Assembly (NCBI GenBank): GCA_947040455.1
Contig: CAMRBN010000001.1
Span: 62,001-126,000 of the forward strand
Direction of reading: 5' to 3'
DNA: 64,000 nt
Origin: an uncultured Mycoplasma sp.
Lineage (GTDB): Bacteria > Bacillota_I > Bacilli_A > Mycoplasmatales > Metamycoplasmataceae
A program made the translations under genes and the position numbers. The notes below the pieces were generated by a model that was not told the DNA's origin, made no database searches, and worked only from the letters and a program-made list of their open reading frames with translations. Shown here piece by piece: positions 1-64,000 of this stretch; positions within the stretch are counted from its first letter, which is position 1, and every line of letters begins with the position of its first letter.

Positions 1-1460
1 AAATTTTCAGCAAAAGCACTACCACATATAACAGAAACTGTTGGAGGTATAATCATAGAAGATATTGCGATTTTTCTAAATGCATCAAAACCAATAGAAT
101 TTAGTTTAGAATTCATTTCAAAAATTACTTTATTTAAATTTATTGTTGCGTAAAAACTGCTATCACCAATGGTTTCTATTTCGTTAGGTATTTCAATTGA
201 AGTCAAAATTTCGTGATTTAAAAACGCTCCTGAAATCGTCGTCACATTCGGAGCCATAGTTCTTCAATCTGCCAAAGTTATTATTTCTTTTTGGTCTCAA
301 CCAATGCTTATAGTAGCCGCTTTATCTAAATCTGTTCCATAAAATGGTACATGAGTTCATTGAATTAAATCTCATTGGGTTTGTGTAAAACCATAACTAG
401 GAGTTGATGTTTTGAATTTAATGTTCATTGAAATATCCTTCAAAATTGGCGTAGAAGCAAAAACTCCAGTTCCCAACATTTCAACAGAATCAGGGATAAC
501 AATTTTTCTAATTCTAGAATTTCCATCAAATGCTTCATTTTGAATATTTTTTACATCATGAGGAATTATTATTTCTGAGACAGCTGTAAACATCAAAACT
601 CTAGCAGAAATTACTTTTAATTTCGGAGGAAAACTAAATGAAATTAAACTTGGGATATAACTAAATGCCCCTTCATCTATAGAAGTAATAGAATCAGGTA
701 AATCTATAGTGGTTAATTCTGTGCTATGAAATGCCTTTGCTCCTATTGTTTTCAACACAGAGCCTTCTTCAAAAATAACATGCCTTAAAAATAAAGCCTT
801 GTCAAAAGTATCTTTATTTATTGCTTGAATTTTTTTAGGTATTTGAATTGTTTTAAGTATTTTATTTGCTTGAAATGCTCCGGAAATTATTGTAACATTT
901 GGAGCCATAGTTCTTCAATCATCAAAAGTTATTGTTGTTCTTTTGTCTCAACCAATGCTTATAGCAGCCGCTTTATCTAAATCAGTTCCTGAAAAAGGTG
1001 TATACATTCATTCAATTGCATCTCATTGAATTTGTGTTAATCCATATCTATGTGCTGTTCCTGATGTTTTTAATGAAAAATTCATTTTAATACTTGTTAA
1101 ATTGGGATTGTTAGAAAACGCATCTGATGCAACGGTTGTAATGTTAGATGGAATTTCAATATTTTTTAGAAATTGCATTGAAGAAAAAACACCTGATTCT
1201 ATGGAAGTGACATTTGGTGCGTTTTTATGTCAAGCATCAAATCCTATAGTTTCTTGAGTATTTCAATTTAATTCATTTAAAATTGATGGTGTTAAAACTG
1301 TTTCAGTGGTTGTTTTAGAAACCATATAATTGTTTTTGGTAATTGAATTATCAACATTAATTTTAGTTTTTTTATGGTCATTTAATACACTTGGAATTAG
1401 TGAAACAAATGATGTTGATATAATAAAAATAGTAGGAATGAAAAATTTTTTTATTTGCAA
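1..1460 (-). CDS. BspA-like LRR surface protein, C-terminus beyond the window
   Basis: Secreted, probably surface-anchored protein built of LRR_5 (BspA/TpLRR-type) repeats with the recurring pattern I-x-I-P-x-x-V/I. The start is a TTG at 1458-1460 behind the ribosome binding site AGAGGTG; it is followed by Lys residues and a hydrophobic signal peptide (KKFFIPTIFIIS). The reading frame is continuous to the window edge when TGA is read as Trp. LRR blocks are separated by a Trp-rich spacer ending in D-W-R-T-M-A-P-N-V-T. The first spacer is shorter than in the relatives: AWHKNAP joins directly to NVTSIE, as if about 40 residues were lost. By analogy with its neighbours a C-terminal membrane anchor should lie outside the window. 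LRR_5 proteins often act in adhesion; here that is inference. Confidence 0.85.
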
Positions 1461-1637
1461 AATGCACCTCTTTTTAATTGTTAGATTTATTAAAATAAGC
1501 TAAATAATGTTTAAATTTTACCATAAACTAAAAAATAATGGTAAAAAATTAAGGTTATAATTTATTTTGATATTATAAAATAAATCAAAATAATCATGAT
1601 AATTTTTAAATTTCAACATCATTAAAATTAATTATTT

Positions 1638-3734
1638 TTAGTCGCTTCCTTTAATTCCTCTAGCAGCAAAAATCAAAACAATGCCTTGAATTACCATAAG
1701 AGAAAATAATGATGAAGTTAAAATAATGAAATTTACATTTAATTCTGAAGAAATTAAATTAATGTTATTTCATTGTTCATCAGATAAACCAAAATTTGTT
1801 GATTCCTCTTTAAAATGAAATGGTAATGTAATGTCAATTAATTGAGTTGTCTCAATAAAAGTATTGAATCCAATTTTTTCCACATTATTAGAAATAATAA
1901 TTTTTTTAATATTTGTGTTTCCAAATGATAATTCTTTTATTTCAACAATATTATCAGGAATAACTACTTCTTTTAATCCCGTCTTAAAAAACAAAGAATC
2001 TTCAATAATTTTTAACTCACCAGGAAGTGTTACGGAAGTTAGTAGTAAGTTTTAAGCAAAAGCATCACTTTTCATAATATAAACCATTGAGGGTATAATC
2101 ATAGAAGTTATTGCGGTTTTTCTAGATGCATCAAAACCAATGGAAGTTAGTTTAGAGTCTATCAAAAAAATTATTTTATTTAAATTTATTGCTCCGTAAA
2201 AACTACTATCACCAATAGATTTTATTTTATTAGGTATTTCAATGGCAGTCAAAATTTCATTATTTAAAAATGATCCGGAAATTATTGTAACATTTGGAGC
2301 CATAGCAGTTCAGTCATCTAAAGTTATTGTTGTTTTTTTATCTCAACCAATGCTTTCAGCAGCATCTTTGTCTAATTCCGTTCCTAAAAAAAACCCATAA
2401 ACTCATTTAATTGCATCTCATTGTGTTTGCGTTAAACCGTATTTTGAAACACTATCTTCAAAAAATTCAGACATAGTAATCTCTTTGAAGTGCGAACCTG
2501 AAAATGAATTTTCTGCAATGCTTCGAACATTTAATGGAATATCTATTTTAGTTAATTTAGTTAGACCTCCTTCAAAAACATCACCAAGTATTGATTTCAA
2601 TTTATTAGGCCATATTATATTTTCAACATTTATAGAACCATAAAATAATTTACTTGAAAGTATTTCTAATTTGGGTGGTAATACTATTGATTTCAAAGAT
2701 AGCATATTTGAAAATACTTCATTTTGTATTTTATTAACATTAGGCGGAAGAACTATAGTCTCTAATCCGCTACCAAAAAAAGAACGTGTGTCTATTGTGT
2801 GAAAAATAGTATTGTTTAATTCAAAATTAAGAACTTTTAAATTTGGAGTATTTTCAAATGTGCTAGGTCCAAAATATTCAATATTATTAGGGATATCAAT
2901 ACTAGTTAAAATTTGATTATTTAAAAATGTTTGACTCATGAATACAACATTCAGAGCCATAGTAGATCAATCTTCTAAAGTTATTATTGATTATTTTGTC
3001 TCAACCCACACTTGCGGCCGCTACATTGTCCAACAATGTAGCCGTAAATTGTGGATAAACCCATTCCATTGTGTTTGTGTTAAACCATATCTAGGAGATC
3101 CTGATGAATAATTAAACTCTTGATTCATCTTAATTTTTGTTAAATTTGGAGTGTTGCTAAATATTTTTGTTCCTCTTAAAGTTTTAACAGAAAAAGGGAT
3201 AATAATTGATTTAATTTCAGTATTTTGAAATACATGATCATTTATAATGGTTAATTTTGAATTATCTTCAAAAGTTATATCTTTCAAAGAAGAATTCATA
3301 AAATCACTATTCGCTATTTCTTTTATTAAATTAGGGATAACAATACTATTTAACTGAAGATTTGCAAAAGCATTTGAATTTATTGTTTCTACATTGGGAG
3401 CAAAATTATCTCAATCTTCTAAAGTTATTGTTGATTTTGTGTTTCAACCAATATTTGCTACAGTTGTTGAGTTTAATTCAGTTCCTAAAAATGGTGCATT
3501 TTTATGTCAAGCATCAAATCCTATAGTTTCTTGAGTATTTCAATTTAATTCATTTAAAATTGATGGTGTTAAAACTGTTTCAGTGGTTGTTTTAGAAACC
3601 ATATAATTGTTTTTGGTAATTGAATTATCAACATTAATTTTAGTTTTTTATGGTTATTTAATACACTTGTAATTAGTGAAACAAAGATGTTGATATAATA
3701 AAAATAGTAGGAATGAATATTTTTTTATTTGCAA
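1638..3734 (-). pseudogene. Degenerate BspA-like LRR surface protein gene
   Basis: A decayed paralogue of the neighbouring LRR genes. The overall frame is maintained from a TTG (3732-3734, ribosome binding site AGAGGTG) to TAA at 1638-1640, but with several lesions. The signal-peptide region copies that of the gene starting at 1460 with three single-base deletions, so translation from the TTG ends after about 26 residues at TAA. Around 3000-3050 a frameshift and its compensation create TAG (3018-3020) and TAA in the spacer. The codon pair GAA AAT of the paralogue is TAA AAC at 2052-2054. Three LRR blocks and the C-terminal membrane anchor, ending in RGIKGSD, are still recognisable. With four independent defects it is very unlikely to make a full protein; parts may still serve as recombination donors. 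Confidence 0.85.
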
Positions 3735-3831
3735 AATGCACCTCTTGTTATGTTTAACATAAATTAATAAACAACAATAATATTTAAAGGAAACTTAATA
3801 TTAATTAAATAAATATATTATTTTCACTAAT

Positions 3832-5862
3832 TTATTCATACTCGTCATTAGATTCATACTCGTCATTAGATTCATACTCGTCATTAGATTCATACTCGTC
3901 ATTAGATTCCATGTCACTTGGTTCTATATAATATTCATTAGAATCATCATTAGAATCTATGTCACTTTGTTCCAAATACTCATTAGATGATTTGTGATAA
4001 TTGATGTTATTTTCAGCAACATGTCTTTTAATTCCTCTTGCAGTAAAAATCAAAATAATGCCCTGAATTATCATAAGGGCAAATAATGATGAAGTCAAAA
4101 TAATGAAATTCACATTTAATTCTGAAGAAATTCAATTTATTTTATTTCATTGATCATCAGATAAACCAAAATGATCAAGATAATCTTGAAATTTCAAAGG
4201 CATATTAATGTTTCTTAATGAAGTATTTCTAAAAGAGTACTTATCCAAAAGAACAACACTATCAGGTATTTGTATTGATTTTAATGATGAACCTGAAAGA
4301 ACATCTGCTCCCATAATTTTTAATCGAGCATTTTCTTCAAATATCATTTTTTCCAAAGAATTAGTATTTTTAAAAGAATTAGGTCCAAAAATAAAAATAT
4401 TTTTCGGTATTTCAATAGAAATTAAATTTTGATTGTTTTCAAAAGCACCACTGATCATTCCAACATTTGGAGCCATAGTAGCTCAATCTTCTAAAGTTAT
4501 TATAGACTTTGTCTCCCAACCAATTAATGGTAGGACAGAATTATTAAATACATTTCCCAAAAAAGGTGCATTAACTCATTTAATGGAATTTCACTGAGTT
4601 TGTGTAAAACCATATTTTACAACATCGTCACCCCTAAGAGTTGAAGACATAGTGATATCTGTAAAAAAGGAGTCAATAAATGCTCGGGAAGAAATTGACA
4701 CAACAGTTAACGGAATGTCTAGTTTAATAAGTTTATTTGTATCAGCAAAAGCGCTTTCTTGTATTGTTGTTAATCCAAGAGGTAATACTATAGCTTCAAG
4801 ATTAACAGAACCAGAAACTAAAAAGTGTGGAATTACTTTAAGATTTGTAGGTAGTATTACCGACCTTAAAGATCTCATATTTGAAAATACACCTTGTCCC
4901 AATTCTGTAATACTAGGTGGAAGATTTAAATTCTCTACCCCGCTACCTTGAAAAGAATGACCATTTATTGTTGTAAAAACATTATTATTTGGTTCAAAAT
5001 TAACAACCTTTAAATTTGTTGTAGATTTAAAAGATTGATCTCCTATTGTAACCATTGTTTTAGGAATATCAATGCTAGTTAAAGTTAAGTTATCCCTAAA
5101 TGCAGCACCATTAATATTTGTAACATTTGGAGCAAAAGTTCTTCAATCATCCAAAGTTATGGTAGTTTTTTTGTCTCAACCAAGGTTTCTAACTGCTAAC
5201 CTATTTAGACTAGTTCCTAAGAATGGATCAAAAGTGAATTCAATTAAATCTCATTGTGCTTGCGTTAAACCTCATCTATGATTTCCGACAATATGAATTA
5301 AAGAGTATTTCATTTTAATTTTTCTTAAATTAGGAGTGTTTAAAAATACTGTAGGTCCATTAATTGATGTAACAGAAGGAGGAATAATAATTGATTCAAT
5401 CTTGGTATTTTTAAATGCCCCATCATTTATAGTTGTCAATTTTGAATCATCTTCAAAATTTATATATTTTAAACTAGAACCTGCAAAAACATCTTGAGAC
5501 AAAGTCAATACTGACATAGGTATGGTTATGCTTTCCAAAGTAGCACTTCCCTTAAATGCATCTATTCCAACATAAATTACATTTGGAGCCATAGTTTTTC
5601 AATCTTCTAATGTGATTGTTGGTTTGACATTTCAACCAATACTTGCCACATCCACAGGAGTTAATTCATTTCCTAAAAAGGGTGTATTAAATAATTCAAT
5701 TGAATCTCTCTGGGATTTCATTAATCTTGGTTCTATATTTATTTTAGTAACAAAATTTTCAGAATTATTTTTGGTTTCCTCATGAACACTTAACATACTA
5801 GGAATTAGCGAGATAAGTGGAATAGATGTAACAATAATTTTTGGAATAAGTCTTTTCTTCAT
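3832..5862 (-). CDS. BspA-like LRR surface protein with acidic repeat tail
   Basis: Intact protein of 676 residues starting with ATG and a signal peptide (MKKRLIPKIIVTSIPLISL). There is no lipobox Cys. Three LRR_5 blocks are each introduced by a Trp-rich spacer ending in L-E/D-D-W-x-T-M/F-A-P-N-V and closed by Y-G-x-T-Q-x-Q-W. The last block ends with F-G-L-S-D-D-Q-W, then a single membrane helix (NFIILTSSLFALMIIQGIILIF), an ARGIKR stop-transfer motif and an acidic cytoplasmic tail. The tail ends in four exact copies of ESNDEY. The topology predicted is N-out with the LRR region exposed. The upstream sequence carries a ribosome-binding-like GGGGTAC rather than the AGAGGTG of its paralogues. 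Confidence 0.88.
3834..3905. repeat. 18-bp tandem repeat, 4 exact copies
   Basis: The unit ATTCATACTCGTCATTAG is repeated four times with no mismatch, and encodes ESNDEY on the minus strand at the extreme C-terminus of the LRR protein. A unit of 18 bp keeps frame, so copy number can change without breaking the gene. Confidence 0.95.
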
Positions 5863-5961
5863 TTTTAATAGTACCCCTTAATAAAATTTGTTTGTTTTGT
5901 CTTTCTAAAATATTATTTTTTAAATTTTAACAAAAAAATGCAATAATATTAATTAATATTT

Positions 5962-7923
5962 TTATTTATCAAATTTGCGAATAGATTTGGCGACACTAAT
6001 CAAAAGAACACCTTGGATTATTAAAACAAAAAATAAAGTTGATGTTGTAGCGATAAATTTAACATTTAATTCTTCAGGAGTTCAAATTATTTTATTTCAT
6101 TGTTCATCAGTTAAACCAAAATGATCAAGATAGTTTTGAAATTTCAAAGGGACTTTGATATTATTTAATTCAGTATTTTGAAAGGCATTTGCACTTATAA
6201 AAACAACACTATCAGGGATTGTAATTGATTTTAATGATGAGCCAAAAAATGATTCATCACCAATAAATTGCAATTTAGAATTTTTTTCAAATGTTATTCC
6301 TTTTAAAGATTGAGTATTTTGAAATGCATTACTTTTAAAATATATAATATTATTTGGGATTTCAATAGATGTGATATCTTTATTATTTTTAAAACTATAA
6401 TCAAGAATTTGGATATTGGGAGCCATGTTTCTTCAATCCTCTAATTTGATTTCTTTTTTTGAATTTCAACCTATTTGAAATAATAAATCCTGAGTTAAAA
6501 TTTTGCTAGTTGTTGGAACTAAAATTCAATTAATTCCATCTCATTGGGTTTGTGTAAATCCAAAATTAGTTAATTCCCTATTAAAAATTGACAAAAGAGA
6601 AATAGTGGTTAATTGAGGTGTATCATTAAAAGCATTAACTCCTATTGTTAGAATAGTGCTTGGGATTTTTATTTCAGTTAATTTATTCAATCCTTGAAAT
6701 GCATGATTATTTATTGCAATAAGGCTGTCAGGGATTTTTATATCTGCTATTTCATTTGAACCAAAAAATAGACTAGTTTCAATAACTTTTAATCCATTAG
6801 GTAAAACAACAGATTCCAACATAGAATTACTCGCTAAACCAAAAATACCAATTGTTTTAACTGATTCAGGAATAATAATTGATTTAATTAATGTATTATT
6901 AATTCCATAATCACCAATACTAGTGAGTTTTGAATTATTTTCGAATTCCAACGAAGTTAATTTATGTGCAACAATGCTTTTTGCTGTAATGGTAGTAATT
7001 CTTGCTGGAATTATCAAACTTTCTAAAATATTATTATTTTCAAAACCTTTATCAATCGAAGTAACATTTGGTAACATTATTTCTCAATCTTGTAATGATA
7101 TTTTAGTTTTTTTGTCTCAGCCTACATACAATAAAATATCTGGTGTTAAAACGGTAGCATCAGGGTTTTCCAAAGATATTCATTTCACCAAATGGTGTTG
7201 TTCTGGTTTTAACCCAAGGAAATCAAGATTATTTATCAAGTTATAATACAGTGTTATATCAGTCAATTGGCTTGTATTGAGAAAGATTCCATCACCTTGA
7301 TCAGTATTTATTTTAGGCATTGATATTTTTTTAAGACTTGAATCACCAAATATTCTAGGTCCGACAGTTGTTAATTGAGAATTGGGTGCAAAAGTTACTT
7401 CACTAATTGATGAAGAATATCTAAATGCATTTTTACCAAAAGTTTTTACACTTGCAGGTATTTCAATATTCACTATATTAGAATAGGCGAAACAATCATG
7501 AGAAATTGTTTCTAATTGAGAACCATTTTCAAAAATCATTTCAATAATTCCTGATTGTTGAAATGCTGCAGCTCCAAAAAATGTTATTTGAGCAGGAATT
7601 TCCATTTTTTTTATATCAGGCATTATTATAAATGCATGATCATCAATAGAAACAACATTTGGAGCTGAAGTTCTTCAATCTTCTAATGTGATTGTTGGTT
7701 TGACATTTCACCCCAATTCAAAAATAATTGCATTTGTCAAAATTGTTGATTCAGTAATTTTAGGAATTATAGAATTGTTTTGTTCTTGAGCATCATTTGG
7801 AGCAATCAAATTTTGAGAATTGTTTTCTAATTTTTGGTCATTAACTAATACACTCACAATTGTTGGAATTCCTAAAGATGATAAAATCAATATAGAAAAT
7901 GGTAAATATTTTTTTGTTTTCAA
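5962..7923 (-). CDS. BspA-like LRR surface protein
   Basis: Intact 653-residue paralogue. It starts at TTG (7921-7923) preceded by AGAGGT at good spacing; the signal peptide is MKTKKYLPFSILILSSLGIP. Three LRR_5 blocks follow, with Trp-rich spacers (E-D-W-R-T-S-A-P-N-V, Q-D-W-E-I-M-L-P-N-V, E-D-W-R-N-M-A-P-N-I). It ends with F-G-L-T-D-E-Q-W, a membrane helix and a short basic tail (SIRKFDK), without the acidic repeats of its neighbour. Likely a membrane-anchored surface protein; ligand unknown. No Cys lipobox is visible, so anchoring should depend on the C-terminal helix. Confidence 0.87.
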
Positions 7924-7970
7924 AATAAACCTCTTTGTCTTATTTAAGTTTTAAAATAACTCTAACAACT

Positions 7971-7993
7971 TTGTAATATATATTATATTACAA
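7971..7993. repeat. Inverted repeat between divergent LRR gene and ptsI
   Basis: TTGTAATATA and TATATTACAA form an AT-rich inverted repeat with a 3-base centre, just upstream of the LRR gene start on the minus strand. It could be an operator or only low-complexity sequence. Confidence 0.5.
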
Positions 7994-8001
7994 ATTACCT
8001 T

Positions 8002-8057
8002 AGATGATAATTAATAATATATATTTTTAAGATGATAATTAATAATATATATTTTTA
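8002..8057. repeat. 28-bp tandem direct repeat, 2 exact copies
   Basis: The unit beginning AGATGATAATTAATAATATA occurs twice head to tail (8002-8029 and 8030-8057) in the 274-base divergent intergenic region between the LRR gene and ptsI. No gene is seen there. The repeat sits between the two likely promoters. Confidence 0.9.
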
Positions 8058-8102
8058 CAACCTTATTTTTTATGAAGTTTTAATTATTGCAAATGAGAAA
8101 AT

Positions 8103-8134
8103 TTGAAAAAGAAATTTTTTATTTATCATATAAT
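8103..8134 (+). promoter_or_regulatory. Likely ptsI promoter
   Basis: TATAAT at 8129-8134 with a TTGAAA upstream at 8103-8108; the 20-base spacer is longer than ideal. It lies 63 bases before the ptsI start. Confidence 0.5.
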
Positions 8135-8197
8135 AATATTAAAATAATAAAAATTCGATTAGTTAATTCGAAATCAACAAAATAAGGAGAATTTAAA

Positions 8198-9907
8198 ATG
8201 AAAAAATTAAACGGAATCAGTGCATCTCAAGGAATAGCAATAGGTAAGGTTTTCGAACTAAAACACATTGATATTAATATCATTAAAAAAACATCAGAAC
8301 CTTCAAAAGAAATTGCAAGTTTAGAATTGGCAATCAACAACTCAATAAAAGAAATTGAAAAAATCAAAAATATTGCTTTGACAAACTTGGGAGAAGAAGA
8401 AGCTTCAGTTTTTGATGCTCACATACAAGTTGCTTCGGATCCCTCAATTAAAGATGAAGTAGTTGCTTTAATCAACGCAGAAAAATGTGATGCAGCATTT
8501 GCTATGGATTCAATTTCTCAAAATTACATAAGTATGTTTGAAAACATGGATGATATTTATATGAAAGAAAGAGCTGCAGATATTAAAGATGTTTCTAGAA
8601 GAATTATTTATAATATTTTGGGAATTAAAACACAAGATTTAACTTTAATTGATGAAGAAGTAATTATTGTTGCTTATGATTTAACACCTTCTGAAACTTC
8701 ACAACTTAATAAAAAATTTGTTAAGGGATTTGCAACAGATATTGGCGGAAGAACTTCTCACTCAGCAATTATGGCTAGAAGTTTAGAAATTCCAGCTGTT
8801 TTAGGTTTAAAGACAATCACCAAAGAAGTTAAGGACGGAGATGTTATTGCAATTGATGGAGATTCAGGAGAAGTATTCATTAATCCAGATCCAAAATTAT
8901 TAAAAGAACTTTCAGCAAAACAAGCAAAAATTGAAGAAGAAAAAGAAAAACTAAAAAAATATAAAGATCAACCTTCTTTAACTAAAGATGGTAAGCATCT
9001 TGAATTAGCTGGAAATATTGGATCTCCAGCAGACCTTGCTGGGGTAATTGAAAATGGTGGTGATGCAGTTGGACTTTTTAGAAGTGAATTTCTATATATG
9101 GATAGCCAAGATTGACCAACAGAAGAAGAGCAATTCGCTTCATATTCAGAAGTTGTTAAAAATATGAATGGTAAAAAAGTAATCATTAGAACTCTTGACA
9201 TCGGGGGAGACAAAACTTTAAAATACTTTGATTTTCCAGAAGAAGCTAATCCATTTTTAGGTTATAGAGCAATTAGATTGTGTTTAGATAAACAAGATAT
9301 TTTTATCACACAATTAAGAGCATTGATTAGAGCATCAGAATTTGGTAAATTAGGAATTATGTTCCCAATGATTGCCACTGTTGACGAATTTAGACAAGCA
9401 AGAGCAATTTATGACAAAGTTTATGCAGATGTATTAAAAGAAAATCCTAGAATTTCAAAAGAAATCGAAGTAGGGATGATGGTTGAAATACCTTCAGCTG
9501 CTGTTCATACAGAAGTATTTTGTAAATATGCTGACTTTGTTTCTATTGGAACAAACGATTTAATGCAATACTCAATGGCATCAGATAGAATGAATGAAAA
9601 TGTTGCATATTTATATCAACCTTTAAATCCATCAATTTTAAAATTAATTAAAATGACTATTGAGGGAGCACAAAAGGCCGGAAAATGAGCTGGAATGTGT
9701 GGTGAAATGGCCGGAGATATGAATGCTATTCCTTTATTAGTTGGAATGGGTCTTGATGAATTCTCTATGTCTGCATCAACAATCTTGCAAGCTCGTGAAT
9801 TTATTAGTAGAATCGATAGTAAAGAAGCTAAAAAAATGGTTGATGAAGCTTTACTTGCCGATAATGAAGAACAAGTAAAAATAATTTTGAAAAAATATAA
9901 ATTTTAA
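8198..9907 (+). CDS. ptsI: PTS enzyme I (phosphoenolpyruvate-protein phosphotransferase)
   Basis: Cytosolic enzyme I takes phosphate from phosphoenolpyruvate and passes it to HPr to drive sugar import. The 569-residue length is typical. The N-terminal domain opens with [15 protein letters not shown]; the phospho-acceptor is His188 in [12 protein letters not shown]; the C-terminal PEP-binding barrel shows FRSEFLYMD and the terminal C-G-E-M-A-G motif. Trp codons at 9113 and 9686 are TGA. The ATG follows a strong AAGGAG. It is apparently monocistronic, followed at once by tRNA-Gly. HPr kinase is encoded at the other end of the window; ptsH is not present here. Confidence 0.98.
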
Positions 9908-9929
9908 TATATAATTTATATTAGTTATT

Positions 9930-10003
9930 GCGAGTGTAGTTTAATGGCAGAACTTCAGCCTTCCAAGCTGACTACGAGGGTTCGACTCCCTTCACTCGCT
10001 CCA
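9930..10003 (+). tRNA. tRNA-Gly (TCC)
   Basis: Complete cloverleaf: acceptor GCGAGTG/CACTCGC, anticodon loop CTTCCAA with TCC, T-loop GGTTCGACTCC, encoded CCA. Confidence 0.95.
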
Positions 10004-10033
10004 AATCATTCTTATTTTAAGATTGACCAAATA

Positions 10034-10064
10034 AAAAATAATTGCAAGTAATGCAGTTATTTTT
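10034..10064 (+). terminator. Rho-independent terminator after ptsI/tRNA-Gly
   Basis: A 13-bp stem (AAAAATAATTGCA with TGCAGTTATTTTT, one G-U pair) and 5-base loop runs into a T-tract. Confidence 0.8.
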
Positions 10065-10146
10065 TTGCATTTTTTGAAAAAAACAAACTTTTTAATTAAA
10101 TAAATTTATTTTTTTAAAATTATGACTTTTTTAAACATATAAGTTT

Positions 10147-12180
10147 ATGGAAATTAAGTTACAAAAAGATGCTCTTGATTGTGGAGTAGTAGTGATTCAA
10201 TCATTACATAAATATTATTACAACAATTGAATATCCCTGAATAAATTAAAGGAAAATGCCAATTATGGATTAACCGGCATTAGTGTACTTGAATTAATCA
10301 ACATCGGAGATGATTGTGGTCTTAGATTGGAGAGTTTTGAAGGTGAATTTAATTCATTAAAAAATTTAAATATTGAGGAACCAATCATTTCTATCATTAA
10401 GCAAAATGATGTTTATCACTATGTCATTATCACCAAAATTAAGGGAAATAAAATTTACTATTATGATCCAATATTTGGCAAGGTCACGCAAACGTTAAAT
10501 AGTTTTGAAAAAATATTTCAAAACATTATTATCATAGTTACCAAGACCTCATATCAATTAGATTATAAAAAAGAAAAGGAAAAACTTTTATATAGCAATT
10601 TAAAAATCACCATCCTTATAATAATCTTAAGCCTCATTTCTTTATCATTATCTTTTGTATCAACATTTTATTTAAAGATTATTTTGGACAAGGTTATTCC
10701 TAGTGCCATGTGATATGGTTTAAATTACATAACACTATCTTTTGTATTCATCGCCCTCATGAAAATTAGTGCTACCTGCTTTAAATCTTTAATGATTAAA
10801 AAAATTGAAAATAAAATCAGTCATCATTATTTTAATTTGTATTTCAATAAACTATATTTTTGTAATATTCATCAATTAGAAAAGATAACTAAAACTGATC
10901 ACTTGCGGAGATTGGGGACGATTCAAAATATCGCCTCATTTAAAGCGAATTTTATTTTTACAATATCTAGCGAAATTATTGCTTTTTTATTCGCCACAGC
11001 AGTTCTTATATGAATATCTCCAAAAATTTTTGCAGTAATTGCAATAGTTTCTTTGTTGATAACTTTGATTTCTTTTACTTTTCAAAAAAATATTAATCAC
11101 AAACATCAAAATGTCTTAAAAAATAATTTAGATTTTTCCACCAAAACTATTGATTTAATTTATTCACAATTAGAGATGAAACAAGTTAATTTAAAAAATA
11201 TTGTCCAAAAAAATTTAGATCAATCTTTAAAAAATAATTTTGAAACTAATTTCAAAATGTTTAATTTGAATATTTTTCACAAAACATTAATTGAATCAGT
11301 CAAAATTTTAATACCTTTTATCATTATATATATTTCATCTTTAGAAATATTTGATTCACATTTAAGCATCGGTAATATGATTTTATTTATTTCTATCTTT
11401 ACTTTTTTCATTAATCCATTAGATAGTTTTTTAACACTAATTTTAAGCGTCCCTATCATCAAACAAGATATCCAATTACTTAATTTTGTTTTAAATTTTG
11501 AAGAAGAAAAAACTAATGCAGGAATGGAAAATAATAACATCAAAAAATTAACTTTTCATGATTTATCTTTTGAATATGAAAAAAAACAACCACTATTTAA
11601 GATTAATGAATTGATCATTGAAAAAAACATACAGTTGAGTGGAGAAAATGGTTGTGGTAAATCAACATTTATGAAAATAATTGCCACCTATTTAAATTGT
11701 CAGGGCAATTATAAAATTAATGGAATTGATTTAAATTCTTACAATATTGATAGTATTAGAAAAAATACCTACTATGGATCAAATAAAACTTTTTTACCCA
11801 ATGTTACCATCTTGCAATATATCACAAATAACGAACGGAAAAAGATTGAAAAATTACACACAAACATTAATAAATATAATTTACAAAATATTTTGGATGA
11901 GTTCGGAATTAAACTGGAATATCAGATTATTAATAATGGGAATAATTTTTCTTCTGGACAAAAACAATTGATTGTTTTACTACCTTTATTGATAAATGAT
12001 TATCAATTAATTTTGTTGGATGAAGCATTTGACAATATTGACTACAAAAACTTTGATAAGTTAAAAAAATTAATTATAAATATTCATAAAGAGAAAATTT
12101 TTGTTGAAATTTCTCACAACAATAAATATTTATTTAAAGAAGGAGAAATTAATTTTGAAAAATTTAACTCACATCAATAA
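10147..12180 (+). CDS. C39-peptidase-containing ABC exporter (bacteriocin/peptide type)
   Basis: A 677-residue peptidase-containing ABC transporter (PCAT) that should clip a double-glycine leader and export the peptide across the membrane. The N-terminal C39 domain has the order Q6-K-D-A-L-D-C12-G with His91 and Asp107 as the remaining catalytic residues. Then comes a multi-helix membrane domain (about 150-420). The nucleotide-binding domain follows with Walker A GENGCGKST (near 499), signature FSSGQKQ, Walker B LILLDEAF and H-loop ISHN. Reading through four TGA codons as Trp gives one uninterrupted protein. No ribosome binding site is seen; TATAAG lies 3 bases before the ATG. The next gene overlaps its 3' end. 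No leader-peptide gene was found nearby, so the substrate is unknown. Confidence 0.9.
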
Positions 12181-12544
12181 CAAGTTCATCAATTACATAA
12201 TAATTTTGCTCATAGTATGTTGTGGTATTCTATTTTTAATTTCACAAATGAAAATAGAAAAAAATATTAGTGGTTTAATGAGTGTAGATGAAGAAAAAGA
12301 CATTACCTTAATTATTAATTCTTCAGATGCTTTTTTTATAAAAGATCAAAACAATATAAATTTTATTCTCAACAATAAATTGTATATTGTCAACGATATT
12401 TCACTAATACCTTTACCGAACAATAAATTTTCCATCAATATTAATGACAAAAACTTAGAAACTATCTTGCAGCAAAACACACTTTTAAAAATCAATATTA
12501 ATTTAGGATTTCAAAAATTATATGAGTTATTATTTCAAGATTAA
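12155..12544 (+). CDS. Small membrane-anchored accessory protein of the C39 exporter
   Basis: A 129-residue protein that starts at TTG inside the 3' end of the exporter gene (26-base overlap), behind AAAGAAGGAG at a good distance; translation is therefore coupled. It has one N-terminal membrane helix (FINYIIILLIVCCGILFLIS) and a beta-rich soluble domain outside. In other bacteria such exporters pair with a HlyD-like membrane-fusion protein. This could be a minimal version, being far too short for the usual coiled-coil arm. No family is recognised with certainty; the role rests on position and topology. Confidence 0.6.
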   Translation: MKNLTHINNKFINYIIILLIVCCGILFLISQMKIEKNISGLMSVDEEKDITLIINSSDAFFIKDQNNINFILNNKLYIVNDISLIPLPNNKFSININDKNLETILQQNTLLKININLGFQKLYELLFQD

Positions 12545-12554
12545 TATTATTGTT

Positions 12555-12560
12555 TATAAT
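12555..12560 (+). promoter_or_regulatory. -10 box immediately upstream of ybeY
   Basis: TATAAT seven bases before the ybeY ATG; transcription would begin at or next to the start codon. Confidence 0.55.
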
Positions 12561-12567
12561 TAAAAAA

Positions 12568-13023
12568 ATGAAGCACTTATTAAACATTGAAATAAATAAT
12601 GATTATAAATTTAAATATAAAAAAGAATTTAAAAAAATTGTCAAATATTTTTGCAACGAATTTAATATTAAAGAAAAAATTTCTATCGATCTTTTGATAA
12701 CTGATAATGATGGAATCCAAGCAATTAATAAAACTTATAGAAACATGGATAAAAGTACTGATATTTTATCTTTTCCCTTTGATAATTTTATAGATTACCA
12801 AATCATGAAAGTAAGACCAATGGGAGAAATAATTATTTCTTATGAAAAATTAATTGCACAAGCACGTGAATTTGGTCACTCTGAATTAAGAGAATTTTGC
12901 TATATGTTTTCTCACGGCTTGGTTCACTTAAATGGAATGGATCACAAAAAAAATAAAAAAGAAGAAATTGAATTTAATCTTCATGTTGATAATATAATTA
13001 ACTTAATGGAAATAAGTAGGTAA
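12568..13023 (+). CDS. ybeY: Endoribonuclease YbeY (rRNA maturation factor)
   Basis: Zinc-dependent endoribonuclease acting in 16S rRNA 3' maturation and ribosome quality control. The family motif H-G-x-x-H-L-x-G-x-D-H is present as HGLVHLNGMDH near the C-terminus, along with the N-terminal NKTYRNMDKSTDILSFPF segment. The start chosen is ATG 12568, giving the usual beginning; TATAAT (12555-12560) ends seven bases before it and there is no ribosome binding site, so a leaderless transcript is likely. It heads the ybeY-cdd-era block. Confidence 0.95.
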   Translation: MKHLLNIEINNDYKFKYKKEFKKIVKYFCNEFNIKEKISIDLLITDNDGIQAINKTYRNMDKSTDILSFPFDNFIDYQIMKVRPMGEIIISYEKLIAQAREFGHSELREFCYMFSHGLVHLNGMDHKKNKKEEIEFNLHVDNIINLMEISR

Positions 13024-13028
13024 TCAAG

Positions 13029-13427
13029 ATGATAAAAAAATTAAAAGAAATATCGAATCAATCATACTCACCATATTCTAACTTTAAAGTTTCTGCAATT
13101 TTAGAAGAAAAAAATGGAAATCTCCATTGTGGTACCAATATCGAAAATGTAGCTTTCCCTTCTTCTATGTGTGCTGAAAGAGTTGCTATTGGTGTGGCAC
13201 GAATAAATGGGGCTAATTTTAAAGAAGTTGTCAATGTCCACATATTTAGTCCTAATGCAGATTTTTTTCTAGCTCCTTGCGGAAGTTGTAGACAAGTGTT
13301 GACTGAACACTTAAATTTGCAAACCAAGATATATATGTATTCCAACAATGGAAAACATAATATAATGAAGTTAGGAGAATTAGTTCCCGAAGCAATTCTC
13401 CCTCAAAGTTTGGAAGTTGGTAAATAA
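13029..13427 (+). CDS. cdd: Cytidine deaminase
   Basis: Converts cytidine and deoxycytidine to uridine and deoxyuridine in pyrimidine salvage. The 132-residue protein has the zinc site motifs C-A-E-R (CAERVAIG, with catalytic Glu) and P-C-G-S-C-R-Q, typical of the small homotetrameric enzymes. It starts 5 bases after the ybeY stop, and its own TAA shares one base with the era ATG, so the three genes are one operon. Confidence 0.97.
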   Translation: MIKKLKEISNQSYSPYSNFKVSAILEEKNGNLHCGTNIENVAFPSSMCAERVAIGVARINGANFKEVVNVHIFSPNADFFLAPCGSCRQVLTEHLNLQTKIYMYSNNGKHNIMKLGELVPEAILPQSLEVGK

Positions 13428-14296
13428 TGAAAGTTTGTTTTATAGCAATTATTGGAAGACCTAATGTTGGTAAAAGTAGTTTAATGAATACTATTTTAGA
13501 TTATGATTTATCAATCATATCTCCAAAACCACAAACAACTAGAGATCAAATACTAGGAATTTATAATGATGGTGAATATCAATTTATTTTTACAGATACT
13601 CCTGGTATCCATAAATCAGAATCACAATTTGGTGAAGTTTTAAATGAAAAATCTTATCAAAGTATGAAAGATATTGATTTGGTTTTATTTTTACAACCAG
13701 CAGATGATGAAATATCGGTTGGCGATAATTTTGTAATTGACAAAATTAAAAACCAAAAAAATAAATTAGCAATCATTACCAAAATAGATAAAATATCTGA
13801 TCCTAATGTTATTGAAGAAAAGGTTGTCTTTTTCAAAGAAAAAAACTTTGATGCAGTTTTAGGAACATCAATCACAATTCCACAATCAGTAGACTCGTTA
13901 ATTGATGAAATCAAAAAATACTCATATGAGTCAGCACCTTTTTATGATATGGATGATATTACAGATAAATCATCTGCATTTTTAGCCAAAGAAACAATCA
14001 GGGAAGCCGCTATTAATTTGTTAAAAGAAGAGTTGCCTCATGCAATTGTTATTGAAATTAATGAATACAAAGAATCAGATGATGAAGATGAAATTTCAGC
14101 AACAATTTATGTTCAAAAAGAATCACAAAAAGGAATCTTAATAGGTGCTAACGGTAGCATGATTAAAGCTATTGGAACTAATGCAAGAATCAATTTATCC
14201 AAAAAATTTGATAAAAATATTAAACTATGAACTAAAGTTAAAGTCCAAAAAAATTGAACTAATGATCCCAAACAAATCAAAAAATTTGGTTATTAA
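13427..14296 (+). CDS. era: GTPase Era
   Basis: Essential ribosome-assembly GTPase that binds the 3' end of 16S rRNA. G1 is GRPNVGKSS, G3 is DTPG, G4 is TKID; the C-terminal KH domain shows the G-x-x-G-like ILIGANGSMIKAIG. The true end is TAA at 14294-14296; two TGA Trp codons near the C-terminus would otherwise hide the last 21 residues. Total 289 residues, normal for Era. The ATG overlaps the cdd stop. Confidence 0.97.
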
Positions 14297-14331
14297 ATCT
14301 ATTTTTTCTTACTTTTTTAACAATATTAATT

Positions 14332-14736
14332 ATGACTATAGAAATTTTAAAAAACTTCATAAATGAAACGTTCGGAATAGAACTTAATAATGAATTAATT
14401 AAAATTATTTTACATCTTGAAAACAAAAATGTTCAATTAAAAACTTATGCCGTTATAGGTGATAAGTTAGTTGACTTTTTAGATTCCTTAAATAAAAAAG
14501 AAATGAGTTCACAAGATATTGATGATTTTAGACAACAATATTCAAGTGATGAATATTGAGAAAGGTGTTTTGATTTTTGAAAATTTAAAAATGAATTAAT
14601 TTGAAATAAATCAAATGAAATTGGACGAAAAATTAAAACAACTTTCATTGAAGCATTATGCTCTTGCTTTTTTTTAGAAACCAGAGATTTAGATCAAACT
14701 TATGAACTTATTCAAAAAATTAGAAAAATAAAATAA
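14332..14736 (+). CDS. Small RNase III-domain-like protein
   Basis: A 134-residue protein that I place by pattern in the RNase III fold. AVIGDKLVDF matches the signature helix (usually E-x-L-G-D-A-x-L) and TTFIEALCSCFFLETRDLDQTYELI matches the second catalytic helix (F-E-A-L-x-x-x-x-x-L-D). The Asp of GDK and the Glu of IEAL are kept, but the first Glu of the signature and the Ala of GDA are not. There is no dsRNA-binding domain, as in Mini-III (MrnC), which trims 23S rRNA. It lies 35 bases behind era in the ribosome-maturation operon, which supports an RNA role. It may be active, or a degenerate non-catalytic relative. Confidence 0.5.
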
Positions 14737-14767
14737 TATAATTAAGTAACTTTTGTCTTAATTAAAC

Positions 14768-14795
14768 AAAGAGAAAATTAAATTATTTTCTCTTT
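14768..14795. terminator. Bidirectional terminator between convergent genes
   Basis: AAAGAGAAAAT and ATTTTCTCTTT form an 11-bp perfect stem with a 6-base loop between the plus-strand era operon and the minus-strand DUF2779 gene; A- and T-rich flanks would serve both directions. Confidence 0.75.
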
Positions 14796-16547
14796 TAATA
14801 TTTTTTTAGCAAAATGATAAACCATCAACATTGCTTTAACATCGTTTTCACAATATTTCTCAAGGTCTTTGACAACTTCTAATCATTCAGTATCACCAAT
14901 ACCGTTCAAGCGTCTATCAATGGCTTTACTCATGGCCATCAAACCGTTTTGCACAGCTAGTTCTGAATATGGTTCAATCATAACTTCTAAATCTAAGCCG
15001 CTTTTGGTAATGTATTTTTCAATTTTCTTAATACTTGAAAAACCATATAACTCTCATAAAAAGATTGGTGGCAATGCTCCTTTTAGTGATGATAACTTAA
15101 ACAAGTCAAGAAGATCAATTGTTTTGGCAATAATACTTTGAATTTTTTGATAATAACTATCTCAATTCACAGACTGATCAACGCTCTTTTTCATTAATTG
15201 ATGTTTGTAAAAAATATCAGCCATTGATTGTAACTTAGAATTTTCATAAGATTTATTATACACCACATAAGCATCTGCTTCTTCTACATATATTGCATCT
15301 ATAATTTCAAAAAAATCAGTATATGAAATTTCTTTTGGATCAATAACTACATTGTTAATGTCAATAATTTTATCTTCAACTGTTTTGATAACTGAAACTT
15401 GGAAAATTAATTGTTGATAAGGTAAGGTAAAAGACATCAAAGGAAATGGTAACGAAAATCCTTCAAAATCATATCAAACAACATTTTTTCCATCTAAAGA
15501 ATCAATTATTTTTTCCAAAAATTCAGTATCTACTTGATCTTGATGATTCTTCATATAATTAGTTGTTTTATTGCTTTTATAAAAATCTTCAAGAAAAGTA
15601 GCATCACCTTGTGATTCTAAAATTTTCTTTTTATTCATCAATGTTCCACTTAAAGGTAACATGTGTGGAAAATCTTCTTGTGCTAGTTCATTAAAAAACT
15701 TATTGGAACCTCACAGTGTATTATCTTGATCACTAACCACTTTTCTCAAAGCTAATTTAGCATCCTTAATTCGATTAAGATAAAAATCAATACCGAATAA
15801 TGTTAACTGTTCTTTTTTGCTATTTTTACCTAAACTAAGAATTGATCTAGAGACTATTTTTTGAAAAATGGTATCAACCATTTTTTCTTCTGTACCAAGA
15901 GCAGCATCTTTTAATGCTGGGATTGTTTTGCTTTTAGCTTTCGGTTTTGTATTTGTGGTGTTGGCATAAAATGTTTCATCAAACGTTATGGTGTCGCCTT
16001 CTTGAAAATCTTTAATTTCAATTGTTAAAATAGAAATATCCAAGATTTTATAGTTGTTTTTGAAAACTACTTCATAATCAAAAAAAGCTCTAATGTAGTC
16101 GACTCTTTTAGTTGAAGTGTTAAAGTTTAAGTTAGATATTTTGGCCTCTATTTTGTTATATATGGTTGGCTTACTAACGGCACCATTGTATTCAAAAACA
16201 GGATATAAAATGGTATCAACATTTGGATCGTTCATAGCTTCATTGGTTTTTTGAATTCCAATTTTATAATCTTTTTCTTTTATGATTAATAAACGAATAT
16301 CTTTATTGGCGCATTTTTTTTCAAATCAGTCATGAAAACTATTTTGCACAATGTTAAAACCAGTTTTGTGAACTTCAACATAATTCGCTTCATTTTCATC
16401 ACCTTCTTCAAAGTCTAATGACCAAAAATTGTCTTCCTTATCATCTTCAATAATTTTTTTTCCTTGAAAATCATTTCAAACAAAATATGGTTGACATGTT
16501 AAATATTTTTGTAAATGCTTTCAAGTAATTTTATCTTCTTTATTCAT
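14778..16547 (-). CDS. DUF2779 (UU173-type) nuclease-like protein
   Basis: A 589-residue Mollicute protein of the DUF2779 class, which has a DnaQ-like exonuclease fold in its C-terminal part. Visible support: Y-D-F-E-G-F around residue 350 (first acidic motif), and the C-terminal motif E-K-Y-C-E-N-D-V-K-A-M, which resembles exonuclease motif III and closes DUF2779. The N-terminal half contains W-K-H-L-Q-K-Y-L-T-C. Its ATG lies in the last codons of the upstream nuclease-like gene (8-base overlap), so the two are co-translated. The function is not established; DNA repair or degradation is inferred. Confidence 0.7.
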
Positions 16548-17373
16548 AATCTAACTTTAACTTACCTTCCAAAGATCATTTATCTAATAATGTTTTGTAT
16601 TCAGTTATATTTCTGCACTTTAAATATTCAATTAAATCAGCATCTTTAATGACGTCATATTGTGGTGATATTCCTGATGTTGTGTATTTTTTATATCAAC
16701 TCTTAATGGTGGTAATATCATCCATAATTTGTGCTTTATTTATTTTGTATTTATAATTCTTAATTTGTCTTTGATTAATTGGGAAAGATTTTGCATCTGC
16801 ATAATCAGTTTCTTTTAAAAAAGTTGCTACAATTCAAAAATCTTCTACACCCATTAAATATGAATAAAGTTGTGCTTGCTTTAAATAAGCGATTGGCACG
16901 CCATACTTATTTCAATTATCATAATTTTTTTCACCAGTGGTTTTAATTTCAATAATTATTTTTTTATCTTCAATAAATCCATCAGGCAATCCACCGATTA
17001 CATCATCTTTATCTGCAAAGTAATCAAAATTATATTCTGCAGGATCATATGTTTGGACCTTTAGATTCAATTTTTTCTCAATCGCATCCACGACCATTGG
17101 TTCAATATCAATTCCAGCATCTACATATTTACGATCTAAAATAGGGAGACCTATTCAGGACATTCTTGCAAAAGCAGCAAATTGAGATTTAAAATCATCT
17201 GTTTCTAGGACATCTCCAACTGATGATCCACCTATTTTTTTAAAACCGAATTTATTTCATAATTTTTTAGCCAAAAGCTTTTGGTGGAAACCAGGTTCTA
17301 GAACCACATTTTTATTTATTTCATCTAATTTATAATCTACACCATTGTAAAAATGTCTTTTGCTTAATTTCAT
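16540..17373 (-). CDS. Putative YqaJ-type nuclease (MAGa7180-like)
   Basis: A 277-residue protein with the layout of a PD-(D/E)XK nuclease related to YqaJ/lambda exonuclease. An early block has GGSSVGDVLETDDF; G-G-L-P-D-G-F and I-I-I-E-I-K-T-T (acidic residue then E-x-K) follow, and Y-L-K-Q-A-Q-L-Y-S-Y-L-M-G matches the Q-motif helix of the family. The start ATG 17373 has little upstream but a short AT-rich leader. It overlaps the DUF2779 gene downstream. The pair is conserved in several Mollicutes as far as I recall; substrate and partners are unknown. Confidence 0.65.
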
Positions 17374-17503
17374 ATTTTTAATTATATACTATTTAAAGTG
17401 ACAAAATAGTGCCATATTGTTTGAAATTTATTAAAAATAACCTTTATTTTAAAATATTGAAAAAAAGTAAAATAAATATTAAACGAAGAAGAATGTTTAG
17501 TAT

Positions 17504-17509
17504 ATAATT
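17504..17509 (+). promoter_or_regulatory. -10 box of the six-tRNA operon
   Basis: TATAAT 22 bases before the first tRNA (Asn). No good -35 is visible. Confidence 0.55.
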
Positions 17510-17531
17510 AATTATGCACAATTAACAACGT

Positions 17532-17606
17532 GCCGATTTAGCTCAGTGGTAGAGCAGCTGGCTGTTAACCAGTTGGTCACAGGTTCAAATCCTGTAATCG
17601 GCGCCA
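17532..17606 (+). tRNA. tRNA-Asn (GTT)
   Basis: Acceptor GCCGATT/AATCGGC, anticodon loop CTGTTAA, encoded CCA. First of six tandem tRNAs. Confidence 0.95.
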
Positions 17607-17611
17607 GTTTT

Positions 17612-17687
17612 GGCCTATTGGTGAAGCGGTTAACACACATGGTTTTCATCCATGGATTCACGGGTTCGAGCCCCGTATAGGTCACCA
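17612..17687 (+). tRNA. tRNA-Glu (TTC)
   Basis: Acceptor GGCCTAT/ATAGGTC, anticodon TTC in GGTTTTCATCC, encoded CCA. Confidence 0.95.
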
Positions 17688-17691
17688 AAAT

Positions 17692-17767
17692 GGAAGATTA
17701 GCTCAGTTGGGAGAGCACCGCCCTTACAAGGCGGGGGTCATGGGTTCGAGCCCCCTATCTTCTACCA
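17692..17767 (+). tRNA. tRNA-Val (TAC)
   Basis: Acceptor GGAAGAT/ATCTTCT, anticodon loop CTTACAA, encoded CCA. Confidence 0.95.
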
Positions 17768-17771
17768 TTAT

Positions 17772-17847
<76 letters not shown>

Positions 17848-17852
17848 TTAAT

Positions 17853-17928
17853 GCGCCCTTAGCTCAGTTGGTAGAGCAAATGGCTTTTAACCATTGGGTC
17901 AGAGGTTCAAGTCCTCTAGGGCGTACCA
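17853..17928 (+). tRNA. tRNA-Lys (TTT)
   Basis: Acceptor GCGCCCT/AGGGCGT, anticodon loop CTTTTAA, encoded CCA. Confidence 0.95.
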
Positions 17929-17966
17929 ATATGTCAATAAAGACTCCTATTATATTTAGATGTAAT

Positions 17967-18051
17967 GCGCGAGTGGTGGAATTGGCAGACACGCTAGATT
18001 TAGGCTCTAGTGCCTCACGGTGTGAGGGTTCGAGTCCCTCTTCGCGCACCA
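17967..18051 (+). tRNA. tRNA-Leu (TAG)
   Basis: Class II tRNA with a long variable arm (TGCCTCACGGTGTGA), anticodon TAG in ATTTAGG, encoded CCA. Last of the six-tRNA operon. Confidence 0.95.
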
Positions 18052-18090
18052 ATTCATTTTATTATGACCAAGATATATAAATATAAAACA

Positions 18091-18112
18091 AAAGGCTGAT
18101 TCAGCTTTTTTA
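18091..18112 (+). terminator. Terminator of the six-tRNA operon
   Basis: AAAGGCTGA and TCAGCTTTT form a compact stem followed by a T-tract, 40 bases after tRNA-Leu. Confidence 0.65.
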
Positions 18113-18199
18113 TTACTCATTTTTTTGGATATTAAATTGCATAAAAAAATCCTTATAACTATTATAAGAAAATTTTATATTATAAACTTTGAATTTAAA

Positions 18200-19147
18200 T
18201 TACTTAATTACTTCGTTAGCTTTTACAATAACTTCAGCTAGTAATTTACATGATTTATCAAATTGTGCTTGCTCAGCTGGAGAAAGTGCTACTTCAATAA
18301 TTGTTTCTACACCATTTGATCCAACAACTGCAGGAACTCCTGTATAAACACCTTTATTTTTGTATTCTCCTTGCAGGAAAGCTCCAACTGTTAATACTCT
18401 TTTTGAATCAATTAAAATGTTTTCACAAATGTTTGCTAATGCAGAACCAATTCCGTAGAATGTAGCTCCTTTTCTATCGATAATTTCATAAGCTTTTCTA
18501 TAAACTGTTTCATGGAATTTTGCATAGTTAGCAGGATTGATTTTTCCTTCTTTTTCAAATTGTGTTAATGGTTTACCATTAATTGATGCTGAAGAAAATA
18601 CTGACACCGATGAATCTCCATGTTCTCCAAGAACATAAGCTTGGATTGATTGTGGAGCAATTTTTAATTCTTGAGACAAGATTCTTACAAATCTTGCTGA
18701 ATCTAATGAAGTTCCAGAACCAACAACTCTGTTCTTTTCAAAACCTGTTACTGTTTGGTAAACAGATGTTAGAACATCCACTGGATTTGAAGCAATAACT
18801 GTAATTCCGTTAAATCCTGATTTTTTAATTTCTGTTGCAATAGTTTTCATAATCTTTGCATTACCTTCAACCATATCAATACGAGTTTCTCCAGGTAATT
18901 GTGGTCTACCAGCTGTAATAACAACAATGTCTGCATCTTTACAATCACTATATTTGGCATGAAAAATGTTAAATGGGTGAGCTGAAGTTGCAATTGCATC
19001 TTCCATATCCAAAACATTTCCTTCTGCTACTTTATCATTTACATCAATAATTCCGTATTCTTGAGCAATTCCTCTATTTATTGCAGAATAAAGAAATGAG
19101 TTCCCTACAGCTCCTGATCCTACTAAAATAATTTTTTTAACTTTCAT
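18200..19147 (-). CDS. ldh: L-lactate dehydrogenase
   Basis: Reduces pyruvate to L-lactate with NADH, restoring NAD for glycolysis. The 315-residue protein shows the Rossmann motif VGSGAVGNSF, the substrate-loop GRPQLPGETR with the substrate-binding Arg, the region VASNPVDVLT, and catalytic His in GEHGDSS. The ATG is preceded by AAAAGGAA. It is a single gene, with an independent terminator upstream from the small gene at 19269-19490. Confidence 0.98.
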   Translation of the reverse strand: MKVKKIILVGSGAVGNSFLYSAINRGIAQEYGIIDVNDKVAEGNVLDMEDAIATSAHPFNIFHAKYSDCKDADIVVITAGRPQLPGETRIDMVEGNAKIMKTIATEIKKSGFNGITVIASNPVDVLTSVYQTVTGFEKNRVVGSGTSLDSARFVRILSQELKIAPQSIQAYVLGEHGDSSVSVFSSASINGKPLTQFEKEGKINPANYAKFHETVYRKAYEIIDRKGATFYGIGSALANICENILIDSKRVLTVGAFLQGEYKNKGVYTGVPAVVGSNGVETIIEVALSPAEQAQFDKSCKLLAEVIVKANEVIK

Positions 19148-19214
19148 ATATATTCCTTTTCATAATTAATAATTTTATTAAAATAATTATATAACTAATT
19201 GATTAATAATGATT

Positions 19215-19244
19215 AAAAAAAACACCTAAAAGAAAGTGTTTTTT
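19215..19244 (-). terminator. Terminator after the small membrane protein gene
   Basis: AAAAAACAC and GTGTTTTTT form a 9-bp stem (19217-19225 with 19236-19244) in a loop of 10; on the minus strand it ends in a T-tract. Confidence 0.7.
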
Positions 19245-19268
19245 AAATATTTGACGTTAAATTTAAAA

Positions 19269-19490
19269 TTATTTTATATTAATGATACCAATAGCATTTA
19301 AAAGCAAGATAACCCCTGGTATAACAGGTATAAAACACGCTAAAATACACACAACTAATTCTAGACCTTTTGGCTTAATCACAAATAAATATAATAAAGC
19401 TCCAATAAATCAAGTAAAAATAGTAATGATTATTAATATAATTCTTGAATTATCGACATTCGAATGTTTTCCTGGTTTGTTATTTGACAT
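19269..19490 (-). CDS. Small two-helix membrane protein
   Basis: A 73-residue protein with two predicted membrane helices (IILIIITIFTWFIGALLYLFVI and ELVVCILACFIPVIPGVILLL) separated by a KPKG turn. The ATG has a canonical TAAGGAG eight bases before it and one Trp is TGA, so it is a real gene although very short. No family is recognised. It is transcribed alone, with its own terminator ahead of ldh. Confidence 0.75.
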
Positions 19491-19781
19491 TGTATCTCCT
19501 TAAATATAATGGATTAAAATAAATTAATTCATAAATATTATTATACATCCATTTTAATCAAATCAACTTCATTATGATAAAAAGTTGTCAAAAAAGTTTT
19601 TTTATCTCCGATTTAATTACTAAACAAATCTAAAATAATTATTCAAGAAATATTTTAGATTCAGCACTCTTTAATACATTAAAATAAAACATTTAGTAAT
19701 TATAAATTTAGTTTTTCTTTATAATTTTATTAGTAATTAATAAATTAAGGCATTAATATATTAAAAAAATAAGGTGATAAT
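19491..19781. other. Intergenic region with a hairpin
   Basis: No gene is seen in these 291 bases between divergent genes. AATCTAAAATA (19627-19637) and TATTTTAGATT (19651-19661) form an 11-bp perfect stem with a 13-base loop, without a T-tract; it could be a regulatory hairpin or an operator. AAGGTGAT at 19771 is the ribosome binding site of the next gene. Confidence 0.5.
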
Positions 19782-20897
19782 ATGAAAAAATATGTTGAAG
19801 ATTTAAAGATTCAAAATTTTAAAGAAATAGATGAAAAAATTAATGATTGAAAAAAAACAATTTTTAAAAATGCTAATGTAGGTTCACAATTATGAAAAAA
19901 ACATCTATCGAAATTTTTTTATATTATTGGTTCTTTGGTGGTATTGATTGGAATAATCATTTCTATAGTTACTTCATTTTCCGATATTCCGTTTGAACAA
20001 CAAAATTATATTACACCTCAAATTTTATGAGTGTTAGGTATTATTATATTTTCTATTGGAGTTCTTATAAATTACTTATATAAAAAAGGTTTGAACAAAA
20101 GACTACAAAGTGCAATTTTAGAATCAAATATTAACCCTTACACTTTATGACTTAATGAAACAAATCAAAATATTTTTGGAAAAGATGTTTCCAAATTGTT
20201 TCCTAAAAATTATAATTCTGCATCTAATGTTGATGAATTTGCAGATTCCCTTAAAAAGTATAATGACAGCTTGTCAGTATCAAATATAAATGATTATAAA
20301 GATTTGCAATACAAAATGACCGGGCACACTTCAATTGGGTTATCCAAAGAGTATGATTTGTATAATGGAGTTATTTTTAACAATCCTTTTTCATTATCTT
20401 GTGGTGTGTGACATTCAGAAACTACAATAAAAACAAAAGACACATACAATGTTGTAGATTATTATGACTATTTACCATTATTAAAAATCGAAACACAATT
20501 ATTCAAAAATAATGTGGTGAGAATTACCAATTCGAAAGATTTTAGTGATTTTTCAAAAAAAGATATTCAATTAGAAGATGATGAATTTAATAAAAAATTT
20601 TCCATAACATCAAATGATGAAAATACTGTTAGAATGATTTTGACACCAATTGTTCAAAATAAGTGAAAAGAAATAGAGCATTTACCACCTTTTAATATGG
20701 TTATTAAAAACGGTTATATCACTACTCTTTTTAAGACTAACTCAAAATTTATGGACATAGATAAAATTTCTGAATTATCTGCAAAACAATTTAAAAATGT
20801 GAACGTGATTATTTGAAATGACATTAAAGCATTTCTTGATATTTTAACTTTAGTATTTTCAATTTCTATTTTTCAATTTGAAGAAGTCAAAAAGTAA
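19782..20897 (+). CDS. DUF3137 membrane protein
   Basis: A 371-residue protein of the DUF3137 type found in many Mollicutes. It has a short N-terminal cytosolic stretch, two membrane helices (FFYIIGSLVVLIGIIISIVTSF and ILWVLGIIIFSIGVLINYLY), then a soluble domain. The family-type segment F-N-K-K-F-x-I-x-S-x-D followed by R-M-I-L-T-P is present, with a C-terminal hydrophobic stretch. Several TGA Trp codons. It has its own AAGGTG site and stands alone. The molecular role of the family is not known. Confidence 0.72.
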
Positions 20898-20900
20898 ATT

Positions 20901-20920
20901 TTAAGTCTTTTATTAGACTC
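20901..20920. terminator. Possible terminator between convergent genes
   Basis: AAGTCT and AGACT form a short stem with T- and A-rich flanks between the DUF3137 gene and the minus-strand membrane gene. The stem is weak. Confidence 0.4.
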
Positions 20921-20928
20921 AATTTTAA

Positions 20929-21534
20929 TTATTTATTTAGAGTTTTTTTGCTGACCAATATCTTTAATTTTGTGGATATGATAAAAATCATAACAAATAA
21001 GGCATTTCCTATTAGTTCAGGAATATTTATAAACATCCCAACTCCCCATGTTTCTGAAAAGTCTACAAATCCCATTATTAACAAAAACAACAAAGCTATT
21101 GTAAAAAGCACACTTATGATTATTCATAATCTTTTTTTAGTTGATAACTCATTTATTAAATTTGTTTTCTTTTCGGTTAGGAAAATGGCTGGAGATCATT
21201 TCATAAATATCACAGAGAAAACCAACATTAATATTGGTGTTATAAAACTAACAAAAAATCAAAAGAAAAAAGCTAGATATCCCATATTTTCGCTTTTTGT
21301 TAAATAAGGTGATAGTAAATATAAATCGCTTAACAACAAAACTCTAGCTATTCAACCTATTGCACTACCTGCATAAAATATATAAGATGGGTTAAATGGT
21401 ATTTCTTTATTATTATCTATTATATAAATAACGGTAATTAAAAGTCATGAGATATTTAGACATACAGAAAAAACACTAAGCACCATTGCCGTCAATGTTA
21501 GTGTTTTGTGTTTTTTATTTAATATTTCGTTCAC
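20929..21534 (-). CDS. Multi-pass membrane protein, unknown function
   Basis: About 201 residues with five hydrophobic segments (for example TLTAMVLSVFSVCLNISWLLITVIYII, AFFFWFFVSFITPILMLVFSVIF, LFTIALLFLLIMGF). The frame is continuous when five TGA codons are read as Trp. The start is set at GTG 21532-21534, the first start codon in frame after a stop, with AGGAT upstream; this start is less certain than the rest. No motif allows a family call. Confidence 0.7.
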
Positions 21535-21585
21535 TATATAATCATCCTATTAGTTAAATTATATGCTTAATAAATCAAAAATTAA

Positions 21586-21816
21586 CTATTTGAATTTAAC
21601 TGCTGTTCCGTATATTCCTGTTCCATTATTTGCCGTAGTAAAAACTCTCATACAAACAATAGCATCAGCTCCCATTTTCTTTGCTTCATCAATCATTTTA
21701 ATTTCTGCTTTTGCAAGTTCTGTTTTTGCAAAAAAACTCATTGTTCTATTTGAATATACTGACCCAATTATTTCATATGTTTTTCCTGGTATATTTTCTG
21801 TAGTTGTTACTATCAT
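21586..21816 (-). CDS. YbjQ/UPF0145 (DUF74) family protein
   Basis: A 76-residue protein of the UPF0145 heavy-metal-binding-like family, normally about 100 residues. It has the family features TTTENIPGK, YEIIGSVYSN, and E-A-K-K-M-G-A-D-A-I-V. The start at ATG 21816 follows AAAGAAGTG; a GTG two codons upstream is an alternative. The family is thought to form pentamers; its function is unknown. Confidence 0.8.
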   Translation of the reverse strand: MIVTTTENIPGKTYEIIGSVYSNRTMSFFAKTELAKAEIKMIDEAKKMGADAIVCMRVFTTANNGTGIYGTAVKFK

Positions 21817-22121
21817 ATTCACTTCTTTTCTTTTTGATATTTTAATTTATTGAATAATATCATTGATTTTAATTCAATTGTCAAATCAAAATTAAAATCA
21901 ACTAAATAAATCAATTGCTTTTATATTTTACAATAAGGTTAAGAAATAACACAAAATTTTAAAGATTTATAATTGATTTAACAACTTTATTCCATATATT
22001 CAAAACAAGTAAAAATTGTTAGTAAATTCTTCATAATATTATAAAAATAATATTTTTAATAAATAATATAAAATAGTATAATTATTTATAAAATAAATCT
22101 AACGTGGAGGGATAAAATTGT
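21817..22121. other. Intergenic region with long hairpin and promoter
   Basis: No gene in these 305 bases. TTGATTTTAATT (21863-21874) and AATTAAAATCAA (21890-21901) form a perfect 12-bp inverted repeat with a 15-base loop, upstream of the UPF0145 gene. TATAAT at 22077-22082 should be the -10 of the lipoprotein gene that begins at 22122. Confidence 0.55.
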
Positions 22122-22520
22122 ATGAATATTAAAAAACTTTCTTTACCAATCGGAATAGCCACTTTATCAATATCCCCCTTGTTTTTAATGGCATCATGTT
22201 CCTCAACTCCTTTTTCAATAGTAATTCCTAAAATTTTAGAAGATAAAATAGCACAAATAAAAAGTGAAATTGCAACTGAAACTCTTGATACTTGAATTTC
22301 GACAAGACAAAATTGAACTACTGAATGACTTACGATTAATAATCCTAAATTTGGTTATATAAGTGGTGGTAATGTTAATAGTGAAAATATTAAGAATATA
22401 AAAGTATCTGTTAATGCAGAAGGTAATCTTAATTTTTTTATAGAAGTTGATAAAAATTCATTGAATAGATTTTTAAATGATAAAACTGAAATAAATCTTG
22501 TAATCTCAATTGCTGCATAA
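22122..22520 (+). CDS. Small lipoprotein
   Basis: A 132-residue predicted lipoprotein: basic N-terminus, hydrophobic core (LPIGIATLSISPLFLM) and lipobox L-M-A-S-C at Cys26, to be modified by Lgt and exposed outside. The mature part is short, with three TGA-coded Trp near T-W-I-S-T-R-Q-N-W-T-T-E-W, which look like a compact folded domain. A strong GTGGAGG site is 11 bases before the ATG. No family is recognised. Confidence 0.8.
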
Positions 22521-22648
22521 AATATTTTGCAAAAATTCTATATATCTATATATAAATAAATCTTTAAATAATTCATTAATTAACAATAAATATATTTGAA
22601 AATTTAGAAAAAAATAATGAAAACAACACAGAAAGTAGGTGAACCACT

Positions 22649-24001
22649 TTGTCAAAACCCATAATTGAATTACAAAATGTTACCAAAGAATTTGATCAAA
22701 AAGTTATTTTAGATAACATTGATTTATCTATTAATGAAGGTGAATTTATTACACTTTTAGGTCCATCAGGATCTGGTAAAACAACTATCTTAAGAATCCT
22801 GGGAGGCTTTGAATGAGCTACTAGAGGAGAAATTAAATTTAATGGCGTTGACATTAAAGATTTGCCAGCACACTTAAGAGATACTTCCACAATTTTTCAG
22901 GATTACGCCTTGTTTCCACACTTAAGTGTAGAAAATAATATTAAATATGGATTAAGAATCAAGCGTTTCCCCAAGCCGCAAGAAGATTTAAAAGAAAATA
23001 TTAATAAAATGCTAAAAATAAAAATTAAGCAATGAGAGAAAAAATCTGAAATTGAAATGAAGAAATTGGATAAAATTCAAAATGAATATATCCATAATTT
23101 AGAAAATAAAAAAATGCCCCCAAAACAAAAAGCTAAAATTCAGAATTGATTAGATGATTCTGATTTTAAATATTCCTATTGAGAAACATATGTTAATCAA
23201 GAAACAAATAAATTCAATAAAAAATATTTATTAAGAAAAATAACCAAAGAAGAATTAGATTCTAAAATGCTTGAAGCATTAAAGTTAGTTGAGTTAGAAG
23301 GTCATGAAAAGAAATCAATTGATAAACTTTCTGGTGGTCAAAGACAAAGAGTAGCTTTGGCAAGAGCTATTGCGGTTGAACCAAAAATTTTGTTGTTGGA
23401 CGAACCTCTTTCTTCTTTAGATGCTAAGATAAGAGAAAAAATGCAAGTGCTTTTATCAGACTTACAAAAACAATTAAATATTACCTTTATTTTTGTCACT
23501 CATGATCGAGAAGAAGCATTGCAATTATCAGATCGAATTGCCATTATTAGAAATGGTAAAATTGATCAATTCGATACACCAAAAGAAATATATGATTATC
23601 CGAAAAATAAATGAGTTGCTCAATTCATTGGTGATTACAATATGTTTGATGGCATCATAGTTGATGATTCAACTGTTTCTTTTTTAGACAAAGAAAATAA
23701 ATTTTGAAAACAAAAATATACATTCCAAAAAGACGATCAAGTAGATGTTTTAATAAGGCCTGAAGATATTCTTATCAAAAAATCAGGTGGTTTGATTAGC
23801 GGTAAAGTTATTTCTTCTACTTACAAAGGAAGTTATTACATTACTATTGTTGAAACTGAAAAATGTAATTTTATTGTTGAATCAACAAATGATTATGACG
23901 AAGGAGATAAGGTTCATTTAGATTGAACAATAACTTCAATGCACTTGATGATTAAAGAAAAAAATTTAACCAAGGAGGTGGATATTGAAATATCTCAATA
24001 A
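22649..24001 (+). CDS. potA: Spermidine/putrescine ABC transporter ATP-binding protein
   Basis: ATPase of the polyamine importer. It has Walker [11 protein letters not shown]-loop [10 protein letters not shown], signature [14 protein letters not shown], Walker [13 protein letters not shown] and H-loop FVTHDREEA, followed by a C-terminal TOBE-like regulatory domain (LIRPEDI). At 450 residues it is about 80-100 longer than the E. coli protein: a lysine-rich, probably coiled insertion (about residues 112-205) separates Q-loop and signature. The start is TTG 22649 behind AGTAGGTG. It overlaps potB by 17 bases. Confidence 0.95.
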
Positions 24002-24812
24002 TATTAATAGACAATCATTTCTATTTGTACCTTATGCAATCTTTTTTATATTGTTTATTTTTGTACCATTACTCTTTATTTGTATAACATCTTTTTTAAT
24101 ACCTGAAGGAGCAAGTCCTGATTATGATAATACTGAAATCTTAAAAGATTTTACTTTTTGAGTTATTTTCTTTAGATCCCTTGGTATCGGAATTGGTAGT
24201 TCAATCATTTGCTTGCTAATCGCCTTACCTTTTGTATATATTATTTTGTCAATCAAAAATAAAAATCTAAAATTAGGAGTCTTATCTTTAATATTGGCAC
24301 CATTATTTATTTTTACTCTAGTCAAGATATTAGCTCTAAAGGGATTTTTCACCTATGTTTTTGATGAAAGATCATTGAATAATTCCGGAATTTTAATCAT
24401 TGGATTGGTTTATTTAAATTTACCATTTATGATCATACCTTTGTATGTTGTGTTTTCTAATATGCCCAAAAATATAATTGATGCATCAGAAGATTTAGGT
24501 TATACCAAAATACAAACTTTCATTAAGGTGGTTATTCCTTATGGAATGAAAGCAATTTGCTCGGGTATTACCATTGTGTTTTTAATGAGTGTTTTAAGTG
24601 TTGCGGTCAGTGATAAATTAATTATCAATTCTGAACAAAATAAATTATTAGGAAATATTATTAATGATTTGGCAAATCCTTCAAATGGATTTGATATGCA
24701 AAAAGCATCCACAGTTGTTATGATAACGATTTTTTCTGTAGGAGCAATCTATGTTTTCATCAATTCAATTCCTTGATTGTATCAAAAAATCAAAGGTGGT
24801 ATCAATGACTAA
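23985..24812 (+). CDS. potB: Spermidine/putrescine ABC transporter permease
   Basis: First permease of the polyamine importer, 275 residues with about six membrane helices. The cytoplasmic EAA-like coupling loop is N-I-I-D-A-S-E-D-L-G-Y-T-K-I-Q-T-F-x-K-V-V-I-P. It starts at TTG 23985 within the end of potA, behind AAGGAGGTGG, one of the strongest ribosome binding sites in the window. Its TAA overlaps the potC start by 8 bases. Confidence 0.93.
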
Positions 24813-25617
24813 ATTTAAAGAATTTTCTAAATATTTTTATGTATTAATAATATTAATTATATTTTATATCCCACTTTTTTTTGCTGCTATATTTAGCTTT
24901 AATCAAACTAGCGATAAGGGCTTTATCACCTTTACACATTGAAATGGTTTTACTTGAGAAGCTTATCAAAATTTATTTTCCAATAAAGTAATAGCAGCAT
25001 TCATGAGTTCTCTACTACTAGGAACTTTGTCTAGTTTTATTGTTATTGTTTTTTCACTATTAACTGTTTTTAGTATTTGAAAGCAAAAAAGTAAAACCAT
25101 CAAAATTGTTAGAAATGTTTCTACCAACATTTCTATCATTAATCCTGATGTCATCATCGGCATTTCTCTTGCTTTATTCTTTTCGATGGCTTTTGGTGTT
25201 TTATCATCTGAATCTGAGGGATTTTTTAGGGCAGTGATGGGACATGTAGTTATGATATTACCTTATGGCATTTTAATTATGTATCCAAAAAGTGAAAAAT
25301 TTAATAAATCCATTTTTGAAGCGAGTTATGATTTGGGTTATCCAAAAGTAAGAACTTGATTTAAAACTTACTTTATATATATGTTGCCTTCAATTTCATT
25401 TACATTAATAGTTTCAATGGTATTGAGTTTTGATGATTTCATAATTACCTCTATAGCATCTAATTCTGAAACAATTGGAACTGAGTTATATCAAGGTAGA
25501 TTTCAATCTTGAGCACTTGCTATTGGTTCAATTTTGTTGATTGCTGTTATTTCAGTTAATATTGGTTTATTTATTAAAAGCTCAAGAAAGAAAAAGGAAA
25601 AAAAATATGAATATTAA
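24805..25617 (+). CDS. potC: Spermidine/putrescine ABC transporter permease
   Basis: Second permease, 270 residues and six predicted helices. The EAA loop is S-I-F-E-A-S-Y-D-L-G-Y-P-K-V-R-T-W. Several Trp are TGA-coded. The gene starts inside potB behind AAAGGTGG and overlaps potD by 11 bases. In several Mycoplasma species potC and potD are fused; here they are separate, overlapping genes. Confidence 0.93.
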
Positions 25618-26908
25618 AAAAATATTATCTTGAATAGTTGCTCCTGTTGCTTTTTTTGGAATTTTAACTGGTGCAATTGTGTATAAAAGTGTTAATCCTT
25701 ACAAACCAGCAATATATAATTATCAATCATATGTAAATCCAGATATGATTCCAAAAATTCAACAAAATTATTCATACAAAGAGTATAAAAATAATTCTGA
25801 ATTCAATCATGCAATTGATAATAATAAAGCAATTGGTGGAATATCAACTGATTATATGTTGGTTGATTTAATCAATTCTCAAAAAATTTCGAAAATTGAT
25901 TTTAATTCAGCGTTCGGAATTACTGATCCTAAATCATTTTATTCAGAACAAACAAATAAGCAATTGGATTTTTTTGATAAATACTTAGGAGTTAATTCAG
26001 AAATTAAAGGTGATGTTGATGGTGATGGTTTAGTTGATCATTTTTATGAATACCTAGTTCCTATTTGATTAAATAACAAAGTTTTTATGTATAACTCAAA
26101 GAAGATTAATGACAATATCCCTAATTTCAATAATGATTTTTCATATATTAATATATTGAAAGAATTGTCTAATAAGGGAGTGGATGTCTGAGCATGAACA
26201 AACGCAGCAATTGAAAATAGTGTTGTTGGCTCTGAAATTAGTAATGATGGGATATTCAACACTGAATTAACTAATGAAAACTACGTTCAAAGAATTGATG
26301 AATTTGCCCAAATTATAGAACGAGGAACTGGTTCTACAATAAATAATAGCAAAGTTAATATTTTTGAAGATGATTCAGATGTTGTTCTGCAATCAACAAT
26401 AGATAGCAAATCTTCTATAAAAGGTTCATATTTATTTAATGGCGATGCTTTGGATGCATATTGGTCAGACGATAATTTTGAAAATGTAGCAAATGGAACT
26501 ATCAAACTAGTTAAACCTAAAAATTCTCCTTCATTCATTGATGGATTTGTAGTTTCTTCATCAATCTCACCAGAAAAACAAGTGAAACTTTTACAAGAAA
26601 TGAATGAAATTTTTTTTCGTGGTAAATTTATGACCAAAGAAGAAATTAGTGCTGAAATTGCCACAAACGAAGGCATTGATTGAAGTATATTGCCTTCATT
26701 AAACAATTTTGATTATGTAAACTATACACCAACTTCTAAGGGAGAATATGATTTTATTTTAGAAAATTATTTTCAAGATGAAGATGAACCAGAAGTTGTT
26801 AAATCATTTTATGAAATTGAAACAATCAGCATTGTTCCAATCCAACCTCTCAATGAAGAATTACAATCTAAAATTGCAATTGAATTTAAAAGAAGATTAA
26901 GATTATAA
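25607..26908 (+). CDS. potD: Spermidine/putrescine-binding protein
   Basis: Substrate-binding component, 433 residues, held to the outer face by an uncleaved N-terminal helix (ILSWIVAPVAFFGILTGAIVY), without a lipobox. The SBP_bac domain features G-G-I-S-T-D-Y-M, L-V-P-I-W-L-N-N-K-V-F-M-Y-N, and D-A-L-D-A-Y-W-S-D-D are visible. An insertion D-V-D-G-D-G-L-V-D (about residue 140) looks like a calcium-binding loop. The ATG overlaps the end of potC, with AAGGA upstream. Confidence 0.88.
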
Positions 26909-26944
26909 TATTATTAAATTAATCATAAAATCAAGATAATTTTA

Positions 26945-26950
26945 TATAAT
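26945..26950 (+). promoter_or_regulatory. -10 box next to the start of the 26958 gene
   Basis: TATAAT ends seven bases before the ATG; no ribosome binding site lies between. Confidence 0.5.
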
Positions 26951-26957
26951 TAAATTT

Positions 26958-28877
26958 ATGATTAATAAAAAAATGAAAATTATCTCTTTAACCGCAATGG
27001 TAAGTTGTTCAGCAATTGGTGTTGGATTAGGTGCTGGATTGAGTTTTGTAGATAAAATGGAAGTCCCATACACTGTAAAAATGGAAAACTCAAAAATACT
27101 TTCTGCTTTTGTTACAAATATAGGGCAAGAAGATTTTTTTAGTAATTCTGATTTTGATAAATCAGTCAAGTTAATGCGTGGTGGAATTGAAATAACTAAT
27201 TATAAAGATCTTTTAATTACAGATGCATATAAAAATGATTACTTTAGATTTGAAGTACCTAGCAAAGTTAACTTTTTTGCTAAAAAACAAGGAATTGATG
27301 TTTTCATAAAAAGATACAATGAAAGTGATGGCGGTTACGGTGTGTTTCCTAGTTATTATAATTCTTCTGTACCTGAGTTTAACATATGATTTGGTAAGGG
27401 AGAAGGCTCAAGTAGAGTAGAAGAAAAAATTACTCTTACCGGGTTAAACTTTTACGGTTTCAAAAAGACACAATTAGAAAGTGATGTGCTTGATGTTAAA
27501 GCTAAATTTAAAAGTTCTATAAAATTAAAACCTGAATTTTACACAGATGCCAGCCAAACTGCAATAAAGCCCGGAACTTTTGCTAAATCTATTAAAAAAG
27601 AAGATATTATTTCAGGACTAACACCAGCTGAAATAAATAATGTTAATTGAGTTATAGCTAGTCAAAAGCAAGATCCTGTAGATCCTAGCAAGTTAATTGT
27701 TTATATTGATTTTAGTAAGGGTGAATTAGATAGGGATTATTTCCAACAAACATACCAATCATTTGAAATATCTGGTTTTCCTGTTGAAACCGGTGTTGAT
27801 GACAATGTATCAAAAGTTAAGAATTTTATTGAAAAAAGTGAAAATCAAACAGGTTTAGGAGAAGCATTCAAATATACCAAACCTGAAAAAACAGATAAGG
27901 TTGGAACTGTATTAGAAAATTATAGAACTGGAGCATTTACCTTAGAACTTCCTTTTTCTTTTAAAAATAGAGCTTCAACAGCGGGTGTAGAATATATCTT
28001 CAAAGAATGAATTAGCGAAGAATCCGATTCTGTTTTTCCTGATGAACAAGACTCTTCTATTCCGAAATTCAAAATATATATTAGATCGGGTTCAGGAACT
28101 CCCTTGGAATATGAAGAATTTTTTGTAATTAAAGGAAATGGACAAGTTACGAATGTTCCCTTTGATGAAACTCCAAATGGTATTGCTATGACAGAGATAA
28201 GAGAAATGAGTCAAGGTTCTACTGATATTTTTAAAGATAAAATTACTTTAACATTAATTAATGAATTTGCTGAATTTGATTTGACTAGAAATATTATAAC
28301 GGCAAAAATTGTGGCAGATCAAAAAGATGCTATAGATAATTTGTCATTAACATTATTACCAATAGTTTTAGATACACCAATATTACCTGACGGGACTAGT
28401 TTTAGTTTAAACATCAAAGAAGCAACTAACGATAAGAACAAACTAAAGATTAAAGCAGAAATTTTTATTGGAACAGAATTTAATGACAAAGCTTCTTTTG
28501 TAAAAACAATTTACTTTCCTGAGTTTGCAACTGAAAATGCTTTCGAGGAAAAACTAATCACACTTTTTTCTGAGGCAATTGCATTAGATTCATCTCAAGA
28601 AAACGTTGCTTTAATTTCAAAACCAGTAACAGATAAAGAAGCTTTTATTAACTCAATTAAAAAAGGTGATGGTTATTACTTTGATAGCGAAGTTATTGTT
28701 GGTTATGACAATATCATGAAACTAAAAGAATATAAATGAACTAAGAAGCCAACTTTTCAAATTGACTTTAGTGGAACAACCATTACAGGAGATAACATCA
28801 ACTTTAAAATATCAATCAAAACAGAAATCACAACTAGTATCATTGATGTTGTCAGGCCAATAAATAGTTTTTTATAA
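26958..28877 (+). CDS. Large secreted or membrane-anchored protein, unknown function
   Basis: A 639-residue protein with an N-terminal signal-like segment (MKIISLTAMVSCSAIGVGLGAGLSFV). A possible lipobox A-M-V-S-C at Cys17 is weak because only a short hydrophobic core precedes it, so a plain anchor is equally likely. The rest is beta-rich with repeated D/T/K-rich strands, and two related segments rich in hydrophobic-polar alternation (I-D-F-S-K-G-E-L and I-D-F-S-G-T-T-I). It has no recognised domain. It precedes a 43-residue membrane peptide gene. The gene follows potD by 49 bases with its own likely promoter. Confidence 0.75.
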
Positions 28878-28904
28878 AAATAAATATTTAAATGGGAGAT
28901 AATC

Positions 28905-29036
28905 ATGAAAGTTAAAAAAATTAAAACAAAGAAAAAAATAGAACTGAACAAACCTACTATTTTTTTTATGTGTTTGTTTTTAGCTTTTTGCGTTGGTATT
29001 ATTTTTGGTTTAATCTTAAAAAATGCGTTAATTTAA
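28905..29036 (+). CDS. 43-residue single-pass membrane peptide
   Basis: A basic N-terminus (KVKKIKTKKKIELN) followed by one membrane helix (TIFFMCLFLAFCVGIIFGLIL). ATG preceded by GGGAG at good spacing supports a real gene. It lies 27 bases behind the large anchored protein and may be co-transcribed. It ends 4 bases before the convergent lipoprotein gene. No family is known. Confidence 0.65.
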   Translation: MKVKKIKTKKKIELNKPTIFFMCLFLAFCVGIIFGLILKNALI

Positions 29037-29040
29037 AAAA

Positions 29041-30888
29041 TTAAACTCTATCAAGTTCTATGACAAAATCAAATTTAAAGTTTGGTTTTGGATTCAAATT
29101 ATTAATATTTAAAAATTCATATTCATATTCTGTAAATATAGAATTAACAGAAGCTTGGACACTCACTCATTTATAAAGTTTATTACCTGATACAGAAGCA
29201 GATATATTATCGGAAATTGTGTATTTAATTTTAAAAATATCATTAATAATTTCAATTCCTAAAGGATCTAATGTTTCTGTGTATAAATTTAATCAAAGCG
29301 CTGGGAAATCTACATTTTCAAATTCTGAAGAATTTTTCGCTTTTGTAAGTACTAAATTATTTGAAACTACAATTTTATTATTTAATTTTTCGTATAAATC
29401 ATTAACATTTTTTAGTTGTGTAGTCAAAAAACCAGTAATGTAAAAATTGGTTTCGCTTTTTGATTTTCCAAAGATTGGTTTCCCATCACTTTCTCTAACA
29501 GTTGAAGGTGGTTTTATTTTGATTCATTTAGCTTCTGGTCCAGTACCAATTTTTACTTCCAAAGTCACTTCAGAAGAAATAAGTCCGGTGGCATCATTAG
29601 TTTTTAACACAAATGGTTGTGGTCTAAAGTTGAATGTTTGTAATGTACTTTCAGGAACTTCTTCTGTCGGATAAGAGTCAACACTAACAGAAAATTCAGT
29701 AATATACTTTGCATCTATATTTGAAATTTCCGAAATATTTGTAACACCTGCATGCACACTTGGAAGAGTTGTTCAAAATTCTTCTTTTGCACGAAATTGA
29801 TTATATTTGTCATAAGCATCCATTGTCGCTTTCAACATTTCATTTGATGGCTTTAGAAATCCTGAAATATTTCTTGAACGAGAAATACCTGAACTAGGAT
29901 TAACCAATTCTTTAGATACTTTATCATAAAAATTAATAGTAATATCTAATCTTTGATTGTAATCAAATGATTCTAAGAAAATTTTAGCATCGAATTTGCA
30001 ATCACAATCAGGTTTATGTTCTAAAAAACAAGGTATATTTATGCCTTCTTGAAGTGGTTGCAATTCTTTATAAAGTGCCACAAGACCTGCTGTATCAGTT
30101 ATTCCAGATGCAAAATATTTATCTTTAATTGTCACAAAATTAGGATCATTAAGATTGATGCTTTTAATTTCGTTTACACCCTTATAAAGGCCATCAATAT
30201 TTTCTTGATAAATTTTTTCAGACATAAAACCTGTTATTTTTTTGCTTGTAGAAATAATTGTTTGAGTTGGTCTCAAGGGATAGCCGGATTTTGTAGTTAG
30301 TTTTAAAGAAATACCTAAATTTCCTTCGATGTTACTTGGTGTAAATTCGAAATAATAATTATATTTAACTAGATTTTCTTGATAAACATCAGACCCAGCA
30401 ATATCTCGGAAATTTTTTATTGAGGAAGGTAGTGTTTCAGGATTGCCAGTTAAAATTAAGGAGTTAAAATTAGAATATTGTGCATCAATTTCTCTTTGTT
30501 CTATTTCAGGTAACTTCTGAAAATTTGTAATTTTAGTTATTTCTTTTTTCTCTGTTTGTTCAGAGTATTGAATAACTTGACCTTGATAATCATAAATTTG
30601 CACATATAGTATTAAAGAATTTTCTTTTTCATCTTTATCAAAAGAAAATGAAAAATCAATTTCAGGAAAAAGATTTGTAGGTGTAGAGTAAATATTACCG
30701 ACATTACTATTGTCAATGGATAACAATAAATTTTGAGAAACTTGTTCTTGCTTAACTAAATCGGGTGTAAATAAATCATATTGTGATTGAAAATCAGTCT
30801 CTGAAGTTGTTGTAGAACAAGAAGATACAGCAATTATAGGTAATGAAATAAGGGGAATTGAACCAATAAAAAAAAGTGACTTTTTCAT
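29041..30888 (-). CDS. Large lipoprotein, unknown function
   Basis: A 615-residue lipoprotein with a textbook signal (KSLFFIGSIPLISLPIIA) and lipobox A-V-S-S-C. The mature part contains three related stretches marked by S/T-K-K/R-x-I-x-G-F-M/L (KKITGFMSEK, RNISGFLKPS, FYITGFLTTQ), suggesting an internal repeat of about 110-160 residues. There is a Cys-rich loop I-P-C-F-L-E-H-K-P-D-C-D-C-K, unusual for an extracellular Mollicute protein and possibly metal binding. ATG has GGAGGG upstream. Several TGA Trp codons. Confidence 0.82.
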
Positions 30889-30999
30889 AACCCTCCATAA
30901 TGATATTTAGATAATTATATAATAAAAGTATTTAAATTTTAATATTTTTTTGTGTATAATAATGTTAATATACATTAATAAATTTAAAAAGGAAATATT

Positions 31000-31578
31000 A
31001 TGATTACAGATAGAATTTTTATCTCATCTTCAAAAAGTGATGAAGGTAGACATGCGGTTAAACAATTAACCGAAGGTCTTCGTAAAATTAAAAGAACACA
31101 TGATTCATTTGACATAGATGATAAACATGATTTCCCTTCAGTGCAAAACAAAGAAAAAATTTTAGAAAAAATTGCTGATTGTGGTGTTACCATCCTTTTA
31201 TTATCAAGTGATTTTCTAACACACAATAGTTTTTTATTGAAAAGAAATGATATTAATCAATCTGCTTGAAATTATGAAGAATTGAAAAATTCTTTAATTT
31301 GAAATCAACATAAAATGCACAATTCAATCATTATTGCTTATACTGAAGAATTTTTCAAAAAGTATTTAGAAAACCCATACTTGTTTTCTTTTCCAATTAT
31401 TCATGATAACATCAATAACATCAACAAACTAAGATCAAGTGCTGTTGATAGTGATCATTACATGGAAGTTTTGAGTTTAGAGGAATTTTTATCTAAACCA
31501 AAACTATATTTAAACCGTGTTGATACAAGAAAATTAAAACAATCAAAATTAGGTTTATACAACTTAAAATATATTTAA
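31000..31578 (+). CDS. Stand-alone TIR-like domain protein
   Basis: A 192-residue cytosolic protein that resembles the TIR-like/ThsB (DUF1863) fold. It begins R-I-F-I-S-S-S-K-S-D-E, then has E-K-I-A-D-C-G-V-T-I-L-L-L-S-S-D-F-L, then A-W-N-Y-E-E-L-K-N-S-L and N-S-I-I-I-A-Y-T-E-E. The W-x-x-E arrangement matches the position of the catalytic Glu of TIR NADases. Start ATG with AAAAAGGAAA. No second domain and no obvious effector gene adjoins. The stop codon is created by the junction of a 65-bp tandem duplication, so the C-terminus is recent. The family call rests on pattern only. Confidence 0.5.
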
Positions 31579-31634
31579 ACTGTGTTGATACAAGAAAATT
31601 AAAACAATCAAAATTAGGTTTATACAACTTAAAA
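31505..31634. repeat. 65-bp tandem duplication at the 3' end of the TIR-like gene
   Basis: 31505-31569 and 31570-31634 are identical except C at 31516 versus T at 31581. As 65 is not a multiple of three, the second copy is out of frame and the junction supplies the TAA of the upstream gene. Confidence 0.95.
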
Positions 31635-31637
31635 TAT

Positions 31638-32048
31638 TTATTTCATATTAATAGTCGCCATTTTATTAGCGGCTTTTTTAAGCAACAATTCGTTTCTAAT
31701 AGTTTCTGAAGCAGATATTTTTGCTTTTAATTTTTTCTCAGTTTCCATTATTAAGTTTTGAATTAACATTTCGTCAAGATCTTCTTTGTAAGCTATGTCA
31801 TCAGTAAAAATATCTATATATTCTCGTTCCACATAAATAAGTCCACCACCGATAGCGCAAATTTTTTCTTTATTAGATGCTTTAGAATTAATATACATTG
31901 TAGAAATTTCAATATTACTTATAAAGGGCAATCTATTTTTTTGGATACCAATGAATCCTTTTGCTGTTTTAACAGTAATTATATCCACCTCACCATCAAA
32001 AAATATCCCTTTGGGAGTTGATATTTTTAAATGTGTAGTACTAGCCAT
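31638..32048 (-). CDS. atpC: F1 ATP synthase epsilon subunit
   Basis: Last gene of the ATP synthase operon, 136 residues; central-stalk subunit and intrinsic inhibitor. The N-terminal beta sandwich (H-L-K-I-S-T-P-K-G-I-F-F-D-G-E-V-D-I-I-T-V-K-T-A-K-G) and C-terminal helical hairpin are both present. No hairpin terminator is seen beyond its stop. Confidence 0.93.
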   Translation of the reverse strand: MASTTHLKISTPKGIFFDGEVDIITVKTAKGFIGIQKNRLPFISNIEISTMYINSKASNKEKICAIGGGLIYVEREYIDIFTDDIAYKEDLDEMLIQNLIMETEKKLKAKISASETIRNELLLKKAANKMATINMK

Positions 32049-32059
32049 AAAGAATCCTT

Positions 32060-33461
<1,402 letters not shown>

Positions 33462-33469
<8 letters not shown>

Positions 33470-34319
33470 TTCCTGACCCCGCTATTATTTCTGTAATTTC
33501 TTGTGTTATTTTTGATTGTCTTTCCTTATTATATTCTTTTTCTAAATATTCTATGATATCTGTGGCATTATCTGTGGCATTTTCCATCGCAATTCTTCTC
33601 GCTGACACTTCTGAAACTTTAGAAGATGCAATTGAAGAATAAATTAGTGCTCCTAAGTATAAAGGTAATGCTTTCTTAATGACAGTTTGTGGGTTTGGCT
33701 CAAATTCTATTGAATTATTAATTGTATTTTGCTTTGAAAGAAGTTCTGTTGGTCTTCTTGAAAAAGGATATATTTTCCTGTCTTCTGCTTCATAAGTCAA
33801 ACTGTTTATATATTTTGTATCTAACATATGAATGGAGTGAATTTTATTTGCAAATAGGAAAGAAGATATTTTATTAGTAATTAATGTTACTACATTATAA
33901 TCAGGATCATCACCAATATGTGAAAATTTTAATAAAATATTTTCTTCTTTAAAATTTTTAGAAATATATCTTACTCCTTTGTTTCCTAAAATAATAACAA
34001 AATCACTTTCAGTAACATTTTCTCTAAATAACTTAAAAATATTATTATTATATCCGCCACACAAACCCAAGTCAGAAGTAATAATGATGAACACTCTTGG
34101 CAATGAGGGATCTAGTTTGATTATAGCATTTCAATCTTTTATTTTGGTATTCAAGTTATGAAAAATATCTTCAATCCTTGAAGAATAAGAAGCGACTTCT
34201 TCATAATTTTTTTTAGCTTTTCTTAATTTAGATGTTGAAACAAGTTCCATTGCTTTTGTTATTTTTCTAGTTGTATTAACAGAAGAAATCCGAGATTTAA
34301 CCTCTTGCAATGATGCCAT
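33462..34319 (-). CDS. atpG: F1 ATP synthase gamma subunit
   Basis: Rotor shaft, 285 residues. N-terminal helix [21 protein letters not shown], the middle [10 protein letters not shown], and C-terminal A-M-E-N-A-T-D-N-A are typical. A TGA Trp follows N-T-K-I-K-D. Confidence 0.98.
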
Positions 34320-34322
34320 GTC

Positions 34323-35924
34323 TTATTCCTTGCCTTTTAATTCTAAATTTTTATCTTTAGAATTATCAATTTCTTCAGCAATATTAGTTTCTTTAGTAGA
34401 AACTACACCAAGTAAAAATTTTTTATTGAATTCTGTAATTGATGCTATTAATCCATCTTCAGTCACTTGTGAAATTTCTTTTGAATCTTTGATTTCTTTT
34501 TTCAAAACACTTGCTTCAGAATCTACTTTAAAGAATTCAATAAGTTCATTTTTATATTTTTTGATTTCTTCCAAGGGAATTGTTTCTATTAATTTATGTT
34601 TAATAGAAAACAAAACTATTGTTTGAGATATTTGAGAAATTGGATCATATTGTTTTTGAATCAACATTTCATAAACTTTTTTTCCATGAGTTAAAATATT
34701 TTTTGTAGAATCATCTAGATCAGATGAAAATTGGGCAAAAGATTGCATTTCATTATATTGAGATAATTCTAACTTTAAAGATGAAGTTACTTGTTTAATT
34801 GCTTTGATTTGTGCAGCTGAACCAACTCTAGATACAGAAAATCCAATATCTACTGCTGGACGTTGTCCAGAATTAAACAAACTTTCTCTAGTAAAAATTT
34901 GGCCATCAGTAATGGAAATTACATTTGTAGGAATGTAAGCTGAAATATCTCCTGATTGAGTTTCAATAATTGGTAATGCAGTTATTGACCCGCCGCCATT
35001 TTTTTCATTAACTCTAGCAGCTCTTTCTAATAATTGTGAATGCAAGTAAAACACATCACCTGGATAAGCTTCACGACCAGGCGGTCTTCTTAATAATAAA
35101 GATAAGGTTCTATAAGCAACAGCGTGTTTTGAAAGATCATCGTAAACAATTAAGACATCCTTACCTTGTTCCATAAACTCTTCAGCCATTGTCACAGCAC
35201 TATATGGCGCAAGGTATTGTAGTGGAGCAAATTCAGATGCTCCTGCCGAGACTACTATTGAATATTCCATTGCTTGTTTGATTTCTAAGGTTTTTACAAT
35301 TTGTGCAACTGTTGAATTTTTTTGACCAATAGCTACATAAATACAAATAACGTTTTTACCTTTTTGATTCAAAATTGTATCAATTGCTATTGCTGTTTTT
35401 CCAGTTTGACGATCTCCAATAATTAATTCTCTTTGACCTTTTCCTATTGGAATTAAAGAATCAATAACAATCAGTCCTGTTTCAAGAGGTTGATTAACTG
35501 TTTCTCTTGTCATAACTCCTGGAGCAACTCTAAAAATAGTTCGTGATTTTTCCGCAATTATTTCACCTTTTCCGTCAATAGATTGACCTAACGCATTAAC
35601 CACACGACCCATCAAAGATTCACCGACAGGAACTGATACTACTTTTTGAGTTCTCTTAACTTGATTACCTTCTATAATATTGTCGTTTTCTCCCATTAGC
35701 ACAACTCCAACAGACTCTTCTTCTAAATTTAGAGCCATTCCAAATGTACCTGATCCAAAATCTAATAATTCCCCTAATTTAACATTGTCTAATCCTGAAA
35801 CTAAGGCAATTCCATCTCCTATAGATAAAATTTCCCCTACTTCAGTTGTTTTAGTAAGTAATAATGAGTATTCTTTTATTTGTTTTTTTATAACCGCTGA
35901 TATGTCACTTGCTTTTAATCCCAT
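34323..35924 (-). CDS. atpA: F1 ATP synthase alpha subunit
   Basis: Non-catalytic nucleotide-binding subunit, 533 residues. P-loop [10 protein letters not shown], and the family signature [14 protein letters not shown]. The C-terminal extension beyond the usual end, rich in Ser, Lys and Glu ([11 protein letters not shown]), adds a few dozen residues. It overlaps atpH by 10 bases. Confidence 0.99.
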
Positions 35925-36469
35925 TTTCTAACCTCTTTTAACATTTTTTTCATTTCTTCTAAATCTGAAATTACTGAATTTTCAATTATATTATTATCTA
36001 TAACTATTTTGATTCCTGATATCAATTCTTTATCTATCAAATTATTCAAACTAATCTTACTTCCTTGTTCCAATGAAATTTTTTTTTCAATTTCTCGAAT
36101 TTTAGCAACATCAAGCAAGGAAACTGAATATATGATTCCTTCTTTGATACCCAAACTTTCACAACAATATTTGACAAATATTTGTAAAATATTGATGATT
36201 GATTTTACTCTATTTTTCAAAATTATTAATTTCAAAAAATTGGAAAAATATTTCTCTACATCCTTAAAGGTTTCATCAATTATTTGCTCTTTCTGAATTG
36301 TTGTTAAATTTTTTGAATTAAGAATATCAATTAATGGCAAACAACTAGTATCAGATAATGCTTCAAGTATTATCTTGGCATTTTGAAAATATTCATTAAT
36401 CTTATTTTCTTCTTCAGCAATAGAAAATAAAGCTAAGGAATATCCAATTATTTTTTTTTCTCTATTCAT
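35915..36469 (-). CDS. atpH: F1 ATP synthase delta subunit
   Basis: Stator subunit of 184 residues linking F1 to the b subunit. The N-terminal helical bundle (Y-S-L-A-L-F-S-I-A) and the C-terminal [11 protein letters not shown] pattern, with G-I-K-I before it, match OSCP/delta. Directly adjoins atpF. Confidence 0.93.
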
Positions 36470-37036
36470 TTATTCACCTTTGATATAAGAATCTAAATAT
36501 TCTTTAACCAAATTTTCATCAACATTTTTAGAAATAATTTTTTTAGAAATTAATATTGCCATATCAATTATTTCATTATTTTTATTTTCTTCCATTTTTA
36601 ACATTTTATAGTTGATTGAAACATTTGCTTCATCAATTAATCTTTTAGCTTCTTGCTTACCTTCATCAATATAATTTTGCTTTAATATTTCAGATTCTTT
36701 TTTAGTTTTAGAAATAATTTCTTCAGCAATTATTTTAGATTGAACTAATTCATTTTTTGCCTTTGATTTAATCTTTACAGAATCATTTTTTGAATTAATT
36801 GAATCATCAATGTTTTTTTGAATGAAATCATGTCTTTTTTTCATCATTTTTTTAACAGGTCCATAAAGTAACTTCGATAAAATAATAAGTGTAACTAAAA
36901 AGGCACCAATTGTTGCAATCATTATATATATAGATGGAAATAATCCATCTACCATATCATTGATGTCTCCCGGATTGGGTTTGGTCGCTTCTTTTGAAAT
37001 AATTTCTTTTATTGCTATTACTATATCTTCGTTCAT
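36470..37036 (-). CDS. atpF: Fo ATP synthase b subunit
   Basis: Peripheral stalk, 188 residues. One N-terminal membrane helix (IYIMIATIGAFLVTLIILSKLLYGP) is followed by a long charged helix. Unlike the b subunits of several Mycoplasma species it has no lipobox Cys. Stop and atpH start are adjacent. Confidence 0.93.
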   Translation of the reverse strand: MNEDIVIAIKEIISKEATKPNPGDINDMVDGLFPSIYIMIATIGAFLVTLIILSKLLYGPVKKMMKKRHDFIQKNIDDSINSKNDSVKIKSKAKNELVQSKIIAEEIISKTKKESEILKQNYIDEGKQEAKRLIDEANVSINYKMLKMEENKNNEIIDMAILISKKIISKNVDENLVKEYLDSYIKGE

Positions 37037-37049
37037 AAATTTCCTAGTT

Positions 37050-38078
<1,029 letters not shown>

Positions 38079-38095
<17 letters not shown>

Positions 38096-38540
38096 GTTGT
38101 TCCTTTTTCTTTTTTCATTTTTGAATCACATAATCTAAAATATGATAAATTAATATACTTATTTGAAATGTCAATAATCCTACAAATACTGTAAAAAAAT
38201 TGAAAATTCCATCTATGTTCAAAGAAGAATCATTGCTATTATTAAAAGCTTTATTAATAAAAATAATAGATATCAAAGTTCCTATCAATAAACAAGATGT
38301 TAATAAAAATTTTATAAATGAAATGATGAATGTTTTTTTGAAAGTTTTTTTAGTGCTTAATAATTTTCCTAAAAAAAAACTATTAGCAAAAAAAATCGAT
38401 ATTGATACTAATGAACCTAACAAAAAACCTGTTAAATATGTATAACTAATAATTGAAGCAATAGCAAGTGCTATAGAAGTCATTATTACTAGTATTAATC
38501 ATACTTTTAAGATGTTTTTTTCAAGATTAATATACTTCAT
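38079..38540 (-). CDS. atpI: ATP synthase operon protein I-like membrane protein
   Basis: First gene of the operon, 153 residues with four predicted helices, placed where AtpI (a c-ring assembly or Mg2+-related protein) is found in other bacteria. Sequence similarity is only topological. The start ATG 38540 (MKYINLEKNI) is behind AGGAT; one TGA Trp near residue 14 and another near the end. The reading frame ends at TAG within the first codons of atpB (17-base overlap). Confidence 0.75.
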
Positions 38541-38548
38541 AAATATCC

Positions 38549-38567
38549 TAGGTAAATAAATTACCTA
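38549..38567 (-). promoter_or_regulatory. Hairpin abutting the atpI ribosome binding site
   Basis: TAGGTAA and TTACCTA form a 7-bp perfect stem with a 5-base loop in the leader; its end touches the AGGAT ribosome binding site of atpI. It may tune translation of the operon. Confidence 0.45.
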
Positions 38568-38585
38568 TTATTATTTTACTCTTAC

Positions 38586-38612
38586 TTTATAATAATTTTT
38601 AAATAATATCAA
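38586..38612 (-). promoter_or_regulatory. Likely ATP synthase operon promoter
   Basis: On the minus strand TTGATA (38612-38607) and TATAAA (38591-38586) are 15 bases apart, 45 bases before the atpI start. Confidence 0.45.
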
Positions 38613-38634
38613 TATTAAAAATTGAATGATAAAC

Positions 38635-39180
38635 TTAAGCAAATAATCCAGCTCTAACTTCATTACTTTTATTTTTTGAAATTAAAATTTCGATAACTTT
38701 TAAACCTAATTCCAAAGATGAAGAAGGCCCTCTTCCTGTTATATATTTGCCATCAACAGTTATTTCCGCTTGGCTTTCTCTATTTGAACATGCCTTTTGT
38801 TCAATTCCTTGGATGGGGTAAGAAGAATATTTTTTATCACATAATAATTTAGCATCACAAATGGCATTTCCGGCATCACAAATGGCAATCACATATTTAT
38901 CATTATTAATGAAGTTTTGTATTGTATCTATCGCTTTTTGATTAACACGCAACTCTAATGCTGATTTTCCGCCAGGAATAAAAATTGCATCATAATCTTT
39001 AACATCATATATAGATGTTGTTGCAATAGAACCGATTTTGTTAGATCCAAAAACATTTGTTTTCCCATCAGGGTTAAAATATGTATTTTGTTCTAGTTGT
39101 CCAGAATTATTAATTGTGCCAATAACACCTGATAATTCAATGTCTTGATAACCTTCCAAAATTAATGTTAATATTTTCAT
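38635..39180 (-). CDS. DJ-1/PfpI family protein
   Basis: A 181-residue cytosolic protein of the DJ-1/PfpI class (deglycase, chaperone or protease relatives). The nucleophile elbow is A-I-C-D-A-G-N-A with the Cys in the usual place, and G-K-S-A-L-E-L and I-T-G-R-G-P-S-S-S-L-E-L-G match the family. The start chosen is ATG 39180 (MKILTLILEGYQDIE) behind AGGAGT; an upstream in-frame start would lack a site. It is likely involved in stress protection; specific activity cannot be told. Confidence 0.92.
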   Translation of the reverse strand: MKILTLILEGYQDIELSGVIGTINNSGQLEQNTYFNPDGKTNVFGSNKIGSIATTSIYDVKDYDAIFIPGGKSALELRVNQKAIDTIQNFINNDKYVIAICDAGNAICDAKLLCDKKYSSYPIQGIEQKACSNRESQAEITVDGKYITGRGPSSSLELGLKVIEILISKNKSNEVRAGLFA

Positions 39181-39255
39181 AAAGACTCCTAATTGTTTTT
39201 GCAATTCTTAATTACTAAATAATACTAAATATATTTTATTTTCAATTAAAATAAG

Positions 39256-40749
39256 TTACATTAAAGGAGCGAAAATTTTTATTAAGAAAAATTTCACAAT
39301 TTTAATTGGTGATTTGCTTTTTTTCATTTTAGGTAATAAAATAGTGGAGTATATTTTATATTCATCAAATATGGCATCCAATTCTAAAACAACATCTCCT
39401 GAAACAAAATTCAATAACTCATAGTTAGAATAAAATGTCCTCATGTCTCAATTTATTGTTCCTAAATAACCATAAGAATTATCAAATGTTCCAATTTTAG
39501 AATGAAGAAACATATCTTTTAATACATAAACCTTTGCGCCAAGTAAAATAAGCTCATTTAGAAATAAATGAGTTGCTTCTAAAATATATTTTTTATCTGC
39601 TTTTCCTGGAATAAAAATTTCTACTTCAACACCTTCTAATAAAGCAAATTTGAATTGTTCAATAATTTTTTTCGAAGGTACAAAATAAGGGGTGGCAATT
39701 CTAATTTTTTTATTAGCGAAAGATATGGTGTTAATTAGTGTTTTTTCCAATATATATTCAGAAACGTTTGGTCCTTCTTCAAACATCAATGTTTTTGAAT
39801 TAGTATTTGAAATCTTTTGTTTAATAATGTATTTTTCAATATCTAGGTTTTCTTGTGAAATTTGAAATCAATTAAATAAAAATAATTGTGAGAAATCATT
39901 AGATATTTCGCCAGTTACTCTTGCATTGATATCCACTCAATAACCATATTTTTTATCAAAAGATGAATATTCATCACTAATATTCATTCCACCTGTATGT
40001 GTGATATTACCATCTATAATAATCATTTTTCTATGAAGTCTAAATGATTGTTTAATGTTGATGAAGGGAAATGTGATTTTATTAAATATTTTAATTTGAA
40101 TTCCTTGTTTTGTCATATCCTTAATTTCATAATCATCAAAAGATCATTTACCAAAATCATCCAAAAGAATTCTAACTTCAACACCCTGATTTACTTTTTT
40201 AATTAAAAGAGCTTTAAATTGATCAAATGTTTCTGATGGTTTGACAATATACATTTGAATGTGTATGTGGTGCTTTGCTGCTTCAATATCTTTAAATAAA
40301 AATTTATAAGATTCAAAACCATGTTTATAAATTTTAAAAAAAGCTGGTTTTCATTTTCTTTGAGTCACGGCAGAAATTTTATTTTCTGAATAATTTTTGA
40401 CAGACATTGAGTTCACTGACTTAATTTTGGGATTGGCAAACTTTTGAAATTCTTTTTCATATTCTTTTTTGGAAATTTGTAATATGTTTTTTCGTCCTAA
40501 AAATAAAAATGTAATATGTCCAATTATAGGTATTAAAATTATGAAAAGCAATCACGATATCTTAGTTTCAAAATTTCTTTCATGAGTAAAAATATAAATG
40601 GAAAGCACTATATTCAAAACATAGGAAATGATAAGAGTTATTATAAATCCCATGATTCCAATTTTACCCATCAAAATTAACAAGGATACTGTTATAAGTG
40701 TAATTATTAATATGAGGATTTCTATTATTCAACGTAAATTCTTTTTCAT
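39256..40749 (-). CDS. cls: Cardiolipin synthase (phospholipase D family)
   Basis: Makes cardiolipin from two phosphatidylglycerols at the membrane. 497 residues: two N-terminal membrane helices, then two PLD motifs, H-R-K-M-I-I-I-D-G and H-S-K-I-G-T-F-D-N-S, each H-x-K-x(4)-D. The frame holds across at least five TGA Trp codons. No close partner gene; the tRNA-Ser gene lies just upstream on the same strand. Confidence 0.95.
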
Positions 40750-40796
40750 TTAAACATAATTATATTTTAATATGTTCGAAAAAAAGCAAAAAAAAA

Positions 40797-40887
40797 TGGC
40801 GGGGAAGAGAGGATTTGAACCTCCGCGGGGATTGCTCCCCCTACACCCTTAGCAGGGGCGCCTCTTCAGCCACTTGAGTACTTCCCC
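40797..40887 (-). tRNA. tRNA-Ser (GCT)
   Basis: Class II tRNA with long variable arm; acceptor GGGGAAG/CTTCCCC; anticodon loop CTGCTAA; encoded CCA. Confidence 0.95.
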
Positions 40888-40932
40888 ATTTTTTTAAATA
40901 TTATACCAAACAATTAAAGCAAATATTAAGAT

Positions 40933-42360
40933 TTATATTAATAATAATAACATTAAGAGTGTAACTCCAAAAAATATTAGTGTTGATAGTGCATCAATTA
41001 GTGTTGTTAGCACAGGCGATGCCATAACAGCTGGATCTTTTTTTAATTTTACCCCTAGTATAGGAACCACAGATCCGGCAATTTTAGAAAGCATTATAAC
41101 TATAAATAAAGCTATAGAGGCAGCGGCCGATATAACCAAATAAATTCTAAAATCCTCTCCCAATAAATCTCCAGTTATTAAGTAATAAATCATCAATCTA
41201 ATAAAATTAGAAATCATTAAAATTATTCCCAATATAACCCCAACTTTAAATTCCTTCAAAATAACCTTTGAAGGTTTAATATTTTTTAATTCATTTAGGG
41301 CAATGGATCTAGTAATCGTAGAACTGGCCTGTGATCCTGCATTACCTGCTGATGAAGAAATAACGGGAATGATTGCTAAAATACCGCCCATAAGAACTGT
41401 TGATGTGATGGTAACACTTATCGCAGAATTTAAAAATTGCTCTGTAATTTGATAAAAAGAGTCAATAATCATTTGAGATAATGTAGCTCCTATCATTAAC
41501 ATTAATAATCAAAAAACACGACTTTTAACTATCGACATTATTTTAGCCTTTGGGTAATGAGTTAATTCTTTAGAACTAATACCTGAACCTTTATAAATAT
41601 CTTCAGTAGCCTCATCATTTATAATATCAATTACATCATCATGAGTTAACATACCAAGAACAATATTGTTATCATTGACAACAGGTAATATTGGAGAAAG
41701 TTCTGAAATAAATATTTGTGCAGCTTCTTCTTTATCTTGAAAATTATTAACACTTTCAATAGGTTTAATATTTTCTAAAATTATTTTATCTTTGGTTGCA
41801 AAAACGATATCCTCTAAAGTTATGCTTCCTAATAATTTATTTTCATTATCTACAACAAAAAATATTTGTGAAATTTCTGATTCTTCACGTTTTTCTTTTA
41901 TTTTTTGCAAAGCTATTTTATTAGTATATTTCTTATTTAACAAGATAATATCAACAGACATGATTGAACCTACTTGATTTTCTGTATATTTAAGCAATTC
42001 ATGAACTTTGTTTCTTGTTGCTTTTTTTACATTCTTCATTATTGTTTCAGAAAGATAAGTAGGTAATTCTTCAATTAAATCTACTATTTCATCTGTGTAT
42101 AACTCATTAATAATTGAAGAAGTTTCTTTTTGTGTTAAATTTTTTATTATGTTTTCTTGCATATCTTCATCTAGATGAGAAAATAGTTCGGAAGCTTTTT
42201 CTGTTTTTAGGAATCTAAAAAATAAAATACTTTGATCATCATCTAATTGATTCAAAATTTCTGCAATTTCTGACATTGTTGATTGTTCAGAAAAGGTTCT
42301 TATTGAATCAATATCTTTTGCATTTATCAATTCTTGTATTTTATTAAAATTTTTCAACAT
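40933..42360 (-). CDS. mgtE: Magnesium transporter MgtE
   Basis: Mg2+ channel of 475 residues. An N-domain with helical repeats (F-S-H-L-D-E-D-M-Q-E-N-I-I and E-L-Y-T-D-E-I-V-D-L-I-E-E-L-P) is followed by two CBS domains (G-S-I-M-S-V-D, and L-G-M-L-T-H-D-D-V-I-D), a connecting helix, and five membrane helices. The membrane part begins at the TGA Trp of W-L-L-M-L-M-I-G-A-T. The pore motif region P-V-I-S-S-S-A-G-N-A-G-S-Q is present. It follows the c-di-AMP synthase gene by 50 bases and may be co-transcribed with it. Confidence 0.96.
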
Positions 42361-42410
42361 ATAAAAATAACCTTTCCTTTTAGTAATTATTTAATAATTT
42401 AAAATGTTTT

Positions 42411-42995
42411 TTAATCACGAAGAAAAAAGATTAATTTTTCTTGAAACTCATTTATATCAACTTGAGTTAAAACGGAATTTTTAGCAATAGTTACCCCACC
42501 GGTTTCTTCAGAAACAATAATTGTGGTTGCATCACAAATTTCACTAATTCCCATAGCTGCTCTATGTCTTGCGCCATATTTATTATCAATTGATTTTTTA
42601 GTAATTTTATAGTATGTTGCCGCATATAAAATTTTATTATCTCTTATAATAATCGCTCCATCATGTAATGGAGAATATTTATTAAATAAAGAAATAATTA
42701 ATGAGGAAGAGATGTTGGCATCCAAAATAATTCCATCTGTTCTAAAGTTATCAATAACATCAAGATTTTCAATAGTTATAATTGCTCCTGTTTTAGTTTT
42801 AGATAGAAATTCAACAGCTTCACGCACTTGATTTATTAATCTTATTTTGCTACTTGTTCCAACTTTATTTTTCTTTTTGTCATAAAATATTTTTCTGAAC
42901 AAAGAAAACAAAACCGGAGATATAACCACTAAAAAAATGATAGAAGAAAATATTAAAATTATTATCAAAAATGTTGTTTCTGTATTATTTCTCAT
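42411..42995 (-). CDS. cdaA: Diadenylate cyclase (c-di-AMP synthase)
   Basis: Makes cyclic di-AMP from two ATP at the membrane; the signal controls potassium and osmotic balance. 194 residues: one N-terminal membrane helix (FLIIILIFSSIIFLVVI), then a DAC domain with D-G-A (SPLHDGAIII) and R-H-R (GARHRAAMGIS). This single-helix form is known in Mollicutes (CdaM-like), shorter than the three-helix CdaA. It follows the Pro-rich anchored protein gene by 21 bases with AAGGAG, so both are probably one transcript. Confidence 0.93.
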   Translation of the reverse strand: MRNNTETTFLIIILIFSSIIFLVVISPVLFSLFRKIFYDKKKNKVGTSSKIRLINQVREAVEFLSKTKTGAIITIENLDVIDNFRTDGIILDANISSSLIISLFNKYSPLHDGAIIIRDNKILYAATYYKITKKSIDNKYGARHRAAMGISEICDATTIIVSEETGGVTIAKNSVLTQVDINEFQEKLIFFLRD

Positions 42996-43016
42996 TTGAA
43001 TCTCCTTAGTTATTTT

Positions 43017-44255
43017 TTATTTCAAATTTTCAATAGGTACAAATCATAAAACAATCGTTGCCATCAACAACATTATAAGTATTGATAAAATAACTGTAAG
43101 TAATCAAAATTTCATATTATTTCTTTTATCTTTATCAACTGTTTTTAAAATTTTCGCAGAAAAATCTTCTTTTATTGAAGAATCATTTTGAAAATTTTGA
43201 ATTTGTGTTTTTTCATAATCAGTATATTCTTTAATTCTTCCATAATCAACACTTTTGGTATTTGAATTTTCTGTTTTATTATCAATAATGCTCTCAATCG
43301 TTGATGTTTCTTTAACTGTAGAATCATCACTAAAAATAATTTTTTGAGAGTTAATAACTATAGGTTTTTGCACTTTATCTTTAACATAAATAGTGTTTTC
43401 TATAGTATCTGTATTGTCAAAATTTTCTTCTGTATAAGTTACAATTTCTTCTGTTCATGAATTTTCAACAACACTTTTTCTATTTAATATTTCATCAATA
43501 ATAGAAGTATTAAGCATATCTTGCTTTTCAAATTCACTAATTCTAGCTTCATCTAATTGTTCTAATTCTCAAAATAAATCAGAATCTTTCTCTAGAGATT
43601 TATTTATGATTTTATTATCTTCAATTGTTTTTAATAAACTAGCTAATTCTTCATCAGTTATGATTTCTCCTGTATTAGAATCTATTTTTACAATTTTATC
43701 AACATAAATTTCTTTAACTATTGGTTCAGCTTTGACAACAATAACTCTTGGTGCTGGTTCAACAATCACTACTGGAGCTGGTTCAACAATCACTACTGGA
43801 GCTGGTTTAACGATTACTACTGGAGCTGGTTCAACAATCACTATTGGTTCTGGTTCAACAATCACTATTGGTTCTGGTTCAACAATCACTATTGGTTCTG
43901 GTTTTGGGACAACTTTTTTAGGTTTTTTCGGTTCTGGTGTTTTGGATTTTAATTTTGTCTCATCAAAAAATTTATCACTATCTATAACAACTTGGTGTTC
44001 AATTGTTTTAGATGCTGTTTTCATTCCTCTTTTTGACATTTCTTCAATGGTATAAACTATTTTTGTAAACTTATTACCATCAGCTTGTTGAACCATCATT
44101 TGAGCACCAGTTTTCAAAGGTTTAAAATAAGCAATAGCTAATGATTGAGTTTTAAAGATACGATAAAATTTTTTATCATTTTCAAGAACTACTCATATTT
44201 TTCTACCCTCTTTATTTACTCTTCTTGTACAAGTGTATTGTCTCGTTTTTTTCAT
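43017..44255 (-). CDS. Tail-anchored protein with N-terminal basic module and PEPxVIVE repeats
   Basis: 412 residues. The first 45 (KYTCTRRVNKEG-like, then K-I-W-V-V-L-E and F-Y-R-I-F-K) form a compact DUF2188-like module shared with the neighbouring gene. A middle section has seven octapeptide repeats of the P-E/A-P-I/V-V-I-V-E type; then come a coiled, acidic region and a single C-terminal helix (LLTVILSILIMLLMATIVLWFV) that should anchor it with the bulk in the cytosol. It starts at ATG 44255 behind a perfect AGGAGG. It lies just ahead of the c-di-AMP synthase gene. Function unknown. Confidence 0.75.
43735..43902. repeat. 24-bp tandem repeat, about 7 copies
   Basis: Imperfect units of the type GGTTCAACAATCACTATTGG, encoding P-E/A-P-V/I-V-I-V-E/K in the tail-anchored protein. 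Three copies (PEPIVIVE) are exact; others differ by a few bases. Confidence 0.9.
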
Positions 44256-44299
44256 GAGGTCCTCCTAGGTAAATATTAAATAATTAAAATTATAAAGCA

Positions 44300-44330
44300 T
44301 TTTGCTTAAATATTAATTATTTAAGCAAAA
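44300..44330. promoter_or_regulatory. 13-bp perfect inverted repeat upstream of the 44255 gene
   Basis: TTTTGCTTAAATA and TATTTAAGCAAAA with a 5-base loop. On the minus strand TATAAT follows soon after it, and then the 44255 start; no T-tract follows, so an operator or leader structure is more likely than a terminator. Confidence 0.5.
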
Positions 44331-44383
44331 ATAAAAAAGATTTTACTCAAATTTAATGCTTGATACTACTTAAAAAAATTGTT

Positions 44384-45031
44384 TTATTCAGGTTTATCTT
44401 TTTTTTCGCGATTTTCATCAAATTCATCACCAAAAACATAATGACTTAAATCTAAATCACTTTGGTAAATTTTAATAGAATATTCATCACTAACCATTTT
44501 TTTATTAGGTTTAACTTGCTTGCTAAGATCAATTTTTATATTTTTTATATCAAGTGGTTTTATCAAAGGTTCTGCTTTAGGAAGAAGTTCATCTACAAAA
44601 GAAAAATCATAAATCATCTTAGATTCATTCACTATAATATATTCATCTTCATTTTCTTTAGTTTTTTTAGGTTTTTTATCAAAATTAAACATGTCTTCAT
44701 CAAATAATGTATCACTATCCTCGACAATACCACCAAAAAAATCTTCAAAATCCTTTATTAAACCTTTTTTAACTGTTTCTAATTTAGTGAAAACAATTCT
44801 AGAAAAAACATTTTCTATTAAATCTTGCACCAACATTTCAGCATATATAGTTTTTAATTTTACAAAGTAACTTATTGCTAATGAACGATTTTTAAAAATA
44901 CGATAAAATTTTCTTCCATCTTCTAAGACAACTCATATTTTTTTGCCCTCTTTATTCACTCTTCTTGTACAAGTATATTTTCTAGTAACTTTTTGCTTCA
45001 TGCTATTAGTATATTTTTGCTTGACCTTCAT
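44384..45031 (-). CDS. Cytosolic paralogue sharing the N-terminal basic module
   Basis: 215 residues. Residues about 14-58 (T-R-K-Y-T-C-T-R-R-V-N-K-E-G-K-K-I-W-V-V-L-E-D) are nearly identical to the start of the next gene downstream; the rest is acidic and Lys-rich with F-F-G-G-I-V-E-D-S-D and no membrane helix. Start ATG 45031 behind AGGAAGTG; an internal ATG ten codons later lacks a site. Function unknown; the shared module suggests a common target, possibly a nucleic acid given its basic character. Confidence 0.72.
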
Positions 45032-45097
45032 AATAACACTTCCTAAATCTATGTTTTTAAAATTATAACAAAAAAAGCAAAAAAAAGCAAAAAAAAA

Positions 45098-45173
45098 TGG
45101 CAAGGGTGACAGGACTCGAACCCACAACATGCGGGGTTGAAGCCCGCTGTTCTACCAATTGAACTACACCCTT
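45098..45173 (-). tRNA. tRNA-Trp (TCA), UGA-reading
   Basis: Acceptor AAGGGTG/CACCCTT, anticodon loop CTTCAAC with TCA, encoded CCA. This tRNA decodes UGA as tryptophan and explains the interrupted standard-code frames across the window. Confidence 0.96.
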
Positions 45174-45182
45174 ACAAAAAAA

Positions 45183-45398
45183 TTATTTATCTTCAATAAT
45201 CTTAAACAGATCATCAATAGTTTTAATATTTGTTAATTCTTCATCAGGAATTTTAATATTTAGAGCATCTTCAATTTCCATAACTAATTCAACTAAATCT
45301 AAAGAGTCTAGACCAAGCAATTTAATTTCTGTTGAATTGTTAAATTTTTTGTCTGTTCTTTTTTTAATAATATCGAAAACTTTATCTTGATTAATCAT
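45183..45398 (-). CDS. acpP: Acyl carrier protein
   Basis: 71 residues with the phosphopantetheine site [11 protein letters not shown]. It carries acyl groups for lipid synthesis. The start ATG 45398 has no ribosome binding site; TATAAT on the minus strand (45410-45405) ends six bases before it, suggesting a leaderless message. It is the last member of a four-gene cluster that resembles MG284-MG287. Confidence 0.93.
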
Positions 45399-45404
45399 AT
45401 AAAG

Positions 45405-45410
45405 ATTATA
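45405..45410 (-). promoter_or_regulatory. -10 box next to acpP
   Basis: TATAAT on the minus strand, six bases before the acpP ATG and overlapping the stop codon of the upstream gene. Confidence 0.5.
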
Positions 45411-45831
45411 GAGCATTTATTAGAATAATGTAAGTTTTTTTTATTTCTTTTTCTTGATAAATTCATTTAAAATAAATCATTTTTTCAACACCACTATTTT
45501 CTTTTATATAAAATTTAATATCACCATTAACTGTACCTAACCTAGTTACAATATCTTTTATAATTGCCGCTATCATTTTATTTCCTATAAATGCTTTTCC
45601 ATTTTCGAATTCTATCAAGTGATAAAAATCACTTGATTTAATTATCGGAAAAACTGCTTGCGATTCATCAACGTTAGGTGATTCAACAATTAAAATTGGT
45701 TTTTTATCATTATTTTGATTCTTGAAGGTGAAATAACAACCTAGTGAAATACCAACTATTATTATTGGCAAAGAAACCATTAAGATTTTCTTATAATTAA
45801 TAAGAATTCTATTGGTTTTCTTTTTAAACAT
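45406..45831 (-). CDS. Single-pass membrane protein upstream of acpP
   Basis: 141 residues: basic N-terminus, one membrane helix ([21 protein letters not shown]), then an extracellular or external domain with a mixed strand-helix pattern ending [10 protein letters not shown]. The C-terminal 16 residues follow a TGA Trp. Its start overlaps the preceding gene by 8 bases. The position matches MG286 of M. genitalium from memory; no function is known. Confidence 0.65.
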
Positions 45832-46948
45832 TTTTCTCTAAATTTATAATGTCCATTAATGATAAATTTCCTGAAATTACATTAGCAAAATTAAAATTTG
45901 AAATTGTATTTTGAACTTGGTAATCATCATCATACAAATCTATTGATTCATTTATAGTCAATTTTATTAAACCACTTTCTTTATCTAGGTAAGCATTTTT
46001 TATCGGATTAGAAAATCCAATTAAAATATTTGATATTGAATCAATGTCCACATTCAATATCGGTATCATATCCCCTTTAAAATTGTGAGGAACTATGTAA
46101 CCTTTTTTTGAATTCAAACCAATTCCAGAATATGTATTTTCATTTTTGGCATCATAATAAGTGTTTTCGACAAAAGATATATTCCCTAAAATTCCTTTTA
46201 CAGAATCTTCTGCATTATTGGATTTGTTAAAAATAACTTTGTTCTTTTTTAAAGCATTGTGAATTTTTAGCCCTTCAATAGTTTTTGCTACAATTAATGG
46301 CGGCTCTGTTCTTGATAGATTTATAATACAAAACATATTAATATTATGCTTGCCTGAAACAATTTTTTTTGGTAATATTTTTATTTGCGATTTAACATTT
46401 TTTACAATTACTTTATTTAAATCTTGAATAAAAATAATTGAACTATATGTTTCGACCAGTAATCCTTCATCATTTATTAGAAAACTTTTATTAGATAAAT
46501 CATGTTTTTTAAGTTTAATATTTAATTCAGATATTCTTTCCCAATGAGTACCTCTATCGATTCTATTAAATGGAACATATGTGTCATACAAAGATACTTT
46601 GGCATTTATAGCTATTGCTATAGTAGAAACATCTTTGAACAAGGTTCCTTTTAAATTACTTGAAGTGATGATGATATCACTTTGTGATTTACTTTCAATA
46701 TCCGGACTCATATAATTTATTTTATTGTTCAAAGATACAACAAAACTTTTATTTGTAAATGGAATGTTTTTAATGATAATTGTAAATTTTCCATCAGTTG
46801 AATTTTTCTTAAGTACGGTTGTAATTTCTTGTTTATTTCTTCATCAAATTTTTGTTATCATTTGCTTATATTCTATTTCTTCAAAAGATGATATCTTTTG
46901 AGGATCTATTTGTTGAATTTCTTTGTGAACTATAGGAAAGTTAAGCAT
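45824..46948 (-). CDS. Conserved Mollicute-type protein of unknown function
   Basis: 374 residues, apparently soluble, beta-rich, without a signal peptide. Start ATG 46948 (MLNFPIVHKEIQQIDP); the frame has a stop just upstream. W-W-R-N near residue 35 is coded by two adjacent TGA. Several hydrophobic beta strands look like a repeated sandwich. Lacks a clear ribosome binding site but overlaps the previous gene by 8 bases, so coupling is likely. The place in the cluster corresponds to MG285. Confidence 0.65.
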
Positions 46949-47288
46949 AAAGATAAAACAAAAATGTATTTATTGCATCATTTTTCCTTTTGTAAAATGT
47001 AGATTTGGATCAATAGTCATTGCTTCAATCTTCTTTGATATTATCTAAAAATTCTTTTTGAATAATCAGTTGCTGATTTTTATCTAGTAAGTCAAAAATA
47101 CTCTCAAATATTGATTTTGATTTCAATATTTCTATTTTTTGTTCTTGTATTTTATTTTCATTCATTAGTTTTTTTCCATTTTTTTGATTTATTTCTAAAA
47201 GTTTCAATTTTTTATATAAAAGACACATCTCTTTCACAATAATTTTCTTTTTCGATAATGGTATCGATTCTATTTCTTTTATTTTCAT
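46941..47288 (-). CDS. MG284/MPN403-like protein, sigma-70 region-4-like
   Basis: 115 residues. The C-terminal half (L-L-D-K-N-Q-Q-L-I-I-Q-K-E-F-L-D, then W-S-K-S-T-F-Y-K-R-K-N-D-A-I-N-T-F-L) looks like a region-4 helix-turn-helix of the ArpU/RinA kind: first helix with a bulky turn, then S-T-F-Y-K-R-K as recognition helix. The N-terminus is a charged coil. It heads a cluster with acpP at its end. DNA binding is inference from pattern; the MG284 link is from gene order and length. Confidence 0.5.
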
Positions 47289-47355
47289 TTTTTTCTCCCA
47301 TACATTAATTCCAAAAAAAGGTGTATTTTAAATAAAAAAAATAAATTATTGAAAT

Positions 47356-47374
47356 TCATTCATTTATGAATGAA
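47356..47374. repeat. Palindrome upstream of the 47288 gene
   Basis: TTCATTCATTTATGAATGAA is close to a perfect palindrome and lies 70 bases before the sigma-like gene; it could be its operator. Weak evidence. Confidence 0.4.
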
Positions 47375-47454
47375 AAAAATAAATATAAATAATTCAAATG
47401 TTGATAACTAATAAAAATGTGTATAACTTTGATATTTCATAAAATAAAATGACA

Positions 47455-47480
47455 TAAAAAAACTATTCCATAAGAATAGC
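47455..47480 (-). terminator. Terminator of the eight-tRNA operon
   Basis: On the minus strand GCTATTC-TTATG-GAATAG followed by seven T. Confidence 0.75.
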
Positions 47481-47513
47481 ATTAATTCAATCATTAATTG
47501 GACATAAATGATA

Positions 47514-47589
47514 TGGTGGCCCCGGTAGGAATCGAACCAACGACACACAGAGCTTCAATCTGTTGCTCTACCGACTGAGCTACAGGGCC
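47514..47589 (-). tRNA. tRNA-Phe (GAA)
   Basis: Acceptor GGCCCTG/CGGGGCC, anticodon stem ACAGA/TCTGT with loop TTGAAGC, encoded CCA. Last of the eight-tRNA operon. Confidence 0.95.
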
Positions 47590-47595
47590 TAAATA

Positions 47596-47671
47596 TGGCG
47601 GTCCAGACGGGGATCGAACCCGCGATCTCCTCCGTGACAGGGAGGCGTATTAACCACTTTACCACTGGACC
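47596..47671 (-). tRNA. tRNA-Asp (GTC)
   Basis: Acceptor GGTCCAG/CTGGACC, anticodon loop CTGTCAC, encoded CCA. Confidence 0.95.
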
Positions 47672-47672
47672 A

Positions 47673-47748
47673 TGGTTGCGGAGACAGGACTCGAACCTGT
47701 GACCTTTGGATTATGAGCCCAACGAGCTACCAACTGCTCCACTCCGCG
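47673..47748 (-). tRNA. tRNA-fMet initiator (CAT)
   Basis: Starts with CGCGGAG and ends CTCCGCA-ACCA, giving the C1-A72 mismatch of initiators; anticodon loop CTCATAA. A -10-like TATTAT lies directly upstream. Confidence 0.93.
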
Positions 47749-47827
47749 ATGTTTATAATAGAAATAAAATTTTCTATTATTTTTGAAAGGCAAAAGTTAT
47801 AAGTTGGTTAAACTAATAACTTTTAAA
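47749..47827. other. Spacer with two hairpins inside the tRNA operon
   Basis: ATAATAGAAA with TTTCTATTAT, and AAAAGTTAT with ATAACTTTT, are two inverted repeats in the 79-base gap between tRNA-Ser and tRNA-fMet. They could end one transcript and begin another, or guide processing. Confidence 0.45.
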
Positions 47828-47920
47828 TGGCGGGCAATGAGGGATTCGAACCCCCGCGGGCGGTAAAGCCCCTGCTAGTTTTCAAGACTAGTCCCTTCAG
47901 CCAGACTTGGGTAATTGCCC
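47828..47920 (-). tRNA. tRNA-Ser (TGA)
   Basis: Class II, acceptor GGGCAAT/ATTGCCC, anticodon loop CTTGAAA, long variable arm, encoded CCA. Confidence 0.95.
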
Positions 47921-47925
47921 TTAAT

Positions 47926-48002
47926 TGGTGGACCCAGCTGGGCTCGAACCAGCGACCTACCGGTTATGAGCCGGGTGCTCTAACCAACTGAGCTATAGGT
48001 CC
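47926..48002 (-). tRNA. tRNA-Ile (CAT, lysidine type)
   Basis: Acceptor GGACCTA, anticodon loop CTCATAA. The CAT anticodon alone fits Met, but the GGACC acceptor and the place between tRNA-Met and tRNA-Ser match the lysidine-modified Ile tRNA of other Mollicutes. Confidence 0.8.
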
Positions 48003-48034
48003 ATTCTTCTACAACGAATATGGAATTCCAAATT

Positions 48035-48111
48035 TGGTGGCGCCAAAGGGAGTCGAACCCTTGACCTTCCGGGTATGAACCGGATGCTCTAACCAGCTGA
48101 GCTACAGCGCC
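48035..48111 (-). tRNA. tRNA-Met elongator (CAT)
   Basis: Acceptor GGCGCTG, anticodon loop TTCATAC, encoded CCA. Confidence 0.9.
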
Positions 48112-48115
48112 ATAA

Positions 48116-48192
48116 TGGTGGAGAGGAAGGGAGTCGAACCCTCTACCTCCTGCGTGCAAGGCAGGCGCTCTAGCCAGGTGAGCTACCCCCCC
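48116..48192 (-). tRNA. tRNA-Ala (TGC)
   Basis: Acceptor GGGGGGG/CCTCTCC with the G3-U70 identity pair, anticodon loop CTTGCAC, encoded CCA. Confidence 0.95.
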
Positions 48193-48199
48193 ATAATAA

Positions 48200-48276
48200 T
48201 GGTGAAGAAGACAGGATTCGAACCTGCGACCACTACGTCCCAAACGTAGTGCTCTACCAAGCTGAGCTACTTCTCC
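48200..48276 (-). tRNA. tRNA-Pro (TGG)
   Basis: Acceptor GGAGAAG/CTTCTTC, anticodon loop TTTGGGA, encoded CCA. First gene of the operon. Confidence 0.95.
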
Positions 48277-48438
48277 ATAAATTTAACATTAATAATAATG
48301 CTTTTTAATTATATATAAAAAATATTGTTTTTAAATTAAATTATTGAAATAAAAACATAATTTTATTTTTATATATGAAAAAGATGAATTTAAGCAAGAC
48401 AATAGAGTGTTGTATGTCATATAAATAATTAAACTGCT

Positions 48439-51237
48439 TTACTTTAATTCTTTATCTATTTTTCAATATCCTTTTTGCAAAGATTCAAAAATAATTGTTT
48501 TTTTCTTATTTAATTTTTTAGTTTCGCCATCTTCAAAATCACATGTTTTAATATATCAAAGCATACTTTTCCTTAAATCTTTTTCATTATAATAAGAACT
48601 TGTAATATTATCTATAAACACATCTCCAAAAATAAAATTAACTAGATCTTCTCGTTTTTCATTATTTGAATTTCCCATAGATAATTTATGAATTTGATTT
48701 ACAATACTTGGTAAAGATTTAAAGATTCCTTTTTTAGTAATTCAAAAAATATTAATAGAAATGTCTTTTTGAAATAATCTATAACCAATTCACAAACTTG
48801 CAACTACAAATCGATAATAAGATTTATAGTAAGGGTTGAATTCATTTTCTATTTTAGGGTTTATTTTTTTGAATTCTACAAATGAATTGTACAAAGTATT
48901 AGCAATAGCTAAATACAGTTTTTCAATTTTTAATATTTTTTCGACTACATCTTTAGCTATATTGAATAAATTTGATGTTAAGGAATGTTCTTTTAATTTG
49001 GGGTTATGTATATTTAATAAAATATTGTAAAAGTCGCTATTGGTTATTGATGATTTTTCAAATATCAAATTTATTACATCTGCCAAAATAAAAACATCAC
49101 TTTTATTTGTTCATATTTCAACAACTTCAGTAGATTTAAAAATGTTTCAAAAATCATTACCTGCAAAAGATCAAATGAATTCAAACAAAGACATAGAGTT
49201 TTTCTTGTCCATAAATTGTGCGGCAATTTTACTAAAAAGATTAATAATAACTTTTTGATTATTTATTTTAGCAACAATTAATTTAATAAATTGTTTAAAC
49301 AACAACACATCTTCAATTGAATAATCTTTAATCTCTAATATATTAAAAATGATTTCAGAAAAAGCATATTCAACTTGGTCATTACCAATAATATTTTCTA
49401 AAATTGATTTTAACTCAATTTTCTTGAAAAAATTATTAATAAATTTAGTTAAAAAAATCTTGATACTTTTGATATCACTAATAGTTGATAAACTATAGAA
49501 ATATGTTTTTATTAAATTAATAATAATTATTTTCATTTCTATTTCTAAAAAATTTTCAATAAGTATATCAATTAATTCAGTTTCAATAGATTTGAACCTT
49601 TTACACAAAATATTGATAGCTTTGCTCTTTATGGTTTTTTTAAGTGCTTCATTGTATTTTTCAGAATCGCTAATATTTAATAAAATAGAAATTGAAGCTT
49701 TTTCAACCAATTTTAAAAGCGTTTTATGATTAGGAATCTTGGTTATCTCTACTCCAAAATCTCTTAATAAATAAAATATATTAGTCACATCAAATAATTT
49801 ATTAACTACAATGTTTTGAAACATAGTTAAATCAATTTTTATCTTTAATTTATTATGCTTATCAATTTCATCTTGAATTTGATTAGTCACAATATCTACA
49901 TAATCACTCTTAATAAATGTACTCATTAAAATAGAAAAATATTTTTCATTTTTTAAGATTGATTTAATTTTATTTTGAGGATCTAAATTGTTTTGTTCAA
50001 TAAACAATAAAATTGAATTTAAAACACTCTTGACATTGCTAGTAGCAATTGAAGTTTCATTATAGTAAAAATATTTTTTGACACTCAACGTTCTTCTTAA
50101 GTGTAAAAATTCTTTTTCATGTAAATTATTTGATCAAAATAATTTTTCATTAGCAATTTTCGATAAGTCAATTAATTTTTTATCAGTTATATTAATTTTA
50201 GAAAAATCAAATATGTTAGCAAATTTTTGATAATCACTTTCTAAAAATTCTTTATTTACATTAGGTAAAAATGTTTTTATTTCGTCCAATGATTGATTGT
50301 AAAAATTATTTGATAAAGAAGTTTTAGCAAAAATTTCATGAGCAATTTTTTTATAACCATAATATGTTGGATGGACATCAAAAAAAACCGTTGCTAAATC
50401 AGCACTATTATCTTCTCAAAATTTCTTATTTTCAAAATTCATATAATGAATGTTGTTCTTTTTAGCAGCTTTAGAAATAACTTTGTTTAGTAAATTAATA
50501 TATTGGGAAATAATTATTCCATTTTTTTCATTAAATAAATCTTTATCAAAACTAAAAATGAGCGATAAAGTTGTAGGATAATTTACAGCCACAATATTTG
50601 CCTCAGGATTAATCCTTCTAATTTCAGCAAACATATGATTCATATTTTTTAACAATTCTTTATTTTTTTGATGGATTATTTCATCAAAGTCTTTTTTCGA
50701 TAAAACATTTTGTTTAACTGATGAAATTTCAAAAATAGGGAAATTAGCCAATCAATCATTACCACCAATTGTAACAGTAATAAAATTAGCTTCTTTTATT
50801 TTCTTTTTCAATTTATCAAAATCACGTGAATCACTTCTTCCAAACATTCCAAATTGATTATATGCACGTGATTTTTGTGGATTGTTTTCTTTTTCATCAT
50901 ATTCTTGATCTTCAATAATTTGTTTTTTAGAATTTTCATAATTATATTTTTTTGGTTCAATACCCAAGAAATATAATCAATCTACAACTCTTGTTCCTGT
51001 TAGTGAAAAATTATCAAATGTTTCAATCAATTCAGGATTTATATCATTTATTATTTTTGATAAAATTGCAGGGAAACTCATTCCACTAATTGTTTTCATG
51101 TTATCAAAATCATTGATGTTTTTCATTTCACCAGGAAAACCAACACCATATCTTGAATTAAATCCTTCGGAAATAGAATCACCAATAGCTAAATATTTAA
51201 TTTTTTCTTTTGACAAATCAATAGCTTTACTGGACAT
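48439..51237 (-). CDS. Very large SGNH/GDSL hydrolase-domain protein
   Basis: 932 residues. The first 300 form an SGNH hydrolase: block I I-G-D-S-I-S-E-G with the catalytic Ser, block III G-G-N-D-W, and block V D-V-H-P-T-Y-Y-G-Y with Asp/His. This fold cleaves lipid or acyl esters. The remaining 600 residues are a Lys/Ile/Asn-rich helical region with no recognised domain and no signal peptide or clear membrane helix. ATG 51237 follows AGAGGTG. The frame is held across more than ten TGA codons. Similar large Mollicute SGNH proteins are known; the substrate is unknown. Confidence 0.85.
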
Positions 51238-51255
51238 ATTACACCTCTTAAAAAA

Positions 51256-51810
51256 TTATAAAATATTATTAAGAAAAATAATCATTGTTTTCCCATATTT
51301 TTTGTTTTTTTCAATAATTAAATTTTGAGGAATTAATATTAAAGGAAAATTTTCTTCTTGTGTTTCAATAATTATTTGACCATATTTATTCAAAAATAAT
51401 TCTCTAGATAAAATCTCCAAAACATTGTTCAACAAATCAACATTTTTGTAAGGAGGATCTAAAAAAATAAAGTCATATTTTGTTCCTTTTTTTGAATTCA
51501 AAAAATTTATTGAATCTTGATTGTAGACATCAATATTAGTAATTGATAATTTTTCAATATTTTTCTTAATTATACTAACAGCATCTCTTGAATTATCATT
51601 ACAAATTGATTTCATAGCACCTCTCGAAACGGACTCGATAGCCATTGCTCCTGAACCTGAAAATAAATCCAAGATAATAGCACCCTCAATTTTATATTGG
51701 ATACAATTAAAAATAGATTCTCGAACTCTGTCTGTAGTTGACCTAGTATTTTTAATGTCTGGTTGGTCTAATATAGATTTTCTATATTTACCGGCAATAA
51801 TTCTTAACAT
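51256..51810 (-). CDS. rsmD: 16S rRNA (guanine-966-N2)-methyltransferase RsmD
   Basis: Methylates G966 of 16S rRNA. Features: M-L-R-I-I-A-G-K-Y-R at the start, R-S-T-T-D-R-V-R-E-S-I-F, SAM-binding D-L-F-S-G-S-G-A-M-A-I-E, and catalytic D-P-P-Y. Start chosen at ATG 51810 for the family-typical beginning; another ATG two codons upstream is possible. Divergent from upp. Confidence 0.95.
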   Translation of the reverse strand: MLRIIAGKYRKSILDQPDIKNTRSTTDRVRESIFNCIQYKIEGAIILDLFSGSGAMAIESVSRGAMKSICNDNSRDAVSIIKKNIEKLSITNIDVYNQDSINFLNSKKGTKYDFIFLDPPYKNVDLLNNVLEILSRELFLNKYGQIIIETQEENFPLILIPQNLIIEKNKKYGKTMIIFLNNIL

Positions 51811-51877
51811 AATCATTAAATAATAACATTATAAGTTATAATAAATATTAAATTAATAAGGACATAAGGAATTAATC

Positions 51878-52501
51878 ATGTTAAAAATAATCGAACACCC
51901 CCTAATCAAAACCAAATTAAGTGTTATGAGAAATTCTGAAACAGATCATACAATTTTTAGAAATAATTTGAACGAAATAGCATCTCTGATGGTTTATGAA
52001 ATCTTAAGAGATTATAAAACTAAAGAAATTAAAATAACTACTCCAACAAATCACAAAACAATTGGTTATACCTTCGACAAAGAAATAGTTATTGTTCCCA
52101 TATTAAGAGCAGGAATAGGTATGGTTCACGGAATTCAATCATTAGTTCCTCAAGCTAGAGTTGGTCATATTGGAATTTATAGAAATGAAAAAACTATGGA
52201 GGCAAATGAATATTTCTTTAAAATGCCTGATGTAAAAAATGATTCACATATTCTTGTTGTTGATCCTATGTTAGCAACCGGTGGAAGCGCGTATTATTCA
52301 ATTAAAAAATTAAAATCTGAAGGATTTACTAATATTCAATTAGTTTGTATTGTTGGTGCTCCTGAAGGTGTTGAAAAAATAAAAACAGCTTTCCCTGATG
52401 TCACAATTTATTTAGCTGCTTTGGACGAAAAATTAAACAAAGATGGATATATAGTTCCTGGTTTAGGTGATGCAGGAGATAGAATATTTGGAACTAAATA
52501 A
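51878..52501 (+). CDS. upp: Uracil phosphoribosyltransferase
   Basis: Converts uracil and PRPP to UMP in salvage. 207 residues; PRPP-binding D-P-M-L-A-T-G-G-S-A; uracil-contact region G-L-G-D-A-G-D-R-I-F-G; I-L-R-A-G-I-G-M in the middle. ATG has AAGGA in the leader. Monocistronic, with a palindrome downstream. Confidence 0.98.
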   Translation: MLKIIEHPLIKTKLSVMRNSETDHTIFRNNLNEIASLMVYEILRDYKTKEIKITTPTNHKTIGYTFDKEIVIVPILRAGIGMVHGIQSLVPQARVGHIGIYRNEKTMEANEYFFKMPDVKNDSHILVVDPMLATGGSAYYSIKKLKSEGFTNIQLVCIVGAPEGVEKIKTAFPDVTIYLAALDEKLNKDGYIVPGLGDAGDRIFGTK

Positions 52502-52528
52502 TATTATTTAACTAAATAACATAACAAA

Positions 52529-52548
52529 AACTTAAATTAATTTAAGTT
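52529..52548 (+). terminator. Palindromic hairpin after upp
   Basis: AACTTAAATTAATTTAAGTT is a perfect 20-base palindrome, followed by an AT-rich stretch; a weak terminator. Confidence 0.45.
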
Positions 52549-52564
52549 AAATATTTTAATAATA

Positions 52565-52570
52565 TATAAT
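52565..52570 (+). promoter_or_regulatory. -10 box next to ecfA1
   Basis: TATAAT ends eight bases before the ecfA1 ATG; no ribosome binding site between. Confidence 0.5.
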
Positions 52571-52578
52571 TTTAAATT

Positions 52579-53376
52579 ATGATTGAAATAAAAGAATTGA
52601 AATTTAGATATGATGGAGCGACTGAAAATGCTTTAGATGGAATTAATGTAGTTATGCCTAAAGGTAAATACATTGCCATCCTTGGTCATAATGGAAGTGG
52701 AAAATCAACGCTATCAAAATTATTGGTAGGTCTTTACAAACCCACTGAAGGTGAAATTATCATTGATGGTATTAAGATGAGAATTAATTCAATTAAAGAT
52801 ATAAGAAAAAAAATTGGAATTATTTTTCAAAACCCAGATAATCAATTTATTGGTTCCTCTGTAGAAGATGATATTGCTTTTGGCCTAGAAAATAATTGTG
52901 TACCAAGAGAAGAAATAAAAGAAAGAATAATGACATTTTCTAAAAAAGTAGGTATGAGTGATTTTCTTGAAAGAGAGCCTCACACATTATCTGGTGGACA
53001 AAAACAAAAAGTTGCAATTGCTTCAGTGTTGGCATTAAATCCTGAAATAATTATATTTGATGAAGTGACATCCATGTTAGATCCAAAAGGAAAAACAGAA
53101 GTATTGAAGTTAATTAAAGAAATTCAAGAAAAAAGAAATAAAACCTTAATTTCAATCACACATGATATGGATGAAGCTATACAAGCTGATCATCTCTTGG
53201 TATTTGCAAAAGGAAAACTCATTGCTGAAGGTAGCCCTAAAACTATCTTGAAAAATAAAGAGATAATAGAAATAGCAAAAATTGATTCTCCATTTATATA
53301 TAAATTATCTTCTAAAATCAAAGGCATCAAACCTACTTTTAATTCTAAGACATTGCTTGGTGAAATATGAAAATAA
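52579..53376 (+). CDS. ecfA1: ECF transporter ATPase EcfA1
   Basis: ATPase of the energy-coupling module that drives vitamin and metal importers. Walker A GHNGSGKST, Q-loop FQNPDNQF, signature LSGGQKQKVAIA, Walker B IIIFDEVTSMLDP. The frame passes a TGA Trp to end as G-E-I-W-K-TAA, 265 residues. It overlaps ecfA2 by 10 bases. Confidence 0.97.
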
Positions 53377-54218
53377 TAATCAAAGAAATAAGTCAAGAAT
53401 TCCTTTCTGGTATGAATGATAAATTTAAGGCTATTGATTCTATTTCTGCAGAAATCAATCAAGGTGAGTTTATCGGTGTCATCGGACACACTGGTTCAGG
53501 TAAAACAACCTTCATAGAACACTTAAATGCTTTATTAATTCCGACCAGTGGAGAATTGATTATTGACAATAAGGTTATTAAAAAATCTTGACGTAAAATT
53601 AAAAATGTCAAAGATATTAGAAAAAAAATTGGTATTGTTTTTCAATTTGCTGAATATCAATTATTTGAAGAAACTATTGAAAAAGATATTATCTTCGGTC
53701 CTACAACTATGGGAGTAGGAAAAGATGAAGCGAAAGAAATAGCGAAAGAAATAATAGTTGAAGTTGGACTACCTTTAGATTATTTATCAAAATCTCCTTT
53801 TCAATTATCAGGTGGACAAAAAAGAAGAGTTGCCTTAGCTGGAATCATGGCTATGAAACCTGATTTTTTAGTTTTTGATGAACCTACAGCTGGATTGGAT
53901 CCTGCAGGGGCAAGAGACATATTGCAATTATTTAAAAAAATGAATGAAAATGGCAAAACAATCATTATTGTTACTCATGATTTAGATAATGTATTAGAAT
54001 ATACCAATAGAACTTTGATGTTGTGTGATGGAAAATTAGTAAAAGATGGTCCTACAATTGATGTGTTAGAAGATACAGACTTTTTAATAGAAAAAGCCTT
54101 GGAACCACCAAAATTATTAGCCTTTGCTAATGAATTGAGAAAAAAAGGTGTTCCTATTTCAAAAGTCAAAACAATTGATGAACTTGCGGAACAAATAAAT
54201 ATATATATGGAAAAATAA
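53367..54218 (+). CDS. ecfA2: ECF transporter ATPase EcfA2
   Basis: Second ATPase of the ECF module, 283 residues. Walker A GHTGSGKTT, Q-loop FQFAEYQL, signature LSGGQKRRVALA, Walker B FLVFDEPTAGLDP, H-loop VTHD. One TGA Trp near residue 75. Coupled to ecfA1; ecfT follows after 27 bases. Confidence 0.97.
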
Positions 54219-54245
54219 AAATTAACAAAAGAAAGTGAGGTAAAA

Positions 54246-55121
54246 ATGAAAATAAATATTGGACGTTATGTTCATTCAAATTCAGTGATACATAAATTAG
54301 ACTCAAGAGTCAAACTTTTTGGTGCAATAGCATTTATTGTTTTAATTTTACTATCTGATACATTCTTTACTTCTTTTATTTTATTAACTCCTTTAGTTAT
54401 TGTTTTTTTAATAGCAACCAAAAAACCATTGAAATTAATTGGTATGATGTTAACTCCTTTATGAATTGGAATATTTATATTTATAATTAATATTTTTACA
54501 AATCATGCACCACCTCAAAATGAATGAAAATGAGACATGAACATATGAGTAGATGAACCATCTTGATCAATCCAAATTTCTTGAAAAACAATAGTTGATA
54601 CATTGAATATAACTTTGAGAATATACTCTATTTTATTAGTTATGACAATTTTGACATTAACTACCAAGCCAGTTTTATTAACTAAAGCTCTTGAATTTTA
54701 TTTCATGCCATTAAAACTAATGAAAATTCCTGTTAATATTTTTATTCAAATAATAACAATTGCATTAAGATTTATTCCGACATTATTAGATGAAGCTAGC
54801 AGGATACTAAAGGCTCAAGCTTCTCGTGGTGTTGACTTTTCAAATGGAAATCTTAGAACGAAAGTAAAGGCGACAATAGTTTTAATTGTTCCCTTATTTG
54901 TATCAGCATTTGCAAAAGCAGATGATTTATCAAATGCTATGGAAACAAGAGGATATGATCCATATGCTAAAAGAGTTTCTTATAGAACTTGAAACGCAAC
55001 AGTTTTAGGGGGATTTTGTTTTATGGTATTGATTGGGATAATAGTGGTGATTAGCTTAATTTTGCATGGGGTGATTCCGATTCCTCAATGATGACAAAAT
55101 ATGCCAACAAGTTTGAATTAA
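54246..55121 (+). CDS. ecfT: ECF transporter transmembrane protein EcfT
   Basis: Membrane scaffold that joins the ATPases to substrate-specific S components. 291 residues with several helices; coupling helix A-S-R-G-V-D-F-S and A-M-E-T-R-G-Y-D-P show the two A-R-G-type motifs. A central Trp-rich external loop (many TGA) precedes W-I-Q-I-S-W-K. No S component is in the window. It completes the ecfA1-A2-T operon. Confidence 0.95.
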
Positions 55122-55128
55122 TATAATT

Positions 55129-57105
55129 ATGAATGAAATTAAAAAAGAAATAAATTTACTAATCGAAAAAATTAATAAATGAGATATAGAATACTTTGAA
55201 AACGATTCGCCAACTATAAGTGATCAAATTTATGATGCTACTCTTAGAAAATTAGTGAAATTAGAAATACAATACCCAAAATATTTAATGCCTGATTCAC
55301 CCACAAACAAAGTTGGCTCAAATATTATAAATAAATTTAATAAAATTACTCACAATAAAAAAATGCTCTCTTTAGATAAAGCTTATACTCAGCAAGATAT
55401 TGAAAAATTTATCAACAATATCTTAAAGATATCACTTAATAAAAAAGAACTTTTTTATGTTGAACCTAAAATTGACGGATTGTCAATTGCATTGCAATAT
55501 GAAAATGGAAAATTAATTAAAGCAATAACTAGAGGTGATGGTTATATAGGAGAAGATGTAACAGATAATGTTTTTAATGTTATTGATGATATTCCTTCTT
55601 CTATAAATTATCAAAATAATATTGAAATAAGAGGTGAAATCTTTATAACTAAATCTGGGTTTAAAGAAATAAATAATATTGAAAATAAATTTTCTAATCC
55701 TAGAAATATGGCTAGCGGAACATTAAGACAAATTGATAAAAAAATAGTCAAATCAAGAAATCTGTCTTGTTTTGTTTATGAAATAGTATCTCCTGAATTG
55801 CATTCAATAAATAATTTTAATGATTCTTTATTGTTTTTAAAAGAGGAGGGTTTTCAAACAATATCAACAAATTTATTGACAAATAACATTGAGGAAATTA
55901 TGGAGTACATTAATGAATTTGAAAATAAGAGAGAAGAATTAGATTTTGAAACTGATGGAATAGTTATTAAATTAAATAATATTTCATATTACGAAAAACT
56001 AGGGTTTACTTCTAAGTTTCCAAAATATAATATTGCTTATAAATTCAATGATGAGTTGGTTTCCACCAAATTAATTGGCATAAGTATTTCTATTGGAAGA
56101 ACAGGGATGGTAACCTATAATGCACAATTAGAACCAACCCCTTTAAAAGGTACAATTGTTTCTGCAGCAACTTTACATAACTTCAATTATATTCACAAAT
56201 TAGGAATCAATGTTGGTGATGATGTATGAATTAAAAAAGCAGGGGAAATAATTCCTAAAGTATTTTCTCTTGCTAAGAAAAATAATGAAGATGAAGCTCA
56301 AAAAATATTAGATTGTAATTATTGTCACAAAAAATTATTTGATAACGAATTAGAAACTGATCAATTTTGTAAAAATGATTTATGTCCTGAAATTAATATT
56401 CGAAAAATTATCCATTTCACCTCCAGAAAAGGCATGGATATTTCTGGCTTAGGTGAGTCATGAATTAGAAAATTCTATGAACTTGGAATTATTAAACGAT
56501 ATCCTGACATCTATCTATTAAATGAAAAAATCATTGAAATAAAAAAAATATCTAGAATTGGAGAAAAATCTTTAAAAAATCTTTTAATGGCAATTGATAA
56601 TTCAAAACAAAATAGTTTGAGTTCTACCTTGTTTGCTATCGGGATAAATCATTTAGGTGATAGAAATTGTAAATTAGTAGCATCTCAAATTAAATCATTA
56701 GGTAATTTTATTGATTTTGATTTTACTAAATTAAATAATATTAAAGACATAGGTCCTATCACCACAAATGCATTAATTGAGTTTCAATCTAGGGAAGAAA
56801 ATATACAAGATATTGAAAAAATGATTTTATTAGGAATGAATCCTCAAGAGCAAATTAAAATTATTAATCAAAACACCTTCTTTGCCAAACATACTTTTGT
56901 CATTACAGGAAAATTTGTAATGAATCGAAATGACATAAAAAATATCATTGAAAATAGTGGCGGAAAAGTTATGTCAGCAATATCCAGTAAAATAAATTAT
57001 TTAATATGTGGAATTGATTTCGGAAACAAAAAAATCAAAGCTGAAGAATTGGGAATTAAAATAATTTATGAAGAAGCATTAATAGAATTAATAAAACAAA
57101 TATAA
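55129..57105 (+). CDS. ligA: NAD-dependent DNA ligase
   Basis: Seals nicks with NAD. 658 residues: N-terminal Ia domain, adenylated Lys in E-P-K-I-D-G-L, R-G-D-G and S-N-P-R-N motifs, a C-N-Y-C / F-C-K-N-D-L-C four-Cys zinc finger, helix-hairpin-helix and a BRCT domain (F-V-I-T-G-K-F). The ATG has no ribosome binding site; a TATAAT one base upstream is too close to serve as -10, so it is read from the ecf operon or by leader-independent starts. Confidence 0.97.
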
Positions 57106-57161
57106 AAAAATGTTAAAATTTTAAATAATCAACAAAATTATAAAAAAATAAGGACAACATA

Positions 57162-57899
57162 ATGGCAGGACATTCAAAATGATCAAATATTAAACATCGC
57201 AAGGGAGCACAAGATGCAATTAGATCTAAAATATTTGCTAAGTTTTCAAAAGAAATAATGGTTGCTGCTGCACTAGGTGGTCCAGACATGAATTCTAATT
57301 CATCTTTAAGATTAGCAGTTACAAAAGCTAAGGCGAAATCAATGCCTAAGGCCAATATAGAAAAAGCAATTGAAAAGGGTTCAGGAAATGGATCTACAGG
57401 AGCAAACTTTAAAGAAATAATCTATTCTGGGAATCTTAGACACGGAGTAATTCTACTTGTGGTTTGTTTGTCAGATAATTACAATCGTGTTTCTTCTGAA
57501 GTACAATTTTTATTTAAAAAAGCAAATGGTTCTATTGGAAAAGCAGGTTCAATTCCTTATAACTTTGAAAGAAGTGGAATTTTGGAATTTGAACTGACAG
57601 ATAAAGATGAAGATGAATTGACAATGATTGCAATTGATGCAGGAGCTTCTGATGTAGAAACTGAAGATGGTTATTTATCAATATATACTCAACCCGCTAA
57701 TTTTAACAATGTAAAAGAATCATTGGAGAATAGTGGAGTTGAAAATTTTGAAACTGCTGAAGTAACATATGTTTCTCATGAAAAAATCAAGCTTTCAAAA
57801 GAAGACACTGAGCAATTTATTGCAACACTTGAAAGATTTGAAGATAACGAAGATATTCAAGATGTCTTCCATAATGTTGATTTATCAATTTTAGAATAA
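57162..57899 (+). CDS. yebC: YebC/PmpR family protein
   Basis: A 245-residue protein with the canonical beginning [18 protein letters not shown] and C-terminal V-D-L-S-I-L-E. Family members act as transcriptional regulators or help translation of poly-Pro stretches. Trp7 is TGA; starting downstream would lose the diagnostic N-terminus. AAGGAC precedes the ATG by 8 bases. Confidence 0.95.
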
Positions 57900-57907
57900 A
57901 CTTTGCT

Positions 57908-57935
57908 TTGCTTATATATTTTTTTATGGTATATT
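57908..57935 (+). promoter_or_regulatory. topA promoter
   Basis: TTGCTT (57908-57913) and TATATT (57930-57935) are 16 bases apart; the -10 ends seven bases before the topA ATG. Confidence 0.55.
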
Positions 57936-57942
57936 TATTAAT

Positions 57943-59772
57943 ATGAATTATTTAGTTATAGTGGAGTCACCCAACAAAGAAAAGACAATTAAGAAGTATC
58001 TTGGAGATGAGTATGAAGTTTTAGCTTCTGTTGGTCATATAGTTAAAATGTCAACTTCTGGCGAAGGAAGATTGGGAATAGATTTTGAAAATTGAGAACC
58101 TAAATATTCAATTGAACCAAGCAAAAAAGATGTTGTGGAAAGATTAAAAAAACAAGCTAAGAAAGCAAAAATTGTTTATATAGCAACCGATTTAGACCGC
58201 GAAGGTGAGGCTATTGGTGATAATTTAGTTGAATTTTTAAACATTAAAGATAAATACAAAAGAATTAAATATAATGAAATTACCAAAGAGGCTGTTTTAA
58301 ATGCAATTGCAAATCCAACTATCATTGATGAAGATTTAGTTAAGGCGCAAAAATCAAGAAGAATGCTAGATCGAATTATTGGTTTCAAATTAACTAATTT
58401 AATCAAAACAAAATTATCAAATTATCCAGTTGCTCCAACTGCAGGTAGAGTTCAATCTATTGCATTAAAATTAGTAGTTGATCGTGAAAATGAAATAAGA
58501 GCTTTTATTCCTTTTAAATATCACTTAATTGATGCTGTGATTAACGAAGAAATAACTGCATCTTATTTTAATCCTGATAATAAAGAAATTGACAAAAAAT
58601 GAATTATTCCTGAAAAAATAGAAGAAATTTACAATTCTTTAAAAGGACCTTTAGAAGTAGTTGAAATAACAACTACGATTAAAAATGATGCTAGCATAAC
58701 TCCCTTAAAACAAGCTATTTTATATAGAAAAGCAGATATGTCTTCCAAAGCTACTCAATCAGCTTTACAAAGACTATATGAAGGTTATGGAGATGGAGGT
58801 CTTATTTCTTATCCTCGTACTGATTCTACAAGATTATCACTTCCTTTTTTAGTAGGTGCACAATCTTACATTAAAAGTGTGTTTGGACCTGAGTATGTTT
58901 CAAAAACCATTAAAGGTATTGCAGGTGATCAAGATGCCCATGAAGCTATTAGACCAACCGATATCGGTTTGACTCCAGAAAAAGCTAATGCCAAATATTC
59001 TTTATCATCTTCAGAAAATAAAATATATTCTTTAATATACTATACAACCATGCAAGCTATTATGACAGTTCCTAAAAGAGAAATATTGAGATACAACCTT
59101 ATGAATTCAGGTCATTTATTCAAATTGTCATCTTCAAAAGTTATTTTTGATGGATATTTGAAACTTAGAGGATATGAAAATTCAAAAGAATTACCTAAAT
59201 ATGAAAAAGGTCAAATGATTGATGTAAAAGAATATATAAACACCGCTCACGAAACAAAACCGCCTGCAAGATATAATGATGGATCTCTAATCCAGAAGTT
59301 AGATGAAATAAAAGTTGGTAGACCCTCTACCTTTGCCACAACAATTAGTAAAATTGTTGATCGACAATTTGTTGAAAAAGAAGGGAAAGCCTTAAAAGCA
59401 ACTGAATTTGGAGAAAAAGTTATCATAAAATTAATAGAAGGATTTCCGAACGAGATTACTGAAGGGTATACCGCTAGTGTAGAGGCAGATTTAGATTTAA
59501 TAGCTGAAGGTAAGCTTGATTATAAAATTACTATGGAACAATTTTGAAATAGATTTAATGCATCTTATAAAACTGCAGAGCTAACATTAGAAAAAACTAT
59601 TTTAATGCCAAAATTTGTTGGTGAAAATTGTCCTGAAGATAAAGGTGAATTAATATTTAAAAATTCTAGAAGCGGAGAAGAGTTTGTTGGATGTAATAAT
59701 TTTCCTGAATGTAAATTTACAAAAAATCCTAAAGCTAAAAAAAGATTTGCTTTTCTGAAAAAAATTAACTAA
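57943..59772 (+). CDS. topA: DNA topoisomerase I
   Basis: Relaxes negative supercoils. 609 residues: [19 protein letters not shown] and [17 protein letters not shown]; active-site Tyr in [10 protein letters not shown]. One C-terminal zinc ribbon remains (G-C-N-N-F-P-E-C), where the first half is C-P-E-D rather than C-x-x-C, so one Cys is missing. It has a likely leaderless promoter and a strong terminator after it. Confidence 0.97.
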
Positions 59773-59804
59773 TTTTATTTTTGCATTTGTCAAAAATCAA
59801 ACAT

Positions 59805-59833
59805 AAAAAAACTCTAATCAAAGAGTTTTTTTT
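59805..59833. terminator. Bidirectional terminator between topA and the FtsZ-like gene
   Basis: AAAAAAACTC and GAGTTTTTTTT form a clear stem with an 8-base loop. Confidence 0.8.
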
Positions 59834-59841
59834 ATCAACAA

Positions 59842-60963
59842 TTATTTTTGTTTAATTTTTTCTTGAGGATTTTCTAAAATTAATGTTCTAGTCGCTTCAT
59901 CTTTAAATAACTTTTTAGATTCTTGTACTTGTGATAATATATTTTTGATATGCTCTTCAATATCTTCAGATTCTAAAATCATTTTTGATTCATCAACATT
60001 TAAAGCTAAAATAGTAATTTGACTATATATATCAATATCAAATTCACCAATGTATTTACATATAATGAATTCCTTGTCTTCTCCAATAATAGAGGTTAAA
60101 ATATATCTAATTCTATCAATCATTTTTTTAGTTATATAAGGGGTTTTAATTGTTACTATAAATGTCTTCGAGGCTTCAAATGAACCATGAAATATTGGGT
60201 TTGACAACGCTTGAACAATTGACAAATCTAATCAATCAATTTTAGAGTTTGAAATTCCGATGGTAGGAATTATCTTATTTACAAAATTTTTATTGTTTGC
60301 ATAAAATAAAGATTTAATTAATGAAAAGTGATCAGGATTTAAATCAGGTTCTACAAATGGAACTACAAATGATTCAATTAAATCTAAAACAAATCTAGAA
60401 ATAAAATGCTTTCTATTAACTAAGTTGGCTTCTTCATAAGCTTCAATAATTGTTGATTCAGCAATCGGAATAAAAGGTTGAGAAAACTTAAGCGCTTCTT
60501 TCTTTAATCTATTATAAATTTTATCTTCTGAATTACTGGTAATAAAGTTTTCAACTACACAATGAAAAGAAAATACATCATAACGATTTAATATATACGC
60601 TAATTCAATAACATAAGAAAGCATAAAAGAATCTTGTGATTTATACAAAATGATTGCTAAATCAGCATTTGCAACAATATCTTTTATTGCTTCAATATTA
60701 TTTTGGAAAAATACTGGAGCAGGAATAATTTTTTCATTTTCCCTAGGAGAATTTCACGATAAAAATGATTCTTCAAATTTATTTTTACCATTTGGGTTAT
60801 TAGTAAAATTATTTTCTGTTCCTATCTTAAAGAATCTTGTGTTGGCTCTAATAGATTTATGAATATTTTCAAAATTACCTAATTCAGTATCTGAAAAATA
60901 TATAATTACAGTATTTGCAACATAATCTTTTTTGACATTTTTTACTTCTTTTTTATTAAACAT
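59842..60963 (-). CDS. Degenerate FtsZ-like (tubulin/FtsZ fold) protein
   Basis: 373 residues. From about residue 245 the pattern Q-A-L-S-N-P-I-F-H-G-S-F-E-A-S-K-T-F-I-V-T-I, then I-G-E-F-D-I-D-I-Y-S-Q-I-T-I-L-A-L, closely follows the FtsZ C-terminal domain (A-I-S-S-P-L-L-E-x-S-I-x-G-A-x-x-x-L-x-x-I ... R-V-T-V-I-A-T-G). Earlier, N-A-D-L-A-I-I-L and F-x-C-V-V-E-N-F match the GTPase domain order, but Y-K-S-Q-D-S-F-M stands where G-G-G-T-G-T-G should be. So it probably cannot bind GTP in the usual way. Start ATG 60963 with AAAGGACG. A canonical ftsZ is not in the window. Confidence 0.55.
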
Positions 60964-61061
60964 ATAATCCGTCCTTTTCAATGCTATCATAATTATTTTA
61001 ATACAAAACAATGATAAATTATGTTCTAATTATAAATTAAAATTCATTATTAGCATTAATT

Positions 61062-61988
61062 TTATTTAATTTTATTTCCAATTACTTTACCCGCTATTGA
61101 ACCATCGGATGCCGCAGTAACTATTTGTCTAATCTTTTTTTCTCTAATATCTCCAATGGCATAAATACCACTTTCATTAGTTTCCATATCTTCATCAGTC
61201 ATTATGAAACCTTTTGAATTAAAGATATCAAGGTGAGAAGCAAAAGAAGCCACTGGTAAAAATCCTATATAAGGAAATAAAGCATTTGCCTTCATATCAA
61301 CTTCTTTACCTTCAATATTAACCTTTATTTCTTCTAAATTAGGGGTTCCATTTAATTTAACAACAAAAGAATTGTAGTAAAAATTAATGTTTTTAATCTT
61401 AGTTGCATTTTCTAAAATAACTTTTTCTGCAATAGATTCACTATCTTTGATAAAAATATTTACTTCACTAGCTAATGAAGATAAATAAATTGCTTCTTCA
61501 ATAGCGCTATTTCCACCACCAATTATTGCAGCAGGTTTATCTTTATTAAAGGGTCCATCACAAATAACACAATAAGAAACGCCTTTATTATCATATTCCC
61601 TAATACCTTCTACATCATCTGGAATTCTATTTATCATTCCAGTTGCAATAACAATTGTTTTACATTTTAAAATAGTATTGTTTTCTAATATAACTTCTTT
61701 ATCTAAAGCGGATTTCGATTCTATTTTAACAACATTACCATATTTATGTTCAACGCCAGCTTCTTTTGTGTGTTTCAACATTCTCAAGGCTAATTTTGCT
61801 CCAACAATTTCTTCATCACCTATTCAATTTTCAATTCTAAATGTTGAAGTCATTTTTCCACCAGGAGCCCCTTTTTCAATTACCAATACCTTTAAATTAG
61901 CTCTTGCAGCATAAAGAGAGCAATTTAACCCACCTGGGCCTGCCCCAATAATTATTAAATCATATATTTCTGATTTATCTTTATTCAT
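61062..61988 (-). CDS. trxB: Thioredoxin reductase
   Basis: NADPH-flavoprotein of 308 residues that reduces thioredoxin. FAD motif G-A-G-P-G-G-L-N, redox pair C-V-I-C-D-G, NADP-binding G-G-G-N-S-A-I-E-E-A, and C-terminal G-D-I-R-E-K. Start ATG 61988 behind AGAAGTGA; overlaps the lgt stop by 8 bases. Confidence 0.97.
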
Positions 61989-62889
61989 TAATTCACTTCT
62001 TACCAACGGCTACCAATTGTGCTTTTTGTTGGGTTTTCAAAATATATTTTTTGGTTTTTCCAATAATTTCAATATTGTATAATTTAAATGATTTTTTATA
62101 GAAATAAAATACTAATGCCATTCCCAAAAGAATAGATATAACAGAAAGAATTGTATAATAAGCGTAAGATTCTTCACGAAGAGGTTCCATTGAAACTCTT
62201 GTCAATCCATATCAAATTAAATATAAAGCTCCTGGAGTACCTGGTTTAGTTAAACCTAAATTTAATACTACTCATACTATTAATACATAACCAATAAGCG
62301 ATGAAATAGATTCATATAAAAATAACGGTGCTCTAAACTCTGGAGTTCCACCTGCTTCTGAAGCAATAAACATATGTGAAGAAATGAATGGACCTAATCA
62401 AGAAACTTCTCATTCTTGAACTATTTTTCCATAAACTTCATGATTGGCAAAGTTCCCTCATCTCCCAATTGCTTGACCAACTAAAACGGTTGGAAGAATT
62501 ATTCCAAAAGTTTTCCTGATATCTAATACATCTTTATGTCTTCTTATAAATAAAAGATTAAGAATTGTAGGAACTATTACACCACCTTGGATTGATAAAC
62601 CACCTTCTCAAACTGCATATCAAGCAGAACCCGGGAAGGGATCAGTAGGATTATATATTAATCTTTCAAAAATATAAAATAATCTTGCACCAAGAATAGA
62701 AGTAGGGATAGTGATAATAATTATTTTTAAAAGTAAATCTAATGGATAATTTTCTTTCTTTCAAAAATAAGCAACCGTCACAATAGAAATTAATATACCT
62801 ATGATAATACAAAACGGATACAAAGGAATAAGGCTATTCATAGAAACACCTTGAACATAACCATCAGAAATTTTATTCAAGTTTCCCAT
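61981..62889 (-). CDS. lgt: Prolipoprotein diacylglyceryl transferase
   Basis: Attaches diacylglycerol to lipobox Cys, needed for lipoproteins such as those at 22122 and 29041. 302 residues, about seven helices, W-E-G-G-L-S-I-Q-G-G, the signature G-R-W-G-N-F-A-N-H-E, and C-terminal basic region. The last residues W-I-N-E follow a TGA. It starts inside hprK (17-base overlap). Confidence 0.95.
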
Positions 62890-63823
62890 TAGCCATACTC
62901 CTTTCTTCGATTAATTTTAAAACATCAACTCCACTTTGCTTAGAAATTAATAAATTTGCTGCAGCAACAACTAATGAAGAAGCACTTCTTCCAGCCTTAA
63001 CTGGTATACTCATTTTACTTATTTTACCACCTAAAATAGAATATGATAAATTTTTATCACCAATTCGATCAAAATCAACTATATCTTTCGAATGAATCAA
63101 TTCAACAACCAAATCAATGTTTGTCTTGGTTCTTATTGCTCTATCTCCATAAATTGTTCTTATATCCAACAAACCCAATCCCCTTGCCTCAAGAATATCT
63201 TTTGTAATTTCTGGAGAATATCCTATAAAATTATTTCCAATTCTCTTAATGAAAATAGCATCATCAGACACAAATATATGTTCTTTTTGAATTAATTCAA
63301 GAATTACTTCTGATTTTCCTATTCCGCTTGCTCCAATTATCATTACTCCAACGCCATTAATAATAATCAAAGAACCATGAACAAATTCTGTTTGGGCGAA
63401 TTTTTCTGCTAAATATACCCCAATAGTTGTTGTTAAAGAAGATAATGGAATATCAGACAAGACAACAGGAACTTCATGTTCGGTTGCAATTTCTATAATC
63501 AATTTTCTATTTTCTTCATTTACTCCTGAAGAACAAATAATCAAAGGCGGTTTTTTGCAAATTAAAGTATTTAGAGCGTTTTCTCTTTCCTCATTTGAAA
63601 TTGATAACATTCAATTTGATTCACTGGTTCCTCAACCAATTATGTTTTTAGAAATTGAATTTTCTCTATAAAAATAACCCTTTAACTCCAAGCCAGCTCT
63701 ATTAATTGCTGGTCTTTGAATATTTGATCATTTTTTAATGGAGTTTTGATTAACAACCTCAAATTTGTTTTCTTGACAAAATTCTAAAACATTAATATTT
63801 GTTTGTAACACATTATTTTTCAT
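62873..63823 (-). CDS. hprK: HPr kinase/phosphorylase
   Basis: Phosphorylates and dephosphorylates Ser46 of HPr, linking sugar transport to metabolic state. 316 residues: V-H-G-S catalytic His region, Walker [10 protein letters not shown], signature I-P-V-K-A-G-R-S. Start ATG 63823 behind AAAGGAG; overlaps uvrA. The pairing hprK-lgt-trxB is typical of Firmicutes and Mollicutes. Confidence 0.97.
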
Positions 63824-64000
63824 TATCTATAATCTCCTTTAAATATTTTGCTGTTAATGAATGTTTATTATTAATAATTTGCTCTGGAGTTCCAGAAACA
63901 ATTATCTTTCCACCTTTGTTTCCGCCACCTGGTCCAAGGTCAATAATATAATCACTAGATTTTATTATATCAAGATTATGTTCAATAACAATAACAGTAT
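63813..64000 (-). CDS. uvrA: UvrABC system protein A, C-terminal end
   Basis: Only the last 61 residues are in the window: the end of the second ATPase domain with H-loop V-I-E-H-N-L-D, the diagnostic [11 protein letters not shown], and G-T-P-E-Q. Nucleotide-excision repair damage sensor. The stop lies 11 bases inside the hprK start. Confidence 0.92.

Follow-up and report, generated by a model that had tools for sequence, protein, structure and literature searches.

The gene p42 (gli42) encodes an orthologue, near certainly, of P42/Gli42 of the Mycoplasma mobile-type gliding machinery and features a predicted FtsZ fold from which the GTP-binding loops are lost. The gene lies at 59842..60963 on the minus strand of the window—the whole stretch of 64,000 nucleotides that was analyzed. 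With a probability of about 0.6 for the statement as a whole, P42 is read as an FtsZ-fold protein that serves the gliding machine on its motor side, as an adaptor or scaffold working independently of nucleotide. What had been taken for an orphan pseudo-FtsZ hence becomes a named gliding component. If the reading is true, an FtsZ fold has been recruited, without its nucleotide, into a motility machine.

The p42 gene and its family

The p42 gene, stop included, encodes 373 residues in genetic code 4. Its ATG lies at 60963, and the ends of the frame match 59842-60963 exactly. Two TGA codons stand for Trp (W70 and W244), and the frame is open only in this reading—table 11 splits it into three ORFs. 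A ribosome-binding-site-like AAAGGA, identified by reading of the sequence, is found 8 bases ahead of the ATG (60972..60977, minus strand). Directly upstream follows a trxB-like gene (61062..62006, minus strand; 271 bits with TIGR01292, which is under the cut-off of this model), the usual neighbor of p42 within the genus of the source genome as judged by a comparison of neighbors across genomes. Further upstream and on the same strand as p42 lies lgt (61981..62889, minus strand), encoding prolipoprotein diacylglyceryl transferase, and a topA-like gene, named by reading as DNA topoisomerase I, is convergent to p42 (57943..59772, plus strand). In the source genome, p42 stands alone between trxB and topA and is unlinked to gli123, gli349, and gli521. 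The frame is retained in 14 further genomes at 22–94% identity. The dN/dS ratio amounts to 0.08–0.09 against the closest relatives, which marks P42 as a functional protein under purifying selection, and reaches up to 0.32 inside the genus.

P42 matches the NCBIfam family NF045859, "gliding machinery protein P42" (glide_P42), at 415.1 bits (cut-off 280) over positions 1–364 of 365, and all 15 members compared are over the cut-off. The M. mobile counterpart is MMOB1050, which is treated as a gliding component of not clarified localization and is translated together with Gli123, Gli349, and Gli521 (PMC7052211). The earlier note on this DNA, which knew of no described role for such a protein, was mistaken in this respect. 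The likeness to P42/Gli42 of M. mobile comprises the full-length match to the family model and a source genome with a type-2 gliding motor; the difference lies in the genomic context, since p42 of the source genome adjoins trxB instead of gli349, gli521, or gli123, which were not found there. The family, its gliding name, and its proposed FtsZ ancestry are known already, and the protein of the source genome is an additional member.

The window also carries a tRNA with anticodon TCA on the minus strand (45098-45173), called as tRNA-SeC by ARAGORN. It is more likely a Trp tRNA reading TGA, which fits code 4 better.

An FtsZ fold without the GTP-binding site

Using PSI-BLAST, Tulum et al. 2014 (J Bacteriol 196:1815) reportedly proposed a common ancestor of P42 and FtsZ. 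The relation is visible only by profiles or structure, as Pfam searches with P42 of the source genome do not detect FtsZ_C and sequence searches of the PDB give no significant match. Likewise, the FtsZ model TIGR00065 (cut-off 295 bits), run on the source genome at E up to 1, finds the canonical ftsZ only and misses P42. In a comparison of profiles, P42 aligns to 21 mollicute FtsZs over 336 columns with P = 2.2e-8. This alignment scores 58.5. Of 30 FtsZ alignments with shuffled columns, none exceeds 20.9, and the reversed alignment reaches 15.6. Even the single P42 sequence matches the C-terminal domain of genuine FtsZs, with E down to 5e-6.

The AlphaFold model of P42 of the source genome has a pLDDT of 83 and a pTM of 0.83 and features the two-domain FtsZ fold. 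In a Foldseek search, FtsZ crystal structures make up 50 of the 50 best PDB matches (best E 8.9e-15), with TM-scores of 0.66–0.78 by target length among these 50. A second model—of P42 of genome G012, only 24% identical to the former—reaches a pTM of 0.86 and again returns FtsZ crystal structures as its 50 best PDB matches (best E 1.2e-16). The N-terminal domain (residues 11-180; 60424..60933, minus strand) carries the fold of the FtsZ GTP-binding domain without the loops, as judged by AlphaFold, Foldseek, and loop mapping. It is followed by a central helix region corresponding to H7 of FtsZ (residues 181-225; 60289..60423, minus strand), in which the model places a helix at residues 184-204, and by the C-terminal domain (residues 226-350; 59914..60288, minus strand), whose FtsZ C-terminal domain fold is supported by sequence matches, model, and profile alignment and which is the better conserved half. 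In a tree of both families, P42 forms a single clade with the source genus as one group inside, and the branch to FtsZ is saturated. The FtsZ fold of P42 over its full length, like its P42/Gli42 family identity, is as good as certain.

The claim of the earlier note that an FtsZ-like protein lacks its GTP-binding signature is borne out by the profile comparison, by both models, and by the loops themselves, which were mapped through the profile alignment of 15 P42 members with 21 FtsZs and are lost from 15 of 15. At the T1 position (residues 20-29; 60877..60906, minus strand), IYFSDTELG replaces GVGGxGNN. At the T4 position (residues 108-116; 60616..60642, minus strand), the non-glycine stretch that the note had seen in place of the G-G-G-T-G-T-G loop is KSQDSFMLS, replacing GMGGGTGTG, and none of the 15 members has a glycine at the positions of this signature. 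The T1–T6 signature residues of FtsZ are missing from every member. At the position of the T7 synergy loop, NLDFADV (residues 209-215; 60319..60339, minus strand), the Asn of NxDxxD is retained, and all 15 members have L, S, I, R, or K instead of the second catalytic Asp. P42 of the source genome contains 7 glycines versus 25 in the FtsZ of the same genome. A hidden GTP loop or a frame error is ruled out by this glycine count, the lack of any motif, the retention of the frame in 15 genomes, and the low dN/dS. By eye, the C-terminal anchor peptide is missing as well: P42 ends with ENPQEKIKQK as compared with the FtsZ consensus DDDLPxFLR. P42 hence resembles FtsZ (TIGR00065) and the tubulin/FtsZ superfamily in its predicted fold and the order of both domains and differs from FtsZ in the signature residues, the second T7 Asp, and the anchor peptide. 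Because the T1–T6 loops and this Asp are lost, P42, judging from its sequence, should not bind and hydrolyze GTP, or polymerize with it, in the manner of FtsZ.

P42 could still hydrolyze NTPs within the gliding machinery, as a part of the motor or as a regulator, with a remodeled, noncanonical site on the FtsZ fold. Recombinant P42 reportedly showed NTPase activity in the work of Ohtani and Miyata 2007, although it has no Walker motif, and D101, E169, R184, N209, and K217, which are among the residues invariant across the 15 members, could build another site. The reported hydrolysis of NTPs also counts against the scaffold reading, as a nucleotide-free scaffold leaves it unexplained. However, all glycine-rich phosphate and base loops are gone along with the second T7 Asp. 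In addition, the machinery is already equipped with an F1-like ATPase motor, the ATPase kinetics of which match gliding (PMC6935860). An NTPase role is therefore considered rather unlikely.

P42, the gliding motor, and the leg proteins

The gliding-motor cluster of the source genome lies outside the window, within G000:C1:140141-156825, and comprises an MMOB1620-like gene, 1630, 1640, 1660, and 1670. The families MMOB1630, 1640, 1660, and 1670 are over their cut-offs (G000:C1:150678-155962), approximately 28 kb from p42 on the same contig; the MMOB1620-like gene is named by position and is conserved in both genera that carry P42. Among 117 genomes, MMOB1660, the motor alpha subunit, is over the cut-off in 18. 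P42 is found in 15 of these 18 and in 0 of the 99 others and thus goes with the motor, not with the legs. The association has a Fisher p of 3e-16 counted by genome, a value inflated by kinship, and of 0.011 counted by genus. Since P42 is confined to two genera—the source genus and a second one, g2, with four genomes including G012, G024, G033, and G040—it may rest on few evolutionary events. The motor-bearing genomes without P42 are G004 (84% complete), G017, and G020, and the motor alpha subunits of the latter two are 42–44% identical to that of the source genome.

In g2, Gli349 is present at full length in four of four genomes. It is absent from 12 of 12 genomes of the source genus. Matches to the Gli349 model in the source genome are nearly all short, lie around model positions 2660-2760, and were read as repeat cross-matches; weak matches to this model also occur in four control genomes. 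In g2, the protein taken as Gli123 has 1128–1231 residues and is encoded directly upstream of p42. It owes this name to its size and position, and the one such protein tested had no match among the NCBIfam family models. Gli123 is absent from the source genus. As for Gli521, the source genome has no ORF longer than 2698 codons, with about 7 kb of the genome unread or masked, and the Gli521-sized protein of G012 has no BLAST match in it. NF045860, with 4534 positions, is presumably the Gli521 model. In G012, gli349 is followed by a reading frame of approximately 3937 residues at the gli521 position and then by the Gli123-like gene and p42.

Two points are new. One is genomic evidence that P42 can be parted from FtsZ and the known leg genes, while none of the 99 genomes without MMOB1660 over the cut-off has P42; the other is a genus that combines gliding motor and P42 in the absence of any known leg. 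Since this genus keeps P42 though Gli349 and Gli123 are absent, a role on the motor side is favored, and P42 should be searched for there. P42 would have a structural role at the intracellular type-2 (F1-like, MMOB1660/1670) gliding motor, as its adaptor or scaffold, and would act independently of nucleotide. It would use its FtsZ-type surfaces for contacts between proteins, for instance by joining one motor unit to the next or to the membrane side, and would serve gliding rather than division. The separate scaffold that the earlier note had offered as one option is hence the most likely reading, with the role and the partner contacted by P42 being inferred.

Alternatively, P42 could form the surface leg unit with Gli123, Gli349, and Gli521 and might there be a partner on the membrane side or in assembly. 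This would agree with the cotranslation in M. mobile (PMC7052211) and with the gene order: p42 of M. mobile and of G012 adjoins surface-protein genes and not motor genes, and Gli123-like–p42 pairs occur away from gli349 at G033:C2:16903-21560, G040:C5:21199-25856, and G024:C22:35850-40747. Large lipoproteins encoded behind the motor genes of the source genome could, moreover, be substitute surface partners. Yet P42 is under purifying selection although the genus lacks Gli123 and Gli349 and the source genome lacks a Gli521-sized protein. By reading, P42 shows neither a signal peptide nor a membrane segment, and an FtsZ-fold protein would be expected in the cytoplasm. Membership in the leg unit is accordingly regarded as quite unlikely.

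The genes behind the motor cluster encode a 150-residue lipoprotein-like protein, a lipoprotein of 1121 residues with similarity to leucine-rich-repeat adhesins, and then proteins of 468, 494, and 1080 residues. The last of these genes resembles one within the motor cluster of g2, and the gene order is kept in close relatives. The large lipoproteins could be substitute legs or surface partners. We tentatively consider a variant of the M. mobile-type machine without the known legs, in which motor and P42 are kept, P42 is a core scaffold on the motor side, and the motor might power another surface apparatus, for example these lipoproteins; this is a possibility rather than the expected outcome. 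The source genus in this way points to genomes in which a gliding motor may work with different legs.

Two genomes carry a motor that is far diverged: G017 (G017:C41:2367-5735) and G020 (G020:C1:193228-202984) feature alpha and beta subunits over or near the gliding models, and both are without P42 and without Gli349.

P42 of G033 and G040 shares 23% identity with that of the source genus. Both gli42 and gli123 are reported absent from M. agassizii and M. testudineum (PMC7052211). If G033 and G040 are these species, the two genes were probably missed because of divergence, and the pairs of Gli123-like protein and P42 may correct the published absence.

P42 and canonical FtsZ

The source genome has an intact, canonical ftsZ with the motif GMGGGTGTGAS (G000:C2:99786-100763), so a replacement of FtsZ by P42 is ruled out there. 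G033 (96% complete) has P42, and a search with the FtsZ model does not find ftsZ in it. M. mobile is listed as ftsZ-less (PMC4164004). Conversely, most ftsZ-bearing relatives are without P42 in searches with both profiles, and weak matches to the P42 profile elsewhere are genuine ftsZ genes wherever both were listed. P42 therefore neither replaces nor requires FtsZ.

These occurrences bear on the suggestion of the earlier note that a pseudo-GTPase of this fold could cap FtsZ filaments or regulate them. The fold itself and the canonical ftsZ of the source genome would suit such a role. There is also a precedent in ARC3 of plant plastids, a diverged FtsZ-like protein whose role is not ring formation itself, likened to P42 here by description only, which acts on FtsZ (PMC4593956). 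In contrast to ARC3 with its part in plastid division, P42 is found where FtsZ is not and tracks the gliding motor. Because P42 occurs where ftsZ is absent, capping of FtsZ is very unlikely as its main role. The lost GTP site might speak for an ftsZ copy in decay, or for a functionless protein that resembles FtsZ by chance; this is barely credible given a frame kept in 15 genomes at dN/dS 0.08–0.32, a curated family, and the shuffled and reversed controls and two models that exclude chance similarity to FtsZ.

Two observations concern FtsZ itself. Compared with related FtsZs, that of the source genome has an unusually long branch in the tree, with 1.19 changes per column. In genome G031 (contamination 3%), contigs C1, C2, and C4 carry five matches to the FtsZ model, four of them over the cut-off—a multiplication of ftsZ that is unusual for a mycoplasma relative.
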